Under the pieces are notes generated by a model that did no database searches, was not told the origin of the DNA, and saw only the letters and a program-made list of their open reading frames with translations. From the NCBI GenBank assembly GCA_016217545.1, contig JACRHT010000012.1:1-64000 (forward strand): a stretch of 64,000 nucleotides of DNA. The letters run 5' to 3'. Positions 1 through 64,000 of the stretch are shown one piece after another. Position numbers and translations under genes: made by a program. Within the stretch, counting starts at the first letter, position 1. Each line of letters opens with the position of its first letter. This DNA is from Opitutia bacterium. Lineage in GTDB: Bacteria > Verrucomicrobiota > Verrucomicrobiia > Opitutales > Opitutaceae.

Positions 1-186
1 AACCCTCTTGTGGTTGTCCTGAATGCCTTCGCGGCGCAGCAGCACGAGCAAACGTCGATAGCCCCAGCGCCTCCGCACTTCGGCGTGTCGCCGCAAGGCG
101 GAGCGCACCGGCGCTTCGTCGCGTCGGCCGTGGGGCTGGTATCGCAGAGCGCACGCATCGCACACCCGAGCGCTTCGCCATTCGCG
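1..186 (-). pseudogene. IS3-family transposase (OrfB) N-terminal remnant
   Basis: The minus strand stays open from a stop at 187-189 to the left edge of the window. It encodes DEAPVRSALRRHAEV followed by RRRWGYRRLLVLLRREG and NHKRV. This is the HTH_21-like segment that precedes the DDE catalytic core in IS3-family OrfB proteins (compare the family pattern RxGYRRxxxLLRREG...N.KRV). The frame has no start codon in the usual place and no OrfA-like sequence upstream, so it looks like a decayed or truncated copy; its 3' part lies outside the window and cannot be judged. Confidence 0.7.
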
Positions 187-414
187 TCATCCGCGCAATC
201 CGTGGTGCCATTTCTGCCCCTCGCGCCGCGGTCGCGCCACCCTCGCGATGCCATCCGCGCACACTGCGCCTCGGCGGTGAACTCTCCGCCCGCATGAGCT
301 CCGCCCGGATCATCCTGTCCTTGGACTCCATGCGCGGCAACGCAGCGACGTGGCCTCTCGCAAAACGCGCCGCTCGCGGAAGCGGGCGGCGCGTGTCCGA
401 CGCGAGACGCGCAC
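187..414. other. Intergenic stretch, no gene seen
   Basis: I see no convincing coding sequence here. Positions 189-205 hold the phrase ATCCGCGCAATCCGTGG, which recurs with one difference at 984-1000, so part of this spacer is a dispersed intergenic repeat. The rest is unremarkable GC-rich sequence between the transposase remnant and the 3' end of the lectin gene. Confidence 0.5.
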
Positions 415-807
415 TCAGGTCGTCAACCAATAGATCGAGAGGTAGGAGTCGTTGTCGTCCTTATCCGTGCTGTCCTCCGAAGTGATCTGGACGAGCGCGA
501 CCGGGCCGGGGGTCACGGTCGGCGCCTGCACGCGAGCGAGCGTGAACGGCCCTTTGGCGCCGTTCCGCGAGTATTGAAACGTCACCTGCAGACTGGTGGC
601 GGAGCCGGAGTTGATCGTCGCCGTCAACTGGCCGGCCGTGGTCTGCATCGGCACGCCTTCGCCACTGCCTTGGAACACGACGGTTTGCCCGTTCAGGGAG
701 ATCGTCACCTGCTGATAGTAGGCGGCATGGGCCTGGCAGGCGAAGTGGATGTCCTTGTTCGACGGAACGGATTGGAGGGTGTAGGGATTCGACACGTTGT
801 TACTCAT
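415..807 (-). CDS. LecB/PA-IIL-type calcium-dependent lectin
   Basis: A 130-aa protein with the hallmark of the fucose/mannose-binding PA-IIL (LecB) family. The C-terminal segment SEDSTDKDDNDSYLSIYWLTT (from S110, split here as SEDSTDKDDND then SYLSIYWLTT) lines up with the PA-IIL calcium loop. E111, D115, D117, N119 and D120 occupy the positions of PA-IIL Glu95, Asp99, Asp101, Asn103 and Asp104. Ten residues follow D120, exactly as in PA-IIL, so the C-terminal carboxylate (T130 here, Gly114 in PA-IIL) could complete the calcium site of the partner subunit. The upstream part (VTISLNGQTVVFQGSG) fits the family's beta sandwich. There is no signal peptide, as in LecB itself. The start at M (805-807) is chosen because it gives the family length; a longer frame reaches 993. 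The sugar-specificity loop near residues 24-30 differs from PA-IIL, so ligand preference is open. Confidence 0.82.
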   Translation of the reverse strand: MSNNVSNPYTLQSVPSNKDIHFACQAHAAYYQQVTISLNGQTVVFQGSGEGVPMQTTAGQLTATINSGSATSLQVTFQYSRNGAKGPFTLARVQAPTVTPGPVALVQITSEDSTDKDDNDSYLSIYWLTT

Positions 808-983
808 GATGGTCAGCGGGGGTTGTTGGTTGCGGAGTCGGCCGGAGAGACATTCGCCGGCACACGTCTCAATGCGACAAAGCCACTCCCGGAGTTTCAT
901 TGTTCGGAAAAATTCCCGGCGGGCGGCCACGCCGGTTTTTGACCGCCGATTTCGCAAACCGCCCGGATCACTCCGCGAGCCCC

Positions 984-1098
984 ATCCGTGCAATCCGTGG
1001 CTCCAACTCTGCCACGTGCATTCGCGCCACGCGCCCCACTCGCTGTTTTGGTTTTACTCCGTTTCCTCTGCGTCCTCTGTGTTCACAATCTTCCCTGC
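984..1098. repeat. Dispersed intergenic phrase repeats before a gene
   Basis: The segment starts with ATCCGTGCAATCCGTGG (984-1000), a near copy of 189-205. It continues into the low-complexity phrase TCCTCTGCGTCCTCTGTG (around 1068-1085), which runs directly to the start codon at 1099. Phrases of this kind recur between genes in related genomes; that part is background knowledge rather than something shown here. Confidence 0.45.
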
Positions 1099-1461
1099 AT
1101 GACCTCCGCCCGCACCGTCCTCGTCTTCGGCCTCTACCTCCTGCTCGTCGGGCTCGGCTTGCTGCTCGTGCCCGACTCCGTGCTCGAGCTGCTGCGGTTG
1201 CCTCCCGCGCACGATTTCTGGCCGCGCATCGTCGGCGTGTTGGCGCTCTGCCTCGCCACCTACTACATCGTCGCCGCGCGCACGAACCTCGCGCCGCTCA
1301 TCCGCGCCACGGTGCTCGTGCGCCTCGCCGTCTTCGGGCTCTTCGGCGCCCTCGTGCTCTTCTCGTTCGCGCCGCGCGAGCTGACGCTCGTCGGCATCAT
1401 CGACTTCGCCGGTGCGCTCTGGACCGCCTTCGCGCTGAAGTCGGAGCGCGACGCCCGTTGA
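1099..1461 (+). CDS. Small four-helix membrane protein of unknown function
   Basis: A 120-aa, very hydrophobic protein with about four predicted membrane segments (roughly residues 5-23, 42-60, 68-90 and 93-113), with short polar loops and an Arg/Glu-rich C-terminus. The ATG at 1099 is preferred over an in-frame upstream ATG (988), because the upstream extension is made of intergenic repeat sequence and would read as a non-conserved Arg/Pro-rich tail. It has no recognisable motif and stands alone between the lectin (opposite strand) and the tandem paralogues. The function is unknown. Confidence 0.6.
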   Translation: MTSARTVLVFGLYLLLVGLGLLLVPDSVLELLRLPPAHDFWPRIVGVLALCLATYYIVAARTNLAPLIRATVLVRLAVFGLFGALVLFSFAPRELTLVGIIDFAGALWTAFALKSERDAR

Positions 1462-1627
1462 GGCGCTAGGCGACTTGTCGCCGAATAGGTGACACAGTTC
1501 CCGGCGGCGTCGCCGAGTAACGCCTTTACGCCTCCGCGCGCCCGCGCATCGTCGGGAAACACGAGCCGCCTCCCCGTCTCGTTGCGGCCCCCGACGCTCC
1601 GCACCGCACGCCGCACCTTTCTGTCCG

Positions 1628-2833
1628 ATGAAAGTCACGCCTGTCCTCCTCGCGCTGTCGCTCGCCGCCAACCTCGCGCTAGGCGCCTTCGCCTATTCGC
1701 GCTGGTCCTCTCCTCCCACCACGAGCGTCGCCGCAATTTACACGCCACTGCCCGCCGCGCCGCGCCTTCCCGTCATTGTCCCCACACCTCCGAACGCCCG
1801 CTTCGTCGCGCCCGCCGACAACGCCTCCTACGTCGCCCAGCTCCGCGCCGATGGCTTCCCGCCGGACGTCATCCGCGCCCTCGTGCAAATGCGCGTCAGC
1901 CGCCGCTATCAGGACATGAAGAAGGCGCTCCGCGGCCCGATCCCCGACGAATACTGGAAGGCCGTTGATTTCAGCAATTTTCCCGGCGGACCCACCACGC
2001 CGGAGATGCGCGCGGCCTTCCGCCAGCTCGACCGCGACATGGCCGACGAACTCCGCGCGCTGCTCGGCACCGGCAACGACGCGCTGTCGCCCTACGAACG
2101 CAGCCGCCGCGAGCGCACGATGGGCCATCTCTCCTCCGAAAAGATCAACCAAGTCGAAGCGCTCCAGCGCGACTACGCCGATCTCCGCCGACAAGTCACC
2201 GAAAGCTCCAACGGCCTCATCCTCAAAACCGACCGCGAGCAACTCCGCCTCCTCGAGCGCGAGCAGCGCGCCGATCTCGCCGCGGTCCTCACGCCCGACG
2301 AGTTGCGCGAATACGATCTCCGCGCCAGCCCGAGCGCCGATGCCACGCGCAGCAAATTGCGTTTCTTCGACGCCACCGAGGACGAATACCGCGCCCTCGC
2401 CACACTCCAGCTCGAGTTCGACCAAACCTACGGCGTCACCAATCTTTCGCAGGACGAACAAACCCGCCGCCGCACCGCCGAGCCGCAACTGCTCGAGAAG
2501 ATCAAAGCCCAGCTCGGCCCCGAGCGCTTCGCCACCTACCTCGTCACGACCGATGGCGTCTTCAGCGAAACCCGCGCCTTCACCCGCAGCTACGGCTATG
2601 ACGACGCCATGGCCCGCCAACTCGTCGCCACGAAACAGGATTTCTCCCGCCGCGCCGACGCCGTGCTCAACGATTCGTCGCTCTCCCGCGAGGCGAGGAC
2701 GGCAGCGCTCACCGCCCTCAACACCGAAGCCAGCACCCAGCTCGGCGCCACCCTCGGGGCCGACAACTTCGCCAAATACCGCCGCAGCGCCGGCAACTGG
2801 ATGAACAAGCTCGGCAAGCCGTCCACGCCCTGA
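1628..2833 (+). CDS. Membrane-anchored protein, first of a tandem paralogue pair
   Basis: A 401-aa protein with an N-terminal membrane anchor or uncleaved signal (residues about 4-24), then a Pro/Thr-rich spacer and a long, charged, probably helical domain. It is clearly related to the next gene. Both have a GF(P/S)..(D/E)(V/I) segment near residue 77-87, a Glu/Gln-rich helix, and a shared LTP(D/E)EL..Y(D/E)LR motif (221-232 here). Only 3 bp separate the two genes, so they are very likely co-transcribed and arose by duplication. No catalytic motif or known domain is recognisable; the domain should lie on the periplasmic side. The function is unknown. Confidence 0.75.
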   Translation: MKVTPVLLALSLAANLALGAFAYSRWSSPPTTSVAAIYTPLPAAPRLPVIVPTPPNARFVAPADNASYVAQLRADGFPPDVIRALVQMRVSRRYQDMKKALRGPIPDEYWKAVDFSNFPGGPTTPEMRAAFRQLDRDMADELRALLGTGNDALSPYERSRRERTMGHLSSEKINQVEALQRDYADLRRQVTESSNGLILKTDREQLRLLEREQRADLAAVLTPDELREYDLRASPSADATRSKLRFFDATEDEYRALATLQLEFDQTYGVTNLSQDEQTRRRTAEPQLLEKIKAQLGPERFATYLVTTDGVFSETRAFTRSYGYDDAMARQLVATKQDFSRRADAVLNDSSLSREARTAALTALNTEASTQLGATLGADNFAKYRRSAGNWMNKLGKPSTP

Positions 2834-2836
2834 GTC

Positions 2837-4054
2837 ATGAAAACGCTGCCCCTTCTCCTCGTCCTCTCGCTTCTCGGCAACGCCGCTCTCACCTACGCCG
2901 TCCTCCGCTCCGCCGCGCCGCGTTCCTCGCCGTCGCGCGAACCCGCCGCCGCGTCCGCCGCCTCCGCGCCCACGTCGCACGCCGCCGCGACCTCGAGCAA
3001 CGCGAGCATGCCCGCCGCGCCAGCGCCGACCCTGTGGTCGCGCGTCTACTCCGACGACATCGAGCAACTCGCCGCGCGCCTCAAGGAGGCCGGCTTCAGC
3101 GCCCGCGAAATCTCCGCCATCGTCCTGCCGCGCCTGGCCGAGAAATTCTCCATCGTTCAGTCCGGCCTCCGCCGCCCCTACTGGCAGTCCGACCTGCCCA
3201 ACTACGCCGACCCCGCCATCCGCGAGGCCATGCGTCGCAACGGAGCCGAGCAACAGCGCCTCTACGAAAAATTCTCCACCCCCGTCGATCTCGCCACCGA
3301 TCCCGCCGCGCAGGAAAGCGCGCGCCGGCGCTTCGGTAACCTCCCGCTTGAGAAACTCCAAGCCCTGCAACAGCTCGAAGCCGACTACCAGCAACTCGCC
3401 CTCAAGACCGTGCTCGAGCGCCGCACGCACCCCGGCGAAACCGTCACCGGCGACCCGTTGGCCGCCCAGAACCTCATCGAGCAGGAGAAGCTCGCCGACC
3501 TCGCCAAAATCCTCACGCCCGAGGAACTCGCCCAATACGAACTCCGCAACGGAACGATCGCCCGGCAGTTGAAATGGCAGCTCCGCACCTTCCAGCCGAC
3601 CGAACAGGAATACCTCGCGATCTACGCCGTCCAAAAGAAATACGCGGCCGTGCTCAACGACCCGACCAAGACTCCCGGCCAGCAAAGCGGCGTGATGGCG
3701 GATATCGGCAAGGAGCTCGCCGCCATTCTGGGACCGGAACGCGCCGAGGACTACGCCGCGTCCACCACCACCCCCTCCGACGAAACCGCCATCCTGGTGC
3801 AGCGCCTCGGCCTGCCCGCGCGCATCGCTCCGCAGGTCCGCACCCTGCAACGCGACTTCACCACGCAAGCCGCCGCCATCCGCACCAACGCGCAACTCAG
3901 CGCCGCCGACCGCGCCGCACAGTTGAGCGCTCTCGCGCAACAAGCCCGCGCCGCCGTCACCGCCAAGCTCGGCGCCCAAGGCTTCGAGGCCTACGACGAC
4001 CGCAAGGGCGAGTGGATCCGCGCACTCGAAAAGCCCGCGCCCGGCCGGCCCTGA
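2837..4054 (+). CDS. Membrane-anchored protein, second of a tandem paralogue pair
   Basis: A 405-aa paralogue of the preceding protein. It has the same layout: an anchor at residues about 4-23, an Ala/Ser/Pro-rich linker to about 65, then a long helical domain containing LTPEELAQYELR at 226-237. The two copies have diverged strongly outside the anchor, the GFSAREI segment and the LTPEEL motif, so the duplication is not recent. It starts 3 bp after the stop of its partner. No enzyme signature is seen. A structural or envelope-stress role is possible but not shown by the sequence. Confidence 0.75.
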   Translation: MKTLPLLLVLSLLGNAALTYAVLRSAAPRSSPSREPAAASAASAPTSHAAATSSNASMPAAPAPTLWSRVYSDDIEQLAARLKEAGFSAREISAIVLPRLAEKFSIVQSGLRRPYWQSDLPNYADPAIREAMRRNGAEQQRLYEKFSTPVDLATDPAAQESARRRFGNLPLEKLQALQQLEADYQQLALKTVLERRTHPGETVTGDPLAAQNLIEQEKLADLAKILTPEELAQYELRNGTIARQLKWQLRTFQPTEQEYLAIYAVQKKYAAVLNDPTKTPGQQSGVMADIGKELAAILGPERAEDYAASTTTPSDETAILVQRLGLPARIAPQVRTLQRDFTTQAAAIRTNAQLSAADRAAQLSALAQQARAAVTAKLGAQGFEAYDDRKGEWIRALEKPAPGRP

Positions 4055-4126
4055 GCGCTCGCTTTACGGCGCCCGCGATTTCCGCATCGTCGTCGCCTTT
4101 CCTCCCGCCCCCGACCCTGCCCCACC

Positions 4127-4513
4127 ATGAACGACAAAGACGCCGCGCTCCAAGCCGAACTCCTCGAGAAGATGAAACAGATGCCGCTGACCGGCCAAAC
4201 TCCCTACGCCGCTGGCGCCGGCGGCCACACGTGGTCGCCCGAAATGGTGCAGTTCCTCACCATCGCCACGTTCGCGTTCATGGCGCTGACACTCATCCTC
4301 TGCACGATCCTGCTCTGGCGCCGCAACGCCACCGGCCCGCAAATTCTCCGCGTCTTCGGCATCATCACGATCATCGGCCTCTCGGCGCTGCTGCTCTTCG
4401 TCGGCTACAGCAACGAACAGCTCACGCCCATCGTCGGCCTCTTCGGCGCCATCGCGGGCTACCTGCTGGGCAAGGAATCCAATCCCGCCAAGCCCGGCGA
4501 GCCGGGCTCCTGA
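4127..4513 (+). CDS. Small membrane protein with three predicted helices
   Basis: A 128-aa protein with a hydrophilic N-terminus (about 40 residues, rich in Lys, Glu and Met), then membrane segments at roughly 43-63, 73-92 and 96-111, and a short Lys/Pro/Gly tail. It follows the paralogue pair by 72 bp in the same direction and may share its transcript. No family signature is recognised and no function can be assigned. Confidence 0.6.
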   Translation: MNDKDAALQAELLEKMKQMPLTGQTPYAAGAGGHTWSPEMVQFLTIATFAFMALTLILCTILLWRRNATGPQILRVFGIITIIGLSALLLFVGYSNEQLTPIVGLFGAIAGYLLGKESNPAKPGEPGS

Positions 4514-4538
4514 GCGCGCACGAGACGCGCGCCGCCGC

Positions 4539-5366
4539 TCACTCGCGCGGCGCCAGCACTTCGCGGAACGCCCGCAGCGCCGCCGGGTGGTAGATCGTCA
4601 AATGCGACTCGTCCGCGAACGGCGCAAAACTCCACCGCAGCGTCGCCGGCGCCGACTGCTTCAGGTGCGCCGCGAACTCGTGCGCCTCGCGCGCGTTGCC
4701 GTCCTTCTCCGCCGCCGCGAGCCACAGCGTCCGGCCCTTCGCCGCTACCGCGGCGAGCCGCACCGGCGCGGCCGCGAGAAACTTGCCGTCGTTCCACCAT
4801 AAGCTCGGATCGATCGCGATGTAGGTGTCGAACAGCTCCGGCTCGCTCAGCAACGTATCCACGACGAACAACCCCGCGAGCGACTCGCCGACGATCGCGC
4901 GCTCGTCCGTCGTGCGGTAGCGCTCGCGGATCAACGGCATCAGTTCCTCGCGCAGAAATTTCCGGAACGCCGCGGCGCCACCCACGACGGGCGCGATCTT
5001 CCGGTCGCGCTCGCTCTCGGTCGGCGGCGTGAGGTCGCGCCGGCGCTGCGTGTTCTCGATGCCGACGAGCAGCAGGGAACGCATCGTGCCGTTGGCCGCG
5101 CCGATCTGCACCAATCCGGCCACGTGGATGAAATCCTCCGCCAGCCCGCCATCCGGCATGTAGAGCACCGGCACGCGCATCGCCGGCGTCTCCGCGTAAC
5201 CGGCCGGCAGGTAGACGTTGATGCGGCGGACCTCACCGAGCACGCGCGACTCGACCGTGAACGTCTCGCCGATCGCCAGGGGCGCCCCTGGCGTCGCGCC
5301 CGTCGCTCCGCTCACGCTCACCGCCACCGCCGCCCCGAACGCCGCCAGACAGAAACGAAAATTCAT
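4539..5366 (-). CDS. Secreted Esterase_D-type alpha/beta hydrolase
   Basis: A 275-aa protein with an N-terminal signal peptide (about residues 1-24) and an Esterase_D/enterochelin-esterase-like fold. An early strand VYLPAGY and PVLYMPDGG are followed by the nucleophile elbow GESLAG with Ser162. The candidate catalytic His is H255 in DESHLTIYH. The acid is probably D222 in EKDGN, a weaker assignment. The family cleaves ester bonds in siderophores, acyl or feruloyl esters; the substrate here cannot be told. The start is taken at 5364-5366, directly before the signal peptide, although the frame is open further upstream. It is divergent from the ABC export operon. Confidence 0.8.
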   Translation of the reverse strand: MNFRFCLAAFGAAVAVSVSGATGATPGAPLAIGETFTVESRVLGEVRRINVYLPAGYAETPAMRVPVLYMPDGGLAEDFIHVAGLVQIGAANGTMRSLLLVGIENTQRRRDLTPPTESERDRKIAPVVGGAAAFRKFLREELMPLIRERYRTTDERAIVGESLAGLFVVDTLLSEPELFDTYIAIDPSLWWNDGKFLAAAPVRLAAVAAKGRTLWLAAAEKDGNAREAHEFAAHLKQSAPATLRWSFAPFADESHLTIYHPAALRAFREVLAPRE

Positions 5367-5532
5367 ACGCGGGAAGGTTTCTTCCGCCTCGCTTCGCGCA
5401 ACTGCAAAGCGACGAACACGCCAGCCCCGCCCGCCTGGCGCCCGCCCATGACTTCCGTCACGCCGCCGTGACTTTCGGCCAGCGCCAACGCCGTTGACCG
5501 GCCCGCTCTGCTGCGGCATGGATGCTGGTCGC

Positions 5533-6759
5533 ATGAGCGTCCCTGGCCCCCGCTTGGAAGACTTGCGCATCGAGCGACCGACGAAGAAGTCGTCCGGCCC
5601 GAACGGCCCGTTGCTCGTCGGCATCGTCGCTGCCCTCCTTGTTCTCGCCGCCCTCGCGTGGTGGCTCACCCGTCCGAAGCCACTCGCCGTCCGCACGGCC
5701 GCCGCGCGCGAAGTCGCCAGCGGCACCGGCGGCGCGCGCACCGTGCTCAACGCCTCGGGCTACGTCACCGCGCGGCGCGAGGCCACCGTCTCCTCGAAGG
5801 TCACCGGCAAGGTGCTCGAGGTTCTCGTCGAGGAAGGTGTGAAGGTCACCGCCGGCCAGATCCTCGCCCGCCTCGACGACGCCAACACCCGCACCTCGCT
5901 CGCGCTCGCGCAGGCGCAACTCGAGTCCGCGCGCACCGCACTCGAAGAAACTCGCGTCCGCCTCGGCGAAGCCGAGCGCGAGCGCACACGCCAGCACCAG
6001 CTCGCCGAACGCGGCGTCGCCACCGCCGCCGATTTCGACCGCGCCGAGTCCGCGGCCAAGGCCCTCCACGCCCGCCTCGCGCAGCTCGCGACCGAGGTCA
6101 CCGTCGCCGAGCGCGGCGTCGCCGTCTGGCAACAGCAGCTCGACGACGCCGTCATCCGCGCGCCGTTCGCCGGCATCGTCACCTCGAAGAACGCGCAGCC
6201 CGGCGAAATGATTTCGCCGATGTCCTCCGGCGGCTTCACGCGCACCGGCATCTGCACGATCGTCGACATGGATTCGCTCGAGATCGAAATCGACGTCAAC
6301 GAGAGCTACATCAACCGCGTCGCGCCGGGCCAGCCGGTCGAGGCCTCGCTCGACGCCTACGCCGACTGGAAAATTCCCTGCAAGGTCATCGCCATCATCC
6401 CGACCGCCGACCGCCAGAAATCCACCGTGCGCGTGCGCGTCGGCTTCGACCAACTCGACCCGCGCATCCTGCCCGAGATGTCCGTGAAGGTCGCCTTCCG
6501 CGACAACAGCGCCGCCACCGCCGCCGCGTCCGCGACGCGCAGCGTCCTCGTGCCGGCCGCCGCTGTCCGTCAGGAAGGCGGCCGTGACGTCGTCTTCGTC
6601 GCCGCAAGCGGCCACGCCGAGCGCCGCGCGGTCAGCGTCGCCGGCACGCGCGGTGCGGACACGGAAATTTTGGCCGGCATCGCCGCCGGCGAACGCGTCA
6701 TCCTCGAGGCCCCGGCCGGCCTCGTCGACGGCGCCCCCGTCAAGGAGACCCAACCATGA
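5533..6759 (+). CDS. Periplasmic adaptor (HlyD/MacA-type membrane fusion protein)
   Basis: A 408-aa adaptor that would connect an inner-membrane ABC exporter to the outer membrane. It has one membrane anchor (about 27-45), then a split lipoyl domain starting with SGYVTARREATVSSKVTGKV and closing with IRAPFAGIVTSKNAQPGE. Between these halves is a Leu/Glu/Ala/Arg-rich coiled coil (about 115-195), and beta-barrel and membrane-proximal domains follow. The ATG at 5533 is chosen over 5494, which would add a non-conserved Cys-rich leader. The stop overlaps the ATPase start by 4 bp (ATGA), showing translational coupling. No outer-membrane factor is encoded nearby. Confidence 0.85.
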   Translation: MSVPGPRLEDLRIERPTKKSSGPNGPLLVGIVAALLVLAALAWWLTRPKPLAVRTAAAREVASGTGGARTVLNASGYVTARREATVSSKVTGKVLEVLVEEGVKVTAGQILARLDDANTRTSLALAQAQLESARTALEETRVRLGEAERERTRQHQLAERGVATAADFDRAESAAKALHARLAQLATEVTVAERGVAVWQQQLDDAVIRAPFAGIVTSKNAQPGEMISPMSSGGFTRTGICTIVDMDSLEIEIDVNESYINRVAPGQPVEASLDAYADWKIPCKVIAIIPTADRQKSTVRVRVGFDQLDPRILPEMSVKVAFRDNSAATAAASATRSVLVPAAAVRQEGGRDVVFVAASGHAERRAVSVAGTRGADTEILAGIAAGERVILEAPAGLVDGAPVKETQP

Positions 6760-7463
6760 GCCAACCCACCGCCCCCGCCGACGCGCTCGTCCGCGTCGAA
6801 GGCGTCGAAAAAATCTTCCGCCGCGGCTCGGAGGAGATTCACGTCCTCTCGAACCTGAATCTCCACGTGCCCGCCGGCGAATTCCTCGCGTTGATGGGCC
6901 CGTCCGGCTCCGGCAAGAGCACACTGCTCAACCTCCTCGGTGGCCTCGACCGCCCGACGCGCGGCACGGTCAGCGTGGCGGGAGAGGACATCGCCAATCT
7001 CTCCGACGGCCAACTCGCCGGCTGGCGCGCGCGGCACATCGGTTTCGTGTTCCAACTCTACAACCTCATGCCCGTGCTCACCGCCGAGCAGAACGTCGAG
7101 CTGCCGCTGCTGCTCACGCACCTCTCGAAAGCCGAGCGCAAGAAGCACGTCGCCACCGCGCTCGCGATGGTCGGCCTCTCGCACCGCGCCAACCATTACC
7201 CGCGCACGATGTCCGGCGGCGAACAGCAGCGCGTCGGCATCGCGCGCGGCATTGTCACCGATCCGACGCTCCTCCTCTGCGACGAGCCCACCGGCGATCT
7301 CGACCGCAAATCCGGCGACGAAATCCTCCAGCTGTTGCAGGCGCTCAACCGCGAGCACGGCAAGACGATCATCATGGTCACGCACGACCCGCACGCCTCC
7401 GCCCGCGCCGCGCGCACCGTGCATCTGAACAAGGGCCAGCTCAGCAATGAAGCCGTTGTCTAG
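6756..7463 (+). CDS. ABC transporter ATP-binding protein (MacB/LolD type)
   Basis: A 235-aa ATPase of the class that drives MacB, LolCDE and FtsE-type mechanotransmission systems. Walker A is GPSGSGKST (48-56), the signature is MSGGEQQR (152-159), and Walker B is LLLCDEPTGDLD (about 173-184), followed by the H-loop MVTHD. The length and the GGLDRPTRG insert are typical of the LolD/MacB subgroup. It starts inside the stop of the adaptor gene and is followed after 92 bp by the two permease genes, so the four genes form one export operon. Confidence 0.92.
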   Translation: MSQPTAPADALVRVEGVEKIFRRGSEEIHVLSNLNLHVPAGEFLALMGPSGSGKSTLLNLLGGLDRPTRGTVSVAGEDIANLSDGQLAGWRARHIGFVFQLYNLMPVLTAEQNVELPLLLTHLSKAERKKHVATALAMVGLSHRANHYPRTMSGGEQQRVGIARGIVTDPTLLLCDEPTGDLDRKSGDEILQLLQALNREHGKTIIMVTHDPHASARAARTVHLNKGQLSNEAVV

Positions 7464-7555
7464 AGCTGAGAGTCTAGAGCCTAGAGCTAGGAGCACGACA
7501 ACGTGCAGAAAGCTCGGGCTCTGGACTCTCGGCTCTGGGATCTAGACTCATTTCC
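7464..7555. repeat. Low-complexity intergenic repeat inside the ABC operon
   Basis: The spacer is built of short variants of the words CTAGAGC, GAGAGTCTAGAG and GGCTCTGGACTCTCGGCTCTG. The two halves are imperfect inverted copies that could fold back on each other around GCACGACAACGTGC. A related phrase of the AACTCTCAGCTCTCAACTC type lies directly before the mutase gene (28302-28336). It interrupts an otherwise tight operon. Confidence 0.5.
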
Positions 7556-8707
7556 ATGAAATTCCTCCACCTCATCTGGGCGAATCTCGGGCGCAAGAAG
7601 CTGCGCACGTCGCTCACGCTGCTCTCGATCGTCGTCGCGTTCGTGCTCTTCGGCTTCCTGTGCGCGATCAAGCAGGCGCTCGTCGGCGGCGTGGCGCTCG
7701 CCGGCGCCGACCGGCTCATCGTCCGCCACAAGGTCTCGATCATCCAGCTGCTGCCCGAGAGCTATCAGGCACGCATGCTGCGCGTGCCGGGCGTCACCGC
7801 CGCCGTGCACCAGACGTGGTTCGGCGGGATTTACCAGGACCCGAAAAACTTCTTCATGCAGTGCCCGGTCGTGCCCGCGGAGTTCATGGCGATGTTCCCG
7901 GAGTTCCAGCTGCCGCCCGAGCAGATGAAGGCCTGGCTCGCCACGCGCACCGGCGCGATCGTCGGCCGCAACACCGCACAGCGCTTCGGTTGGAAGATCG
8001 GCGACAAGATCCCGATCATGTCGCCCATCTGGATGCGCAAGACGTGGGAGTTCGACCTCGTCGGCATCTACGACGGTCGCGACAAGGGCACGGACACCAC
8101 CGCGCTGTTCTTCCGCTACGACTTCTTCGACGAGTCGCGCAAGGCGCAGAACTGGGGCCAGGGCCAGGTCGGCTGGTATACCATCCGCGTGCAGGACCCC
8201 GCGCAGGCCGCCGACGTCGCGCGGCGCGTCGACGACGAATTCGCCAACTCGCCCGCCGAAACGAAAACCGAGCCCGAAGGCGCGTTCATCCAGGGTTGGG
8301 CAAATCAGATCGGCAACATCGCGCTCATCGTCGCTGCGATCCTCGGCGCCGTCTTCTTCACCATCCTGCTCGTGACCGGCAGCACGATGTCGCAATCCGT
8401 GCGCGAGCGCATCGGCGAACTCGGCGTGCTCAAGGCCATCGGCTTCACCAACGGCCATGTGCTCGGGCTCGTGCTCGCCGAGTCGTGCCTGCTGACCGTG
8501 CTCGGCGGCCTGCTCGGACTCGCGCTCGCGTGGCTGATGATTTCGCGCGGCGATCCGACGGGCGGCTTGCTGCCGCTGTTCTTCTTCCCCGCGCGCGACG
8601 TGCTGCTCGGCGCCGGCCTGAGCATCGTGCTCGGCTTCGTCACGGGCATCCTGCCCGCCCAGCAAGCGATGCGCCTGCGCGTGTCCGAGGCCCTCCGGAG
8701 GATGTGA
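7556..8707 (+). CDS. ABC permease, FtsX/MacB type (first of two)
   Basis: A 383-aa permease with one N-terminal membrane helix (about 18-38), a large periplasmic domain and three C-terminal helices (about 260-380), the standard FtsX topology. The C-terminal part contains VRERIGELGVLKAIGFTN, the conserved coupling region before the second helix. The start follows the low-complexity repeat. Only 2 bp separate its stop from the start of the second permease, so the two probably form a heterodimer driven by the ATPase encoded upstream. Confidence 0.85.
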   Translation: MKFLHLIWANLGRKKLRTSLTLLSIVVAFVLFGFLCAIKQALVGGVALAGADRLIVRHKVSIIQLLPESYQARMLRVPGVTAAVHQTWFGGIYQDPKNFFMQCPVVPAEFMAMFPEFQLPPEQMKAWLATRTGAIVGRNTAQRFGWKIGDKIPIMSPIWMRKTWEFDLVGIYDGRDKGTDTTALFFRYDFFDESRKAQNWGQGQVGWYTIRVQDPAQAADVARRVDDEFANSPAETKTEPEGAFIQGWANQIGNIALIVAAILGAVFFTILLVTGSTMSQSVRERIGELGVLKAIGFTNGHVLGLVLAESCLLTVLGGLLGLALAWLMISRGDPTGGLLPLFFFPARDVLLGAGLSIVLGFVTGILPAQQAMRLRVSEALRRM

Positions 8708-8709
8708 CC

Positions 8710-9900
8710 ATGTTCAACTGGTTTTCCCAAATCGCCGCCATCGCCCGCTTCGGGTTGCTGAGCATCCCGCAACGCCGCGGCTCCGTCGCCGCCACCGTCT
8801 TCGGCATCGCCGGTGTCGTCGCCGTGCTCGTCGGCGTCCTGTCGATCGGCACCGGCTTCCGCCGCGCGATGATGGCGTCGGGCTCGCCCGACGCCGCCAT
8901 CGTCCTGCGCAGCGGCGCCGACACCGAAATGGTCAGCGGCTTCGGCCGCAGCGAGACGCGACTCATCGCCGACGCGCCCGGCGTCGCGCGCAACGCCACC
9001 GGTCCACTCGCCTCGTCCGAACTGTTCGTCATGATCAATCTCCCGAAACGCTCCACCGGCACCGACGCCAACGTCCCGCTGCGCGGCGTCGAGGCCGCGG
9101 CGCCGGCCGTGCGCGACAACCTCCGCCTCGTCTCCGGCCGCATGTTCGAATGGGGCAGGAACGAGGTCATCGTCGGCGCGGGCGCCGCGAAGGAATTCGC
9201 CGGCCTCGAGGTCGGCGGCTCGCTCAAGGTCGGCTCGGAATCCTGGCCCGTCGTCGGCGTGTTCGAAGCCGGCGGCGGTGTCGCGGAATCCGAAGTGTGG
9301 ACCGACGCGAAGGTCCTTCAGCAAGCTTACCACCGCGGCGACTCCTTCCAGTCGGTCTACGTGCGCCTCGCGTCCGCCGGCGCGTTTCAGGAATTCAAGG
9401 ACGCACTCACCGCCAACCCGCAGCTCAGCGTCAAAGTGCTGCGCCAATCCGACCATTACGCGGAGCAATCCGAGGCCATCACACGCCTCATCACCTCGCT
9501 CGGTTACCTCATCGCCTTCCTCATGGCGGTCGGCGCGGTGTTCGGCGCGCTGAACACGATGTATAGCGCCGTCGCCAGCCGCACGCGCGAGATCGCCACG
9601 CTGCGCGCGCTGGGCTTCGGCCGCTCCGCCGTGATCGTGGCGCTGCTCGCCGAATCGCTCATGCTCGCGCTGGTCGGCGGGGCGATCGGCGGCGGCGCGG
9701 CCTTCATCGCCTTCAACAATCTCCACGCCGCCACGATGAACTGGCAGAGCTTCAGCCAAGTCGTGTTCGCCTTCGCGGTGACGCCCGCGCTGCTCGTGCA
9801 AGGCATAGTGTGGGCGACCTTCATCGGCCTGATCGGCGGCCTGCTGCCCGCCATCCGCGCCGCCCGCCTGCCGATCGCGAGCGCGCTGCGGGAGCTCTAA
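8710..9900 (+). CDS. ABC permease, FtsX/MacB type (second of two)
   Basis: A 396-aa protein with the same topology as its neighbour: helix at about 27-52, periplasmic domain, three C-terminal helices, and the coupling motif SRTREIATLRALGFGRSAV. The ATG at 8710 follows the stop of the first permease by 2 bp. The frame is open much further upstream, but that would overlap the first permease completely. With the adaptor and ATPase it makes a MacAB-like exporter whose permease is split over two genes. The exported substrate is unknown. Confidence 0.85.
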   Translation: MFNWFSQIAAIARFGLLSIPQRRGSVAATVFGIAGVVAVLVGVLSIGTGFRRAMMASGSPDAAIVLRSGADTEMVSGFGRSETRLIADAPGVARNATGPLASSELFVMINLPKRSTGTDANVPLRGVEAAAPAVRDNLRLVSGRMFEWGRNEVIVGAGAAKEFAGLEVGGSLKVGSESWPVVGVFEAGGGVAESEVWTDAKVLQQAYHRGDSFQSVYVRLASAGAFQEFKDALTANPQLSVKVLRQSDHYAEQSEAITRLITSLGYLIAFLMAVGAVFGALNTMYSAVASRTREIATLRALGFGRSAVIVALLAESLMLALVGGAIGGGAAFIAFNNLHAATMNWQSFSQVVFAFAVTPALLVQGIVWATFIGLIGGLLPAIRAARLPIASALREL

Positions 9901-9921
9901 GTTCGGCGCGAGGCCGGCGCT

Positions 9922-9946
9922 CCCGCCGCTCGCCTCGGCGGGATTT
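9922..9946 (+). terminator. Possible weak terminator after the ABC operon
   Basis: CCCGCCG (9922-9928) pairs with CGGCGGG (9936-9942) across a 7-nt loop, followed by ATTTGTTG. The T-run is short, so termination may be weak or factor-assisted. Confidence 0.4.
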
Positions 9947-9985
9947 GTTGTAAGGATTCGCGCCGAGCGGCGACTAATTCCTGCA

Positions 9986-10516
9986 ATGAACCCTCCTTCC
10001 GACTTCGCCGCCCTCTTCCAGTCCTGGCTGGAAGAGCATCGCGGCATCGTCGTGAAGGTCGCCCGCTCGTTCGCCGCGACCCCGGCGGATACCGCGGATT
10101 TGCAGCAGGAGTTGCTCCTGCAGCTCTGGCTCGCGCTGCCGTCGTTCGCCGGCCAGGCGAAGGCCTCGACGTGGATCTACCGCGTCTGCCTCAACACCGC
10201 CCTCACCTGGCAACGCGGCACACGACGGCGTGAAAGCCACCTCGCACCGGGCGTCGAGCTCGCGCAGTTCGCCGCCGACGCCGCCTCGCCGGCCGAACAC
10301 GCCGGCGATCGCGAGGTGGTGGAGAAACTCTACGCCGCCATCCGCGCGCTGCCCGACGCTGACCGCGCGCTCGTGCTGCTGCTCCTCGACGGACTCGCCT
10401 ACCGCGATATCGCCGAGATCACGGGTCTGACCGAAAACCACGTCGGCGTCGCGCTCACCCGCGCCCGCAAGCGCCTCGCCGCGCACCTGAAAGGCACCCT
10501 CGATGAACTGGACTGA
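9986..10516 (+). CDS. ECF-type RNA polymerase sigma factor
   Basis: A 176-aa sigma-70-family protein with region 2 (about 8-75, including DLQQELLLQLWLALPSF and STWIYRVCLNTALTW) and region 4 (about 110-168, including LPDADRALVLLLLDGLAY and the helix-turn-helix YRDIAEITGLTENHVGV). It lacks regions 1 and 3, as expected for an ECF factor. It overlaps the following membrane-protein gene by 14 bp, the usual arrangement for a sigma factor and its membrane-bound regulator. The target promoters cannot be read from the window. Confidence 0.88.
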   Translation: MNPPSDFAALFQSWLEEHRGIVVKVARSFAATPADTADLQQELLLQLWLALPSFAGQAKASTWIYRVCLNTALTWQRGTRRRESHLAPGVELAQFAADAASPAEHAGDREVVEKLYAAIRALPDADRALVLLLLDGLAYRDIAEITGLTENHVGVALTRARKRLAAHLKGTLDELD

Positions 10517-11165
10517 TTGCACCTCCGCCTGGCAGCGCCAAACCGCGCCCGCCCTCACCGCCACGCCCGCCGAGCTGGCGGCGCTCCGCGCCAACTTCGA
10601 AGCGACACGCCGGCGCGAAGCCCGCACGCTTTTCATCCGCGACTGCCTCGAAGGCGGCACCGGCTTCGCGGTCGCCGCCGTGTTCGCGCTGTTCTGGTGG
10701 TTCCTGCGCCTCCCGAACTGGCCGATGGCCTTGTCCGTCACGCTCGTGCTCGGCGTGTCCGCCGCCTTCGTCCGTGAACGCCTCCGCGCGCGCCGCGCCC
10801 GCGTCGGCGCCGACGCGCCGTTGCTCGCCAAGGTGGAAGCCGACCTCGCCGAAATGCTTCATCAACGTCGGTTGTTGCTCTCGCTGCACACGTGGTATCT
10901 CGGCCCGCTCTGGGCCGCGGTGATCCTGGTGTTGGTGGCCGTGGCGCTCCGGCTCGGATTGTGGCAGTCGCTGCGCAGCCTCGGCTTCAGTGTCGGTTTC
11001 GCGCTCCTCTACCTCGCCGTGCTCGCCGGCGTGTGGTTCCTCAATCGCTATGCCGTCCGCCATCAGCTGGACCCGCGCATCGCCGACCTGGAAAAGCTCC
11101 GCGCCGCGCTAAAGCCGGTCGACGCCGAGCGCGTCGACGCGAACACCGCGTCACCTGCGCCGTAA
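10503..11165 (+). CDS. Membrane protein, probable anti-sigma partner
   Basis: A 220-aa protein whose first 45 residues are soluble and helical, followed by two pairs of membrane helices (about 52-68 and 74-90, then 133-150 and 160-181) and a soluble C-terminal tail. It overlaps the sigma gene by 14 bp, which implies coupled translation and a functional link. No zinc-binding anti-sigma motif (HxxxCxxC) is present, so the anti-sigma role is inferred only from position. Its 3' end overlaps the 3' end of the convergent TPR gene by 15 bp. Confidence 0.65.
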   Translation: MNWTDCTSAWQRQTAPALTATPAELAALRANFEATRRREARTLFIRDCLEGGTGFAVAAVFALFWWFLRLPNWPMALSVTLVLGVSAAFVRERLRARRARVGADAPLLAKVEADLAEMLHQRRLLLSLHTWYLGPLWAAVILVLVAVALRLGLWQSLRSLGFSVGFALLYLAVLAGVWFLNRYAVRHQLDPRIADLEKLRAALKPVDAERVDANTASPAP

Positions 11166-13082
11166 CCGCTCCGCCTCCGCCGCCGCGCGCGCCGCCTCGT
11201 CCTTTCGCCCGAGCTGCCACAGGCATTGCGCGAGCAGCTGATGCGCATCCGCGTGCGCCGGCTGCCGCCGCACCAATTCCTCCAGCACGGGCACGGCCTC
11301 CACCGGCCGCTCGCCCGCGAGCACGATCGCCAGCAACCAACGGCTGACGTCGCGCGCCGGATCGAGTTCGAGCGCACGCCGCAATTCCGGCGCCGCTTCC
11401 GCCGCGCGCCGCTGCGCGAAGAACGCCACGCCGAGATTGTGGTGCGCATCGGCGAAATCCGGCGCGGCCGCCAGCGCGACGCGAAAGAGCTCGATCGCGC
11501 CTGCCGCGTCACGCTCGGCGAGCAGAAGGTTGCCGAGATTGTTCGCCGCTTTCGCGTGCGTCGGGCGCAACGCGAGCACCCGACGGTAATGTTCCTCGGC
11601 CTCGCCCGCGGCGCCGGATTCGGCCAGCGCGAGTGCGAGATTGAATTCCGCCTCGACGTAGCCCGCTTTCAGCTCCGTCGCGCGCCGAAATTCCGTCAGC
11701 GACGCCGCGGCGTGCCCGGTCGCACGCCACGCAGCGCCGAGATTGTTCGCCACTTCGGCGTGGCGCGGCTTCAGGCGCGTGGCCTCGCGCAACTGCGTGA
11801 GCGCCTCGTCCGCGCGCCCCGCATCGAGCAGTAGCAGGCCGAGATTGTTGCGACCCATCCACGAGTCAGGATTCGCCGCGAGCGTCCGCCGGTAGAAGGT
11901 CTCGATGTCGCGATACAATCCGCTCTGCGCCCACGACAATCCGCCGAGCAACGCGCACAGCGCGGCGCCAGCCGCGCCCGCGAGCAGCCGTTGTTCGCGA
12001 GCGAGCGTGGCCGCGAACGTCGCCGCTCCGCCCGCGAACAGCGCGATCGGCCCTAGCATCGGCAGGTATTGCCAGTGGTCCGCGACGAACGAGAACTGGA
12101 ACGCGTAGACGTTGAAAAACCCCATCGTGGGAAACAGCGAACCGAGAAAAAACAACCCCGCCGCCAGCGGCGCCCGCGACCAGTCGCGCATCCTCCACGC
12201 GAGCGCGAGCGCGCCGAGCAACGCCGCCGGGAACAGCCATTGCCACCACACGGACGCGCTCACGTCCCAGCGCGGGTAGATGAAGATCAGCTCGGCGGGC
12301 CACACGAGTTTGCCGAGGTAGAACCAGCTGACGCGCCCCGCGAGCAGCACGCGCTCGATCAACCCAAGATCAAAATCCGCCCCGTGCGCACCGACCACGC
12401 GATGCTCCACCCACGCCGTGAACAACCCAAACACCGCGCCCGCCGCGAACCACGGCACCAGCGGACGCACGTCGCGCGTCCACTCAATTCGTCCGCGCCG
12501 CCACCACGCGACGACCAGCAGCGCAGCCGGCAGCGTCGCCGTCACGGATTTGCTGAGCAACGCGAGCGCGAACAGCGCGCTCGCCACCGCGTAGTCGCGC
12601 GGCGCACGCCGCTCCTCGAAACGGAGCCACGCCAACGCTGCCGCCAAATAGAACGCGAGCGACAGCGTGTTCTTCTGTTCGGAAATCCACGCGACCGACT
12701 CCACCGCCACCGGATGCAGCGCGAACACCGCCGCCGCGAACCACGCCCCCGGCACCGCGAGCCGCCGCAGCACGAGCGCGAACAAGCCCGCCGCGAGCGC
12801 GTGCAGCGCGACGTTGACGACGTGGTAACCCACCGGCGCGTCGCCGAAGATCCATTGCTGCACCCAGAACCACGAGTGCAGGACGGGATAATACTGCTCG
12901 GTCGCGCCAACTTCCGTCCAGATCCGCCCGAGCCCGCCCAGTGAGCGCAACGCCGGCGCGGTAACGTAGTCGGAATCGTTCCAGATGAATCCCGCGTGCC
13001 AGACCGGCGCATAGGCCAATGCGACCGCCGCGCAAACTCCCAACCACGCCCACGCCCCGGCGTTCGCACGGGAGCGGTTCAT
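11151..13082 (-). CDS. Multi-spanning membrane protein with C-terminal TPR repeats (TMTC-like)
   Basis: A 643-aa protein. The first ~400 residues form about ten membrane helices with features seen in PMT/TMTC-type membrane glycosyltransferase-like proteins: FIWNDSDYV in the first periplasmic loop, HPVAVESVAWISEQKN, and a DHWQYLPMLG segment. The last ~240 residues are six to seven TPR units with repeated NNLG motifs (RNNLGLLLLDAGRADEAL, VANNLGAAWRATGHAA, AANNLGNLLLAERDAAGA). A protein O-mannosyltransferase-like or scaffolding role is possible. Its start codon shares one base with the stop of methylglyoxal synthase (TAATG), so it is translationally coupled to that gene. Confidence 0.75.
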   Translation of the reverse strand: MNRSRANAGAWAWLGVCAAVALAYAPVWHAGFIWNDSDYVTAPALRSLGGLGRIWTEVGATEQYYPVLHSWFWVQQWIFGDAPVGYHVVNVALHALAAGLFALVLRRLAVPGAWFAAAVFALHPVAVESVAWISEQKNTLSLAFYLAAALAWLRFEERRAPRDYAVASALFALALLSKSVTATLPAALLVVAWWRRGRIEWTRDVRPLVPWFAAGAVFGLFTAWVEHRVVGAHGADFDLGLIERVLLAGRVSWFYLGKLVWPAELIFIYPRWDVSASVWWQWLFPAALLGALALAWRMRDWSRAPLAAGLFFLGSLFPTMGFFNVYAFQFSFVADHWQYLPMLGPIALFAGGAATFAATLAREQRLLAGAAGAALCALLGGLSWAQSGLYRDIETFYRRTLAANPDSWMGRNNLGLLLLDAGRADEALTQLREATRLKPRHAEVANNLGAAWRATGHAAASLTEFRRATELKAGYVEAEFNLALALAESGAAGEAEEHYRRVLALRPTHAKAANNLGNLLLAERDAAGAIELFRVALAAAPDFADAHHNLGVAFFAQRRAAEAAPELRRALELDPARDVSRWLLAIVLAGERPVEAVPVLEELVRRQPAHADAHQLLAQCLWQLGRKDEAARAAAEAERLRRR

Positions 13083-13558
13083 TACGCTCGAGGCGTCTCC
13101 ACAGCCACGCGCGAGCGGCGATACGCCTCATAATCCGGCACGCGTCGCTCGTAGCTGCTGTGCATCAGCGGCGACGAGATCAGGAAGTCCGCCGTCGCCC
13201 GGTCGCACGCGGTCGGCACGTTCCACACCGACGCCATGCGCAGCAGCGCCTTCACGTCCGGATCGTGCGGCTGCGCCTCAAGCGGGTCCCAGAAGAAGAT
13301 CAGGAAGTCGATCTTGCCCTCCACGATCATCGCGCCGACCTGCTGGTCGCCGCCGAGCGGGCCGCTGAAGAGCTTGTTCACCGGCAGGCCGATCACGGGT
13401 TCAAGCAGCGCCCCGGTCGTGCCGGTCGCCCAGAGCTCGTGCCCCCCGAGCGTGCCGCGGTTGAACTTCGCCCACTCCGCCAGATTCGCCTTCTGCGCAT
13501 CGTGCGCCACGAGGGCGACGCGTTTCCGCGGGGGCATCGTGATCGTCTTGTAGATCAT
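13082..13558 (-). CDS. mgsA: Methylglyoxal synthase
   Basis: A 158-aa enzyme converting dihydroxyacetone phosphate to methylglyoxal and phosphate, a bypass of lower glycolysis. Family motifs are clear: VALVAHDAQKANLAEWA at the N-terminus, the phosphate-binding ATGTTG, SGPLGGDQQVGA, DFLIFFWDPLEAQPHDPDVK with the catalytic-site Asp residues, and NVPTACDRATADFLISS near the end. The start at 13556-13558 gives the family length; the longer frame reaches into the divergent tetR gene. The 100-bp spacer to tetR contains a perfect GAACGCGCGTTC palindrome, so this gene may also be under TetR control. Confidence 0.95.
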   Translation of the reverse strand: MIYKTITMPPRKRVALVAHDAQKANLAEWAKFNRGTLGGHELWATGTTGALLEPVIGLPVNKLFSGPLGGDQQVGAMIVEGKIDFLIFFWDPLEAQPHDPDVKALLRMASVWNVPTACDRATADFLISSPLMHSSYERRVPDYEAYRRSRVAVETPRA

Positions 13559-13628
13559 GCCACCACCATCGCGGGCCGGGCGCACGGCCGCAAGCCGTTG
13601 CTCCGGGGTCGAAAAATCCCTGCTTGAC

Positions 13629-13650
13629 CTTTCTGGAACGCGCGTTCTTT
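13629..13650. promoter_or_regulatory. Operator-like palindrome between mgsA and tetR
   Basis: CTTTCTGGAACG (13629-13640) leads into the perfect 12-bp palindrome GAACGCGCGTTC (13636-13647), that is GGAAC-N4-GTTC half sites. The same 12-nt CTTTCTGGAACG occurs at 14253-14264 before the SDR gene. A TTGACC hexamer at 13624-13629 could be the -35 box of tetR, which would place the palindrome in the spacer. It is probably the binding site of the adjacent TetR protein. Confidence 0.7.
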
Positions 13651-13658
13651 TAAGCGCC

Positions 13659-14240
13659 ATGCCACGCGCCAAGGAGTTCGACGAAGCTGAAGTGCTCGAC
13701 CAAGCACTGGAGCTCTTCCGCGTGCGCGGCTTCAAGCACACCTCCTTCAACGACCTCGTCGAGGAGCTCGGCGTCAGCCGCCAGAGCCTTTACGACACCT
13801 ACGGCAACAAGGAGGCGCTCTACCATCAGGCGCTGAAACGCTACCTCACCCGCGGCCTCGACCAGATGCGCCGCGTGCTCGAGGAGGATGGCCGCCCGCT
13901 CCGCGAGTCGCTCGCCGCGCTCTTCGAAAACATGATCGCCGGCCAGTGCGCCAAGAGCTCGCCGGGCTGCCTGATGGTCAACTCCATGGTCGAGCTCTCG
14001 CCACACGACGCCGACGTCCGCGCGCTCGCGCAGGAGCACGCCCGCTCCATCGAAGGTCTCTTCGCCTCGCGCTTCGCCGCCGCGCAACGCAAGGGTGAGA
14101 TCGGCAAGGCCAAGGATCCGGTCGCGCTCGCCCGCTACTTCTACCACGTCGTGCTCGGCCTCGCCGTCGCCTCCCGCGCCCTCGGCGACCGCGAAGGCTT
14201 GCGCCAGACCGCGCAGCTGGCTTTGCAGTCGCTCGACTGA
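13659..14240 (+). CDS. TetR-family transcriptional regulator
   Basis: A 193-aa repressor-type protein. The N-terminal helix-turn-helix (about 8-50) reads FDEAEVLDQALELFRVRGF then TSFNDLVEELGVSRQSLYDTYGNKEALY, the canonical TetR DNA-binding domain. The C-terminal ligand domain has CLMVNSMVELSPHDADV and the helix YFYHVVLGLAVASRAL, like TetR regulators that control nearby oxidoreductases. The ATG at 13659 is 12 bp after the GAACGCGCGTTC palindrome. It is followed by the SDR gene, whose leader has the second copy of the site, so autoregulation plus control of the SDR is the simplest reading. Confidence 0.92.
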   Translation: MPRAKEFDEAEVLDQALELFRVRGFKHTSFNDLVEELGVSRQSLYDTYGNKEALYHQALKRYLTRGLDQMRRVLEEDGRPLRESLAALFENMIAGQCAKSSPGCLMVNSMVELSPHDADVRALAQEHARSIEGLFASRFAAAQRKGEIGKAKDPVALARYFYHVVLGLAVASRALGDREGLRQTAQLALQSLD

Positions 14241-14252
14241 TTTCTTTTCGCT

Positions 14253-14272
14253 CTTTCTGGAACGTTTGTTCC
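14253..14272. promoter_or_regulatory. Operator-like palindrome before the SDR gene
   Basis: CTTTCTGGAACG (14253-14264) is identical to the copy at 13629-13640. GGAAC-GTTT-GTTCC (14259-14272) is a near-perfect inverted repeat with the same 4-bp spacing. It lies 17 bp before the SDR start codon, where a bound repressor would block transcription. Confidence 0.7.
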
Positions 14273-14289
14273 GCTTCCGCACCTTTCAC

Positions 14290-15033
14290 ATGAAAAACCA
14301 AACCCTCCTCGTCACCGGCGGCACCACGGGCATCGGCCTCGCCACCGCTCAACTCCTCGCCGCCGACGGTGCGCGAGTCATCGTCACGGGCCGCAATCCC
14401 GAAACGCTCGCCGCCGCGCGCAGCGCCCTTCCGGCCACCGCGCTCGTCGTCAAGTCCGACTCCGGCAGCCTTGCCGACACGCAGGCGCTCGGCGCCACGC
14501 TGCGCCAGCACGGCGTCACGCGCCTCGACGGCGCTTTTCTCAACGCGGGCATTGGCAAGTTCGGCCCGATCGACACGGCCACGCCGCAGGACTTCGAGGA
14601 CCAGTTCAACATCAACGTCCGCGGCCCGTATTTCCAAATCCAGTCGCTCCTCCCGCTGCTCGCCAACCCGAGCGCCATCGTCATCAACGCCTCCGTGGTC
14701 GCCGGGGTGAACTTCGAACACGCGAGCATCTACTCGGCGACCAAGGCCGCCGTCGTCTCGCTCGGCCGCTCGCTCGGCGCCGAACTCGCCTCGCGCGGCA
14801 TTCGCGTGAACACGCTGAGCCCCGGCCCGATCGAAACGCCGATCTTCGGCAAGCTCGGCCTCGACCCCGCCGCCGCCAAGGGACTCATCGACTCGCTCGG
14901 CCAAGGCACGCTGCTCAAGCGCGCCGGCCGCCCCGAGGAAATCGCGAAGCTCGCGCGCTTCCTCCTCTCCGAAGAATCCAGCTTCATCATCGGCGAAGAC
15001 ATCGTCGCCGACGGCGGCGTCCGCCACGTCTGA
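14290..15033 (+). CDS. Short-chain dehydrogenase/reductase
   Basis: A 247-aa classical SDR. The nucleotide-binding motif is TGGTTGIG (about 9-16) and V/RVIVTGRNPE follows the second strand, where Arg suggests NADP(H) preference. NAGIG is the structural motif, and the catalytic set is Ser in INASVVAG and YSATK (Tyr and Lys). PGPIETP and the C-terminal IIGEDIVADGG complete the family pattern. It reduces or oxidises an unknown carbonyl or alcohol. The start lies 49 bp after tetR and just after a TetR-type palindrome, so it is probably the main target of that regulator. Confidence 0.93.
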   Translation: MKNQTLLVTGGTTGIGLATAQLLAADGARVIVTGRNPETLAAARSALPATALVVKSDSGSLADTQALGATLRQHGVTRLDGAFLNAGIGKFGPIDTATPQDFEDQFNINVRGPYFQIQSLLPLLANPSAIVINASVVAGVNFEHASIYSATKAAVVSLGRSLGAELASRGIRVNTLSPGPIETPIFGKLGLDPAAAKGLIDSLGQGTLLKRAGRPEEIAKLARFLLSEESSFIIGEDIVADGGVRHV

Positions 15034-15055
15034 TCACCCGTAACTCCTCCACGCC

Positions 15056-15130
15056 ATGCTCGCCGCCGTCATCGTCATCGCCGCTCTCACCGTTCTCGTC
15101 GCGCTCGAGTCCTCGCTCGGGCCGGAGTAG
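15056..15130 (+). CDS. Possible 24-aa hydrophobic peptide
   Basis: A short frame (MLAAVIVIAALTVLVALESS plus four residues) encodes one membrane helix with an acidic end. It lies 22 bp after the SDR stop and could be read from the same transcript. There is no clear ribosome-binding site, and short hydrophobic frames arise by chance in GC-rich DNA, so it is listed only as a candidate. Confidence 0.25.
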   Translation: MLAAVIVIAALTVLVALESSLGPE

Positions 15131-15227
15131 CGCTCCGCCTTTCGCCGGCGGGACGCCACGTCTCGTCGGCGCCGCGCGATTCGCTCTTTCGTTTTCAAGG
15201 CGCTGCGGCATCGTCCCGCACCTGCGC

Positions 15228-17066
15228 ATGAAAACCCGCCTGTTTCCCGTGTTGTTCGGCGCGGCGCTCCTCGCCCGCGCCGCTTCGCCGCAAGACTTCC
15301 TCCCGCCCGCGCCCGCGTGGCACGGCGCGAACGAAGCACTCATCGCCCAGCCGGACAACCCGTGGATCACGCCCGCTGAGAAGACCGGCCTCATCGACTC
15401 GCCGAACTACGCCGACACGCTCGCGTGGCTCGAGAAACTCGCCGCCGCATCGCCGCGCATCAAGCTGGTGGAGTTCGGCGCGACCGCGCAGGGACGTCCG
15501 CTCGTGCTCGTCGTCGCCAGCAAGGAAGGCGCGGAAGACCCCGCCGCACTCGCGAAGAACGGCCGCCCCACGCTGCTCGCGCAGGCCGGCATCCATTCGG
15601 GTGAAATCGACGGCAAGGACGCGGGCCTCATGCTCCTGCGTGATCTCGCGTTCGGCGACAAGGGCGCGCTGCTCGCTCAGGCGAACTTCCTGTTCATTCC
15701 CGTGTTCAACGCCGACGGCCATGAGCGCTCCTCCGAATGGAACCGCCCCAACCAGCGCGGCCCGGTTCACCAGGGCTGGCGCACCACCGCGCAAAACCTG
15801 AACCTCAATCGCGACTACATGAAGGCCGACGCGCCGGAGATGCGCGCGCTGCTCGACGTGCTCAACGCCTGGAAACCCTCGCTCTACTTCGACCTGCACG
15901 TCACCGACGGCATCGACTATCAATACGACGTCACCTTCGGCCACAACGGCTACGGCGGACAATTCGCCTGGTCGCCGCAAATCGGCCAATGGCTCGACGA
16001 TGTGCTCGACCCTGCCGTCAGCCGCGCGCTCGCCGCAGCCGGCCACATTCCCGGCCCGCTCGTCTTCGCGCAAAACAACCGTGATCTCGTCGAGGGCATT
16101 TCCGCGGGCACCTCCACACCGCGGTTCTCCCACGGCTATGGCGATCTGCGGCACATCCCGAGCGTGCTCGTCGAAAACCACTCGCTGAAACCCTACCGCC
16201 AGCGCGTGCTCGGCACCTACGTGCTGCTCGCATCGGCCTTGCGCGCGCTCGGCGAGAACGCCGCCACCGTCCGCGCCGCCATCGAAGCCGACCGCGCCGC
16301 GCGACCCGCGAAACTCCCCGCCAACTTCGGCGTGCCCCGCGAGACGGGCGCGACGACCGACTTCGCCGGCATCGCGTTCGAGACCTACGACTCGCCCGCC
16401 TCCGGCACGAAGGAAGTCCGCTGGCTCGGCACGCCGAAGACTTATCCGGGCATTCCCGTGCATCTCGACACCAACGGTGCGACACTCGTGCGCCCGAAGG
16501 CGTTCTACGTGCCCGTCACGAAGCCCGAACTCATCGAGCGCCTGCGCCTCCACGGCCTAGAAATCGACGAACTCGCCGAGGACACCACCGTCCGCGTCAC
16601 GCTCGCCCGCCTCGTCGGCCCGAAGCCCAGCGCGATGCCTTTCGAAGGCCACCACACCCTCAAATTCGAGCGCGTGGAATGGGAAACGCGCGACGAACTC
16701 TATCCCGCCGGCTCGGTGCGCGTCTCCACCGACCAACCGCTCGGCGATCTCGCGATGATGCTGCTCGATCCCGTGAGCGATGAATCGTTCCTCGCGTGGG
16801 GCTTCTTTCCCGAAATCCTCCAGCGCACCGAATACATTGAAGGCTACGTCATCGCTCCGCTCGCGGAGAAGATGCTCGCCGACGATCCGAAGCTGAAGGC
16901 CGAGTTCGACGCCAAGCTCGCGGCCGACCCCGCCTTCGCGAAAACCCCGACGGCGCGGCTGCAGTGGTTTTATCGCCGCTCGAAATTCTACGACGAGCGC
17001 CACCTTCTCTACCCCGTCGGCATCGAGCGTGACGAGACGCTGCCGCTCAGCGCAATCCGCCCCTAG
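15228..17066 (+). CDS. Secreted M14-family zinc carboxypeptidase
   Basis: A 612-aa protein with a signal peptide (about 1-19) and an M14 peptidase domain (about 55-330). The first zinc ligands are H123 and E126 in HSGEIDGKDAG, the third is H224 in FDLHVTDG, and N194-R195 in NLNRDY corresponds to the substrate-carboxylate-binding Asn-Arg pair. The C-terminal ~250 residues have no recognisable motif and probably form an accessory beta domain, as in other long bacterial M14 proteins. It should cleave C-terminal residues from peptides in the periplasm or outside. The gene stands alone between the SDR region and a REPIN. Confidence 0.88.
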   Translation: MKTRLFPVLFGAALLARAASPQDFLPPAPAWHGANEALIAQPDNPWITPAEKTGLIDSPNYADTLAWLEKLAAASPRIKLVEFGATAQGRPLVLVVASKEGAEDPAALAKNGRPTLLAQAGIHSGEIDGKDAGLMLLRDLAFGDKGALLAQANFLFIPVFNADGHERSSEWNRPNQRGPVHQGWRTTAQNLNLNRDYMKADAPEMRALLDVLNAWKPSLYFDLHVTDGIDYQYDVTFGHNGYGGQFAWSPQIGQWLDDVLDPAVSRALAAAGHIPGPLVFAQNNRDLVEGISAGTSTPRFSHGYGDLRHIPSVLVENHSLKPYRQRVLGTYVLLASALRALGENAATVRAAIEADRAARPAKLPANFGVPRETGATTDFAGIAFETYDSPASGTKEVRWLGTPKTYPGIPVHLDTNGATLVRPKAFYVPVTKPELIERLRLHGLEIDELAEDTTVRVTLARLVGPKPSAMPFEGHHTLKFERVEWETRDELYPAGSVRVSTDQPLGDLAMMLLDPVSDESFLAWGFFPEILQRTEYIEGYVIAPLAEKMLADDPKLKAEFDAKLAADPAFAKTPTARLQWFYRRSKFYDERHLLYPVGIERDETLPLSAIRP

Positions 17067-17087
17067 CGCCGGGCGTGTCCAGCCGCT

Positions 17088-17155
17088 GTAGGAGCCTGCT
17101 TGCAGGCGACCTTCCGCGACAGACGTGCGTGCGTCGCCCGCTCGCAAGCCCCCAC
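17088..17155. repeat. REPIN-like inverted pair with GTAG foot, family A
   Basis: The left arm (17088-17110) begins GTAG and contains the hairpin GCCTG-CTTG-CAGGC (17094-17107). The right arm (17133-17155), read on the minus strand, is GTGGGGGCTTGCGAGCGGGCGAC, which matches the left arm at about 17 of 23 positions. This is the layout of two REP elements in inverted orientation; the foot of the right copy has decayed to GTGG. Confidence 0.6.
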
Positions 17156-17213
17156 CTCGCTGTCTCCGGTTGCGCAGCGACACGCCGTTGCACGGATGCT
17201 CGCGGCGGCGCGC

Positions 17214-17246
17214 AGAAAAAACGGCGCTGCTCGCTCCGCGCCGTTT
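17214..17246 (-). terminator. Intrinsic terminator of the YXWGXW lipoprotein gene
   Basis: On the minus strand AAACGGCGC pairs with GCGCCGTTT (17219-17227 with 17238-17246) around a 10-nt loop, and the stem runs into TTTTTT (complement of 17216-17221). It lies 28 bp past the stop of the lipoprotein gene. Confidence 0.75.
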
Positions 17247-17273
17247 GACTCTCCCCCAGCCACATTCGGCGGC

Positions 17274-17639
17274 TCACCGCCAGTAGCCGTCGACGAAGTA
17301 GTAACCGTCGTCGCGACGTTCCCAGCGCGGCGCAACCCACACGGCGCCGCGACGAGGCGGAACGACCCATTCGCCCGGGTGCCATTCGTAGCGGCCGTCG
17401 CGCCAGACCCACCAACCTTCGACCCACACGTGTTCGACGGACGGACGCGCACCGATCACCTCCTGTTGCAGGACCACCGGCGGAGCCTGCGTGACGACGA
17501 TTTGCCCCGCCGACGTCACGCCAATCACCGCGGTGGACGGCGGCGCAACCGGCGGCGGCACGGGCGCCACAACCTCCGAGCCACAGCCCGCGAACAGGCC
17601 GAGCACCGCTCCAGCCAAAACCGAGACGAGCAATCGCAT
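17274..17639 (-). CDS. YXWGXW/WXXGXW-repeat lipoprotein
   Basis: A 121-aa protein with a lipoprotein signal ([19 protein letters not shown], lipobox LFAGC), a Pro/Val-rich linker, and a C-terminal Trp/Tyr-rich domain of the YXWGXW type ([19 protein letters not shown], then [19 protein letters not shown]). The frame could start 12 codons earlier, but M at 17639 puts the signal peptide at the N-terminus. It should be anchored in an envelope membrane; the family has no assigned biochemical function. A terminator follows on the minus strand. Confidence 0.75.
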
Positions 17640-17830
17640 CGCGTGATTTTCAGAAGCATGAGTTGTCGATTTCATGGGACGTTAGAGCGAGGTGGGCGGC
17701 CGTTGGTTGCCCGGGTATTTCCCGTTGCCCGACATCGTCGCGTCACCTGAGGAAGCAGACGCGCGCCGCCGCGTCATATCGGGTTTGCCAAGGCGCGCGC
17801 GCGTCGCTTGGTTCGAAGCCCTTTTCCGCC

Positions 17831-19231
17831 ATGCAACGCACTCTCGTCAAAGACGCGCACAACGCCACCGCTCCGAGCGACGCCATCCTCCTCCAAGGCT
17901 GGGTCCGCACCCGCCGCGACGCCAAGGCCTTCTCGTTCATCGAGCTCAACGACGGCTCCTGCCTCAAGGGCATGCAGGTGATCGTCGACGCGACGCTGCC
18001 CGACTACGCGCAGGTCGCCCGCGCCAACACCGGCGCGTCCGTCGAAGTGCACGGCAAACTCGTCGAGTCGAAGGGCGCCGGCCAGAAATGGGAAGTCGTT
18101 GCGACGAAGTTCACCGTGCTCGGCGAGGCCGACGCGACTTACCCGCTTCAGAAAAAGGGCCACACGCTCGAGTTCCTCCGCGAGATCGCGCACCTGCGCC
18201 CGCGCTCGAATCTCTTCGGCGCCGTCTTCCGCGTGCGCAGCCGCCTCGCCTACGCCGTCCACCAGTTTTTCCAGAACAAGCAGTTCCACTACGTCCACAC
18301 GCCGATCATCACGGCGAGCGACGCCGAAGGCGCGGGCGACATGTTCCGCGTGACGACGTTCGATGTGGCCAACCCGCCGCGCACCGAGGACGGCAAGCAC
18401 GTCGACGACGCGAAGGACTTCTTCGGCAAGAAAGCGTTCCTCACCGTCTCGGGTCAGCTCGAGGGCGAAATCTTCGCGCACGCGTTGAGCAACATCTACA
18501 CGTTCGGCCCGACGTTCCGCGCCGAGAACAGCAACACCTCGCGCCACGCCGCCGAGTTCTGGATGATCGAGCCCGAAGTCGCGTTCTGCGACATCCACGG
18601 CAACATGGACCTCGCCGAGGAGTTCGTGAAATACCTCATCCGCGACGCGAAGGAGCACTGCGCGGCCGACCTCGAGTTTTTCTCCAAGTTCGTCGACAAG
18701 GACCTGCTCGCGCGCCTCGACTTCGTGTTGGAAAAACCGTTCGTCCGCTGCAGCTACACCGAGGCGGTCGAAATCCTCGAGAAGAGCGGCAAGACCTGGG
18801 AGCACCCCGTCGCGTGGGGAGCAAACCTTCAAGCCGAGCACGAGCGCTACCTCACCGAGGAGCACTTCAAGTGCCCGACCACGGTCTACAACTACCCGCG
18901 CGCGATCAAAGCATTCTACATGCGCGCCAACGACGGCTGCGCCCCCGGCCGCGAGACGGTCGCCGCGATGGACCTGCTCGTCCCCGGCATCGGCGAGATC
19001 ATCGGCGGCAGTCAGCGCGAGGAGCGTTTGGAAAAGCTCCGCGAAGGCATGGCGCTGCACCACCTCGATGAGAAGGGTTACTGGTGGTATCTCGACCTGC
19101 GCCGCTACGGCAGCGTGCCGCACGCGGGCTTCGGCCTCGGCTTCGAGCGCATGCTCATGTTCGTGACCGGCGTCGGCAACATCCGCGACGTGATCCCCTT
19201 CGCCCGCACGCCGGGCACGGCGGATTTCTAA
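17831..19231 (+). CDS. asnS: Asparaginyl-tRNA synthetase
   Basis: A 466-aa class IIb synthetase that charges tRNA-Asn. The N-terminal OB-fold anticodon domain (about 15-110) includes [19 protein letters not shown]. The catalytic core has motif 2 ([20 protein letters not shown]), the Asn-specific segment [16 protein letters not shown], and motif 3 ([15 protein letters not shown]). The length matches bacterial AsnRS (about 466 aa). ATG at 17831 is chosen because the OB fold starts soon after; the longer frame upstream has no conserved sequence. Its presence suggests direct charging of tRNA-Asn in this organism. Confidence 0.96.
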
Positions 19232-19244
19232 GTCGAACTGCGCA

Positions 19245-21638
19245 CTACTCCGCGCGCAGCAGCTCCGTCACGTCCACGCGTGCCGCGCGGCGCGCGGGCC
19301 ACCAGCACGCCGCCACGGCCACGGCGAGCATGAGCAATCCGACCGCGGCAAACGTGAGCGCGTCGTGCGACGCGGTGCCGATCAGCAGCGACTCGAGAAA
19401 ACGCGACAGGCCCCACGCGACCGCGAGTCCGATCGCGACGCCGAGCGCGGCCAAGCCCGCACCCGCGCCCAGCACGAGGCGATAAAGCGACGCCCCGGTC
19501 GCACCGAGCGCCAGCCGCACGCCGAATTCCGCGCGGCGCTGCGCCACCGAGTAAGCCATCATCGCGAACAAGCCCGTCGCCGCCAGCAGCAGCGCCAGCG
19601 CCGAGAGCACTTGCAGCAGCGCGAACGCGAACCGTTCGTTCGCCACCTCCCATTTCCGATGCTGCTCGAGCGGATAGAGACCGATCACCGCGACCGTCGG
19701 CGCCACTTCGTAGAGCGCGCGGCGCACCTCGGCTTCGAATTTCGGCCCCGGCGCGCCCGCGCACTTCAACAACAGTTCCTCGGCAGCCCAGAACGGCGAC
19801 TGCCAATGCGGAAAATAGAATCGCGGCTTCGCGCCGTCGCGTTGCGAAACTTGATCGCCGACCACGCCGGCGATTTCCCACGGCTTTTTGTCGAAGCCCT
19901 CGATCCGCTCGCCGATGGGATTGCGGTCGCCGAAATAGAGTCGCGCCATCGTTTCGTTGATCCAGATCGCCGGCGGGTCCGACGGACGTTGCGCCGCCAT
20001 CGGACGCCCGAGGCGCAACGGCACGCCGAGCGCCGCGAGCAATTCGGGAGACGAGGGATTCGCCGCCGCCTCGATCTCGGCCCCGTCCGTGCGTCCGACA
20101 ATTTTCACCTTCTGCGGATAATAGTAGCTCGGCACCGCGCCCATGGAAAACGCTGCGCTCGTCACGCCCGGCACGCTTTGCACGCGCTCCAACAGCACGC
20201 GCCGCCGCTCGACGAGTTGCTCGCCGGTGAGTTTCTCGCGCATCGGGCGGGTCAAGCTCACCGTGTAGCGGTGTTCGAGTTCGTAGCCGGGCTTCTGCCG
20301 CGCGATCTGGGCAAACGAGCGCACCATCAAGCCCGCACCCGTGAGCAGCACCACCGCGAGCGCCGCCTCGATCACGACGAGCGCACCACGCAACCGGCGC
20401 GTGGCGCGACTCTCGCCGGCGGCGGCCGAGCCGTCCTTCACGACGTCCTGGATGCTCAGTCGCGTGGTGTGCCAGCCCGGAATCACCACCACCGCCAGCG
20501 TCGTCAGCGTCCCTAGCACGGCGAGAAACGCGAGGCCTTCGCCACTCAGCTGCGCGACGACACCTTCTTGTCCGCTCGGTGCGAGCGTGAGCAGCAGCGG
20601 CATCAGCCATTTCGCAATCGCTGCGCCGAGCGCCACCGCGATGACCGCCATGAGCAAGCCTTCGACAAACAACGGCCGCAACACGTCCCAGCGCCGCGCG
20701 CCGAGCGCGAGCCGGATGCCGATCTCGCGCCGCCGACCGAGCATGCGCACGAGCACGAGGCTGCCGGCATTCACAGTCGCGATCGCGTAGAGAAAGCCCA
20801 CCGCGCCCAAGCTGATCCAGAGCATCCGATGATAGCGGCGCATCCACACGTTGTCCGGCGGCTCCATCAGGCTGGTGACGCGCACCCGGTAATCGCGGAC
20901 GAATTGCTCGTAGGGCTTGCCCTGCTCCGGATGCATCGCCTCCAACTCGGCGCGCGCCTGATCGAGTGTCACGCCGGGCGCGAGCCGGGCGAGGGTGATG
21001 GCCGGCAGAAACGCCTCCGCAATTTCCACCGTCGTGGGCAGTGCGTAAGGCAGGAAAACGCTGCGATCGCCGACCGGGATGGGCGAGGCGAAGTCGGGAG
21101 GCATCACTCCGACGACACGGTGCGGGTGATCGTTGATCTTCAGCTCGCGCTCGAGCACGCGCGGATCGGCGCCGAGTCGATCGCGCCAGAACCAGTCGCT
21201 GAGAATGACGACCTGCGCGGCCTCGGATTTCGTTTCCTCCGGCAAAAACACGCGTCCGCGCGCCGGCTGCACTCCAAGCATCGCAAAGAAATTCTCCGTC
21301 ACGCGCGCGGCGAACATCCCCTTCGGCTCGCCGTCAACGAGCACATTGACGGATTCAAAGGAGCCGGCCGCCACCGCCGCGAACGACTTCGCGTCGCGGT
21401 AGGCGAAATGCTTCAGCAAAAACGGCGGCTGCGAGCTCGGCATCTTGGGATTCGAGATCTCGACGCGCACGAGCCGCTCGGGCTCGGGGAAGCCGACGCG
21501 CGGAAACAACGTCGTCACGATCATGCTGTAGAACGTCGCCGCCGCGCCGACACCGAGCCCGAGCGTGACGACGACCGCGAGAGTGTGGGCAGGACTCCGC
21601 GCGAGGGCGCGCGCGGCGATCTTCAGCGGAGAAAGCAT
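19245..21638 (-). CDS. ADOP-type FtsX-like permease (MacB permease family)
   Basis: A 797-aa protein with two tandem MacB/FtsX modules. Each has one helix, a periplasmic domain and three further helices (helices near 17-40, 275-300, 325-350, 370-395, 430-450, then 680-705, 735-760 and 765-785). Conserved stretches are LGLGVGAAATFYSMI in the first helix, LGRRREIGIRLALGARRWDV, and SVAQRRAEFGVRLALGATGAS at the second coupling region. This acidobacterial-type permease (ADOP) architecture usually works with a LolD-like ATPase, which is not encoded next to it. The start at 21638 is chosen at the first helix; the frame is open further upstream. Confidence 0.85.
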   Translation of the reverse strand: MLSPLKIAARALARSPAHTLAVVVTLGLGVGAAATFYSMIVTTLFPRVGFPEPERLVRVEISNPKMPSSQPPFLLKHFAYRDAKSFAAVAAGSFESVNVLVDGEPKGMFAARVTENFFAMLGVQPARGRVFLPEETKSEAAQVVILSDWFWRDRLGADPRVLERELKINDHPHRVVGVMPPDFASPIPVGDRSVFLPYALPTTVEIAEAFLPAITLARLAPGVTLDQARAELEAMHPEQGKPYEQFVRDYRVRVTSLMEPPDNVWMRRYHRMLWISLGAVGFLYAIATVNAGSLVLVRMLGRRREIGIRLALGARRWDVLRPLFVEGLLMAVIAVALGAAIAKWLMPLLLTLAPSGQEGVVAQLSGEGLAFLAVLGTLTTLAVVVIPGWHTTRLSIQDVVKDGSAAAGESRATRRLRGALVVIEAALAVVLLTGAGLMVRSFAQIARQKPGYELEHRYTVSLTRPMREKLTGEQLVERRRVLLERVQSVPGVTSAAFSMGAVPSYYYPQKVKIVGRTDGAEIEAAANPSSPELLAALGVPLRLGRPMAAQRPSDPPAIWINETMARLYFGDRNPIGERIEGFDKKPWEIAGVVGDQVSQRDGAKPRFYFPHWQSPFWAAEELLLKCAGAPGPKFEAEVRRALYEVAPTVAVIGLYPLEQHRKWEVANERFAFALLQVLSALALLLAATGLFAMMAYSVAQRRAEFGVRLALGATGASLYRLVLGAGAGLAALGVAIGLAVAWGLSRFLESLLIGTASHDALTFAAVGLLMLAVAVAACWWPARRAARVDVTELLRAE

Positions 21639-21750
21639 GTGGCCGGGGTTACCAGACAACGCCCCAGCCCATCGGTTTCTTAGATTCGAGTCGGCAACAA
21701 TCTGCGTCCTGCACGCCGTGGCAGCCAAACCGCAGAATGGTGCGACTGCC

Positions 21751-22947
21751 TCAGCACGCGTGCCGACGTCTCCACGCCACCGCGCCGAGCGCGAGCGCGC
21801 CGGCGAGAGCGGCGTAGGTCGACGGTTCGGGCACGGCGGACGCGCCGACCGTGAGCGTGGTGGAGTTCAACCAGATGTCGCTCGCGGTGACGTTCACCGA
21901 ATACGCCGCGCTGGCGTAGGCACCGAGCCAACTTGTGGGCACCACGAGCTGCGAATTGAAGGTCGTATCGGCGTCCTCGAAGTATTGCGGCGCGGTGTAG
22001 GGCTTCGTGAGGTCGCGCGTGTCAAGAGCGGCGTTGGTCGTGGCGTCGAAGCCGAGGCGCTGGTTGAAATCGAGCGTGTGACTCAGCACGACGTTCCCGC
22101 TGGCGATTTCGCGCACCGTGACGTCGTAGCGATTGAGCAACGGCAGCTCGTCGAGCGACGAACTGTAACCGAACGTCATGCCGTCAGCGTGCGTGCCGGC
22201 GGCGAGGAGCGAGAGCGATTGCGAGTAGGTCGCGCCGCTCGACGCGCCGCGCAACGTGGCGTCGTTCGGATTGAACAGCAGCATCGGGTGCATGTGCGGA
22301 TCGAACCACGCATCGGTCGACGTGAGGCCGCCGACCGCGATCTGGTTTTCCAGCGGGTTCGAGGTGCCGAAGCGCAACTCGAAGTGCAGGTGATACGCGT
22401 AGGCCTCGCCGCCGGAGCCGCCGGTGTTTCCGAGATAGCCGATCGTCGTGCCCTTCGAGATCGTGGAGCCTTTCGTCCACGCCTGATTGTTGATCAGCGT
22501 CACGCTGTCGTCGCTCAGGTGCATGTAGTAGGTGTAGAAAGTCGTCCACGTCTGCTTGTCGGGGTTCGTCCCGAACGCGACCGACGAAGGCAGCGTGTGC
22601 TTCAACACGACGTAGTTGCCGGCGCTGGCGGAGTAATCGAGCTTCTCGAACTGCGCGTCGTAGGCCGCGAGGATGTTCTCGCCGCCGGCGCCGTCGATAT
22701 CGATGCCGCGGTGCCAGTCGTAGCTGCCGCTGAGCGAGGGCTGGCGTCGCGGCCCGAACGTCTCCTCGACGTCGTTGAATGTCTTCCCTTGCACCGGGAA
22801 GGTCGTGTTCGAGCGGATCGTCGTGAATGCGCTCACGATATCCTCGTAACCGGCGCGCGCCGCCGCTGGCAGGAGCGCGGCAAACGCGACGGCTGCGCGG
22901 ACAATCGTCGCGCGTGCAAAAGCGGGAAAATGAAGGGACTGCTGCAT
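21751..22947 (-). CDS. PEP-CTERM-anchored M23 metallopeptidase
   Basis: A 398-aa exported protein with a signal peptide (about 1-32) and an M23 (LytM-like) peptidase domain at about 60-200. The zinc-site motifs are HRGID (H79, D83) and HLHFELRFG (H186, H188), with TIGYLGNTGGSGGEA before it as in the family. A beta-rich domain follows (about 250-360). The C-terminus is a PEP-CTERM sorting signal: VPEPSTYAAL, a hydrophobic helix, then WRRRHAC. It should be sorted by an exosortase encoded elsewhere. It probably cleaves peptidoglycan cross-bridges or other peptides outside the inner membrane. It is divergent from the next gene, which has the same sorting tag. Confidence 0.88.
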   Translation of the reverse strand: MQQSLHFPAFARATIVRAAVAFAALLPAAARAGYEDIVSAFTTIRSNTTFPVQGKTFNDVEETFGPRRQPSLSGSYDWHRGIDIDGAGGENILAAYDAQFEKLDYSASAGNYVVLKHTLPSSVAFGTNPDKQTWTTFYTYYMHLSDDSVTLINNQAWTKGSTISKGTTIGYLGNTGGSGGEAYAYHLHFELRFGTSNPLENQIAVGGLTSTDAWFDPHMHPMLLFNPNDATLRGASSGATYSQSLSLLAAGTHADGMTFGYSSSLDELPLLNRYDVTVREIASGNVVLSHTLDFNQRLGFDATTNAALDTRDLTKPYTAPQYFEDADTTFNSQLVVPTSWLGAYASAAYSVNVTASDIWLNSTTLTVGASAVPEPSTYAALAGALALGAVAWRRRHAC

Positions 22948-23198
22948 TGCTCGCCGGCGATGCAATGGCCGTGCCTTGATTTTTCGATGCGCGTAAACCG
23001 CTCCCCGCCTGCACTTAAGCACGCTACGTCTTCCGGCCCACTCCAGTTGACCAACCGCTTTTTTCCCACGCCCGGGAATCGCCGCGGGACCGGGGTTAGC
23101 GCAATCGACGCTCTTCGCCAGCGCGCCGCGCGCGCTCGTTTGCCGTCGTTTCTGCAAAAATGTTGAACCAACGCCACGCCGTGGCATACCACCGGCCC
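22948..23198. promoter_or_regulatory. Divergent promoter region of two PEP-CTERM genes
   Basis: This 251-bp spacer separates the divergent starts of the M23 peptidase and the beta-strand-repeat protein and must contain both promoters. I cannot assign -35/-10 boxes with confidence. It has no convincing gene of its own. Confidence 0.5.
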
Positions 23199-26100
23199 AT
23201 GAGACCGGTGATCCGTTTGCTGTGCCGCCTCGCGCCCCTACTCCTGCCAGCCGCCGCTTTGGCGCAAACGACGGTTACCTACACGTGGACAGGCGGCGGA
23301 GCCACTATCCTCTTCAACCAGTTCGCCAACGCCAACGCGAACCTCGGCAGCAATTGGGTCGGCGGCAACGCGCCGGTGTCGAACTCCACCGCAACCGATC
23401 TTGTTTTCGGCGCCAGCCACGGCGTCCCGTCGTCGGACGGCATGGTGAACGTGGACTTCCAGACCAGCATCAACGTCCACGGCATCACCCTGAACACGCC
23501 GGCGCCGACCTACAATTTCGGCTCCGGCTACGGAGCGAACGTCGGCATCGGCACCGGCGGCGTGACGATCAACGGCAGCAATGGCACCGTCACCACGGTC
23601 AGCGCGGGCATTCTGCTCCTCGCGAACCAGACTTGGAACATCTCCGATGCCACCCTCTATGTTCACAGCGCGATCGACGAGGACGACAGCTTCATCTCTC
23701 TGACGAAGGTCGGCGCGGGCAGCCTCGCCCTCTATAACTCCTCCAGCACCTTCTCGGGCGGCCTCGATGTGCAGGCGGGCGCGATTTATCTCAACGGCGG
23801 CTCGACCACCGAAGGCAGCTCCGTGATGCGCGGCCCCGTCGGCACCGGCACGTTGACCCTGCGCGACGGCACCGCCCTGCGCACCGCCCCTTCCACCGAG
23901 ATCGAACTCCACAACGCCATCTCCCTCGGCAACAACGTCACGCTCGGCAACTACTCCTACGACAACGGCATTTCGCTCTACGGCGACATCACGCCCCGGC
24001 AGACCGACACGACCGTCAAGATCGGCGTCGAAGGCGCGCTGTTCATCGCCGGCGCCATCCACAACGCCACCGCGGGAGCGACCTCGATGCGCTTCACCAA
24101 ACCCCTGAACAATTTTTCCGGGGATGGCCAAATTTCGTTCTATCAAGCTTACCAAAATCCCCCGATCGCCGTCCTCACCGGCCAGAACACCTACACCGGC
24201 GGCACGGTCGCCGACGGCGCGGGCGTGATTTTCTACACGCCGGAATCGATCCCAGCCACCGGCTCCATTTCCGCCGTCAACAGCGGCTACATTTCGACCG
24301 GCTTCTCCGGCGGCATGACCACGATCCTGTCCCACATCACCGACAAGCCCGGCTTCAACGGCGCCCTTGGCTTCGACACCAATCCCGACCTGTCCTCCAT
24401 CCCCACGACCTTCGCCGACACCCTCGACCTCAGCGCCTTCAGCGCGGATCACACCCAGTTCATCGGGATCGGTTCGCGCACCTATGCGACGCTCACCGGC
24501 GCGATCACCCCGCCCTCCGGCGGCACCTACATCTTCGGTGGCAGCGACGGCACGCTCTACGTGCAGTCCAACCTCACCCAACCCGTCGGCATCCGCGTCC
24601 AGAGCACCAATCCCTACGACCCGCTCGCCGTCTATTTTCGCGGCAATAACAGCACGGTCGGCGCCGCCACCGCCGCCTCCTCCCTCATCAACGATCGCTC
24701 CATCGTCGTCCTCGATTCCGCGCACGCCCTCCCGGATCTCGGCGCGAACGGCGTGGGCAAGTTCCAGATGGACGACCATGCCTACACCGGGGTCACCGAA
24801 AACACCGGCATCTCGCCCACGCAATTCATCGCGCGGCTCAGCACCTACGCCTCCACCTCGATCCTCGGCTTCGACTCCAGCAGCTCCGATGGCCGCACCA
24901 TCTCCGACACCATCGATTTGTCCGGCTTGGGCTTCCTGTTCCTCGGCACCACTTCGCACGTGCATCTCGCCGGCACGATCAAGGCCCCCGTCGTCGCCGA
25001 GAGCCAGAACTCCGGCCGCCTCTCCGTCACCGGTGTCGGCAACAAATCCTGGCTTACGATCGACAGCCCGCTGCAGGCCGGCAACGTCAACTCCCTCGAG
25101 ATCGGCGGCAACGGCACCACTCCCGTCCAACGCGGCGTCGTCGAACTCACCAGCGGCTCCAGCACCTTCTCCGGCGGCTCCAGCCTCAACAGCGGCTACC
25201 TCCTGCTCGGCGCCAGCTCCACAGCCAACAGCGACGCCATCGTCAGCGGCCCGCTCGGCACCGGCACGCTCAACGTCAACAGCTACTACGCCGAATACAT
25301 GGCCGGCATCGCCACCGCGAGCAACCTCACCCTGCACAACAACATCACCTTCGGCGGCGGCAGCGCGCTGCAATTCGGCGCCTATTCCACCACGAACAAG
25401 GACGACCCGGCCTATCGCGTGCGTTCCTACACGAACAACGGCCTCACCCTGAACGGCAACCTCAGCGGCACGCCGGACGAACTCCGCTTCGTCGGCAACG
25501 GCACCTTCATCCTCAACGGCGACAACCGCTACCTCACCACCTCCGAACTCGAGATCGGCTACGTTAACTACAACAACGCCTCCCTCGACCTCACCGCCTA
25601 CTCCAGGCCGCTCGTCATCGCCGGCACCAACACCGCCCTCGGCTCCGCGAACTCGATGGTCTGCCTCTCCGATGGCGCCGACCTCCAGTTCACCACCTCC
25701 GCCCCGGTCATCGGCAGTATCATGGGCGGCAACCCCGTCTCCTTCGACGGCGGCATCGACCGCTCCTACATCACGCTCGCCGCCGGCTCCACGCTCACCA
25801 TCAACCAATCTCAATCCAGCACCCTCCAGTCCAACATCGTCGGCGGCGTCTCCGATCGCACCTCGTCCAACACCACCGTCATCCCCGTCAGCGCCGCCCT
25901 CGTGAAGAATGGCAATGAGACGCTCACCCTCACCGGCCAGAGCACCTACTCCGGCGGCACCACCATCAACGCCGGCAAAATCGTCGCCGGCTCCAGCACC
26001 ACCTTCGTTTCCGACTCCCTCGTCTCCGGCCCGCTCGGCACCGGCACCGTGACCCTCAACGGCGGACAACTCGGCTTCACCAACGGTGCCACGATCGTCA

Positions 26101-26702
26101 ACCCCATCGTGTTCGGCACGAACGGCGGCACGCTCTCCGGCAACACGACCTTCAACCAGAGCATCACCGTCGGCACCAACATCGTCCTGGCCCCCGGCAA
26201 CTCGCCCGGCACGCTCACCTTCACGAACGCCCTCACGTTCGCGTCGGGCGGCACCGCCAGCTTCGACATCTCCGACTTCGCCAGCTCGGCCGGATCCGGC
26301 TGGGACCAAATCCTCGTCACCAGCCCCGGCACTTTCGCGATCACCGCCACCACGATCAACCCGTTCAACATTCAGATCAACTCGTGGTCCGCCACCAACG
26401 ACGTGCTCGGCGCCCTCACCACCGACTTCTCCTCGCCCGCCTCCATCGCCCTGCTCACCACGCCCGCCGCGATCACCGGCCTCATCGGCGACGGCCAAAC
26501 CGGCACCAGCAACCTCGTGCTGAACGTCAGCAATTTCACCGCCTACCAGGGCGGCTATTTCAGTCTCTCCGTCGGCGGCGCGAACAACACCCAGCTCCTC
26601 CTCAACTTCACGCCCGTCCCCGAGCCGTCCACCTACGCGCTCCTCGGCTTCGGATTGCTTGCGGTCGGCTACGCGGTCCGCCGCCGCGCCAAGCGACCCT
26701 GA
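23199..26702 (+). CDS. PEP-CTERM protein with autotransporter-associated beta-strand repeats
   Basis: A 1167-aa exported protein with a signal peptide (MRPVIRLLCRLAPLLLPAAA, cleavage near LAQ). A long Gly/Thr/Ser/Asn-rich body carries at least four PATR-type units; examples are STFSGGLDVQAGAIYLNGG, LTGQNTYTGGTVADGAG, STFSGGSSLNSGYLLLGAS and LTGQSTYSGGTTINAGKIV. Three units are followed by a GP(V/L)GTGT(L/V) motif, showing internal duplication. The C-terminus is a PEP-CTERM signal (VPEPSTYALLGFGLLAV, then RRRAKRP). It has no autotransporter beta barrel, so it is probably an extracellular beta-helix protein sorted by exosortase. ATG at 23199 is chosen for the signal peptide over the ATG at 23160. 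Confidence 0.85.
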   Translation: MRPVIRLLCRLAPLLLPAAALAQTTVTYTWTGGGATILFNQFANANANLGSNWVGGNAPVSNSTATDLVFGASHGVPSSDGMVNVDFQTSINVHGITLNTPAPTYNFGSGYGANVGIGTGGVTINGSNGTVTTVSAGILLLANQTWNISDATLYVHSAIDEDDSFISLTKVGAGSLALYNSSSTFSGGLDVQAGAIYLNGGSTTEGSSVMRGPVGTGTLTLRDGTALRTAPSTEIELHNAISLGNNVTLGNYSYDNGISLYGDITPRQTDTTVKIGVEGALFIAGAIHNATAGATSMRFTKPLNNFSGDGQISFYQAYQNPPIAVLTGQNTYTGGTVADGAGVIFYTPESIPATGSISAVNSGYISTGFSGGMTTILSHITDKPGFNGALGFDTNPDLSSIPTTFADTLDLSAFSADHTQFIGIGSRTYATLTGAITPPSGGTYIFGGSDGTLYVQSNLTQPVGIRVQSTNPYDPLAVYFRGNNSTVGAATAASSLINDRSIVVLDSAHALPDLGANGVGKFQMDDHAYTGVTENTGISPTQFIARLSTYASTSILGFDSSSSDGRTISDTIDLSGLGFLFLGTTSHVHLAGTIKAPVVAESQNSGRLSVTGVGNKSWLTIDSPLQAGNVNSLEIGGNGTTPVQRGVVELTSGSSTFSGGSSLNSGYLLLGASSTANSDAIVSGPLGTGTLNVNSYYAEYMAGIATASNLTLHNNITFGGGSALQFGAYSTTNKDDPAYRVRSYTNNGLTLNGNLSGTPDELRFVGNGTFILNGDNRYLTTSELEIGYVNYNNASLDLTAYSRPLVIAGTNTALGSANSMVCLSDGADLQFTTSAPVIGSIMGGNPVSFDGGIDRSYITLAAGSTLTINQSQSSTLQSNIVGGVSDRTSSNTTVIPVSAALVKNGNETLTLTGQSTYSGGTTINAGKIVAGSSTTFVSDSLVSGPLGTGTVTLNGGQLGFTNGATIVNPIVFGTNGGTLSGNTTFNQSITVGTNIVLAPGNSPGTLTFTNALTFASGGTASFDISDFASSAGSGWDQILVTSPGTFAITATTINPFNIQINSWSATNDVLGALTTDFSSPASIALLTTPAAITGLIGDGQTGTSNLVLNVSNFTAYQGGYFSLSVGGANNTQLLLNFTPVPEPSTYALLGFGLLAVGYAVRRRAKRP

Positions 26703-26727
26703 GCGCCCCGCGAACTCTCCCCTCTCG

Positions 26728-26759
26728 AAACGGCGGTCCCGCGACCGCCGTTTCTTTTT
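26728..26759 (+). terminator. Strong intrinsic terminator after the beta-repeat gene
   Basis: AAACGGCGGTC (26728-26738) and GACCGCCGTTT (26743-26753) form a perfect 11-bp stem around CCGC, followed by CTTTTT. It lies 26 bp after the stop. Confidence 0.9.
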
Positions 26760-26917
26760 GCCCGCCACCTCCACGTCGGCCCCGAAACACTCGAACGTTC
26801 CTCCGCCGCGCACGGCATTCGCCGCTCATACCCCCCTATTAGCGACTCTGCGATTTCCCCCCCGTTCTTCCGCGGCGGTTGCGCACCGTGCGCACCGCCG
26901 TATGTCATAGCAAAACT

Positions 26918-28192
26918 ATGGCCGCCGCAAACCCCCGCCGCGCTGCCGCTGTCCACGCCGCTCCGCTCCGCATCCTGACTGCGGTGCCGATCTGCGACGG
27001 ACACGACAGCGCCGTCACGACCATCAACATCGAACTCGCCCGCCACGGCATCGAGGTCATCTACCTCGGCTACCACCAATCGGCCACGACCATCGCGCGC
27101 GCCGCCATCCAGGAGGACGCCAACGTCGTCGGCCTCAGTTCCTACAACGGCGGCCACATCGTCTTCTTCAAGGAAGTCGTCGACCGCCTCAAGGCCCTCG
27201 GCTCGGGCGACATTCCGGTCTTCGGCGGCGGCGGCGGCACCATCACGCTCGCCGACGAACGCGTAATGAAGCGCCAGGGCACCGATCGCATCTTCTTCGC
27301 CGGCACGCCGCTCGACGACATCATGGCACTCATCAAGCGCGAGTATGCCCGCGACGCGAAGCCCAACGCCAAATTCAAGGGCGACCGCGCCCTCGCCCGC
27401 GCCATCACGCTCGCCGAAACCGCCATGTTTGAAGGTAGGGCGGGACCGCTGGGCCCGCCGCGAATGGCCAAAACGGCGCGCCCAGCGGTCGCGCCCTACC
27501 CCAAAGCAAAGAGCGCCAAGCGCTCGCATGTCCTCGGCATCGCCGGCCCCGGCGGCGCGGGCAAATCCACGCTCATCGACGAACTCACCTCGCGCTTCCT
27601 GCGCAATGTCCCTCAAGGCCGCATCGCCATCCTCGCCAACGACCCGTCCCACCCCGACACCCACGGCGCCATCCTCGGCGACCGCGTGAGCGCGATCTAC
27701 GCGCAGGACGACCGCGTCTTCTTCCGCTCCATGGCCACGCGGGGCAGTCTCACCGGCCTCAGCGCCGCCGCCCCCGCCGCGATCGACATCCTGAAAAAGT
27801 CCGGCGAATTCGACCTGATTCTGGTCGAGTCCGTCGGCGTCGGCCAGGAGAGCGACCCGTTCGGCGTCTTCGGCGGCAAAAAACTCGTCGACGCCACGCT
27901 CTTCGTCCTCGCGCCCTATTACGGCGGCCGCATCCAGCTGCAGAAGATCGCGCTGCTCAACGGCGCCGACTTCGTCGCGCTGAACAAATGCGACCACCCG
28001 ATGGCCCACACCGCCAAGGCCGAGATCCAAGCCCGCCTCGACTACAACGGCAAAGGCCAAACCCTCCACACCACCACCGCCGCGAAGCACTTCGATCCCG
28101 GCGTCGACTCCCTCTTCCGCGCCCTCGCCGAACGCGGCGGCCTCACCCTCTCCACCGGCGGCGAACCCGCCTGCCAGCTCAAACTGGCATGA
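26918..28192 (+). CDS. B12-binding domain fused to MeaB-type GTPase (split IcmF, small part)
   Basis: A 424-aa protein equal to the N-terminal half of IcmF. Residues about 17-145 are a cobalamin-binding domain with DGHD (27-30; H29 is the lower axial ligand) and IYLGYHQS. Residues about 205-420 are a MeaB-like G domain: Walker A GPGGAGKST (210-218), VESVGVGQESDPFG as the switch region, and NKCD for guanine. It should load and protect the adenosylcobalamin of the mutase encoded next. Between the two domains, residues about 172-195 (EGRAGPLGPPRMAKTARPA then VAPYP) are translated from a 67-bp palindromic repeat (27434-27500), identical over its first 31 bp to an intergenic copy at 28218. ATG at 26918 is chosen; an upstream ATG at 26879 adds nothing conserved. 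Confidence 0.88.
   Translation: MAAANPRRAAAVHAAPLRILTAVPICDGHDSAVTTINIELARHGIEVIYLGYHQSATTIARAAIQEDANVVGLSSYNGGHIVFFKEVVDRLKALGSGDIPVFGGGGGTITLADERVMKRQGTDRIFFAGTPLDDIMALIKREYARDAKPNAKFKGDRALARAITLAETAMFEGRAGPLGPPRMAKTARPAVAPYPKAKSAKRSHVLGIAGPGGAGKSTLIDELTSRFLRNVPQGRIAILANDPSHPDTHGAILGDRVSAIYAQDDRVFFRSMATRGSLTGLSAAAPAAIDILKKSGEFDLILVESVGVGQESDPFGVFGGKKLVDATLFVLAPYYGGRIQLQKIALLNGADFVALNKCDHPMAHTAKAEIQARLDYNGKGQTLHTTTAAKHFDPGVDSLFRALAERGGLTLSTGGEPACQLKLA
27434..27500. repeat. REPIN-like element, family B, in frame inside the GTPase gene
   Basis: GGTAGGGCGGGACCGCTGGG (27434-27453) and the minus-strand reading of the right end, GGTAGGGCGCGACCGCTGGG, match at 19 of 20 positions, giving an inverted pair of GTAG-footed arms. 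It is 67 bp long, the same as the intergenic copy at 28218-28284. It is translated without a stop and falls in the linker between the B12 and G domains. Confidence 0.85.
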
Positions 28193-28217
28193 CCGAACGT
28201 GCGAACGCGTCTTCACT

Positions 28218-28284
28218 GGTAGGGCGGGACCGCTGGGCCCGCCGCGAACGTCGCTAGCGGCCGGCCCAGCGGTCCGGCCCTACC
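28218..28284. repeat. REPIN-like element, family B, intergenic copy
   Basis: The left arm is identical to the in-gene copy for 31 bp (GGTAGGGCGGGACCGCTGGG and onward to CGCGAA). The right arm ends GGTCCGGCCCTACC, the inverted counterpart. It is 67 bp long and lies in the 147-bp gap between the GTPase and mutase genes. Confidence 0.85.
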
Positions 28285-28301
28285 TCCAACGCCGCCCGTC
28301 T

Positions 28302-28339
28302 CTCAACTCTCAGCTCTCAACTCCCAACTTTCTGCCCGC
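28302..28339. repeat. Low-complexity leader before the mutase gene
   Basis: CTCTCAACTCTCAGCTCTCA (from about 28301) continues as ACTCCCAACTTTCTGCCCGC up to the ATG at 28340. It is a relative of the CTAG/CTCT word repeat at 7464-7555. It sits exactly where a ribosome-binding site would be, and no purine-rich Shine-Dalgarno is present. Confidence 0.45.
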
Positions 28340-30172
28340 ATGCCTTCCCTCGGTCGCATCGCCGACTCCGTCGACACCTACAACGCCTTCGTCCGCGCCG
28401 AAGTCGCGCGCGCGCGCACCGACGCCGCCTACGCCGCCGACCTCCGCGCCCGCTGGGAAAAAATCCGCGCGAGCGTCGACCACACCACGTCGCCCACCGG
28501 CACGAAGATCCCGCGCCTCGCGTTGCCCGACACCGACGAGCCCGGCGCGATCGCCGACTACCTGCTCGGCCAGGGACTGCCCGGCTCGTTCCCCTACGCC
28601 ACCGCCGCCTATCGCGAGATGTATCTCGACCGCGAGGTAGAGCGCGTTGACCCCAACGCGCTCAAAGCCGCGACCGCGAGCGAAAGTTCCACGCGCGTTG
28701 AGGTCAACGCGCGCCACCCCAACGCCACCGTCAACGAGGAACCGATGCGCCTGTTCGCCGGCCTCGGCCTCGCGGAGGACACGAACGCGCGTTTCAAATA
28801 CCTTTCGCGAAACCAAAAGAGCATTCGCCTCTCCACCGCGTTCGACGGCCCTACGCTCTACGGCCTAGACTCCGACCACGAAGGCGTGCTCGGCAAGGTC
28901 GGCGAGGGCGGCGTCGCGATCGACACGGTCGAGGACATGCTGCGCCTCTTCGACGGCTTCGACCTCACGCGCAAGGACGCCTCCGTCTCCATGACGATGA
29001 ACGCGCCCGCGCCGATCATCCTCGCAATGTTCATCGCCGCCGCGAAACGCCGCTTCGGCGCCGACTGCGTCCCGAACCTCCGCGGCACCATCCAAGCCGA
29101 CATGCTCAAGGAAGTGCAGGCTCAGAACGAAGTCATCTTCCCCGTCGACGCCTCGCTGCGCTTCCTCGGCGACATGATGGAGTGGTGCGTGCCCAACATG
29201 CCGCGCTGGTATCCGGTCTCGATCTCCGGTTACCACATCGCCGAAGCCGGCGCGACGCCCGTGCAACAGGCCGCGTTCACGCTCTCGAACGGGTTCACCT
29301 ACGTCGAGCTGCTCAAGCAGCGCAGCGCCGACGTGAACGCGTTCGGCCCGCGCCTCTCGTTCTTCTTGGATTGCGGCCTCGACGTCGAATACCTCGTGCT
29401 CGGCCGCGTCTGCCGCCGCATCTGGGCCATCGCGATGCGCGACGTCTTCGGCGCCGACGCGAAGGCGCAAATCCTCAAGCTGCACACGCAGACCTCCGGC
29501 CGCTCGCTCATCGCCGCGGAGTTCCAGAACAATCTCACGCGCACCGCCGTCGAGCTGATGCTGGCCTACATGAACTACACCAATTCGTGCCACTCCAACT
29601 CCGCCGACGAGCCGTTCACCACGCCGACCGAGAAATACGCGCTCCTCGCCTCGCACGGCCAGTCGATCATCCTCGAGGAGTCCGGCCTCTTCAAACACAT
29701 GATGAACATGTTCGGCGGCGCGCCCGGTCTGCTCGCGCTCGAGCGCCAAGTCGAGAAGGGCATCCTCGATGTCTTCCGCGAGATGGACACGCTCGGCGGC
29801 GTCATCGCCGCGATGGAGCAGCGCTACCAGCGCAGCAAGATCCAGGAAGCCGGCCACGCCTATGAGAAACAGATCTACTCGAACCAGCGCCCGATCATCG
29901 GCCTCAACAAATACGTTTCCGAGGAAGCCCACCCGAACGTCCCCCTCGCCCGCACACCGCCGCGCAAACAGCGCCTGCAAGTCGAGCGCCTGAAAGCCTT
30001 CAAAAAGAAAAACGCGAAGAAGGCGCCGGACGCGCTGCAGAAATTGGAGAACGTCGCCCGCAACGGCGGCAACGTTTTCGGCGAACTCGTGAACACCGTC
30101 GAAGTTTGCTCCCTCGGCCAAATCACGGCATGTCTCACCGGCGTGGTCGGGAAATTCCGGCCGATGGTATGA
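28340..30172 (+). CDS. Acyl-CoA mutase large subunit, isobutyryl-CoA (IcmF) type
   Basis: A 610-aa TIM-barrel subunit of an adenosylcobalamin-dependent carbon-skeleton mutase, the counterpart of the C-terminal half of IcmF. Conserved stretches are LSTAFDGPTLYGLDSDH, SMTMNAPAPIILAMF, TIQADMLKEVQAQN and SISGYHIAEAGATPVQQAAF. Two specificity positions point to isobutyryl-CoA/butyryl-CoA rather than methylmalonyl-CoA: F139 in MRLFAG (Tyr in methylmalonyl-CoA mutase) and Q262 in KEVQAQN (Arg there). Residues 100-127 are encoded by an in-frame palindromic repeat (28636-28718) and interrupt the segment between FPYATAAYREMY and EEPMRLFAG, which is short in the family. The stop overlaps the next start (ATGA). 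Confidence 0.88.
   Translation: MPSLGRIADSVDTYNAFVRAEVARARTDAAYAADLRARWEKIRASVDHTTSPTGTKIPRLALPDTDEPGAIADYLLGQGLPGSFPYATAAYREMYLDREVERVDPNALKAATASESSTRVEVNARHPNATVNEEPMRLFAGLGLAEDTNARFKYLSRNQKSIRLSTAFDGPTLYGLDSDHEGVLGKVGEGGVAIDTVEDMLRLFDGFDLTRKDASVSMTMNAPAPIILAMFIAAAKRRFGADCVPNLRGTIQADMLKEVQAQNEVIFPVDASLRFLGDMMEWCVPNMPRWYPVSISGYHIAEAGATPVQQAAFTLSNGFTYVELLKQRSADVNAFGPRLSFFLDCGLDVEYLVLGRVCRRIWAIAMRDVFGADAKAQILKLHTQTSGRSLIAAEFQNNLTRTAVELMLAYMNYTNSCHSNSADEPFTTPTEKYALLASHGQSIILEESGLFKHMMNMFGGAPGLLALERQVEKGILDVFREMDTLGGVIAAMEQRYQRSKIQEAGHAYEKQIYSNQRPIIGLNKYVSEEAHPNVPLARTPPRKQRLQVERLKAFKKKNAKKAPDALQKLENVARNGGNVFGELVNTVEVCSLGQITACLTGVVGKFRPMV
28636..28718. repeat. REPIN-like element, family C, in frame inside the mutase gene
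   Basis: GGTAGAGCGCGTTGACCCCA (28636-28655, then ACGCGC) and the minus-strand reading of the right end, GGTGGCGCGCGTTGACCTCA (then ACGCGC), match at 23 of 26 positions. Each arm is itself a hairpin (GCGCGTTGA...TCAACGCGC). The 83-bp element adds about 28 residues to the mutase. Confidence 0.8.
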
Positions 30173-30765
30173 ATATGAAATCTATTCTCGCAGCGTTCTT
30201 CGCCATTGTGTCGGTGCTCGCCGCGGTCGCTGGGCAGCCGAAGAATGTCATGGAGCTCTTCGGTGGTGCTGAGGCGATGGCAGTGCTTCGCACCGCAACA
30301 CGTGTTGAAGCCTGCTTTCTAAAACGGTCCGGAACTCAGGGAGACTGGAAATGGGACGAGACCCCCTACGCGCTGCTATCTGATGCGGGAGCGGCGAGGT
30401 TGCGCAAGTTGCTCCTCGATGAGGCAACCTATGCATGGGACGAAACGTCGGCTGGGAGCTCATACTCGCACAACATCTCCGTCAGATTCACACAAGGAGG
30501 GCACACTCTCAAAATCCTGTTCCTGCTAGATAGCGACTATCTCGCAATCTCGTATGATGGCGCCTGGCGCCAATGGGGTGAAGAATACCGGAAACGGAGC
30601 GAGGAATTTTTCTCCATCTTCGAGAGCGAACTTTCCCACCTTTCCCTCTTCGCTGAGATCCGAAATGAAAAGGCCGCTCGTGAGGCAGAACGCGCAAAGT
30701 ATCGGAAACTCGAACAAGAGGCGCTGGCGAGGGATAGAAAACTGAAGGCAGAAACCAACAAGTGA
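30169..30765 (+). CDS. Small exported protein of unknown function, atypical composition
   Basis: A 198-aa protein with an N-terminal signal peptide (MNMKSILAAFFAIVSVLAAV, cleavage near VAG), a central domain (about 30-150) with SHNISVRFTQGGHTLKILFL and DYLAISYDGAWRQWGEEY, and a charged C-terminal coiled coil (EIRNEKAAREAERAKYRKLE). I recognise no family. It is wedged between mutase and carboxyltransferase with an ATGA overlap at its start and a GTGA overlap at its end. Yet its codons (many GAT, TAT, AAA, CTA, TCT) are visibly more AT-rich than those of its neighbours, suggesting later acquisition. A second ATG at 30175 is possible. Whether it has a role in the acyl-CoA pathway is unknown. Confidence 0.7.
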   Translation: MNMKSILAAFFAIVSVLAAVAGQPKNVMELFGGAEAMAVLRTATRVEACFLKRSGTQGDWKWDETPYALLSDAGAARLRKLLLDEATYAWDETSAGSSYSHNISVRFTQGGHTLKILFLLDSDYLAISYDGAWRQWGEEYRKRSEEFFSIFESELSHLSLFAEIRNEKAAREAERAKYRKLEQEALARDRKLKAETNK

Positions 30766-32399
30766 AACCCACCACCCCTTCCACCACCCCCGCCCTCCTC
30801 GACCGCTGCAATGAAATCGCGCAGCAGGAAGCCCAGCTCCGCGAGGGCGGCGGCGCGGCCGGGCAGGAGCGCCAGCACAAGCTCGGGCGTCTCTTCGTCC
30901 GCGAGCGCATCGCGGCGCTGATCGATTCGCCGGAGTCGTGGGTCGAGGTCGGTCTCTGGGCGGCGCACGGGATGTATCGCGAGTGGGGCGCGTTCCCCGG
31001 CGCGGGCGTCGTCACCGGCATCGGCGACATCGCCGGCCATCCGTGCATGATCGTCGCCAACGACGCCACCGTGAAGGCCGGTGCGTTCGTCCCGATGACG
31101 TGCAAGAAAGTCCTCCGCGCGCAGCGCATCGCCTTCGAGTGCAACCTGCCGCTCGTCTACCTCGTGGACTCGTCCGGCGTGTTCCTGCCGATGCAGGACG
31201 AAATTTTTCCCGACGAGGACGACTTCGGCCGCATCTTCCGCAACAACGCGGTCATCTCCGCCGCCGGCATCCCGCAATACGCCGCCATCATGGGCAACTG
31301 CGTCGCGGGCGGCGCGTATCTGCCCGTGCTCTGCGACAAGATCCTCATGACCGAGGGCAGCGGCCTCTACCTCGCCGGCCCGCAGCTCGTGAAGGCCGCC
31401 ATCGGCCAGGAAACCGACACCGAGACGCTCGGCGGCGCCGCGATGCACGCGGAGATTTCCGGCACGGTGGATTTCAAGGAGAAGGACGACCCCGCGGCGC
31501 TGAAGCGGCTGCGCTCGCTGATCGGACTCCTGCCGGCGGAACCTGTAGCCGGGCTCGCTGAGCCCGGCCCGGGGTCAGCGACCCCGGCTACAGAATTCCC
31601 CGCCTCGAAGATTTATGAACTGGTGAGTATCGACGGCCGCAAGGAATACGACGTGCGCGACGTCATCCGCTGCCTCGTCGACGCCGGCTCGCTCGATGAA
31701 TACAAGGCCGACTACGGCAAATCGATCGTCTGCGCCTTCGCGCGGCTCGGCGGACGCCCGATCGGCATCGTCGCGAACCAGCGCATGCGCGTGCAGTCGA
31801 AGGCCGCGGGCGCGGCCGGACTGCAGATGCCGGGCGTCATCTACGCCGACAGCGCCGACAAGGGCGCGCGCTTCATCATGGACTGCAACCAGACGCGCGT
31901 GCCGCTGCTGTTCCTGCAGGACGTGTCGGGCTTCATGGTCGGCAAGGACGCCGAGCAGAGCGGCATCATTCGCAGCGGCGCGAAGATGGTGAACGCACTC
32001 AGCAACTCCACCGTGCCGAAGATCACCGTCATCACCGGCGGCTCGTTCGGCGCCGGCAACTACGCGATGTGCGGCAAGGCCTTCGACCCGCGCTTCATAT
32101 TCTCGTGGCCGCACGGCAAATACGCCGTGATGGGCGCCGCGCAGGCCAGCGACGTCGTGTTCAACATCCTCGCCAAGTCCTCGAAGCAGGAGCGCACGAA
32201 GGAGGAACTCGACGCGCTGCGCGCGCAGGTGAAGGCCGGCTACGTCGAGCAAACCGACATCCGCTACGGCGCCGCGCGCGGCTGGGTCGACGCGCTCATC
32301 CAACCGCACCAGACCCGCGAAGTGCTCCTCCGCGCCTTCGCCCTCGCCTGTCGTCCGGCCCCGAGCGCGAATTTCCACACCGGCGTGTTGCAGGTTTGA
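30762..32399 (+). CDS. Biotin-dependent acyl-CoA carboxylase, carboxyltransferase subunit
   Basis: A 545-aa carboxyltransferase of the methylcrotonyl/propionyl-CoA carboxylase beta family. The N-terminal acyl-CoA domain has LVYLVDSSGVFLPMQDEIFP and IMGNCVAGGAYLPVLCD with LAGPQLVKAAIG. The C-terminal carboxybiotin domain has PLLFLQDVSGFMVGKDAEQS and ITGGSFGAGNYAMCGKAFDP. The VDSSGVFLPMQDE stretch is closest to methylcrotonyl-CoA carboxylases, but the substrate is not certain. No biotin carboxylase or carrier gene is in the window. It starts with GTG at 30762, overlapping the previous stop. Residues about 261-277, between LLPAE and FPASKIYEL, come from an in-frame palindromic repeat (31543-31593). 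Confidence 0.88.
   Translation: MKPTTPSTTPALLDRCNEIAQQEAQLREGGGAAGQERQHKLGRLFVRERIAALIDSPESWVEVGLWAAHGMYREWGAFPGAGVVTGIGDIAGHPCMIVANDATVKAGAFVPMTCKKVLRAQRIAFECNLPLVYLVDSSGVFLPMQDEIFPDEDDFGRIFRNNAVISAAGIPQYAAIMGNCVAGGAYLPVLCDKILMTEGSGLYLAGPQLVKAAIGQETDTETLGGAAMHAEISGTVDFKEKDDPAALKRLRSLIGLLPAEPVAGLAEPGPGSATPATEFPASKIYELVSIDGRKEYDVRDVIRCLVDAGSLDEYKADYGKSIVCAFARLGGRPIGIVANQRMRVQSKAAGAAGLQMPGVIYADSADKGARFIMDCNQTRVPLLFLQDVSGFMVGKDAEQSGIIRSGAKMVNALSNSTVPKITVITGGSFGAGNYAMCGKAFDPRFIFSWPHGKYAVMGAAQASDVVFNILAKSSKQERTKEELDALRAQVKAGYVEQTDIRYGAARGWVDALIQPHQTREVLLRAFALACRPAPSANFHTGVLQV
31543..31593. repeat. REPIN-like element, family D, in frame inside the carboxyltransferase gene
   Basis: CTGTAGCCGGGCTCGCTGAG (31543-31562) and the minus-strand reading of the right end, CTGTAGCCGGGGTCGCTGAC, match at 18 of 20 positions; both start with a GTAG foot. 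The element is 51 bp, exactly 17 codons, and is read as an Ala/Pro/Gly-rich linker between the two halves of the enzyme. Confidence 0.85.
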
Positions 32400-32435
32400 G
32401 GGAGGGTCCGCGTCCTCGCGGGCCGTGTGCAAGGA

Positions 32436-32510
32436 GGCGCGAGCGAGCTCGCTCGCCTACCTTGCTGCGGGTATTTGCGGTCTTTCGTAGGCGGCGAGCT
32501 TGCTCGCGCC
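32436..32510. repeat. REP-like pair with facing GTAG feet, family E
   Basis: A minus-oriented REP-like unit (32436-32460, reading GTAGGCGAGCGAGCTCGCTC then GCGCC on the minus strand) and a plus-oriented one (32487-32510, GTAGGCGGCGAGCTTGCTCG then CGCC) share the same stem. Here the GTAG feet face each other across a 26-bp spacer, the opposite order to the other elements in this window. Confidence 0.7.
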
Positions 32511-32532
32511 GCTTTGTGCCCGCATCTGCTCC

Positions 32533-32569
32533 TAAAAAGGCGGAGGCCGCGCACCCCTGCGCGGCCTCC
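32533..32569 (-). terminator. Intrinsic terminator of the S26-like protein gene
   Basis: GGAGGCCGCGCA (32542-32553) and TGCGCGGCCTCC (32558-32569) form a perfect 12-bp stem. On the minus strand it runs into GCCTTTTTAGG, giving a T-run. It lies about 75 bp past the stop of the minus-strand gene. Confidence 0.8.
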
Positions 32570-32642
32570 TGTGACAACGGACCTGTCAGTCCTAAAATGA
32601 AAGTGGTTTTGGCGTTCCGGTTGTTTGCGCGGTGATTTCGGT

Positions 32643-33173
32643 TCAGCGCATCGCGACGGTCTTCGCGTTGGTGTTGCCGGCCATCGCCATCATCTGGTGG
32701 AAGCCACCGGCCTGCGTGCTGTAGGCGGCGACGATCACGCCGACGATGTTCTTCTCGTTCACGGAAACCGCGTCGGCTTCGTCATTGTTGACGCCTTGGA
32801 CAACGTAGCCGCGGCGATCTTCATCGATCACGCTGTGGGCGACGAGGCCGCCATTGGACTTCCGGTAGACGAGGGTCATGCCCTTCTTGATGTCGTCGTA
32901 AGCGATTTCCTTGACCACGACCGCGGTGCCCGGCGCGTAGAGCGGCTCCATCGAGTGACCGATGCCCCAGAGCGCGGTGCCGCCGTTGTTCTTCGCGGCC
33001 TGCTCGGCGAGCTTCATCTCGCTGCCCTTGGCGACGATGACCGGAGCCGGGGTGTTCTGCGCGATCTTGGCGAGGAGGCGCGGGCTCTTGATACCCGCAT
33101 GGGCGGAAAGGGTGGTCGCGACGACCGCGAGGGTGAGCGCGGCGTAGCGGAGGAGGGTGCGGGTCGTTGTCAT
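32643..33173 (-). CDS. Secreted S24/S26 signal-peptidase-like protein
   Basis: A 176-aa protein with a cleavable-looking signal peptide (about 1-26, ending SAHAG) and an S26-type domain at about 68-150. GIGHSMEPLYAPGTAV carries the candidate nucleophile Ser74. GLVAHSVI carries His113, at the position where ER/archaeal-type signal peptidases use His instead of Lys. GYVVQGVNNDEAD matches the conserved GDNN...D box, with Val replacing the first Asp. Unlike true signal peptidases it lacks a persistent membrane anchor, so it may be an exported relative with another target, or inactive. It is single, with its own terminator, and divergent from the two-component pair. Confidence 0.7.
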   Translation of the reverse strand: MTTTRTLLRYAALTLAVVATTLSAHAGIKSPRLLAKIAQNTPAPVIVAKGSEMKLAEQAAKNNGGTALWGIGHSMEPLYAPGTAVVVKEIAYDDIKKGMTLVYRKSNGGLVAHSVIDEDRRGYVVQGVNNDEADAVSVNEKNIVGVIVAAYSTQAGGFHQMMAMAGNTNAKTVAMR

Positions 33174-33394
33174 GCGACCAGCATCCTCGAAAACGCGATT
33201 TTCAATTATCCGTGCGCCTACGCGTCGCGGCCTCGTTTTTTCCGCTAGGGGGTTTCCTGCGGCCGATGCGGGAGACCCCGGTGCGATTTCCGGGAAACGC
33301 GCTGTGCCGGAAGATTTTCCTCAAGTTCGCCGCGCCTGCGCCGATAGACGCGGGCCATTTGTAAACACCTCTGAAGTAAGGCGGCTCCTTGCCG

Positions 33395-34951
33395 ATGAAT
33401 CCTGCAAAGCCTACGATGCCGCCCATGATCCGAGCCCTTTACGCCGAGGATGACCCCAATGTCGCCGGCATCGTGCGCAGCTACGTCGAGCATTTCGCAC
33501 CCGACTGGGAGCTGGAAATCGTGCCCAACGGCACGCGCTGCCTCGAACGCATGGCCGAGGGCGGCTTCGACATCCTGCTGCTCGACCTCGTGCTGCCCGA
33601 CACGGACGGCCTGCAAATCCTCGGCGAGCTCGCACGGCGCAATGACCCCACGCCCGTCGTGATGGTCACGGGTCACGGCCAAACCGATCTCGCCGTCCGC
33701 GCGCTTCGCGCCGGCGCAGCCGACTGCGTCGACAAAACCTCCCCGCAATTTCTCCAACTCGTCGACATCGTGAAGCGCGTGCAGGCGCGCCACGCCGAGG
33801 CCCGCGGCAAACGCCCATCGACCGCCGCCGTCGCGGGACGGCACACTATCGCGCTGATCGAGGGCTCCGCCGCGTTGCCGGGCAGCATCGGTGAATTCCT
33901 CGCGCGCCATGCTCCGCAGTTCGACCTGCAGGTCATCGCGACGACGAGCGAGCTGAACCACTTCCTCTCGATCGGCGCGCCCGCGAAAGCCGTCATCGTC
34001 GGTCCGACGCCGCACCAGAACAAACCGCTCGAAGTGCTGCGCCAGCTGCGTTCGCACACGACCGACATGCCGGTCATCGTCGTCTCCGCCCGCAACGACG
34101 GCGAAACGACGATCGCCGCGTTCAAACTCGGTGCGCAGGACTACATTCTGCAGAAGCCCGACTACCTCACGGAGGTCGTCTTCTCGCTCAACAGCATCCT
34201 GCGCCACGCCGAGGCCGAGCGGCAGAACACGCAGCTGCAAAAGGAACTGGAGACGCTCAACCGCTCGCTCGAAGCGCAGGTCATCGCCCGCACGCGCGAG
34301 TTGCAGGCACTGTCGCTCCGCCTCCTCCGCATCCAGGAAGACGAGCGCCGCGCCATCGCGCGCGAGTTGCACGACGAGATCGGGCAGTTGCTCACCGGGT
34401 TGAAACTCCAACTCGAGGCGGGCCTGAAAGCCGCGGGCGACGCGCCGCTGCGCGCGCATTTTGTCGAGGCCACGACGACCGCGAGCAGCCTGCTCGAGCA
34501 CGTCCGCATGCTCACGCAGCAATACCGCCCGCGCGTGCTCGACGACCTCGGCCTTCAGCCCGCGATCGAGTGGCACCTCAAGCAGTTCACCAAGCAAACC
34601 GGCATCGAAGTCGACTTCGCCGCCGACTTGCCGGCCGCACGCCTGCCGGGTGAACTCGAGACGGTCGTCTACCGCATCGTGCAGGAATCCCTCACCAACG
34701 TCGCCCGCCACGCCCAAGCGAAACAAGCCGCCGTCGCCATCACGCACGACGAACGCCAGCTGATCGTCGAAATCTCCGACCGTGGCCGCGGCTTCGATCT
34801 CACCGCCGCGCTGGCCAAGACCGATTCGCTCGGCCTCGCCGGCTTGCGCGAGCGCGTGAACCTCGCAGGCGGCCGCATCGAGATGCAATCGACCGTCGGC
34901 GCCGGCACGCGCATCACCGCCGAGTTCCCCCTGCCCGTTTCGCCATCATGA
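33395..34951 (+). CDS. Hybrid sensor histidine kinase with two N-terminal receiver domains
   Basis: A 518-aa soluble kinase. The first receiver domain (about 12-125) has DD at 19-20 and the phospho-acceptor D64 in LLLDLVLPDTDG. The second receiver-like domain (about 145-275) reads KAVIVGPTPHQN where the acceptor Asp should be, so it appears unable to be phosphorylated, though it keeps the later PVIVVSARND and LQKPDYL. A coiled coil leads to a HisKA_3 domain (H326 in RAIARELHDEIGQL) and a HATPase_c domain (RIVQESLTNVARHA, then DRGRGFD and LGLAGLRERV). No membrane helix is seen. ATG at 33395 is preferred, since AAGGCGG lies about 11 bases upstream; ATG 33425 and TTG 33389 are alternatives. It overlaps the regulator gene by 4 bp. 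Confidence 0.87.
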   Translation: MNPAKPTMPPMIRALYAEDDPNVAGIVRSYVEHFAPDWELEIVPNGTRCLERMAEGGFDILLLDLVLPDTDGLQILGELARRNDPTPVVMVTGHGQTDLAVRALRAGAADCVDKTSPQFLQLVDIVKRVQARHAEARGKRPSTAAVAGRHTIALIEGSAALPGSIGEFLARHAPQFDLQVIATTSELNHFLSIGAPAKAVIVGPTPHQNKPLEVLRQLRSHTTDMPVIVVSARNDGETTIAAFKLGAQDYILQKPDYLTEVVFSLNSILRHAEAERQNTQLQKELETLNRSLEAQVIARTRELQALSLRLLRIQEDERRAIARELHDEIGQLLTGLKLQLEAGLKAAGDAPLRAHFVEATTTASSLLEHVRMLTQQYRPRVLDDLGLQPAIEWHLKQFTKQTGIEVDFAADLPAARLPGELETVVYRIVQESLTNVARHAQAKQAAVAITHDERQLIVEISDRGRGFDLTAALAKTDSLGLAGLRERVNLAGGRIEMQSTVGAGTRITAEFPLPVSPS

Positions 34952-35589
34952 CCACCGTCATTCTCGCCGACGACCATGAGATCGTGCGCCGCGGCGTCCG
35001 CAGCGTGCTGCAAGCCGACGGACGTTTCCAAATCGTGGCCGAAGTGGCCGACGGCCTTTCCGCCGTCCAGCAAACGGAAAAGCTGAAGCCGAACGTCCTG
35101 TTCCTCGATCTTTCGCTGCCCCGCCTGCACGGCCTCGAGGCGCTGCGCCAGATCCGCATCTGCAGCCCGAACACGAAGGTGCTCGTGCTCTCGATGCACA
35201 ACGACGAGCCCTACGTCATCGAGGCGCTACGCAGCGGCGCTTCGGCCTACATTCTGAAAGGCTCGGAATCCGAAGAGATCGTGAAGGCCACGCAAGAGGT
35301 GCTCGCCGGCCGGCGTTTCCTCAGCGCGCCGCTCACGGAGTGGGCGATCACGGCGCTCGCAGTGAAGACGCCGGACTCGAGCGATCCCTACAACACGCTC
35401 TCGCCGCGCGAACGCGAAGTGATGCAGCTCGCCGCCGAAGGACTCGGCGCGGCGGAGATCGCCGAGAAACTCTTCATCAGCGCGCGCACCGCCGAGACGC
35501 ATCGCGCGAACCTGATGCGCAAGCTCAGCCTGCAAACGCAGACCGACCTCGTGCGCTACGCGATCCGCCGCGGGCTGATCCAAGCGTGA
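34948..35589 (+). CDS. NarL/LuxR-type response regulator
   Basis: A 213-aa regulator and the obvious partner of the kinase encoded directly upstream (ATGA overlap). The receiver domain (1-120) has D8-D9, the acceptor D54 in LFLDLSLPRLHG, and the Lys switch residue in YILKGSESEE. The C-terminal LuxR-type helix-turn-helix (about 148-205) reads LSPREREVMQLAAEGLGAAE and IAEKLFISARTAETHRANLM. The HisKA_3/NarL pairing is standard for this class. Target genes are not evident. Confidence 0.93.
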   Translation: MTTVILADDHEIVRRGVRSVLQADGRFQIVAEVADGLSAVQQTEKLKPNVLFLDLSLPRLHGLEALRQIRICSPNTKVLVLSMHNDEPYVIEALRSGASAYILKGSESEEIVKATQEVLAGRRFLSAPLTEWAITALAVKTPDSSDPYNTLSPREREVMQLAAEGLGAAEIAEKLFISARTAETHRANLMRKLSLQTQTDLVRYAIRRGLIQA

Positions 35590-35647
35590 GCGAGGGCCGG
35601 GTGTCGCCGGCATCCCGAACGGCGACGGCCGCGACAGTCCTTGCCGC

Positions 35648-36172
35648 TCACTTTGCCGCGCGATGGTAGAGTCCGTCGAAGGACGTGGTCCAAGTCGCTC
35701 CGTCGTCCGAGGAAATCCCCCAGTGTTGCCGCACCGTGCCGTCGGGGTTCGGCGTGTAGGTGATGCGATTGAGCACGGTGCCGCCAGCGCGGCCGGGACT
35801 CGGGCCGCGAATCACCATACTGCCGTCGGCGGCGAGCCCGCCGTGGAGTTCGAGGATGCTGCCGTCGCTGCCGACCCAAAACTGCTGCCAGCATTTTTTC
35901 GCAGGGTTCCACGCATTGATGCTCTTGCCCGGATGACCGGGTGATTCCCAGTTCTCGAGCAGACCCCAGCCGCTGGCGATTTTCTCAACGCGACTGTGGC
36001 CGACCACCTTGCCGCTCTTCGCGGTGACGTCCCACTCCCCCACCCAGAAATCGAACTGCGCAGACTCCGTCGGCAAAGCGGACGGCGATGGCTGCTTCGT
36101 GACCGGGGCTTGGGCGAAGGAGAACGCGCACGAAACGAAACAGAACGCGAGGCCGGCCGATGAGAACTTCAT
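35648..36172 (-). CDS. Secreted DUF1579-like protein
   Basis: A 174-aa protein with a signal peptide (about 1-21) and a lipocalin-like domain resembling DUF1579: FDFWVGEWDVTAKSG at the start, SGWGLLENWESPGHPGKSIN, WQQFWVGSDGSILELHGGLA, and the C-terminal WGISSDDGATWTTSFDGLYH. The family has no proven function; some members may bind small hydrophobic molecules. It is convergent with the NarL-type regulator. Confidence 0.75.
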   Translation of the reverse strand: MKFSSAGLAFCFVSCAFSFAQAPVTKQPSPSALPTESAQFDFWVGEWDVTAKSGKVVGHSRVEKIASGWGLLENWESPGHPGKSINAWNPAKKCWQQFWVGSDGSILELHGGLAADGSMVIRGPSPGRAGGTVLNRITYTPNPDGTVRQHWGISSDDGATWTTSFDGLYHRAAK

Positions 36173-36297
36173 CGCGGCAATTTGGCGGGGCGTGCGGCCG
36201 GGTCGACGCCGCGGCGTTGGGCCGCTGGATTTGCGCGACGAGAGAGCCCGACGAACAGGCGTGCAACGGACGGGGCGGCTTCACGGGCGAACGACCG

Positions 36298-36340
36298 CAA
36301 AAAAAGCGAGGCCGGACTCGCGTGAGCGGGCCCGGCCTCG
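36298..36340 (-). terminator. Intrinsic terminator of the first TonB-receptor gene
   Basis: On the minus strand CGAGGCCGG and CCGGCCTCG (complements of 36332-36340 and 36307-36315) form a 9-bp stem, followed by CTTTTTTT. It lies about 25 bp past the stop of the receptor gene. Confidence 0.8.
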
Positions 36341-36365
36341 GAGAGGTGCGGCGAATAGGTCGCGC

Positions 36366-39119
36366 TCAGAACTCGCGGCTCAGGCGAACATACCAGAAAG
36401 CGGGCTCCGCGGTGTTGATCGCGGGGTTATAGCCGAACTGGCTGGAAATGTAGAAGGGAGGATCGTCGTTGAGGACGTTGCGCACGCCGACGGTCATCTT
36501 GGTTTTCCACGGCGTCTGGTAGCTGACCTGCGGATTGATGCGCCATTGAGCTTTGGTGTCGGGCTCGGTGCCGGCACCCGTGAAAAGCTGCGCCGGATAG
36601 CCGCCGATGTAGTTGACGAAAACGGAGGCGGCCCAGTCGCCCTTCGACCAACCCAGCGTGGCGCTGCCGCGCCAGAGCGGGACGGAGTCGGTGCCGTCGA
36701 TGTCGATGATGGTGGTGACACCGAGCGAGGAGATGGTCTCGCGTTCGAAGTTGCCCGTGTAGGTCGCGGTGAGGCCGGCCCGGAAATTGCCCCAGCCCTT
36801 CACGCTTCGGGAGTAGTTCACGCCGAAGTCCCAACCCTCGTTGATGATCTTGTTGGCGTTGAACCAATCCGTGGCGACGTAGTCGATGATGCCGACGCTG
36901 AAGCCGGCGGCGGCCTCGGCGGGAGTGAGCGCTTTGCGAACGACGCGGCCGGCGGGAAGAACGGTTTCGTTGGCGAGCGTGAAGGCCGCGGTGTCGCGCG
37001 TGATGAGGTTGGTCTGGTCGAACTTGAAGTAGCCGATGTCCAACGACAGGCCCTTGAGGAAACCGGAGGGGACTTCGAGCACGATGCCGGCGTAAGTGGT
37101 TTTCGTCTCCTCGGGCTGCAGATCGGGGTTGCCGCGGCCCACGGTCTTGAGCTGGCCGGAGGGTTGGTCGGGCCGGCGCGGGTCGAAGAGCTGGTTGCCG
37201 GTGAAGGAAACGCTGCCGGTCTGGTAAAGGAAGGCGAGGTCGGGCGCCTTGAAGGAGCCGGAGTAAGAGCCGCGCAGGAGCAGCCATTTGGTCGGGCGCC
37301 AGCCGAGGGCGACCTTCGGCTTCGTGGTGGTGCCGAAATCGGAGTATTCCTCCCAACGCGCGGCGAGTTGGAGTTCGAGTTGTTTGGCGAGGGGAACCTT
37401 GAGTTCGGCGTAGGCGGAAGTGACCTGGCGCTTGCCGCCGTAGCCGAAGCCTTCGGAGCCGCCGACGATGTTGCCCGTTTCGTTTTCGAGGGTGCGAACG
37501 TCGCTGAGGCTCTCCGCGCGATACTCGAGGCCCGCGGCCGCACCGAGCGGCCCCGCGGGGAGCTGGGCGATGTTGCCGCTGACGGAAACGTCGTAGAGGC
37601 CCGAGGTGAACTTGGTCTTCGTGGGATTGGTGCCCGAGTAGTAATCGGTGACGCGCGGATCTTCGGGGCCGAACGGATTGGCGTAGAGCATCTGGCCGCC
37701 GATGTTCAGACCCATGAGCGCTTCCTGGACGCGGCTGTCGAACGCGGTGCCGGGGGAGGAATTGTCGAACGAGCCTTGGGCAAACATGTAGGCGGCCTCC
37801 CACGTCCATTCGTTGGGCAGCGCGCCACCGAGGCCGAGCAGGTAGCGCGGATAATCAGAGGTCGTATCGACGATGCGCGGGCCCGCGTTCACGAGACGGA
37901 AGGTGCTGAGCTCGATCGCCTGCCCGCCGCTGCCAAAGTAGCGCGTGCCATAGGGATTGTAGGGATTGGCGGCGGGAACAACGAGGCGGTTGTTCGTGCC
38001 CGCACCCTTGTCGGTCGTGGTGAACGGCGACGGCGCGGAGAGATTGGTGGTCTCGATGCGCTTGAAGAAAATGTCGGCGAATCCGTAGAGGCGCTCGGTG
38101 AAATCGTGTTTCACGTAGACGCCGAAGCCGCGACTCTGGTTCTCGGGAAGCAAGGAGGAGTCCTGCTGGAAATTGTAGAAACCGGCGCCGGTGGCGCGCG
38201 ACGTGGCGACAGCATCGGCGACGCGCGGATCGGTTGTCGGGTTGAGGAAAGTGCGCACCGTGGCAGTGCCGGGAATGAAGAAACGCGCGGGAAACGTGCT
38301 CGAGCTGCGCAAGTCGCCGCCGATGACGAGGCCCGTGGCCGGATCGGTCTCGACCTGGTTGGGCGAAGTCTTGTCGTGGCGCAGGTCGGCGTTGCTGGAG
38401 AACGAGAGGTCGCGGTTCATCAGCATGTTTCGGCGGGCGTAGTCGACGGTCATGACCACGCTGGTCTTCTCGGTCGCCGCTCCCGCGATGAGGAACGCCG
38501 TGACCTCCTGCGAATCGGTGCCGAAGGTGTTGCCGAACGACACGTCCATGCCGACGCCGGTGAACGAGCGCTTGAGCACGATGTTGAGCACGCCGGCGAC
38601 CGCGTCGGAGCCGTAGATGGCAGACGCGCCGTCCTTGAGGATTTCGATGCTCTCGATCGCCGCGGTCGGAATCTGGCGCAGGTCGATGACGGATTGAAAG
38701 CCGTTGAACGCGCCCGCGCCGGAAGGCACCGCGCGGCGGCCGTTGATCAGGACGAGCGTGTTGTTGTTGCCGAGGCCGCGGAAATTGACGGTCGACGTGC
38801 CGGAAGCGAAGCCGGTGCCGGAGCCTTCGGGCGAGATCGTGCCGGCGGTGTTGAACGGCATCGCGCGCATGGCGTCCTCGACGTTCGTGAAGCCGGTGTT
38901 CTGCAGGTCAGCCTGCGTGATGCGGACGACCGGACTCGGCGTCTCGGCGTCGACACGTTTGATGCGGGAGCCGACGACCGAGAACTCCTCGAGTCGCAGC
39001 GTCTTGTCCGTTTCGGTCGGCTTGGTGGTTTGGGCCCACGCCAGTTGCGGCGCGACAGAGGCCAGGAGCGCAGCGACAAGGACGTGCGCGCTCCGCAGGG
39101 ACATGCGGTTTGGTTTCAT
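36366..39119 (-). CDS. TonB-dependent outer-membrane receptor (module 1)
   Basis: A 917-aa receptor with a signal peptide (cleavage near AWAQ, residue 29-30), an N-terminal plug domain (about 45-190: LEEFSVVGSRIKRVDAETPS, then GLGNNNTLVLINGRRAVPSG and VEILKDGASAIYGSDAVAGV), and a beta barrel ending in the typical aromatic terminus WYVRLSREF. It imports a large substrate across the outer membrane using TonB energy; the ligand is not readable. ATG at 39119 is chosen for the signal peptide. It lies 176 bp downstream of the LytTR regulator gene in the same direction, with that gene's terminator between them, so it is probably a separate transcript. Confidence 0.9.
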   Translation of the reverse strand: MKPNRMSLRSAHVLVAALLASVAPQLAWAQTTKPTETDKTLRLEEFSVVGSRIKRVDAETPSPVVRITQADLQNTGFTNVEDAMRAMPFNTAGTISPEGSGTGFASGTSTVNFRGLGNNNTLVLINGRRAVPSGAGAFNGFQSVIDLRQIPTAAIESIEILKDGASAIYGSDAVAGVLNIVLKRSFTGVGMDVSFGNTFGTDSQEVTAFLIAGAATEKTSVVMTVDYARRNMLMNRDLSFSSNADLRHDKTSPNQVETDPATGLVIGGDLRSSSTFPARFFIPGTATVRTFLNPTTDPRVADAVATSRATGAGFYNFQQDSSLLPENQSRGFGVYVKHDFTERLYGFADIFFKRIETTNLSAPSPFTTTDKGAGTNNRLVVPAANPYNPYGTRYFGSGGQAIELSTFRLVNAGPRIVDTTSDYPRYLLGLGGALPNEWTWEAAYMFAQGSFDNSSPGTAFDSRVQEALMGLNIGGQMLYANPFGPEDPRVTDYYSGTNPTKTKFTSGLYDVSVSGNIAQLPAGPLGAAAGLEYRAESLSDVRTLENETGNIVGGSEGFGYGGKRQVTSAYAELKVPLAKQLELQLAARWEEYSDFGTTTKPKVALGWRPTKWLLLRGSYSGSFKAPDLAFLYQTGSVSFTGNQLFDPRRPDQPSGQLKTVGRGNPDLQPEETKTTYAGIVLEVPSGFLKGLSLDIGYFKFDQTNLITRDTAAFTLANETVLPAGRVVRKALTPAEAAAGFSVGIIDYVATDWFNANKIINEGWDFGVNYSRSVKGWGNFRAGLTATYTGNFERETISSLGVTTIIDIDGTDSVPLWRGSATLGWSKGDWAASVFVNYIGGYPAQLFTGAGTEPDTKAQWRINPQVSYQTPWKTKMTVGVRNVLNDDPPFYISSQFGYNPAINTAEPAFWYVRLSREF

Positions 39120-39242
39120 GTGTTGTGCTTGGTTGTGGCCGGATCGGGGCTGAAACGCTTCCGGCGGCGCGCACGACACTTGACCGGGCCGCCCGACACA
39201 ACGGGACCGCGTCGGAGCGCGACCAACGTCTCGTGGGACGCC

Positions 39243-39270
39243 AAAAAAGCCGCCCGAGTCTCAGGCGGCT
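39243..39270 (-). terminator. Intrinsic terminator of the SBP-kinase-regulator operon
   Basis: On the minus strand AGCCGCC and GGCGGCT pair around a 9-nt loop, followed by TTTTT (stem bases 39248-39254 and 39264-39270, A-run 39243-39248). It lies 26 bp past the LytTR gene and separates it from the TonB-receptor gene. Confidence 0.75.
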
Positions 39271-39295
39271 GCGACCAGTCGCACGCGCGGGCGCG

Positions 39296-40126
39296 CTAAA
39301 GCGACGCGCGGAGCGCCGGCATGTAGGTGCGGCTGACCTTGAGCTTCGTGCCGTCGTTCAGCTCGACCTGATATTCGCCGTATTGAGTCGGCGTGACTTT
39401 GCGCACGTGGGCGAGATTGACCGCCGTCGAGCGGTGAATGCGCACGAAGTTCCGCGGCTCGAGTTTCTCCATCAGATGCAGCATCGTCATGCGCACGAGG
39501 CGGGATTTGTCGTTCAGGTGAATCTTCACGTAGTCGCCCACGGTCTCCACCCAGCGAATGTCCGCCGGCGCGCACACGTGGATCTCGCCATCGGAGCGGA
39601 AAAGCAGGCGGCCGTCGCGGTCGGTGTCGCCGTCGGCCGGCGACGACGCCGGTCTCGCGGCGGCGAGCGGCGCGGGCGCGACACCGGTCGCGGCGCGGAG
39701 CTTCTGGATTTGCTGCATGATGCCGTCGATATGCTCCCAGATCTTCTGGTGTTCGCCGCCGCGGACGACCGCCTTGGCGCGCTGCAACGTGTCGGCGAGC
39801 CGCTTGCGCGTGAAGGGTTTTGAAACGTAGTCCACGGCGCCGACGTCGAACGCGCGCAACGCATACTCGCCGTAGGCGGTGACGAACACGACATGCGGAC
39901 GCGGGCCGGCATCGAGCTCCTTCAGCACGTCGAAGCCGGTGAGCCCGGGCATTTGCACATCCAGAAACAACAGGTCGGGGGCGCACTCGCGGACCGCACG
40001 GAGCGCCTGGTCGCCATCGGAGCAGCAGGCCACTACTTCGATTTCCTGATCGGCCCGGAGCAAGCGTGCGAGATCCTCGCGCGCGAGCGGCTCGTCGTCG
40101 ACGATGACAGTCTTGATTCGGTTCAT
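39296..40126 (-). CDS. LytTR-family response regulator (module 1)
   Basis: A 276-aa regulator. The receiver domain (about 5-122) has D10-D11 and acceptor D56 in LLFLDVQMPGLTGFD, with FVTAYGEYALRAFDVGAVDY and KPF after it. A Gln/Ala/Pro-rich linker leads to a LytTR DNA-binding domain (about 172-276: IRWVETVGDYVKIHL, FVRIHRSTAVNLAHVRKV, then GTKLKVSRTYMPAL). It overlaps the kinase gene by 4 bp. Its likely targets are in the adjacent TonB-receptor region, but no site is identified. Confidence 0.93.
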   Translation of the reverse strand: MNRIKTVIVDDEPLAREDLARLLRADQEIEVVACCSDGDQALRAVRECAPDLLFLDVQMPGLTGFDVLKELDAGPRPHVVFVTAYGEYALRAFDVGAVDYVSKPFTRKRLADTLQRAKAVVRGGEHQKIWEHIDGIMQQIQKLRAATGVAPAPLAAARPASSPADGDTDRDGRLLFRSDGEIHVCAPADIRWVETVGDYVKIHLNDKSRLVRMTMLHLMEKLEPRNFVRIHRSTAVNLAHVRKVTPTQYGEYQVELNDGTKLKVSRTYMPALRASL

Positions 40127-41253
40127 GGTGGGGCGGAGTGGAAGGGCAAGGCGATGTCGGCGACGACGCCGCCCGGAACGTTCGCGAGCGTGAGCCGCGC
40201 GGAGCCATCGAACAGCATGGTGAGACGCGCGCGGGTGTTGCGCAGCCCGATGCCGCCGCTACCGTCCGAGGGCGCGGCGGCGGGGAGCGACGGGCCCTCG
40301 TTGAACAGCTCGAGGCGCAACTGCCCGCCGTCCCGCCAGACGCGGAGCCGCATGATCCGCGCGCTGACCTGCCGCGAGAAGCCGTGCTTCATCGCGTTTT
40401 CCACGAGTGGTTGCAGCAGCAAGCTCGGCAAAAGCGCGTGGCGACACGCGGGCTCGATCTCGAAGCTGACCTGGAGCCGATCCTGAAAACGGATTCGCTC
40501 GATCGCGAAGTAGTGTTCGAGAAACTCGAGTTCGCGCTCGAGCGTGACCAATTGGTCCTGTTTGTGGTCGAGCGCGCGACGCAGCAGCTCGGCGAGTTGC
40601 GCGAGTGCGTCCTCGGCGGCCACGGTGTCGCCGCGGCGAATGAGCGCCGTGACGGAGTTGAGGGCGTTGAAGAGGAAGTGCGGATGGAGCTGCATCTTCA
40701 GCGCGTCGAGATTCGCCCGGAGGAGACGCGCCTCGAGCTCGGCCTTGGCGACCTTGAGGTCGGCCGCCTCGCGCTGTCCCGCGCGCCATCCGAGGTAGAA
40801 TTCCACGGCGTAGGCGGGCACCACGATCGCGCTGTAAATCAGCGCGGGCGGCAGCAGTTCGGAAGCGCTCCAGAAATCCTGGGCGACGACGCCGAAGTAA
40901 GACCAAGGCAGGCTGTTCGCGACCAGCCCGAGACTCACCGACAATGCGAACTGGCCCACGCCGGCCAGCAGCGCCGCGACGAGATGAGCGGGAAGAATCT
41001 GCCACCACGCCATGCGGTCGAACGCCAGCACGCGGCGCAGCGCGAGGACGCCGGGAAGCAGGAGCCACCACAGTCCCCAATTGCCGTAGCGATACAGCCA
41101 AGTCGCGCGGAAGCTCGCTTCCGCGCCAGCCGCCAAGTGGACCTGCCAGACATCGAAGGCGACGGCGCCGACGCCGAACAGAGCAAGGCTCCACCAAACC
41201 GTGTTCAGGCTTCGCACCCACGACGACGATGGGCGAGGAACGTTCGGGTTCAT
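40123..41253 (-). CDS. LytS-type sensor histidine kinase (module 1)
   Basis: A 376-aa membrane kinase with about four to five N-terminal helices (within residues 15-165) and no large extracytoplasmic domain. The His_kinase domain has H in LHPHFLFNALNSVTALIRRG, and the ATPase domain has LLLQPLVENAMKHGF and GIGLRNTRARL. It overlaps both the upstream binding-protein gene and the downstream regulator gene by 4 bp, so the three form one tightly coupled operon. Because it has no sensor domain of its own, the co-encoded oligopeptide-binding-type protein is a candidate input partner. Confidence 0.9.
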   Translation of the reverse strand: MNPNVPRPSSSWVRSLNTVWWSLALFGVGAVAFDVWQVHLAAGAEASFRATWLYRYGNWGLWWLLLPGVLALRRVLAFDRMAWWQILPAHLVAALLAGVGQFALSVSLGLVANSLPWSYFGVVAQDFWSASELLPPALIYSAIVVPAYAVEFYLGWRAGQREAADLKVAKAELEARLLRANLDALKMQLHPHFLFNALNSVTALIRRGDTVAAEDALAQLAELLRRALDHKQDQLVTLERELEFLEHYFAIERIRFQDRLQVSFEIEPACRHALLPSLLLQPLVENAMKHGFSRQVSARIMRLRVWRDGGQLRLELFNEGPSLPAAAPSDGSGGIGLRNTRARLTMLFDGSARLTLANVPGGVVADIALPFHSAPP

Positions 41254-42821
41254 GGTGTGCGCGCCAGAGGTTTCAGGTCGAGAGCGGCAAACGGATGCAC
41301 GCCCGAGACATCAGCTTTCCAGCCCTCGACGCGCGGACCGATCACGAACGAGCGACGATATCCCACGACCGGCGTGCACGGCATGTCAGCGAGCAGCTCT
41401 TGCTCGACAGCACGCATCGCCGCTCGCCGCTCCTCGCCTTGCCGCTCAAGCGCCTGCTCGACCTGACGTTGTTGCCCGGTCGTGAGGTGCAGTCGATAAG
41501 CACGCGGCAACGAATCCAGCGGCGCCGCGGCGAACAGCGACGATTCGCCGCGGTCGAGAGTCCAGTAGTAGTGCATGATATCGAACTCGCCGCGCGCGAG
41601 CCGCGCGGTGATCTCACCGACGGAAAGCGGGATGACGTAGACCGTGATGCCGAGGCGAGCGCGCCACTGGTCCGCACAATGAAAGGCGATGGGATTCGGT
41701 TGGCGCGAGCGCACCAACGGCAGTTTCAACACCGGCAGACCGCGGCCGTCCGGATACCCGGCTTCGGCCAGCAATCGTTTCGCCTCGGCAAGGTCCTCCA
41801 CGATCGTGCGCTCCGGCGATTCGTCCGCCCGGATCGGCATGCAGGAAAAAATGGCCGCGCCGCTATCGCCCGCCAGCGAACGAGCGAGCGCTTCGCGATC
41901 CAACGCCAGCGAGAGTGCGCGGCGCACGCGCGGATCGTTCAGCGGCCGTCGCTCGACGTTGAAGTGCAGGAGCGAGACCGCGTTGGTTCTTTCCGTGAAC
42001 ACCGACGGCATTCCCGCGCGCTGCATGAGCACGGCGTCGCCGAGATCGGCTCCACCGGACGCCACGATCGGCGAGAAATAGCTCGGCCCGTCAGCGCGCG
42101 ACAGATGCACGCGCTCGAGACGGACGCCTGCCGCCGCACGATAGCGGGGATTGCGTTCGAGCGCCCAAGTGTCGACGCCAGCCTCGGCCAGGCGGAACGC
42201 ACCGTTGGTCACCAACTCGGTCGGAGCGCGACGGTAACTCTCCGAGGCGATCTGGTCGGGGCTCGAGCGATGGAGCGGAATCCACGCGGCCCCCGCGATC
42301 GCGAAGACGATTCCCGGCACGGGCTGCGGCAGCGAAAGCACGAGCGTGTGCACGTCCGGCGCGCTCACGATGTCCGTCACCTTCGCCAACGAGCCCTCGG
42401 CCCGCGATGGCTGAAGCTGCTGCGTCAGCGGGTGCGGGTAGCCGGTCTCCTCCATCCATCGCAACGTGCGCAGGAAATCTTCGGCGGTCACGACGTCGCC
42501 GTTGCTCCAAACCATTCCGGACCGGAGGTGCAGCACGACGCGCCGTCCGTCCGGAGAAACTTCCCACGCTTCGGCAGCCGCCGGTCGGATCTGGCCGTCG
42601 TCCCCCACTCCGAGCAATGGATCCCACAGCGCATCGATGATCCGCTGGCCAAGCGCCGCTCCATCGCGCCTCACGCGCGGATCGATCGAGAGCCGGGAAG
42701 CCGCGTGCACGACTCGCAGCTCGCCGGGTCGCGCCGCGGGTGGCGGCCGGTGCCACGCCACCAATCCGGTCGCCACCGCGCCGAGCAGCAGGACGAGAAG
42801 CGTCGACAGCGCGATTTTCAT
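41250..42821 (-). CDS. Anchored family-5 (OppA-type) solute-binding protein without transporter
   Basis: A 523-aa protein with an N-terminal membrane helix (about 5-24, no lipobox Cys) and an SBP_bac_5 fold. Typical pieces are RIIDALWDPLLGVGDDGQIRP, VVLHLRSGMVWSNGDVVTAE with DFLRTLRW, NDPRVRRALSLALDREALA, and LLAEAGYPDGRGLPVLKLPL. The family binds peptides or other solutes for ABC import, but no permease or ATPase gene is near. Instead it overlaps the kinase gene by 4 bp. It may present a ligand to the kinase. The ATG at 42821 fits the anchor; the longer open frame upstream has no conserved sequence. Confidence 0.85.
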   Translation of the reverse strand: MKIALSTLLVLLLGAVATGLVAWHRPPPAARPGELRVVHAASRLSIDPRVRRDGAALGQRIIDALWDPLLGVGDDGQIRPAAAEAWEVSPDGRRVVLHLRSGMVWSNGDVVTAEDFLRTLRWMEETGYPHPLTQQLQPSRAEGSLAKVTDIVSAPDVHTLVLSLPQPVPGIVFAIAGAAWIPLHRSSPDQIASESYRRAPTELVTNGAFRLAEAGVDTWALERNPRYRAAAGVRLERVHLSRADGPSYFSPIVASGGADLGDAVLMQRAGMPSVFTERTNAVSLLHFNVERRPLNDPRVRRALSLALDREALARSLAGDSGAAIFSCMPIRADESPERTIVEDLAEAKRLLAEAGYPDGRGLPVLKLPLVRSRQPNPIAFHCADQWRARLGITVYVIPLSVGEITARLARGEFDIMHYYWTLDRGESSLFAAAPLDSLPRAYRLHLTTGQQRQVEQALERQGEERRAAMRAVEQELLADMPCTPVVGYRRSFVIGPRVEGWKADVSGVHPFAALDLKPLARTP

Positions 42822-43066
42822 GGAGTGACGAACGGTGGCAGCATGCGGGAAGGCCCTTGGTTTGCCAGCGGAACCCCGCGGTGCAACGGCGCCTCGACCA
42901 GCGCGCCCGGATGCCACCCGGAGCACCGTGAAAACGCGACGGACTGCGGATAGGTGCGACGAATCGCAGGCACGGCTGGCCGCGCCGGCCGGCGCCGGCA
43001 GCGGAGAATTCACGCGCCGGCGGCGTGGCCGGTCGCAGCGGAAGTCGCAGCCTCGCGTGCGGCGAC
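42822..43066. other. Intergenic region upstream of the binding-protein operon
   Basis: About 245 bp without a convincing gene; together with the terminator that follows it separates module 1 from module 2. It must contain the promoter of the minus-strand binding-protein operon. A very GC-rich self-complementary stretch (GGCCGCGCCGGCCGGCGCCG, about 42979-42998) could fold tightly. Confidence 0.4.
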
Positions 43067-43102
43067 GAAAAAAAGACGGCTCCGCGCGAGCGCGGAGCCG
43101 TC
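43067..43102 (-). terminator. Strong intrinsic terminator of the second TonB-receptor gene
   Basis: GACGGCTCCGCG (43075-43086) and CGCGGAGCCGTC (43091-43102) form a perfect 12-bp stem around CGAG. On the minus strand the stem is followed by TTTTTTT. It lies about 28 bp past the receptor stop. Confidence 0.9.
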
Positions 43103-43130
43103 GGGGGAACCGGGGGAATTCCCCCGGGAA

Positions 43131-46073
43131 TCAGAATTGCTTGCGGAGCTGCAGATACACGAAGCGCCCAACGTTGTTGTGCGTGCGTGTATCGTAGCTG
43201 TCGTTGAACGCGCCCGCGGCGAACGGCGCGAGCTTGTCGAAGACGTTCGTGGCACCGAGCGTGACGGTCAGGTCCTTGAGGAACAGGTTCTCGCTCTCGA
43301 AGGCGTAGCTGGTCTGGAGGTCGACAGTCTCCCACGCAGAGATGGTGCGGATGCCGCCAATCTTGGGTTGGGAAACGTCGGCGAGGAACGCGGCGAAGGC
43401 CGGATCGGACTTCGGCGTGCCGGCTTTGTAGAACGCGAGCATCTTCGGGGAGAGAACGAACAGCGGGTCGTCCTGATACGAACCGATGTAGTTGAACGTG
43501 ACGTTGGAGGTCCACTGCTTCCACTGCCAGTTCACGCCGAAGTTGCCTTTCCACTTCGGAATCGAGCCGGGCGAAATCGGATCGCCGACGGTGCTGACGA
43601 ATTTGCCGAGGTAGCTCTCGCTCGGGAGGCCGGGACCGGCGTTTTGGTCGAACTTGACCATCTGGTTCGCCGCGGCGGTGAATTTGAAGCGGCCCCAGTC
43701 CTGCGTGTTGTAGGCGTAGGTGACCGTGTATTCCAAGCCCTGCACTTTGCGGGAGCCGATGTTGAGGAAGTCCGAGAGGACGGCGCCGCGGATGCCCGGC
43801 GTGGCGGCGAAGCTGCCGTTGCTGTTGAGGCGACCGTTGGCGCTGCGGCGGATGAGGCTGGCGAAGGGCGCGTTCGGGTTGATCGTGGCGGCGTTGCCGG
43901 GGACGAAGCCGGAACCTTGACCGGCCGCGTTGGCGGCGAGGATGGCCTTGGCGTTGTTGGCCACGATGCCGGAGACGTCGATCGCGTAGAAGTCCACCGA
44001 GAAGCTGAGGTTCTTCACGAGGCCCTTCGGCGTGCCGACGAGGCCGAGCGAGACGGCCTTGGATTCGGTGGGCTTCAGATCTGAGTTCGGGCGAATGACG
44101 ATGGTGGTCTGCGCCGTGTAGGGGAAGCCGAGCGGGTCCACCAACGTGGGATTACTTTGGCCGGCGCTGCCGAAAACGGAACCGGCACCGGGAGCGATGA
44201 AGCCCTTGCTCCAGCTGGCGCGCACGAGATAGTCCTTCGTCGGGGCCCAATGGACGTTCACGCTCGGGTTGGTCTTCTTGAAGGTGCGGCTCGACACACC
44301 GTCACCGATTTTCTGCGACTCATTGCGCGCGGTGGCGCCGATCGTGAGGCTGTTGACGAAGGCGATATTCTGCGCCTCGCCGATGACCGGAACCTTCAGC
44401 TCGGCGAAGAGTGAGCGGCTCTCCGACTGGGTGAAGGAATCCTCGTTGGAGTTCAGGCCGAGCACGCTACCGGAGGCGTAGAGATCGTCGGCGTCGCTGT
44501 AGTTCTTGTTCCGGTAGGTTTCGTAACCGGAGGCGAAGCCGAGGTCGCCGGCGGGCAATTCGATGACCGAGCCGGAGACGCGGAAATCGTAGAAGCGATT
44601 CCGGATCGGCGACATGATGCGCGCCTTGATCTCGGAGGCCTTGAGGGCCTTGGCGTTGTCCCACGTATAGGTGGTGCCGCCGATGGTGGCGGAACCCTTG
44701 GAGAAGGCGGGCGCGAAGGGATTGAAGCGGCCGGCCGAAACTTCGGCGTCCAGCAGCGGGAGCGAGGGCACGCCGGCGTCGAGCTGTTCGTAGTCCTCGC
44801 GCTCGATCGTCATGGCCGCTTCCCAGCGCCACTTGTCGTTGATCTGGCCGCGAAGGCCCGCGATCCAGCGGTAGTCGGTGTAGGTCTGCTCGTTGGTGCG
44901 GTTGCCGAGCTCGATGGAGCGATAGCGGAAGAAATCGCCGTTCGCGGGATTGAGGATGCCCTGATTATAGGGGCCGAACGACGTCAGGCTGCCGACGGCG
45001 GGACCGGCGGGATCCTCATCGAGCGCGAAGGGCGCAGGCGCGAGACCGTTCAGCGTTTTGAGGCGCGAGTAGAGGAAATTGCCGAAGAGCGTGAGCTTGT
45101 CGCCCGCGATGGCGTGCTCGAAATTGACCATGAAGGAATTGCGGTCCTGGCCGGGCGCGGAGGGCGAATACTGGCGGAAGTTGAACAGTTGGTTCGAGCT
45201 GAAGCCATTCGTGTCCATGTCGATGTAGTCCGCGGCAGTCGGCGTCGCGTTGGCCGGGAAATTCGGGCGGAGAATCTTCGGCGCGCCGCTGAGGGAGATG
45301 ACTCCCGGATAGGTCGGTGAACCGCCATTGGTGCCGCCGAGCGGACGGTTGTCGGAGGCGGCGCTGTTCGGGCGCTCTGACGCGTAGATCGTGCGGTTGT
45401 GGAACATCGAGCCGGTGACGACCACCGAAGTCTTGTCGTTCGAGACGCCGGTGGCGAAGGAGACTTGATAGGTCTCGCGGCCACCCGGAGAGCGCGTGGC
45501 GCCGCCGACGGACACGTCCAGCGTCGAACCGTTGTAGCTCTTCTTGAGGATCACGTTCACGGCGCCACCGATAGCGGAGGAACCGTAGATGACGCCCGCA
45601 CCGTCGCGGAGCACTTCGATGCGCTCAACCGCCTCGATGGGGAGCAGCTGGATGTTCGAGAATTGAAGGGTCACGCGGCCGTTGATGAGCACGAGCGTCT
45701 GACCCGCACCGAGGCCGCGCAGGCTGACCGAGGTCGCGCCGCTGCCGCCGTTGGAGTCGTTCTCCGTCGGGCCGGGATTGCCGATGAATGACGGAAGACT
45801 GCGCAGCGCCTGGATGGGCGTGAACGCGCCGGTCGCGCGGATTTCGTTTTCCGTAAAGACCGCAACCGGGCCGACCGGCTCGGCGCTGGCTTGAGGAATG
45901 AACGAACCGGTCACCACGAACTTATCGAGCTTCAGCGGTTGCTCGTCTTTCTTTTCAGGAGCGGCAGTGTTCGTCTGAGCGAGCGCCAGCACGGGACTCG
46001 CCAGCAATGCGAGCACGCGCAACGCAAGAATGCGCGCGCGAGCCGCATGCGGATTGCATGGGTGGGATTTCAT
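43131..46073 (-). CDS. TonB-dependent outer-membrane receptor (module 2)
   Basis: A 980-aa receptor with a signal peptide (about 1-33, ending LALAQ), a plug domain (about 50-200: LDKFVVTGSFIPQASAEPVG, LRGLGAGQTLVLINGRVTLQ, then IEVLRDGAGVIYGSSAIGGA) and a C-terminal beta barrel ending VYLQLRKQF. It is related to the receptor of module 1 but clearly divergent in the barrel, so a different ligand is likely. The ATG at 46073 gives the signal peptide; the frame is open to 46205. It lies 143 bp downstream of its LytTR gene and has a strong terminator. Confidence 0.9.
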   Translation of the reverse strand: MKSHPCNPHAARARILALRVLALLASPVLALAQTNTAAPEKKDEQPLKLDKFVVTGSFIPQASAEPVGPVAVFTENEIRATGAFTPIQALRSLPSFIGNPGPTENDSNGGSGATSVSLRGLGAGQTLVLINGRVTLQFSNIQLLPIEAVERIEVLRDGAGVIYGSSAIGGAVNVILKKSYNGSTLDVSVGGATRSPGGRETYQVSFATGVSNDKTSVVVTGSMFHNRTIYASERPNSAASDNRPLGGTNGGSPTYPGVISLSGAPKILRPNFPANATPTAADYIDMDTNGFSSNQLFNFRQYSPSAPGQDRNSFMVNFEHAIAGDKLTLFGNFLYSRLKTLNGLAPAPFALDEDPAGPAVGSLTSFGPYNQGILNPANGDFFRYRSIELGNRTNEQTYTDYRWIAGLRGQINDKWRWEAAMTIEREDYEQLDAGVPSLPLLDAEVSAGRFNPFAPAFSKGSATIGGTTYTWDNAKALKASEIKARIMSPIRNRFYDFRVSGSVIELPAGDLGFASGYETYRNKNYSDADDLYASGSVLGLNSNEDSFTQSESRSLFAELKVPVIGEAQNIAFVNSLTIGATARNESQKIGDGVSSRTFKKTNPSVNVHWAPTKDYLVRASWSKGFIAPGAGSVFGSAGQSNPTLVDPLGFPYTAQTTIVIRPNSDLKPTESKAVSLGLVGTPKGLVKNLSFSVDFYAIDVSGIVANNAKAILAANAAGQGSGFVPGNAATINPNAPFASLIRRSANGRLNSNGSFAATPGIRGAVLSDFLNIGSRKVQGLEYTVTYAYNTQDWGRFKFTAAANQMVKFDQNAGPGLPSESYLGKFVSTVGDPISPGSIPKWKGNFGVNWQWKQWTSNVTFNYIGSYQDDPLFVLSPKMLAFYKAGTPKSDPAFAAFLADVSQPKIGGIRTISAWETVDLQTSYAFESENLFLKDLTVTLGATNVFDKLAPFAAGAFNDSYDTRTHNNVGRFVYLQLRKQF

Positions 46074-46216
46074 TGTGTGTAGTGTAGGTTGCGCGCCCGA
46101 CACGGGCCGTGCGCCGCGCCAGTTCCGCGTCAACCCCACACTCGCGCAACGCGTCGGCGACCACGCGTCCCGACCTGCGCCAAGGCGTCCGCCCTCCCCA
46201 CGCACGCCGCTCGGAT

Positions 46217-47014
46217 TCAGAGGTAGCCGAGGCGTTGGAAAAGCTCGGCGCGATAGACGCGGCTCACGCGCAGCCGCGTGTCGTCACGCAGCTCCACTTC
46301 GTAATCTCCCGCCACGAGATGCTCGACGCGGCGCACCCAGGCGGTGTTGGCGACGGTCGACTTGTGCACGCGCACGAAGGGTCCGCCGGGGATCCGCTCG
46401 ATGAATTTCCGGATCGATTCCCGGACGATCACGGAGTGGCCGGCGAGGTAGATCTTCAAGTAATCGCCTTGCGCTTCGACCCACCGGATCTCCGCCACGG
46501 GCAGCACATGGATTTCCCCGCCAGAGCGAAAAAGCAGTTTTTCCGTCGGCGGCGCGGGCTCGCGCGCGGGAGCGGGTGCGGGCGCAGGCGTTTGTTGCAA
46601 CCGATCCAACAAGGCTTCGACGTGCTGATCCAGCGCCGCGAGCCGGCCAGTGCGCAGCCGATGCTTCACGCGCTCGATCATCTCGGCGAAACGCTCATCG
46701 GTGAACGGTTTCATCAGGTAATCGATCGCGGCGACGTCGAACGCCGGACGCGCGTAGCTTTCGAACGCCGTCACGAAAACCACGGCGGGCCGCTCGGCCG
46801 GCGGCATCGCCTGCAACATCTCCATGCCGCTCATGCCGGGCATCTCCACGTCGAGAAACGCCAGTTCCGGCTTCAGCTCCCGCATGAGGCGACGCGCGTC
46901 TTTCGCGTTCTCCGCCTCTCCCACCACCTCAAATTCCGGGTGCGCGCGGAGGAGCCCGGCCACCCCTTCGCGCGCGAGCGGTTCATCGTCCACCAGCAAG
47001 GTTCTGATCTTCAT
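46217..47014 (-). CDS. LytTR-family response regulator (module 2)
   Basis: A 265-aa regulator built like that of module 1. The receiver has D9-D10 and acceptor D55 in LAFLDVEMPGMSGMEML, then FVTAFESYARPAFDVAAIDY and MKPF. An Ala/Pro linker leads to a LytTR domain (IRWVEAQGDYLKIYL, FVRVHKSTVANTAWVRRV, RLRVSRVYRAEL). The start at 47014 overlaps the kinase stop by 4 bp. It probably regulates genes such as the adjacent TonB receptor, an inference from position only. Confidence 0.93.
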   Translation of the reverse strand: MKIRTLLVDDEPLAREGVAGLLRAHPEFEVVGEAENAKDARRLMRELKPELAFLDVEMPGMSGMEMLQAMPPAERPAVVFVTAFESYARPAFDVAAIDYLMKPFTDERFAEMIERVKHRLRTGRLAALDQHVEALLDRLQQTPAPAPAPAREPAPPTEKLLFRSGGEIHVLPVAEIRWVEAQGDYLKIYLAGHSVIVRESIRKFIERIPGGPFVRVHKSTVANTAWVRRVEHLVAGDYEVELRDDTRLRVSRVYRAELFQRLGYL

Positions 47015-48102
47015 GTTTGGTTGCCTGAAATGACAAAAGGCAGTTCGACGCGGGCGACGAAAAGACCGTCCCGCTTCTCCACGACACATCGCGCCTCCGC
47101 GCCATAGCCCTGCTCCAGTCGGCGCCACGTGAGTCGCAATCCGGCCCCGGTGCCCGGCGGGCGCTCGCTTTCTTCGTCAGCGAGCGGATTCTGAACCTCC
47201 AACACAAGCCGCGCACCTTCCCGTCGCGCGGTGACTTTGACCAACCCTCCGGCGGCGCGGCGCGCGGCGCCATGTTTGACGGCATTCTCGACCAGCGGCT
47301 GCAGGATGAGGGAGGGGACGATCGCGCGGCGGCAGTCGTCGGGCAGGCGGAGCTCCGTCGCCAACCGCGCCCCGAACCGCACGCGCTCGATCCCCAAGTA
47401 ATCGCGCGCAAAATCGAATTCGGCATCAAGCGTCCCCTCCAGGCGCGTGCCGCCCTCGACCAAGCGCCGGTGCAAATCGCCGAGTTGCCCGAGCATTCGC
47501 ACCGCCTCCGTGTTGCGCCCGCAGCGCACGAGCGTCGCGACGGCATTCAGGGCGTTGAAGAGGAAGTGCGGTTTGACCTGCTGCCGCAGCACATGCAACT
47601 CGGACTCGGCCAGTTGCTGGCGGAGCCGCGCCTCGGCGATCTCCCGCGCTTGCAGATTGCGATACACCTCGACCATCACGTAGGCGAACACGACGCAGAA
47701 GTAGAGCAACGGATCGATCACATCGCGCGAGCTGACGCGCGCCAGCACCAGGTCCACGGTGCGCTGTGCGGGCGGGACGGAGTAAACCGAGAACATCAGG
47801 GGCACTCGCACTAGCACGAACAAGACGGAGAAGAGCACCGCGCCCGACAGGTGCAGGAGCAGATGCAAGTAGCGCTTCGGTCCGGAAATCGGATACCGCA
47901 GCAACAGCCACAGAATCGCCGGCGTCATCAGCGCCCAATACACGATCCTCAACACCTGCTGCGCCATCGCCCAATTCCAAGGCGAGGTCCACGGCGCATC
48001 TTCCACGTCGACCGCAGCCTGCAGAAGCAGCACCACGCAGCCGCAAGTCCACACCGCCAGCAGCGGAGTGAGGCACGAAGGGAGGCGACGTGAAGGCGAC
48101 AA
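47011..48102 (-). CDS. LytS-type sensor histidine kinase (module 2)
   Basis: A membrane kinase of about 363 aa with four N-terminal helices (CLTPLLAVWTCGCVVLLLQA, then VYWALMTPAILWLLL, LSGAVLFSVLFVLVRVPLMF and PLLYFCVVFAYVMVEVYRNL). The His_kinase domain reads QVKPHFLFNALNAVATLVRC, and the ATPase domain has LILQPLVENAVKHGA and GTGAGLRLTWRRLEQ. The start is uncertain. The only in-frame ATG (48258) lies inside the argG terminator, so a TTG at 48102 just before the first helix is chosen. It overlaps the regulator gene by 4 bp. Confidence 0.8.
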   Translation of the reverse strand: MSPSRRLPSCLTPLLAVWTCGCVVLLLQAAVDVEDAPWTSPWNWAMAQQVLRIVYWALMTPAILWLLLRYPISGPKRYLHLLLHLSGAVLFSVLFVLVRVPLMFSVYSVPPAQRTVDLVLARVSSRDVIDPLLYFCVVFAYVMVEVYRNLQAREIAEARLRQQLAESELHVLRQQVKPHFLFNALNAVATLVRCGRNTEAVRMLGQLGDLHRRLVEGGTRLEGTLDAEFDFARDYLGIERVRFGARLATELRLPDDCRRAIVPSLILQPLVENAVKHGAARRAAGGLVKVTARREGARLVLEVQNPLADEESERPPGTGAGLRLTWRRLEQGYGAEARCVVEKRDGLFVARVELPFVISGNQT

Positions 48103-48213
48103 GCGACATCGGCCAAAGTGATACCGCCGGTTCGCTGCAAGTCGCGAATTGCGGCCCCGAAAAGGGATACGGCTTGGCGCAATCGAGAACGCCTTGGCGC
48201 AGCCAGCCGGCGC

Positions 48214-48249
48214 TCCAAAACGAAAACGGCGCCCCGCGAGGAGCGCCGT
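48214..48249 (-). terminator. Intrinsic terminator of argG
   Basis: On the minus strand ACGGCGCTCC and GGGGCGCCGT pair (one mismatch; plus positions 48226-48235 and 48240-48249) around a 4-nt loop, followed by TTTTCGTTTT. It lies 34 bp past the argG stop and covers the spurious long start of the downstream kinase. Confidence 0.85.
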
Positions 48250-48282
48250 AAAATGCATCGAGCAGCAGCTCGCGCGATAACC

Positions 48283-49509
48283 TCAGACCTTCGGGCCGCC
48301 TTGCGCGTAGTAGCGCGCGCGGAGGCGCAGGCCGTTGAGGCGGATGAAGCCGGTGGCGTCGCTCTGGTTATACCACGACTTCACGCCTTCCATCGAAGCG
48401 ACCTTCATGTCGTAGAGGGAATACTTCGATTTGCGGCCGCAGGTGATGATGTTGCCCTTGTAGAGCTTCAGGCGAACGGTGCCGCTGACGTGCTTCTGCG
48501 ACTCGTCGATGAGGGCCTGCAGCGCCTCGCGTTCGGGGGCGAACCAGAAGCCGTAGTAGACGAGCTCGGCGTATTTCGGCACGAGCGAGTCACGGAGGTG
48601 CATGACCTCGCGGTCCATCGTGAGCGACTCCACCTGGCGGTGGCCCTGCATGAGGATGGTGCCGCCCGGGGTCTCGTAGACGCCGCGGGACTTCATGCCG
48701 ACGAAGCGATTTTCAACGAGGTCGACGCGGCCGATGCCGTGCTTACCGCCGAGCTTGTTGAGGGTCTTGAGGACGCCGGCGGGCGTCATCTTCTTGCCGT
48801 TCACGGCGACGCAGTTGCCCTTTTCGAATTCGAGTTCGACGTATTCGGCCTTGTTCGGGGCGTCCTCGGGCGAGACGGAGAGCTTGAACATGCCCTTGTT
48901 CTCCTTGGTCGTCGGATCCCACCACGGATCCTCGAGGATGCCGGCTTCGTAGGAGATGTGGAGAAGGTTGCGGTCCATCGAATACGGCTTCTTGAGCGAG
49001 GCCTCGACGGGGATCTTGTTCGCCACGCAATACTCGATCATCTCGGCGCGGCCGGGAAATTGGTCGCGGAACTTGTCGATCTTCCACGGCGCGACGATTT
49101 GCAGGTGCGGTGCGAGCGCCATGTAGGTGAGCTCGAAGCGGCACTGGTCGTTGCCCTTGCCCGTGGCGCCGTGGGCGACGGTGTCGGCCTTTTCCTTCTT
49201 CGCGATCTCGAGCTGGGCCTTGGCGATGAGCGGGCGCGCGATCGAGGTGCCGAGGTAGTATTGGCTCTCGTAGATCGCGTTGGCGCGGATCATCGGGTAG
49301 ATGAAGTCGCTCGCGAACTCCTCCACGAGGTCGAGAGTGTAGTGCTTGGACGCGCCGGTCTTCTTCGCCTTGGCGGGCAAGCCTCGCAGCTCCTCTTCCT
49401 GTCCGATGTCGGCTGCGAACGTGACGATTTCGGCGTCGTAGGTTTCGCGGAGCCACTTGACGATGACGGAGGTGTCGAGACCTCCCGAGTAAGCGAGCAC
49501 GATCTTCAT
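48283..49509 (-). CDS. argG: Argininosuccinate synthase
   Basis: A 408-aa enzyme that joins citrulline and aspartate using ATP, the penultimate step of arginine synthesis. The N-terminal ATP pyrophosphatase motif is [16 protein letters not shown], followed by TFAADIGQ. Other family stretches are [45 protein letters not shown] (two pieces: [14 protein letters not shown] and [12 protein letters not shown]), and a C-terminal [11 protein letters not shown]-type segment (here [20 protein letters not shown]). The length is normal for the family. It stands apart from the other arg genes, beyond a REPIN and a divergent pseudopilin gene. argH is not in the window. Confidence 0.97.
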
Positions 49510-49660
49510 GGTAGAGCGGCCATTTTGAGACCGGGCGGACCGCGCTCGCAAAAGAAAAATGGGTCAAAAACGGGCGGTGCTTTTCACGGGGCTTTCACCC
49601 TTGGCGGCTCGCGAACCACAGCGACGCGCAGCATGGTGTGGGCAACCCAAAAGACCTGTC

Positions 49661-50152
49661 ATGAACCCGCTCTCCCCCGTCCGTTCCCGCCGTGCCGCTC
49701 GCGGCTTCACGCTCGTCGAGATCATGATCGTCGTCGTCATCATCGGCCTGCTCGCCGCGCTCGCCATCCCCGCGATGCAGCGCGTGCAACGCGCCGCGCA
49801 AAACGCCCGCGTCGCGAGCGATTTTCGCGTGTTCTCCCAAGCCTTCGAAACCTACGCGCTGCAAAACGGGTTCTGGCCGAACAATGCCGGCAGCGGCGTC
49901 GTGCCCACGGCGCCCGTCTCGATGGCGGGCGATTTCAAGACGGACGTCTGGCAGGCCGTGACGCCGCTCGGCGGACGTTGGAACTGGGATCGGAACATGT
50001 CGGGCGTGAGTGCGGGCATCTCGATCGCCGGCATGACTTGCACCGACGAACAGCTCGAGGAAATCGACGCCAAGCTCGACGATGGCAACCTGGGCACGGG
50101 ACGTTTCCAAAAGACGCAGTCGAACCGCGTCACGTTGATTCTCGAGCAGTGA
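49661..50152 (+). CDS. Type II secretion / type IV pilin-like pseudopilin
   Basis: A 163-aa protein with a class III prepilin signal: a basic leader (NPLSPVRSRRAARG) followed by FTLVEIMIVVVIIGLLAALA, with cleavage after Gly and conserved Glu at +5. The globular part (about 50-163) has no disulfide pair and resembles short GspG/GspH-type pseudopilins found singly in Verrucomicrobia and Planctomycetes. No secretion or pilus genes lie nearby, so it must work with a machine encoded elsewhere. ATG at 49661 places the leader correctly. It is divergent from argG. Confidence 0.85.
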   Translation: MNPLSPVRSRRAARGFTLVEIMIVVVIIGLLAALAIPAMQRVQRAAQNARVASDFRVFSQAFETYALQNGFWPNNAGSGVVPTAPVSMAGDFKTDVWQAVTPLGGRWNWDRNMSGVSAGISIAGMTCTDEQLEEIDAKLDDGNLGTGRFQKTQSNRVTLILEQ

Positions 50153-50156
50153 ACGC

Positions 50157-50252
50157 GTAGGCGCCGGTCTTCGACCGGCCTCGCTCCGCCAGCATTCGCG
50201 GCTCTGTGGCGCGAAAGTGAATTCACCTTGGCCGGTCGAAGACCGGCGCTAC
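50157..50252. repeat. REPIN-like element, family F, between pseudopilin and argF
   Basis: The left arm GTAGGCGCCGGTCTTCGACC (50157-50176, then GGCC) and the minus-strand reading of the right arm, GTAGCGCCGGTCTTCGACCG (then GCC), differ by one base. Each arm holds a hairpin GCCGGTC-TTC-GACCGGC. It fills the space between two convergent genes and might also act in termination. Confidence 0.85.
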
Positions 50253-50259
50253 TCCCACC

Positions 50260-51195
50260 CTACTTGGTTTGTGCCAGCGTGGCCATGATGGCCTTCTGCA
50301 TGTGGAGGCGATTCTCGGCTTGGTCGAAAATGACCGAGGCCGAGCTATCGAGGATTTCCTGCGTGACCTCCTGTCCGGCGTGGGCCGGAAGGCAGTGCAT
50401 GAAGAGCGCGCCGGGTTTCGCCGCCGCCATCAAGTCGCGCGTGACGGCAAACGGCGTCATCACGCGGATGCGTTCGGCGGTTTCCTCCTCCTTGCCCATG
50501 CTGACCCACACGTCGGTGTAGACGACATCGGCGTCCTTCACGGCCGCGTAGGCATCGGTGGTGAACTCGTAGCCGTTGGCGAAACCTTCCCTGGCGAGCA
50601 GTCGGTTGAACTCGGGCGCCGCGTCGAAGCCGGCCGGGCCTGCGAGCGAGATCTTCATGCCGGCGAGGTTCGCGCCCATGATCCACGAGTTCGCGACGTT
50701 GCAGCCGCGATCGCCGACGAACGCGATCTTGCGCCCACGCAACGCTTCGAGCGGATCGCCGCCTTTGCTCCAGCGTTCGCTTAACGTGAACAGATCCGCG
50801 AAAATCTGGCAGGGATGCAGCAGATCGGTCAGCGCATTGATGACCGGGATCGTGCCCTCGGTGGCGAGTTCCTCCACCTCGGCCTGTTCAAAGGTGCGGA
50901 CGACGAGGCCGTGGACGAAGCGCGAGAGGACCTTCGCGGTGTCCGCGACCGTCTCGCCGCGGCCGAGCTGGATGTCATTGCGGTTGAGGAAGAGCGGATT
51001 GCCGCCGAGCTCGTGGATGCCGACCTCGAAGGAGACGCGCGTGCGCGTGCTGCTCTTCGAAAAAATCATCGCCCACGTCTGGCCGGCGAGCGGCTTCTCG
51101 TGCGAGCCCCGGTCGCGCTTGAGACGCGCCGCCAGACCGAAAATCTGGGCGATTTCGGAGCGGGTGAAGTCGGTCTCTTTGAGAAAGTGCCTCAT
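50260..51195 (-). CDS. argF: Ornithine carbamoyltransferase
   Basis: A 311-aa enzyme that carbamoylates ornithine to citrulline. The carbamoyl-phosphate site is SSTRTRVSFE, the middle of the chain has HPCQIFADLFTL (here LLHPCQIFADLFTL), and the ornithine/SMG loop is DVWVSMGKEEE. The catalytic Cys segment is FMHCLPAHAGQEVT. Length and motifs are those of the anabolic enzyme. It is the last gene of the minus-strand argB-argD-argF run, 91 bp after argD, and its stop is close to a REPIN that separates it from the convergent pseudopilin gene. Confidence 0.97.
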   Translation of the reverse strand: MRHFLKETDFTRSEIAQIFGLAARLKRDRGSHEKPLAGQTWAMIFSKSSTRTRVSFEVGIHELGGNPLFLNRNDIQLGRGETVADTAKVLSRFVHGLVVRTFEQAEVEELATEGTIPVINALTDLLHPCQIFADLFTLSERWSKGGDPLEALRGRKIAFVGDRGCNVANSWIMGANLAGMKISLAGPAGFDAAPEFNRLLAREGFANGYEFTTDAYAAVKDADVVYTDVWVSMGKEEETAERIRVMTPFAVTRDLMAAAKPGALFMHCLPAHAGQEVTQEILDSSASVIFDQAENRLHMQKAIMATLAQTK

Positions 51196-51286
51196 GGGAA
51201 ACCGGGGAAATTAGGATTCGGCACCTCGCCCGGCGAGAGCGAATTCTGGCCTAAATCCGGACTTTCCCCGCGAGCGATCGCGACGC

Positions 51287-52507
51287 TCAACCCGCTTTTT
51301 TCACCAGCGCGCCACGGATGATGTCGGTCGCGAGCGTGAGGTGCTCGGCAGTCGCAATGAGCGGCGGGAGCAGGCGGATCGTGTTCAGACCCGCGATCGG
51401 GCAAAGCAGGCCGCCGTCGCGCAGGAGCGGGAGGTAAGGCGCGGGATCTCCGGTGAGGCGCAAGCCGAGCATGTAGCCGCGGCCGCTGACGCCGAGGACC
51501 TGCTGCGGAAATTCGACGGCGAGCTGCTCGAGCTGGGCTTTCCACGCCGCACCGTTGGCGGCGACTTTGGCGATCAGGTTTTCGCGTTCGAGCACTTCGA
51601 AAACCGCGAGCGACGCAGCGCAGGCGAGCGGCGAACCGCCGAACGTCGTGCCGTGCGAACCGGGCGTGAAGAGCTCGGCATGTTTCTCCGCGGCCCAGAT
51701 CGCGCCCATCGGGTAGCCGTTGGCGATGCCCTTGGCCATGCCGATGACGTCGGCGCGGACGCCGGAATGTTGAAATGCGTAGAAGGCGCCGGTGCGCCCG
51801 AAGCCGCACTGCACCTCGTCGAGCATGAGGAGCACGTTGTGCTTGTCGCAGAGCTGGCGCAGGCCCCAGAGGAACTCGTCGGTGCACATCGTGACGCCGC
51901 CCTCGCCTTGCACCGTTTCGATCATGATCGCGGCCGTCTGATCGTCGATCAGGTCGGCGAAGCTTTGCACATTGTTGATCTCGCCGGCGGCGAAGCCGGG
52001 CACGAGCGGGCGGAATCCTTTTTGGATCTTCTCCTGCGGCGTCGCGCTCATGCCGCCGTAGGTGCGGCCGTGGAACGCGTTCTTCGCGACGAGAATCTTG
52101 TAGCACTTGCCCTCTTCGCCGGACTTCCGGATGCCGTGGAGGCGAGAGAGCTTGATCATCGCCTCGTTGGCCTCGGTGCCGGAGTTGCAGAGGTAGACGC
52201 GGCCCGGACCGGCTTGCTGAACAATGCGGCGCGCGAGTTCGCCGTAGTTCGGGTTGCGGTAGAGGTTCGAGCAGTGGATGAGTTCGCCGGCCTGGCGGCG
52301 GATGGCCTCGACCCAGACAGGATGGCAGTGGCCGAGCGCGTTGACGGCGATGCCCGAGGCGAAATCGAGATACTTCTTGCCGGTGTCGTCCCACGCCCAG
52401 ACGCCCTCTCCTCGCACGAGCGTGAGCGGGGACTTGGCGTAGTTTTTCATCACATACGCGTCGTAAAGCTCAGCGGCGTTGGTGCGGACGATGGAGGGCT
52501 GGTTCAT
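51287..52507 (-). CDS. argD: Acetylornithine aminotransferase
   Basis: A 406-aa class III PLP-dependent transaminase that converts N-acetylglutamate semialdehyde to N-acetylornithine. Family stretches are YLDFASGIAVNALGHCHP, YLCNSGTEANEAMIKLSR, KNAFHGRTYGGMSATPQEK, LMLDEVQCGFGRTGAFYAFQ and the PLP-Lys region GMAKGIANGYPMGAIWA. The start at 52507 fits the family; a longer frame reaches into argB. Placement between argB and argF supports the arginine assignment over a general omega-aminotransferase. The same enzyme often also serves in lysine synthesis. Confidence 0.95.
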   Translation of the reverse strand: MNQPSIVRTNAAELYDAYVMKNYAKSPLTLVRGEGVWAWDDTGKKYLDFASGIAVNALGHCHPVWVEAIRRQAGELIHCSNLYRNPNYGELARRIVQQAGPGRVYLCNSGTEANEAMIKLSRLHGIRKSGEEGKCYKILVAKNAFHGRTYGGMSATPQEKIQKGFRPLVPGFAAGEINNVQSFADLIDDQTAAIMIETVQGEGGVTMCTDEFLWGLRQLCDKHNVLLMLDEVQCGFGRTGAFYAFQHSGVRADVIGMAKGIANGYPMGAIWAAEKHAELFTPGSHGTTFGGSPLACAASLAVFEVLERENLIAKVAANGAAWKAQLEQLAVEFPQQVLGVSGRGYMLGLRLTGDPAPYLPLLRDGGLLCPIAGLNTIRLLPPLIATAEHLTLATDIIRGALVKKAG

Positions 52508-52569
52508 GAGAAAACGAAATTCAGGCGAGCGCGCGCGGCGGCGCACTCCCAAAATCGGGCCCGACCGTA

Positions 52570-53451
52570 TCAGCCGTGCACAATTTCCGTGCCCACGCCC
52601 TTGTCGGTGAAGATTTCGAGCAAGAGGCTGTGCGGCATGCGACCGTCGACGAAGTGGACGCGTTGCACGCCTTCCTGGAGCGCGCGGACGGCGCTGGCGA
52701 CTTTCGGGCGCATGCCCTTGTCGATGACGCCCTTCTTTTTCAGGCCGTCGACGTCGCTGACTTTCAGCGTGGAGATGAGCGACGCGGGATTCTTCGGGTC
52801 GGAAAGCAGGCCGGGCACGTCGCTCATGTAGACGAGGCGGCGGGCGCGGAGCGCGGAGGCCACGCGGCCGGCGGCGGTGTCGGCGTTGATGTTGTAGGGC
52901 TTGCCGTCGAGGCCTTCGGCGACCGGGGAGATGATCGGCATGAAGCCGTCGGCGATCTCCTTTTTCACGAGCTTCACCTTCACTTCGGTGACGTCGCCAA
53001 CGTAGCCGAGATCGCAGGGATTGCCGTCGTCGTCGACCGTGAGCTTCTGGCAAACAAGGACGCTGTCGCCGGGCAGGCCCTTCGGGCGGGCCTTCACGGT
53101 GACGAGCGTGTCGCAGACGTCCTTGTTCACGATCTCGTCGAGGGTCTTCTTGACGATGGCGATCGTGGCTTCGTCGGTGACGCGGAGGCCGTTGATGAAA
53201 TTCGCCTTCAGGCCGGAGGCGTCCATGGCCTTCGAGATGGCTTTGCCGCCGCCGTGCACGACGACGACGTTGATGCCGACCGCCGCGAGGAACGCGAGAT
53301 CACCGGCGACGCGGAGTCGCACGGTCGGGTCCGGATCGTCCATGAAGCTGCCGCCGTATTTGACGACGAACGTCGAGCCGCGGAAATCCTGGATGTAAGG
53401 CAGCGCCTCAAGGAGGACGCGGGCCTTGGCGATGTATGCTTGAACGTCCAT
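52570..53451 (-). CDS. argB: Acetylglutamate kinase
   Basis: A 293-aa enzyme that phosphorylates N-acetylglutamate. It has the amino-acid-kinase motifs [11 protein letters not shown] (phosphate binding), [12 protein letters not shown], and [19 protein letters not shown], then [11 protein letters not shown]. The length and the N-terminal extension ([20 protein letters not shown]) match the arginine-sensitive, hexameric class, in which such a helix mediates feedback inhibition; this is an inference from family knowledge. It lies between the ornithine decarboxylase gene (28 bp upstream) and argD (62 bp downstream). Confidence 0.96.
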
Positions 53452-53479
53452 CGAAAGCGGGGCGCCGGCGACGCGGGCG

Positions 53480-54619
53480 TCAGAGATTCTCGTGCACGAC
53501 CTTCGCGGGCGGCATGCCGTTGAAGTAGGTCGCGCTCGCGTGGCTGTAGGCGCCGATGTTGACGCTGTAGACGAGATCGCCGCGCTCGAGGTCGGGCAGA
53601 TTCTCGGCCATCGAGACGACATCGAGCGCGTCGCAGGTCGGGCCGAAGACGGCGCTGAGCGAAGTCGGGCCTTTCTTGAAGGCCTTCACGGGATACTTGC
53701 AGTGGTCGAAGATGACGCCCGAGTAAGTGTGATAGACGCCGTCGTTGATGTAGTAGCTCGTCTTGCCGTCGCGCACGGCCTTGCCGATGACGGAGGCGAC
53801 CGACGTGCCGGAGACGGCGGCCAGGAAGCGGCCGGGCTCGGCGAGGACTTGGATGTCCTTCGGGAAGAGGCGCTCGAGTTCGGTGTTGATGACCTTCGCC
53901 AACTCGGGGAACGGGCGGACGGACTCGTCGTAGGGCGCGGGGAAACCGCCGCCGATATCGATGAGGTTCATCTTCGCGTAGCCGCGTTCGCGGGCTTCCT
54001 GGAAGATGTTCGCCGTGAGCTGGAGCGCCTGGACGTAGTTCTCGAAATTGGTCGTCTGGCTGCCGACGTGGAAGCTGATGCCTTCGACGGTGAGGCCGAC
54101 GCGGTCGGCTTCGAGGATGAGGTCGACGGCTTCACCAGGATGCGCGCCGAATTTCGAGGAGAGTTCGACCATGGCGCCGGTGTTCGGGACCTTCAGGCGA
54201 AGGGCGAGGCCGGCGTTGGGCGCGTGCTTCTTGATCTTGTGGATCTCTTCGCGGTTATCGAAGGTGACGAGCGGCTTGTATTTGTTGAGCTGCTCGAGCG
54301 TGTCGGTCGGCTTCGTCGGATTGGCGTAGATGATCTTGTCCCAGATCCACTGCTGGCGCTGCTTCGCCGGCATCTTTTTGATGTTCTGGTAGACGATCAT
54401 GAACTCCGGCATCGAGGCGACGTCGAAGCTCGCGCCCTCTTCGAAGAGGGTGCGAACGATCATCGGATCCGGGTTCGCCTTTACGGCGTAGTAGACCTGC
54501 ACGCGCGGCAGGTGCTTGCGAAACTCCCGGTAGGCTTTGCGGAGGGCATCGTGGTCGATGATGAACAGCGGAGTGCCGTGCTGCTTGGCCAGTTTTTGGA
54601 GCCGGGAGTTCGTGATCAT
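53480..54619 (-). CDS. Ornithine/lysine decarboxylase, alanine-racemase fold
   Basis: A 379-aa fold-III PLP decarboxylase. The PLP lysine is in [11 protein letters not shown], followed by [44 protein letters not shown], and the active-site Cys segment FGPTCDALD, which is characteristic of eukaryotic-type and bacterial ornithine (or bifunctional lysine/ornithine) decarboxylases rather than diaminopimelate or arginine decarboxylases. It makes putrescine from ornithine. It starts 19 bp after the homospermidine synthase gene and is followed by argB after 28 bp, so synthesis and use of putrescine and of ornithine appear to be co-transcribed. Confidence 0.9.
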
Positions 54620-54638
54620 GGCGGCGTGGAACTCGTCG

Positions 54639-56090
54639 TTAGCCAGCGTCGGTGACGAGGAAGTTCTTGAACTGCCACGGATCCTTCGTGTCGAGGTCGG
54701 GCTTGTTGTATTTGGCGAACGTGGTGTCGCGGCCCTTGAGCGGAGTCCAGTCGTAGGCTTGGGAGATCCACTTGCCGAGGTAGGGCTTCGAGATCTTGAG
54801 GACGTAGTCGTGCGGCATCTGGTCGGGGACGACGACGCCTTCGTCGGGGTTCTCGATCATCCACATCGTCGCGGCGACGACAGAGATGGCGACCTGCATG
54901 GTGGTGGCGTTCTGGTGCGGGACCAGGCGGCGAGACTCCTGAATGCTGAGGTCGGAACCAACCCACCAGGAGTTGTATTCGTGGCCCATGATGAGCGCGC
55001 CGAGCACGTCCGCACCGTCCGTGATCTCGTCGTTCATGATGCGCTGATTTTCGTTCAGCTTGTAGTTGTAGCCGCGCATCTCGTTCAGCGAAGCGATGGC
55101 TTCGTCGCACGGGCAGTAGGCGTAGTGCATCGTCGGGCGGTAGACGGCCTTGCCGTTCTTCCAGACGGTGAGCGCGTCGGAGATGGTGAAGGCTTCGCCG
55201 TGACGGACGACCATGCCGAGGGTGGTCCAGTTCGGCACGAAGGAGCGGACCCAGACGTTGATGCCCATCTGCGCGAGGCAGATTTGGTTCTTCGGGCCTT
55301 CCTTGTGGGTGAAGGCGTGCTTCGGGAGGGTCTTCTCGTGCGTGCCCCAGCCCATCTCGGCGGTGGTGGTGCCTTCTTCGCGGAAGCCTTCGATGGACCA
55401 GGTGTTGACGAACTCGTCGACCTGCTTCGGCTTGTCGGTGATCTGCGTGTCGCGCTCGGAGCAGTGGATGACCTTCACCCCGAGTTCCTGGGCGAGCTCA
55501 TTGAAGGTGCCGGCCGCGATGAGCGCGGCGATCTTCTCCGCGCGCTTGCCCTTGGCTTTGCCGTCGGCGATGAGCTTGTTGCCGATGTCGATGAGGCCCT
55601 GCTTGACGAAGTGCGAGATGAGGCCGGGGTTGGCGCCGTGCTCGATGACGGCGGTCGGGCCCTTCTCCTTCCACTTCTTGGTCATGCGGCGCAGATTCAT
55701 GTGGCGCCAGTAAAGGGTCTTCTCGGTCGGGTGGCTGCCGGACTTGTAGGGGTCCCAGAGCTCGGTCGAGGTGTTGATGTAGCGCACGCCGTTGTCGTGG
55801 CACCACTGGAGAATTTCGCAGGCGTCGATGTTCCACGCGAGGTCGATGACGATGTCGCCGGCGCTGACGTATTTCGCGAGGATCGTCGCCATGTTCTCTT
55901 CGGTCACGCGGTCGTTGACGTAGCGGACGCCCTTCTTGATCCACTTCGCCAGCTTCTCCTTCTTGTCCACGAAATCCATCACAGTGACGTTTTTCGCGGG
56001 CACCTTGAGGTGCTTGAAGAGGATCGGCAGCGTGCACTCGGCGACTGCGCCGTAACCGACGAAGAGGATCTTGTTGTTGAATTGAATCAT
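54639..56090 (-). CDS. hss: Homospermidine synthase
   Basis: A 483-aa NAD-dependent enzyme of the bacterial homospermidine synthase family, which couples two putrescines (or putrescine and spermidine) to homospermidine. The Rossmann start is ILFVGYGAVAECTLPIL. Other conserved stretches are VIDLAWNIDACEILQWCHDN, YINTSTELWDPYKSG, IEHGANPGLISHFVKQGL, and a C-terminal MGHEYNSWWVGSDLSIQESR. The length is close to the characterised enzymes (about 470-480 aa). The adjacent ornithine decarboxylase supplies putrescine, which supports the call. The related saccharopine/carboxynorspermidine dehydrogenases are shorter. Confidence 0.92.
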   Translation of the reverse strand: MIQFNNKILFVGYGAVAECTLPILFKHLKVPAKNVTVMDFVDKKEKLAKWIKKGVRYVNDRVTEENMATILAKYVSAGDIVIDLAWNIDACEILQWCHDNGVRYINTSTELWDPYKSGSHPTEKTLYWRHMNLRRMTKKWKEKGPTAVIEHGANPGLISHFVKQGLIDIGNKLIADGKAKGKRAEKIAALIAAGTFNELAQELGVKVIHCSERDTQITDKPKQVDEFVNTWSIEGFREEGTTTAEMGWGTHEKTLPKHAFTHKEGPKNQICLAQMGINVWVRSFVPNWTTLGMVVRHGEAFTISDALTVWKNGKAVYRPTMHYAYCPCDEAIASLNEMRGYNYKLNENQRIMNDEITDGADVLGALIMGHEYNSWWVGSDLSIQESRRLVPHQNATTMQVAISVVAATMWMIENPDEGVVVPDQMPHDYVLKISKPYLGKWISQAYDWTPLKGRDTTFAKYNKPDLDTKDPWQFKNFLVTDAG

Positions 56091-56227
56091 GGTGCTGAGC
56101 GGTGGTTGAAAAAGGGGCAGAAGCGGTGGCGAAGCGGAAAATTCACGCGACGCCGCGCAGGAGGAAAATCAGGGCGACTCTTTTTTTGCGCGCCCGGGAG
56201 TGCAAGTGAATTTGCGTCACGCTTGTG

Positions 56228-56252
56228 CGACGCGCGCGGTGCGCGCGCGTCG
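56228..56252. other. Perfect GC hairpin between argJ and hss
   Basis: CGACGCGCGCG (56228-56238) and CGCGCGCGTCG (56242-56252) form an 11-bp perfect stem around GTG, about 60 bp past the argJ stop. There is no T-run directly after it on the minus strand, so it is not a classical intrinsic terminator; it could slow polymerase or protect the 3' end. The rest of the 223-bp spacer has no gene and should hold the hss promoter. Confidence 0.5.
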
Positions 56253-56313
56253 GAAAATCAGCTGGATCGCCACGCGCCGCGTTGCGGCGCTCGCGATGAC
56301 GATCGCGGCGCGC

Positions 56314-57546
56314 TCACTCGCTCTTGTTGTAGTTCACGTAACCTTCCGTGAGGTCGGTCGCGAGGAGGCGGTAACCGGCTTTGCCGAGGTGCAGGTCGAT
56401 CGTGATGGTGAAGCGGCGGTTCTTCACGATCTCCTTCCACTTCGGTTTCAGCTCGGGGTGCGGCTTGCCGGCGGTCATCGCGGGCGTGTCGTTGTAGCGG
56501 ATGTCGAGCTTGGCCTCGATAAGCTTTGCGCCGGAGTAGCCGGCGGCATCGGCGAGGCGGCCCCAGTTCGGGTCTTCGCCATACCAGGACGATTTCACGA
56601 GGAGGGAATTGCCGATGGCGCGCGCGCACTTCTCGGCGTCCTCGGCGGACGCGGCGCCCTGCACCTTCACTTCGATCACCTTGGTGATCTTCTCGCCGTC
56701 GGAGACGATTTTGTCGGCGAGGATGTCGCAGGCTTTCCAGACGGCTTCGGCGAAGAGGACGCGGAGCTCGCGCGGGCTCTTGTCGCCGACGGAGACGCCG
56801 GAGTGGCCGTTCGCGAGCATGATGACGGTGTCGTTCGTGCTCATGTCGCCATCGACCGTGATGCAGTTGAACGTGCCGTTGATCGCTTCGGTGAGCGTCT
56901 TCTGGAGGAAGCTGCGCGGCACAGAAAAATCCGTCGCGAGGAACGCGAGCATCGTCGCCATGTTCGGCTGGATCATGCCCGCGCCCTTGGCGAAACCGGC
57001 GACGGTGTGCTTCTTGCCGTCGTAGGTGAAAGAGACGGTGACGGTTTTGGCCTTCGTGTCGGAAGTGAGGATCGCGTCGGCGGCTTTTTTGCCGTGCGCG
57101 GGCGTGCGGCCCTTCTCGGTGACGGCGCGCTCGAGGCCTTTGATCACGCGGTCCATCGGCAACGGCTGGCCGATGCGGCCGGTCGAGCAGACGAAGAACG
57201 CGTGCGGCTTTTGGTTGAGCGAGGCGGCGGCGCGCTGCGCCATCGTGTTCGCATCCTTCAGGCCTTCGGGGCCGGTGCACGCGTTGGCGTTGCCGGAGTT
57301 GGCAATGAAGCCGTGGAACGGGCCGCCTTCCTCGAGATTCTTCTGGCACAACAGCACCGGAGCGGCCTTGACGGCGTTCTTCGTGAACGTGCCGGCGGCA
57401 GTGCATGGGCGCAGCGAGTAAACGAGCGCGAGATCGAGTCGCTTGAGGTCATTTTTTTGGCGGATGTCGCATGCGACGCCCGCCGCCTCAAATCCGGGAA
57501 CGTCCGTGATACCTGCACTATCCGGCGTAACGGTGAGTTGGGTCAT
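56314..57546 (-). CDS. argJ: Glutamate N-acetyltransferase / ornithine acetyltransferase
   Basis: A 410-aa self-cleaving Ntn-type enzyme that moves the acetyl group from acetylornithine to glutamate, making the pathway cyclic. The N-terminal part has FIANSGNANACTGPEG. The cleavage site is in GAGMIQPNMATMLAFLATD, where Thr of AT becomes the nucleophile of the beta chain. TFNCITVDGDMSTNDTVIML and SSWYGEDPNWGRLADAAGYS are further family blocks. The C-terminus ends YVNYNKSE as in the family. It follows argC after 16 bp. Because ArgJ recycles acetyl groups, a separate argE-type deacetylase may not be needed. Confidence 0.96.
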   Translation of the reverse strand: MTQLTVTPDSAGITDVPGFEAAGVACDIRQKNDLKRLDLALVYSLRPCTAAGTFTKNAVKAAPVLLCQKNLEEGGPFHGFIANSGNANACTGPEGLKDANTMAQRAAASLNQKPHAFFVCSTGRIGQPLPMDRVIKGLERAVTEKGRTPAHGKKAADAILTSDTKAKTVTVSFTYDGKKHTVAGFAKGAGMIQPNMATMLAFLATDFSVPRSFLQKTLTEAINGTFNCITVDGDMSTNDTVIMLANGHSGVSVGDKSPRELRVLFAEAVWKACDILADKIVSDGEKITKVIEVKVQGAASAEDAEKCARAIGNSLLVKSSWYGEDPNWGRLADAAGYSGAKLIEAKLDIRYNDTPAMTAGKPHPELKPKWKEIVKNRRFTITIDLHLGKAGYRLLATDLTEGYVNYNKSE

Positions 57547-57562
57547 TTTTTGTTGTGTGTGC

Positions 57563-58594
57563 TTAAAGCAGTCCGGCGGTTTCGGGGAAACCGAGCCAGA
57601 GATTCATGATTTGCACGGCTTGGCCGCTCGCGCCCTTCACGAGGTTGTCCTCGGCGGAGGTGATCACGAAGTTGCCCGTGCGCGCGTCGTGCACGGCGGA
57701 GATATCCACGCGATTCGTGCCGGTGACGTAGGCTGAGTCGGGCGTCTCGCCCGTCGGCAGAATCGAGACGAACGGCCGGCCCGTGTAGGCGGCGCGCCAC
57801 GCGGCGTAGACGGCGTCGATCGTCGCTCCGGCGACGGCGGGCGCGGTGATCGTGGTGATGATGCCTCGGCGCATCGGCGCGAGGTGCGGGTTGAACTGGA
57901 GCACGACCGGCGCGCCGGCGCGCATCGCGAGCTGTTCCTCGATCTCCGAAAGGTGGCGATGCTTGATGAGGCCGTAGGCCTTGGCGCTCTCGGCGCGCTC
58001 GCAGTAGAGATAGGCTTCCTCGGCTTTTTTGCCTGCGCCGGAGACACCGGAGAAGGAATTAGCGACGATGTGTTCGCGCGAAACGAGCCCGGCGTCGAGC
58101 AACGGCGCGAGCGGGACGATCACGCTCGTGGGATAGCAACCGGGCGCGGCCGCGAGTTTGATCTCCGTCTTCCACTTCGGATCGGTGAGCTCGGGCAGCA
58201 CGTAGCGCGCGTGCGGGAGCAGCTCGGGCGCGTGGTGGTGGCCGTAATATTTTTCGTAGGTCGCGAGGTCGGCCACGCGGAAATCGGCGCTGAGGTCGAT
58301 GACCTTGCGGCCGGCGGGCACGAGCGCCTTGGCGAAGTCCGCCGCGGCGCCGTGGGGCAGCGCGAGGAACCACAGGCCGATGTCGTCGCGCGCTGCGAGT
58401 TCGGCCGCGTCGGAGCCGATGAACTTCAGCGTGTCGGCCGCGGTGCCGCGCAGCGCCGGAATCACGCTCGAGAGCGGCTTGCCCGCGTGTTGGCGTGAGG
58501 TGACCGCCGCCAGAGTGACGTGCGGATGGCCCAGGAGGAGTTTAACGAGAACTTCGCCGGAGTAACCCGACGCGCCGACAATGCCGACTTTCAT
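57563..58594 (-). CDS. argC: N-acetyl-gamma-glutamyl-phosphate reductase
   Basis: A 343-aa NADPH-dependent reductase, third step of arginine synthesis. The Rossmann motif is VGIVGASGYSGEVLVKLLLG, the catalytic Cys is in AAPGCYPTSVIVPLAPLL, and other blocks are VIDLSADFRVADLATYEKYYG and VNSFSGVSGAGKKAEEAYLY-like sequence (here ANSFSGVSGAGKKAEEAYLY). The length is typical of the long ArgC type. It begins about 40 bp after the rpsI terminator and so must have its own promoter; argJ follows after 16 bp. Confidence 0.96.
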   Translation of the reverse strand: MKVGIVGASGYSGEVLVKLLLGHPHVTLAAVTSRQHAGKPLSSVIPALRGTAADTLKFIGSDAAELAARDDIGLWFLALPHGAAADFAKALVPAGRKVIDLSADFRVADLATYEKYYGHHHAPELLPHARYVLPELTDPKWKTEIKLAAAPGCYPTSVIVPLAPLLDAGLVSREHIVANSFSGVSGAGKKAEEAYLYCERAESAKAYGLIKHRHLSEIEEQLAMRAGAPVVLQFNPHLAPMRRGIITTITAPAVAGATIDAVYAAWRAAYTGRPFVSILPTGETPDSAYVTGTNRVDISAVHDARTGNFVITSAEDNLVKGASGQAVQIMNLWLGFPETAGLL

Positions 58595-58635
58595 CTAATT
58601 GAAGGGGGACTAAATGGGAACGTGAGGGATGTTCG

Positions 58636-58668
58636 CAAATAAAAACGGGGTGCTTTCGGCACCCCGTT
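58636..58668 (-). terminator. Intrinsic terminator of rplM-rpsI
   Basis: On the minus strand AACGGGGTGC and GCACCCCGTT (complements of 58659-58668 and 58644-58653) form a perfect 10-bp stem with a 5-nt loop, followed by TTTATTTG. It lies about 30 bp past the rpsI stop. Confidence 0.9.
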
Positions 58669-58697
58669 CGTGAATGAAAACCTGCTTCGACCAGCGA

Positions 58698-59096
58698 TTA
58701 GCGCTTCGAGAACTGGAAGCGCTTGCGGGCGCCCGGCTGGCCGGCCTTCTTGCGCTCTTTTTCGCGCGGGTCACGGGTGAGGTGACCGGCCTTCTTGAGC
58801 GTGACGCGGAGCTCGGAGTTGAACTTCAGAAGCGCGCGGGCGATGCCGTGCGCAACCGCACCTGCTTGGGCGCTGATGCCGCCGCCAGCGATGTTGGCGA
58901 CGACGTCGAACTTGTCCTTCACGTCGGCGGTCGCGAGCGGACCAGCGGCGCGGCGGGCGAAGTTGTCGTGCTTGAAATAGGCGTCGAAGTCGCGGCCGTT
59001 GGCCGAGAGCTTGCCGGAGCCGGCAACGAGGCGCACGCGGGCGGTGGAGGTCTTGCGACGGCCGGTGCCGATGAAAACGGTGGAGTCAGCGCTCAT
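58698..59096 (-). CDS. rpsI: 30S ribosomal protein S9 (uS9)
   Basis: A 132-aa small-subunit protein. It has the start of the domain [19 protein letters not shown], then [20 protein letters not shown], and the invariant C-terminus KRFQFSKR that reaches the P-site tRNA. It starts 8 bp after rplM, the widely conserved pairing of L13 and S9. A terminator follows. Confidence 0.97.
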
Positions 59097-59104
59097 GGAT
59101 CAGA

Positions 59105-59527
59105 TCAAAGCTTGATGGGGTTCTGCGCAGTGTGGGGGTGCTCGGCGCCCGGGAACACGCGGAGCTTGGTCAGCATCTTCGCGGCGATGCGGTTCTTCGG
59201 GAGCATGCCCTTGACGGCCTGCATGATGATGAAATCGGGCTTCTTGACGCGGACGTCGGTGAGCTTGCGGTATTTCTCGCCGCCGACGAAGCCGGAGAAC
59301 GACATATACTCGGTCACTTCTTCCTTCTTACCGGTGAGGACGACCTTGCTCGCGTTGATGACGATGACGAAGTCGCCGGTATCGACGTGCGGGGTGTAAG
59401 TGGCCTTGTTGCGACCACGGATGATGTTGGCGACTTTAACTGCGAGACGGCCAAGAACCTGCCCCTCGGCATCGATCAGATACCACTTGGGCTGGACTGT
59501 CTCTTTTTTGGCCAGATAGGTTTTCAT
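59105..59527 (-). CDS. rplM: 50S ribosomal protein L13 (uL13)
   Basis: A 140-aa large-subunit protein with the family blocks WYLIDAEGQVLGRLAVKVAN, HVDTGDFVIVINASKVVLTG, and MLPKNRIAAKMLTKLRVFPG with HPHTAQNP at the end. The start at 59527 gives the normal length; an upstream in-frame ATG at 59578 adds a non-conserved leader. A TTGACA hexamer on the minus strand (59566-59571) may be the -35 box of the rplM-rpsI promoter, but no good -10 is visible. Confidence 0.97.
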   Translation of the reverse strand: MKTYLAKKETVQPKWYLIDAEGQVLGRLAVKVANIIRGRNKATYTPHVDTGDFVIVINASKVVLTGKKEEVTEYMSFSGFVGGEKYRKLTDVRVKKPDFIIMQAVKGMLPKNRIAAKMLTKLRVFPGAEHPHTAQNPIKL

Positions 59528-59632
59528 TGCGGAAAGAGGCCCAAGGGAAAGATTCCGCCCTACCCTGTCAACACCCAAGCTTTCACATTTTCGGCGCGAG
59601 GCAGCGCGAAACGGGTTTTAGGGTCTAATCGC

Positions 59633-60370
59633 TCAAAATTCGTAGCTTGCAGCGAGACTGACCCAGACCTTGCCGCCCGGCGAGGCGCCACTGGGCGACC
59701 AAAACGACCTGGCGCCGTTCGTGCCAGCATAGTGGACGCCGGCCGACAGGACGGTCTGGCCACCGACCCGATAGGGCAGCGTCAGATCGAGTCCGTGATA
59801 GATGTAGGAATCACCGACGCGAGGCGTGGGCAAGTCAGGCAAGGCGTCCTCCGCACGAACGGAACCGAGGTAGACGCGGTAATTCAGAAAGGCGCCCCAG
59901 CTTTTCAGCGCGTATTCGCCGGCGTAACTCAGTTCGCCGATGTCGGCCCGCTGGTCGACCTCGCGCGTGAAGCTGGCAACCAGGCGACCGGGGCCGGCGG
60001 GAAACGAAAGCGACGCGGTCAATTCCGTCGCACGCGACGCATGTCCCAAGGGTGCGTCGCCAAACTGGAAATGCGCGACCTCCCATCCACAGCTGACGCC
60101 CGACTCGGTCGCGTAGGTGTAGCCGGCACTCAGGCCGAGTTCGCTGCGGCTCGCGGCCTCAAACGGCGTCGCGAGCTGCGCCGCAAATTTCCATGATCCG
60201 TCAGCCAGACGCACGGCGGGCGTCACCGTCGCTCCAGCGCGCTCGATGCCGCGCCGCACGAATTTCGAATCGACCGACACGTCTCCCTGGCGCGTCCAAT
60301 CTCCATCCGCCGCGAGCAGCGGCACCGCCGCGAGGCAGTAGGCGAAGAAGATTGAGACGCGCACGGTCAC
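59633..60370 (-). CDS. Putative outer-membrane beta-barrel protein
   Basis: A protein of about 245 aa with a signal peptide (VTVRVSIFFAYCLAAVPLLA, cleavage near LLAAD) and alternating hydrophobic beta strands throughout (GLSAGYTYATESGVSCGWEV, AGEYALKSWGAFLNYRVYLG, then YIYHGLDLTLPYRVGG). It ends in an aromatic outer-membrane terminus (VSLAASYEF). The start SVDSKFVRRGIE resembles the N-termini of TorF-type putative outer-membrane proteins. No ATG fits the signal peptide, so GTG at 60370 (or 60364) is chosen; this is a judgement. The function is unknown. Confidence 0.65.
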   Translation of the reverse strand: MTVRVSIFFAYCLAAVPLLAADGDWTRQGDVSVDSKFVRRGIERAGATVTPAVRLADGSWKFAAQLATPFEAASRSELGLSAGYTYATESGVSCGWEVAHFQFGDAPLGHASRATELTASLSFPAGPGRLVASFTREVDQRADIGELSYAGEYALKSWGAFLNYRVYLGSVRAEDALPDLPTPRVGDSYIYHGLDLTLPYRVGGQTVLSAGVHYAGTNGARSFWSPSGASPGGKVWVSLAASYEF

Positions 60371-60412
60371 AGGAAGGTTGGATTTGGACGGATTGTCCAC
60401 ACACTGGTTCCC

Positions 60413-60799
60413 ATGACCGGCTCGACTCGCAATATCACGCTCGCCGCGGCGGCGCTCGGCTTCACCGGCGTCGCGCTTGGCGCGTTCGGCGCGCACGCCC
60501 TGAAGCCCTCACTCGAGGCCCACGGTTCCGTCGAAACTTGGAAAACCGCCGTGCTCTACCACCTCATGCACGCCGTCGCACTGCTCGCGCTCGCCGGCTG
60601 GCGCGACGCTCACGCGGGCGCGAGCGGACGCGTCGCCGCGCTGTGGGTGGCTGGCGTGATCTTTTTCTCCGGCTCGCTTTACTGGCTGGCGCTGGGCGGA
60701 CCGAAGTTGCTGGGGCCCGTGACCCCGCTCGGCGGCACCGCCTTCCTCGCCGGCTGGGCCCTGCTCGCGTTCCAAGCGTGGAAGCGACCGGTGGCGTGA
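60413..60799 (+). CDS. DUF423-family small membrane protein
   Basis: A 128-aa protein with four membrane helices and the DUF423 signature: AAALGFTGVALGAFGAHALK near the N-terminus, then WKTAVLYHLMHAVALLALA, and SGSLYWLALGG followed by TPLGGTAFLAGW in the second half. The length is typical of this widespread inner-membrane family (E. coli YgdD is a member), whose role is unknown. It is followed after 63 bp by the tRNA nucleotidyltransferase gene. Confidence 0.9.
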   Translation: MTGSTRNITLAAAALGFTGVALGAFGAHALKPSLEAHGSVETWKTAVLYHLMHAVALLALAGWRDAHAGASGRVAALWVAGVIFFSGSLYWLALGGPKLLGPVTPLGGTAFLAGWALLAFQAWKRPVA

Positions 60800-60862
60800 C
60801 GACGCCCGCCTTGCACTGGCGTTGAAAGGTCGCACGCTGAGCCGCACCGGCTCCGCCGCGCC

Positions 60863-62269
60863 ATGCAACTGCCTCCGCCTCTTCTCGCCGCACTCCAAAC
60901 GCTCCGCTCCGCCGGCGGGCGGCCGCGACTCGTCGGCGGCTGCGTGCGCGACTGGCTGCTCGGGCACGAGCCGAAGGACTTCGATGTCGAGGTGTTCGGT
61001 CTCGACTACGAAAAGATGCAGCGCGCGCTCGCGCCGTTCGGTCCGACGGATCTGGTGGGCCGCAGTTTCGGCGTGCTGAAAGTGCGCCTCGCCGGCGCGG
61101 AATACGACTTCTCCCTCCCCCGCCGCGAATCGAAGATCGGCGCCGGGCATCGCGGCTTCGCGGTCGAGCCGGAACCGGATCTCACCGAGGCCGACGCGGC
61201 GGCGCGGCGCGACTTCACGATCAACTCGATCGCCTTCGACCCGCTCGAAAACCGCCTGATCGATCCTCACGGCGGCGAGCGCGACCTGCGCGCGCGCGTG
61301 CTGCGTCACACGAGCGCGGCCTTCGTGGAGGATCCGCTGCGCGTGTTGCGCGCGTTTCAGTTCGCGGCCCGCTTCGATCTCACGCTCGCGCCGGAAACCG
61401 CCGCGCTGTGCCGCTCCATCGCCGATACCTACCGCGAACTCGCCATCGAACGCGTGTGGGGCGAGTGGGACAAGTGGGCGTTGAAGTCGGTCAAGCCCTC
61501 CCGCGGCCTCTTCGTGCTGCGCGAGAGCGGTTGGCTGAAGTTTTTCCCGGAGATCGCCGGACTCGACGGGTTGCGTCAGGAGCCGGAATGGCATCCGGAA
61601 GGCGACGCGTTCGTGCACACGGCGCATTGCCTCGACGCGTTGGTGACGCTCGACGCGTGGAAAAACGGCGACGCGCGCGTGCGGCGCGTGCTGGCGTTGG
61701 CGGTGCTGGCGCACGACTTCGGCAAGGCGACCACGACGCACCAAGCCGAGCGGCGCGGCCAGTTGCGCTGGGTCAGCCCCGGTCACGAAGCCGCGGGCGC
61801 GCCGCTGACGGAGAGTTTCCTGCAGCGCATCGGCGCGCCGCACGACTTGATCGAGTCCGTGCGGCCGCTCGTCGTGAACCACCTCGCGCATCACCACGGG
61901 CAAACGCATTTCCGCGACACCACGGTGCGGCGGCTCGCGCGCAAGATCGCGCCGGCCACGATGGACGAGTTGATCGCCGTGATGACCGCGGACCATCTCG
62001 GCCGGCCGCCACTGGTGTCGGAGGAGGCGTTGCGCCGCATCCACGAATTGCGGGATGCGGCACAGCGCCTCGTGGTGGCCGACCGCGCACCGGAGCCGAT
62101 CCTCTTGGGACGACACCTCATCACGCTGGGCATGAAGCCGGGGCCGCACTTCAAGTCGGCCTTGGACGCAGCGTTCGAGTCGCAGCTCGATGGGGCATTC
62201 CACGACGAGGACGGCGGGATTTTATGGATGAGGAACTATTTGCGGGCGCATCCGCAGTTCCTAAAGTGA
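60863..62269 (+). CDS. tRNA nucleotidyltransferase (CCA-adding enzyme family) with HD domain
   Basis: A 468-aa class II nucleotidyltransferase that adds CCA (or part of it) to tRNA 3' ends. The head has [20 protein letters not shown] with VEVFG (the two Asp of DxD), [11 protein letters not shown], and [20 protein letters not shown]. The C-terminal half carries an HD phosphohydrolase domain ([36 protein letters not shown]), as in the E. coli Cca enzyme. Many genomes split CCA and poly(A) activities; the exact specificity cannot be read. The ATG at 60863 directly precedes the conserved head. Confidence 0.9.
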
Positions 62270-62276
62270 CGGCCTC

Positions 62277-63227
62277 ATGTCTTCCCCGAGCCAGCTCGAC
62301 CAACTGAAGCAGTTCACCGTCGTGGTCGCCGACACCGGCGACTTCGCCAGCATGAAGCAATTCGCGCCGCGCGACGCGACGACGAACCCGAGCCTGATCC
62401 TCAAGGCCGCCGCCATGCCCGACTACGCGTGGATCGTCGACAAAGCGGTGAAGGACGCACCCGCCGGCGCCGACCTCGGCGCGGTGATCGACGGGTTGCT
62501 GGTGTTGTTCGGCAGCGAGATTTTGAAAATCGTCCCCGGCCGCGTCTCAACGGAGGTCGACGCACGGTTGTCGTTCGACACGGCGGCGACCGTCGTGAAG
62601 GCCCGCGAGATCATCGCGCGCTACGAGAAAGCGGGCATCGGCCGCGAGCGTGTGCTGATCAAGATCGCGTCGACTTGGGAAGGCATCAAAGCCGCCGAGC
62701 AGCTCGAGAAGGACGGCATCCGCTGCAACCTCACCCTGCTCTTCTCGTTCGCGCAGGCGGTCGCATGCGCCGAGGCGAAAGTGCAGCTCATCTCGCCGTT
62801 CGTCGGACGCATCCTCGACTGGTATAAGAAATCCACGGGCAAGGACTACGCTCCGGCCGAGGATCCCGGCGTGAAGTCGGTCACCGAGATCTACACTTAC
62901 TACAAGAAATACGGCTACAAGACGGAAGTGATGGGTGCTTCGTTCCGTAACACCGGCGAAATCACCGAGCTAGCCGGCTGCGACCTGCTGACGATCAGCC
63001 CGCAACTGCTCGCCGAACTCGCGAAGAGCGACGCGCCGATCACGCGCAAGCTCGACCCGGCCGCGGCGAAGGACGCGGCGATCGCGAAGGTGAGCTTCGA
63101 CGAGAAAAGCTTCCGCTTCGCGCTGAACGAGGACGCGATGGCGACGGAGAAGACCGCGGAAGGCATCCGCCAGTTCTCCGCCGACATCGTGAAACTCGAG
63201 CAACTGCTGGCGAAAAAGCGCGGCTGA
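62277..63227 (+). CDS. tal: Transaldolase
   Basis: A 316-aa class I aldolase of the pentose phosphate pathway that moves a dihydroxyacetone unit between sugar phosphates. The N-terminus has [20 protein letters not shown] and [11 protein letters not shown]. The Schiff-base lysine is in [20 protein letters not shown]. Other blocks are [36 protein letters not shown] and [19 protein letters not shown]. The length equals the E. coli TalB type (317 aa). The gene starts 7 bp after the tRNA nucleotidyltransferase stop, so they share a transcript. The symbol talB would also fit. Confidence 0.96.
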
Positions 63228-63271
63228 GGAGCACGCGCCGACTTGCTCGCAAGCGAGTGCGGCGAGCCAAA

Positions 63272-63308
63272 AGAAAAAGCCCCGGAGCAATCCGGGGCTT
63301 CGTTTTTT
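63272..63308. terminator. Bidirectional intrinsic terminator between transaldolase and S9 peptidase genes
   Basis: AAGCCCCGGA (63277-63286) and TCCGGGGCTT (63291-63300) form a perfect 10-bp stem with a GCAA loop. It is flanked by AAAAA on the left and CGTTTTTT on the right, so it can stop transcription from both convergent genes. Confidence 0.92.
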
Positions 63309-63329
63309 GGCGTGCGCGGTGCGGGCGAA

Positions 63330-64000
63330 TCACTCGCTGCCGGTTTTCGCGGGCATTTCCACCACGCGAAGTTCGCCGGGTTTGGCATGTCCCTTCAACG
63401 ATTCGGAGGGCATGTAGCGAGCCAGGAAGGATTCGACGGCGCGGTAAAACCGGAGCGAGTTCTCGGCTTTTCCGAAACCGTGCCCTTCCTCGGTCTCCAC
63501 GTAGCTCTCGTAGGTTTTGCCGTGTTTTTTGAGCGCGGCTTCGAGCACTTCCCAATTGCTGATCTCAACGCGCGGGTCGTTCAGGCCATAGGCGTGCAAG
63601 GTGGGCACGCGGATGTTGGCGACGTGGGTGACCGGCGAACGGGCGGCCAGGACCTCCGGATCGCGCCCGATCCGGAGTTCGAACACCGCCTTTGAGGCCG
63701 CGCTCTTGCCGAGATCCCACCGGGTGATGAGGCGCAAGTCCGAGACGCCGACGTAGTTGATTCCGACGCGAAAAAGCTCGGGGGTCATCGTGACGCCCGC
63801 GAGCGCGGCGTAGCCACCGTAGCTGGCGCCGATGATGCCGACGCGCTGCGGATCGCACCACCCTTGGGAGATGGCCCATTGCACGGCGTCGGTCAGATCG
63901 TTCTGCATCTTGCCGCCCCATTCGCCATAGCCGGCGTGCTCGAACGAACTCCCGTAGCCGCCCGAGCCACGGTAGTTCACCTGCAGGACGGCGTAGCCGC
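63330..64000 (-). CDS. S9-family prolyl oligopeptidase-type peptidase (C-terminal part)
   Basis: The reading frame continues beyond the right edge of the window; about 223 C-terminal residues are visible. It is the catalytic alpha/beta-hydrolase domain of an S9 peptidase: VNYRGSGGYGSSFEHAGYGE, the nucleophile in IGASYGGYAALAG, the Asp in YGLNDPRVEISN and the His in TEEGHGFGKAENS complete the triad in the right order. Such enzymes (acylaminoacyl or dipeptidyl peptidase type) usually have an N-terminal beta propeller, which would be outside the window. The substrate cannot be told. Confidence 0.9.
   Translation of the reverse strand, partial: GYAVLQVNYRGSGGYGSSFEHAGYGEWGGKMQNDLTDAVQWAISQGWCDPQRVGIIGASYGGYAALAGVTMTPELFRVGINYVGVSDLRLITRWDLGKSAASKAVFELRIGRDPEVLAARSPVTHVANIRVPTLHAYGLNDPRVEISNWEVLEAALKKHGKTYESYVETEEGHGFGKAENSLRFYRAVESFLARYMPSESLKGHAKPGELRVVEMPAKTGSE

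Follow-up and report, generated by a model that had tools for sequence, protein, structure and literature searches.

The window, a 64,000-nucleotide stretch of DNA from an Opitutia bacterium, carries three neighbouring acyl-CoA genes on the forward strand. The first (26918..28192) encodes a GTPase with a B12-binding domain (PF02310, residues 19-127) and a MeaB-type G domain (PF03308, residues 198-381), 424 amino acids in length from the ATG at 26918; the mechanically called open reading frame (ORF) begins further upstream, at TTG 26879. The second (28340..30172) encodes an acyl-CoA mutase of 610 amino acids (MM_CoA_mutase, PF01642, residues 133-604), whose top PDB matches are fused isobutyryl-CoA mutase and whose residue F139 is invariant among 22 aligned mutases. 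The third (30762..32399) encodes a beta-type carboxyltransferase of 545 amino acids (Carboxyl_trans, PF01039, residues 37-529), with AccD1, MCC beta and PccB as PDB homologues.

Each of these genes contains, in frame, an inverted dimer of GTAG-type hairpins (REPIN). Element A (27434..27500, forward strand), with arms at 27434-27460 and 27474-27500 that are 93% complementary, supplies GTPase residues 173-194 (about 22 residues), between the B12-binding and MeaB domains. Element B (28636..28718, forward strand), with arms at 28636-28661 and 28693-28718 (88% complementary), supplies mutase residues 100-126 (about 27 residues), upstream of the MM_CoA_mutase match. Element C (31544..31592, forward strand) is a compact dimer, TGTAGCC...GGCTACA, forming the foot-to-foot core of a repeat at 31534-31602 (82% complementary), and supplies carboxyltransferase residues 262-277 (16-17 residues) in a linker within the Carboxyl_trans match. 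All three are free of stops within their host ORFs, and the host proteins are presumably made with the segments. The original prediction of inverted repeats at these places, read through as extra segments and in the GTPase lying between the two domains, is thus borne out; its GTAG-type feet are present at both ends of A and C and at the left of B, but the right foot of B is of the GTGG type. The structure model of the mutase has a mean pLDDT of 63.9, with residues 85-142 below 50, and nothing certain on the insert follows from it; that of the carboxyltransferase (mean pLDDT 37.6) is too poor for use. An RNA family as the identity of the elements is ruled out by the lack of Rfam matches in 26500-32500 at gathering threshold. 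The gap between the GTPase and mutase genes also holds a second family A dimer (28218..28284, forward strand), which was absent from the original prediction, followed by a heptamer array (28297..28332, forward strand; unit like CTCAACT, best period at lag 7) that lies between this copy and the mutase start.

The unrelated stems of A, B and C had been taken to mark distinct families, and a genome search places them in three families, each dispersed through the 5.09-Mb genome; copy numbers are lower bounds, 40 of the 97 (A), 100 (B) and 69 (C) candidates having been scored. A survey of 464 kb (the window and 400 kb sampled at regular intervals) gave 17 GTAG-footed dimers, compared with 0 to 12 (mean 3.8) for the 11 other foot words of the same four letters; the higher of these counts (TAGG 12, GGTA 8, AGGT 7) probably come from the same elements read in a shifted register. 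The dispersed copies and this control rule out chance palindromes. Ten PF01797 (RAYT) matches are present in the genome, two of them in genes flanked on both sides by REPs, of family C (L088) and of family A (L090), both of which score above the NF047646 cut-off; no family B RAYT was found at the ten loci with up to 4 mismatches allowed. Inverted dimers, multiple copies and an associated RAYT, which we take to be the features of REPIN-RAYT systems, match the elements described here. Hairpin pairing was counted for family C only, where the stems covary, with 99% of cells paired and six pairs altered on both sides; in 500 shuffles, four of five measures never reached the observed score, and the fifth did so in 7. 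For C, conservation of a single long cruciform is unsupported, as column pair 10/38 is mismatched in 17 of 18.

Family C occurs in a compact form (47-51 nt) and a long form (77-84 nt) that differ in location. With ORF and Pfam evidence included, 25 of the 26 compact copies found lie in genes (21 genes); the codon model alone flags 23 as in-frame coding, missing L061 and L076, which were counted from ORF and Pfam, and L065 is the sole copy without coding context. The hosts include PurK, PurL, NuoG, isocitrate dehydrogenase, a class I tRNA synthetase, RecD2, E2 and E3. No long copy is flagged in a gene, either among the 11 with exact feet (nine of 77 nt, one of 82 and one of 84) or among 14 in all, so that for exact feet the comparison is 17/20 versus 0/11 (Fisher p = 4e-6). 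Among the copies listed, 3/26 of family A and 2/23 of family B are flagged, one of the latter (L036) being doubtful since its ORF begins 17 nt upstream, and outside the window 2/13 GTAG dimers are flagged in frame in genes. Families A and B and the 77-84-nt C are mostly not flagged, in line with the extragenic habit of REPs, although 'not flagged' does not equal intergenic, as only 55% of random sites in the home genome are flagged. The coding threshold was 12 for home-genome copies and the GTAG survey and 10 for other genomes and random sites, and no exact-feet copy of the home genome changes class between the two.

All in-gene compact copies use the VAG frame. Across both strands of the 20 exact-feet copies, this frame is open in 40/40 readings and the others in 0/40 and 14/40, giving one frame always closed (TAG), one often closed (TGA) and one always open. 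PurL holds two copies that are one nucleotide longer than most and are still in frame, so local compensation must have been needed. A frame filter alone does not account for the presence of C in genes, because the 77-nt form, whose length modulo 3 equals that of the 47-nt form and whose VAG frame is open on both strands in 9/9 copies, passes the filter, yet 0/11 long copies lie in genes (a probability of about 0.02 were one of the three frames tolerated). Arm divergence per 23 nt is 1.84-2.14 in compact copies (19 of the 20 with exact feet) compared with 0.44-0.83 in the nine 77-nt copies.

The bias of compact C towards genes is not a general rule. In six other genomes, 11 of the 41 compact copies examined are flagged in genes, where 35% are expected (p = 0.33), a rate that agrees with random insertion and a frame filter. 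These copies comprise 11/11 in G042, 15/15 in G039, the first 9 of 45 in G015, 4/4 in G045, 1/2 in G052 and 1/2 in G059, with G032, G038, G071 and G077 left out of the count; 3/4 in G045 and 1/1 in G052 are in genes, and most examined copies in three other genera are outside genes. As compact copies are more diverged than long ones and are mostly outside genes in those three genera, the in-gene copies of the home genome appear to be what is left of an older wave.

Homologues in related genomes have the same loops empty or differently filled. In the mutases of L100, L102, L103, L105, L106 and L107, 6-7 residues take the place of the 36 found in the window, those of L101 and L104 have a short, unrelated loop, and a B-like insert is also present in L096-L099 (five genomes including that of the window). 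In the GTPase linker, element A is shared with L096, while other palindromes occur in L098 (by eye), L103 and L107. Among 18 Opitutaceae carboxyltransferases, from which L375, L377 and L379 were left out as repeats of L105, L101 and L103, ten contain a palindromic dimer, two contain heptamer arrays only and six have short plain linkers. The ten dimers (eight found by script and two by eye) belong to several families and begin at the same four codons, residues 261-264. The carboxyltransferase gene tree has eight state changes of the linker, with different occupants in the sister pairs L376/L103 (support 95) and L374/L105 (100), though it is mostly weakly supported and conflicts with a three-gene tree on L097 and L099; the mutase tree is weak except for L097/L099 (99), L103/L107 (99) and L103/L106/L107 (93). 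Further loops are reused in the GTPase, isocitrate dehydrogenase, E3, NnrDE and RecD2. Heptamer arrays similar to that of the window also occupy protein loops in relatives, with lag 7 best in 16 of 17 stretches, which were chosen by eye, making this a description and not a test.

Both checks put forward with the original prediction went in its favour: the arms recur genome-wide, and homologues lack the segments, as in the six short mutases and the six of 18 short carboxyltransferases, though no clean empty site was found. Target-site duplications, which had also been proposed, were not found; they and exact junctions were sought by eye in homologues of isocitrate dehydrogenase, E3, NnrDE, PurK, tRNA synthetase, SpoU and RecD2 and could not be resolved, since even congeners have loops of different length and sequence. 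Counted by hand, loop lengths differ from those of congeners by a net +10 to +22 residues and not by the length of one element. Insertion is inferred from the families and the homologues rather than from a junction. That such elements can seed new linkers, as originally suggested, is supported by the genome-wide arms and by homologues lacking the segments, and the presence of other palindromes in the same linkers of relatives goes beyond that proposal. In relatives one protein loop is filled by different palindromes, so that mobile DNA seems to keep rewriting linkers.

As a kind, in-gene GTAG dimers are already known. In the passages considered here, Di Nocera et al. (2013; PMC3733652) describe GTAG-footed dimers translated in genes of Opitutus terrae, the organism in which most intragenic GTAG repeats were found, and suggest that linkers and loops are tolerant; calling the occurrence unusual, as the original prediction did, was therefore too strong for this group. 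The GTAG-17 dimers of O. terrae have 1-2 bp between partners, as do most compact C copies here. The same passages note that two Xanthomonas have different REPs at roughly one position of recB; they compare few orthologous sites and contain no multi-family filling of one linker across many species, nor gene-biased survival of one form, and it is occupant turnover and gene-biased survival that appear to be new. REPINs with RAYTs, as far as described in the parts consulted of Bertels and Rainey (2011; PMC3116915), resemble the inverted, multi-copy REP dimers found here. REPs are mostly intergenic in the portions consulted of PMC8266576 and PMC3733652, whereas compact C lies almost exclusively in genes. 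Rickettsia palindromic elements (RPE) are reported in frame in genes likely encoding functional proteins (PMC3733652, same passages), and the elements here are likewise palindromes in frame in intact genes, with open ORFs that mostly have Pfam domains (L177 without); the phylum differs, and the likeness is one of description, not sequence. Enterobacterial RU elements, according to the sections consulted of PMC2759123, are MITE-like, 103-168 bp in length, carry ORFs and occur in genes; they are similar in being small mobile repeats readable as peptide in genes, but unlike those here are not GTAG hairpin dimers. Searches for literature on REP sequences in Opitutaceae and on heptanucleotide repeats in Verrucomicrobia found no papers.

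We consider it likely that REPINs land in genes, that in-frame survivors become linkers, and that the loops refill between species. The segments would be non-autonomous REPINs, which RAYT (TnpA-REP, Y1) transposases probably mobilise as single-stranded DNA and which land both within genes and between them. Survival within a gene would then be a matter of selection, requiring a stop-free reading in the host frame, a net length that keeps the frame and a tolerant loop, and the surviving palindrome would become a translated linker of about 16-28 residues; the use of the always-open frame by every in-gene compact C copy read would fit such a filter. Heptamer arrays and further REPIN families may repeatedly occupy the same few tolerant loops, giving linker turnover between species. 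In-gene copies may in addition outlast intergenic ones, since a deletion must again keep the frame, which would shield them.

Reuse of loops could also stem from targeting and not only from tolerance, if RAYTs favour existing REP hairpins or heptamer arrays. The carboxyltransferase palindromes beginning at the same four codons, sister species with different families, and several loops, read by eye, in which a heptamer array comes after a palindrome or in which there are two palindromes (L096, L373, L309), all point in this direction. However, six carboxyltransferases outside the element-bearing clade have short linkers at this position, and nearly every congener seen has short isocitrate dehydrogenase and PurK loops, so that no repeat need have been there beforehand. 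An unsystematic look noticed no remnant of one family within another, and we regard such docking as rather unlikely.

Less probable still is that proline/glycine/alanine-rich flexible peptides, supplied by the elements, have been kept because they help multi-domain enzymes. Several C copies do lie between annotated domains (NnrDE, E2, SpoU methylase, RecD2), the E3 and SpoU copies are common to the congener G008 and the mutase insert to five genomes, and all 25 in-gene copies are in one frame, though a second is open in 14/40 strand readings. Insert sequence and family nevertheless vary between close species, many homologues have a short loop, and other copies lie inside one domain, as in isocitrate dehydrogenase, where the loop corresponds to a 14-residue gap relative to PDB 1ITW. 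Template-switch correction can perfect stems, and GC-rich coding palindromes that arose in old linkers in this way, or by chance, would need no mobility; the shared mutase insert does have, in its left-arm stem, a compensated change between the window and L097. With the same sequences at many unrelated places, RAYT genes adjoining REPs of families A and C, and homologues without the segments, this origin is scarcely credible.

If, as we think likely, REPINs become linkers upon surviving in frame, the insertions amount to a natural linker-scanning experiment, showing, across many species at once, which loops of essential enzymes can take up 16-28 additional residues. They would also offer a measurable path from selfish DNA to protein sequence, with REPIN families as donors, orthologous loops as recipients and turnover on a tree, and suggest that fading repeat families are readable from the proteins they leave behind. 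It is possible, if on balance doubtful, that compact C in the home genome is nearly gone from intergenic DNA and kept almost solely as translated linkers, with loops of housekeeping enzymes serving as docks for REPIN and heptamer swaps between sister species; were this so, mobile repeats would largely drive linker evolution in this bacterial family. With 25 in-gene copies of compact C alone, the closeness of the three in-gene elements, all within 4.2 kb, may be a product of chance.

The original prediction placed inverted GTAG-type dimers in three neighbouring genes of the window, and all three elements, A (27434-27500), B (28636-28718) and C (31543-31593), were confirmed at these coordinates. 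Each is stop-free within a long ORF; by Pfam, A lies in a protein with B12-binding and MeaB GTPase domains, B in MM_CoA_mutase and C in Carboxyl_trans. As had been proposed, they belong to separate repeat families, with at least 80, 64 and 81 matches, respectively, on both strands of the genome, copy counts that are lower bounds as 40 candidates were scored for each element. The window corresponds to positions 1-64000 of contig C12 in this genome (G000; 5.09 Mb, 17 contigs). The genome, whose nearest named relatives found are Opitutaceae, including Lacunisphaera sp. MAGs, contains 10 matches to PF01797, among them genes for REP-associated transposases (RAYTs). The RAYT at locus L088 is flanked on either side by REPs of C and the one at L090 by REPs of A; both RAYTs score above the threshold for NF047646 (REP-associated tyrosine transposase). 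In addition, the match at L091 is surrounded by GTAGGAGCCTGCTTGCAGGCGA repeats and that at L095 has a GTAGGGCGAGTCGTCCCC repeat on one side, while B repeats were found beside none of the 10 matches.

The families differ in how often they occur within genes. A codon model that was trained on ORFs from the window and run with 240-nt flanks, and that misses sites near gene ends, flagged in-frame coding for 3 of 26 copies of A, 2 of 23 of B (one doubtful) and 20 of 23 of C. These 23 copies of C came from a search with the compact query, and the dimers were then relisted by pattern, giving 20 compact dimers (47-51 nt) with exact feet and 15 with longer spacers. Among the compact dimers, 17 of the 20 were flagged and 19 lie in genes by ORF or Pfam evidence, and six further copies with one imperfect foot were all flagged. 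Overall, 25 of 26 compact copies are found in genes, amounting to only 21 genes because four carry two copies each. The paired copies occupy different sites in a CobW-type gene (L070/L071), a 2-oxoacid dehydrogenase fusion (L060/L074), RecD2 (L077/L081) and PurL (L078/L084). None of the 11 long dimers (77-84 nt) was flagged, nor any of 14 once three copies with imperfect feet were added; genes hold two of the other four longer-spacer dimers, those of 63 and 65 nt, but neither of the two of 59 and 60 nt. Random sites of a 400-kb sample were flagged at 55% (1007/1840). Compact copies depart both from the long form (17/20 versus 0/11; Fisher p = 4e-6) and from the random-site rate of 0.55 (p = 0.005).

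All 26 compact copies (23 plus 3 added) are read in one frame, giving VAGxxxPGPGSxxPAT and variants, and a one-nucleotide shift in the right arm was seen in two copies, both in PurL. Of the 40 strand readings of the 20 copies with exact feet, the used frame is open in all, the next in none and the third in 14. Though offset 2 is open in these 14 of 40, all 25 in-gene copies stand at offset 0, and thus stops only partly account for single-frame use. Similarly, all nine 77-nt copies have this frame open on either strand, so frame does not account for their absence from genes. In the isocitrate dehydrogenase of L067, a second, half-length C-like stretch, AVAGVADPG (about residues 222-233), lies opposite a 7-residue gap in PDB 1ITW and may represent one REP that is read in frame.

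Two different REP hairpins, which can stand in either order, make up the compact dimer. Each half forms a separate 8-bp hairpin in the 18 copies that measure exactly 47 nt, of which 13 have exact feet and 5 an imperfect right foot; 99.0% of cells are paired and six pairs are changed on both sides. None of 500 shuffles reached these values for four measures, and 7 of 500 did so for the count of pair types, figures that are not probabilities because the copies are related. Pairing of the two halves with each other fitted worse than in shuffled sequences. In the shared mutase insert (window 28640-28661), the left arm differs from that of L097 by a compensated substitution in the stem (GTT/AAC to GCT/AGC), as if the hairpin had been kept or repaired within the gene.

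Under a stricter pattern, compact C-type dimers were found in 11 of 61 genomes of the family, G000 included, with 45 in G015, 15 in G039 and 11 in G042. Scored with the G000 codon model, which flags random sites in these relatives at a similar rate (53-75%), in-gene copies numbered 2/11 in G042, 3/15 in G039, 2/9 in G015 (9 examined of 45), 3/4 in G045, 1/1 in G052 and 0/1 in G059. The bias of G000 (17/20) is distinct from these six genomes pooled (11/41; Fisher p = 2e-5) and from G042, G039 and G015 alone (7/35; p = 3e-6). Random insertion followed by a frame filter fits the 11/41 of the relatives (35% expected, p = 0.33), and the 17/20 of G000 departs from it (p = 8e-6). In G000, divergence per 23 nt is 1.84-2.14 among compact arms (19 of the 20 copies) and 0.44-0.83 among 77-nt arms (9 copies). 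Taken together, arm divergence and the in-gene bias suggest that compact C is an older wave in G000, whose intergenic copies would have been lost while in-gene copies stayed.

The loops themselves are filled differently among relatives. In a comparison of carboxyltransferases from 18 species, with several occupants classed by eye, the linker holds compact C in the window (31544-31592), a GTGG-footed palindrome in L373 (by eye), GTAGGGCGAGT/GCGT-type palindromes in L096, L099, L103 and L105, a B-like palindrome with GTGG feet in L378 (by eye), GTAGGAGGGGCTTTA-type palindromes in L097, L376 and L104, only a heptamer array in L374 and L101, and a short plain linker in L380-L385. A script detected eight dimers, counting that of the window, all of which begin at query residues 261-264, and no dimer elsewhere in these genes. 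Fitch parsimony on the gene tree gives 8 occupant changes, and the sister pairs with different occupants are L374/L105 (support 100) and L376/L103 (95); the window groups with L373 at 75, and much of the remainder is below 60. In a tree of eight genomes built from three genes, L097 and L099, which have different occupants, are sisters at 100, but the carboxyltransferase tree by itself does not group them.

In the GTPase linker, A is shared by the window and L096, other palindromes occur in L098 (by eye), L103 and L107, and heptamer arrays in L097, L099 and L101. The absence of the mutase segment from homologues, proposed as a check, holds for L100, L102, L103 and L105-L107 (6-7 residues) but not for L096-L099, which carry a B-like insert; the loop has 10-14 residues in L104 and L101. 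C is found in 0 of 19 homologous rows covering the isocitrate dehydrogenase loop (two from G002), with arrays in L203 and L205. At the E3 loop, C is common to G000 and G008, a C dimer lies in G015 (L227), and arrays occur in L221 and, doubtfully, L220. C is also common to G000 and G008 in SpoU, where three others have a short loop, and the NnrDE loop of G008 holds a different palindrome. One RecD2 loop carries two palindromes and arrays in G006 (by eye), and the other carries arrays in G002, G006, G007 and G012. The PurK and tRNA synthetase loops are short in 4 of 4 congeners found for each. No clean insertion junction was found at these loops, as the flanks diverge too fast. Degenerate arrays of 7-base period and changing unit (CTCAACT, GTCACTC, TCAAGTX, ATCCAGA and GCCCATC) lie at window 28297-28332 and in the linkers of L374, L101, L203, L205, L309 and others, and in relatives they occupy protein loops that also hold REPINs; lag 7 is the best period in 16 of 17 stretches picked by hand.

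An earlier study describes REPs within genes of several species, GTAG ones being most numerous in O. terrae, proposes that they are tolerated by linkers or loops, and notes that two Xanthomonas carry different REPs at nearly one position in recB (PMC3733652); this kind of element is therefore already known. Searches of titles and abstract openings in the open-licence literature turned up no account of one linker changing occupants across several species, nor of a gene-biased form. The best reading, and one that is quite probably correct, is that REPINs spread by RAYT, survive in tolerant in-frame loops and are then retained. Within genes, only stop-free copies that keep the net frame in a tolerant loop would survive. 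A RAYT (TnpA-REP) is reported to cleave single-stranded REP DNA in vitro and to join it (PMC8266576). The families, their frames, the empty or differently filled homologous loops and the RAYT genes beside A and C were seen directly, and transposition, translation and tolerance are inferred.

Other repeats of the window also have counterparts at RAYT loci. An inverted repeat directly after the carboxyltransferase gene (32430-32516) resembles repeats flanking the RAYT in L089 (2-4 mismatches in the search word), and a perfect inverted repeat, GCGCCGGTCTTCGACCGGCC (50161-50249, 49 nt between arms), has an identical hairpin on either side of the RAYT match in L087. Upstream of the cluster, 23160-26702 encodes a putative autotransporter-like protein of 1180 aa with a PEP-CTERM-like tail, a label that comes from reading the sequence.
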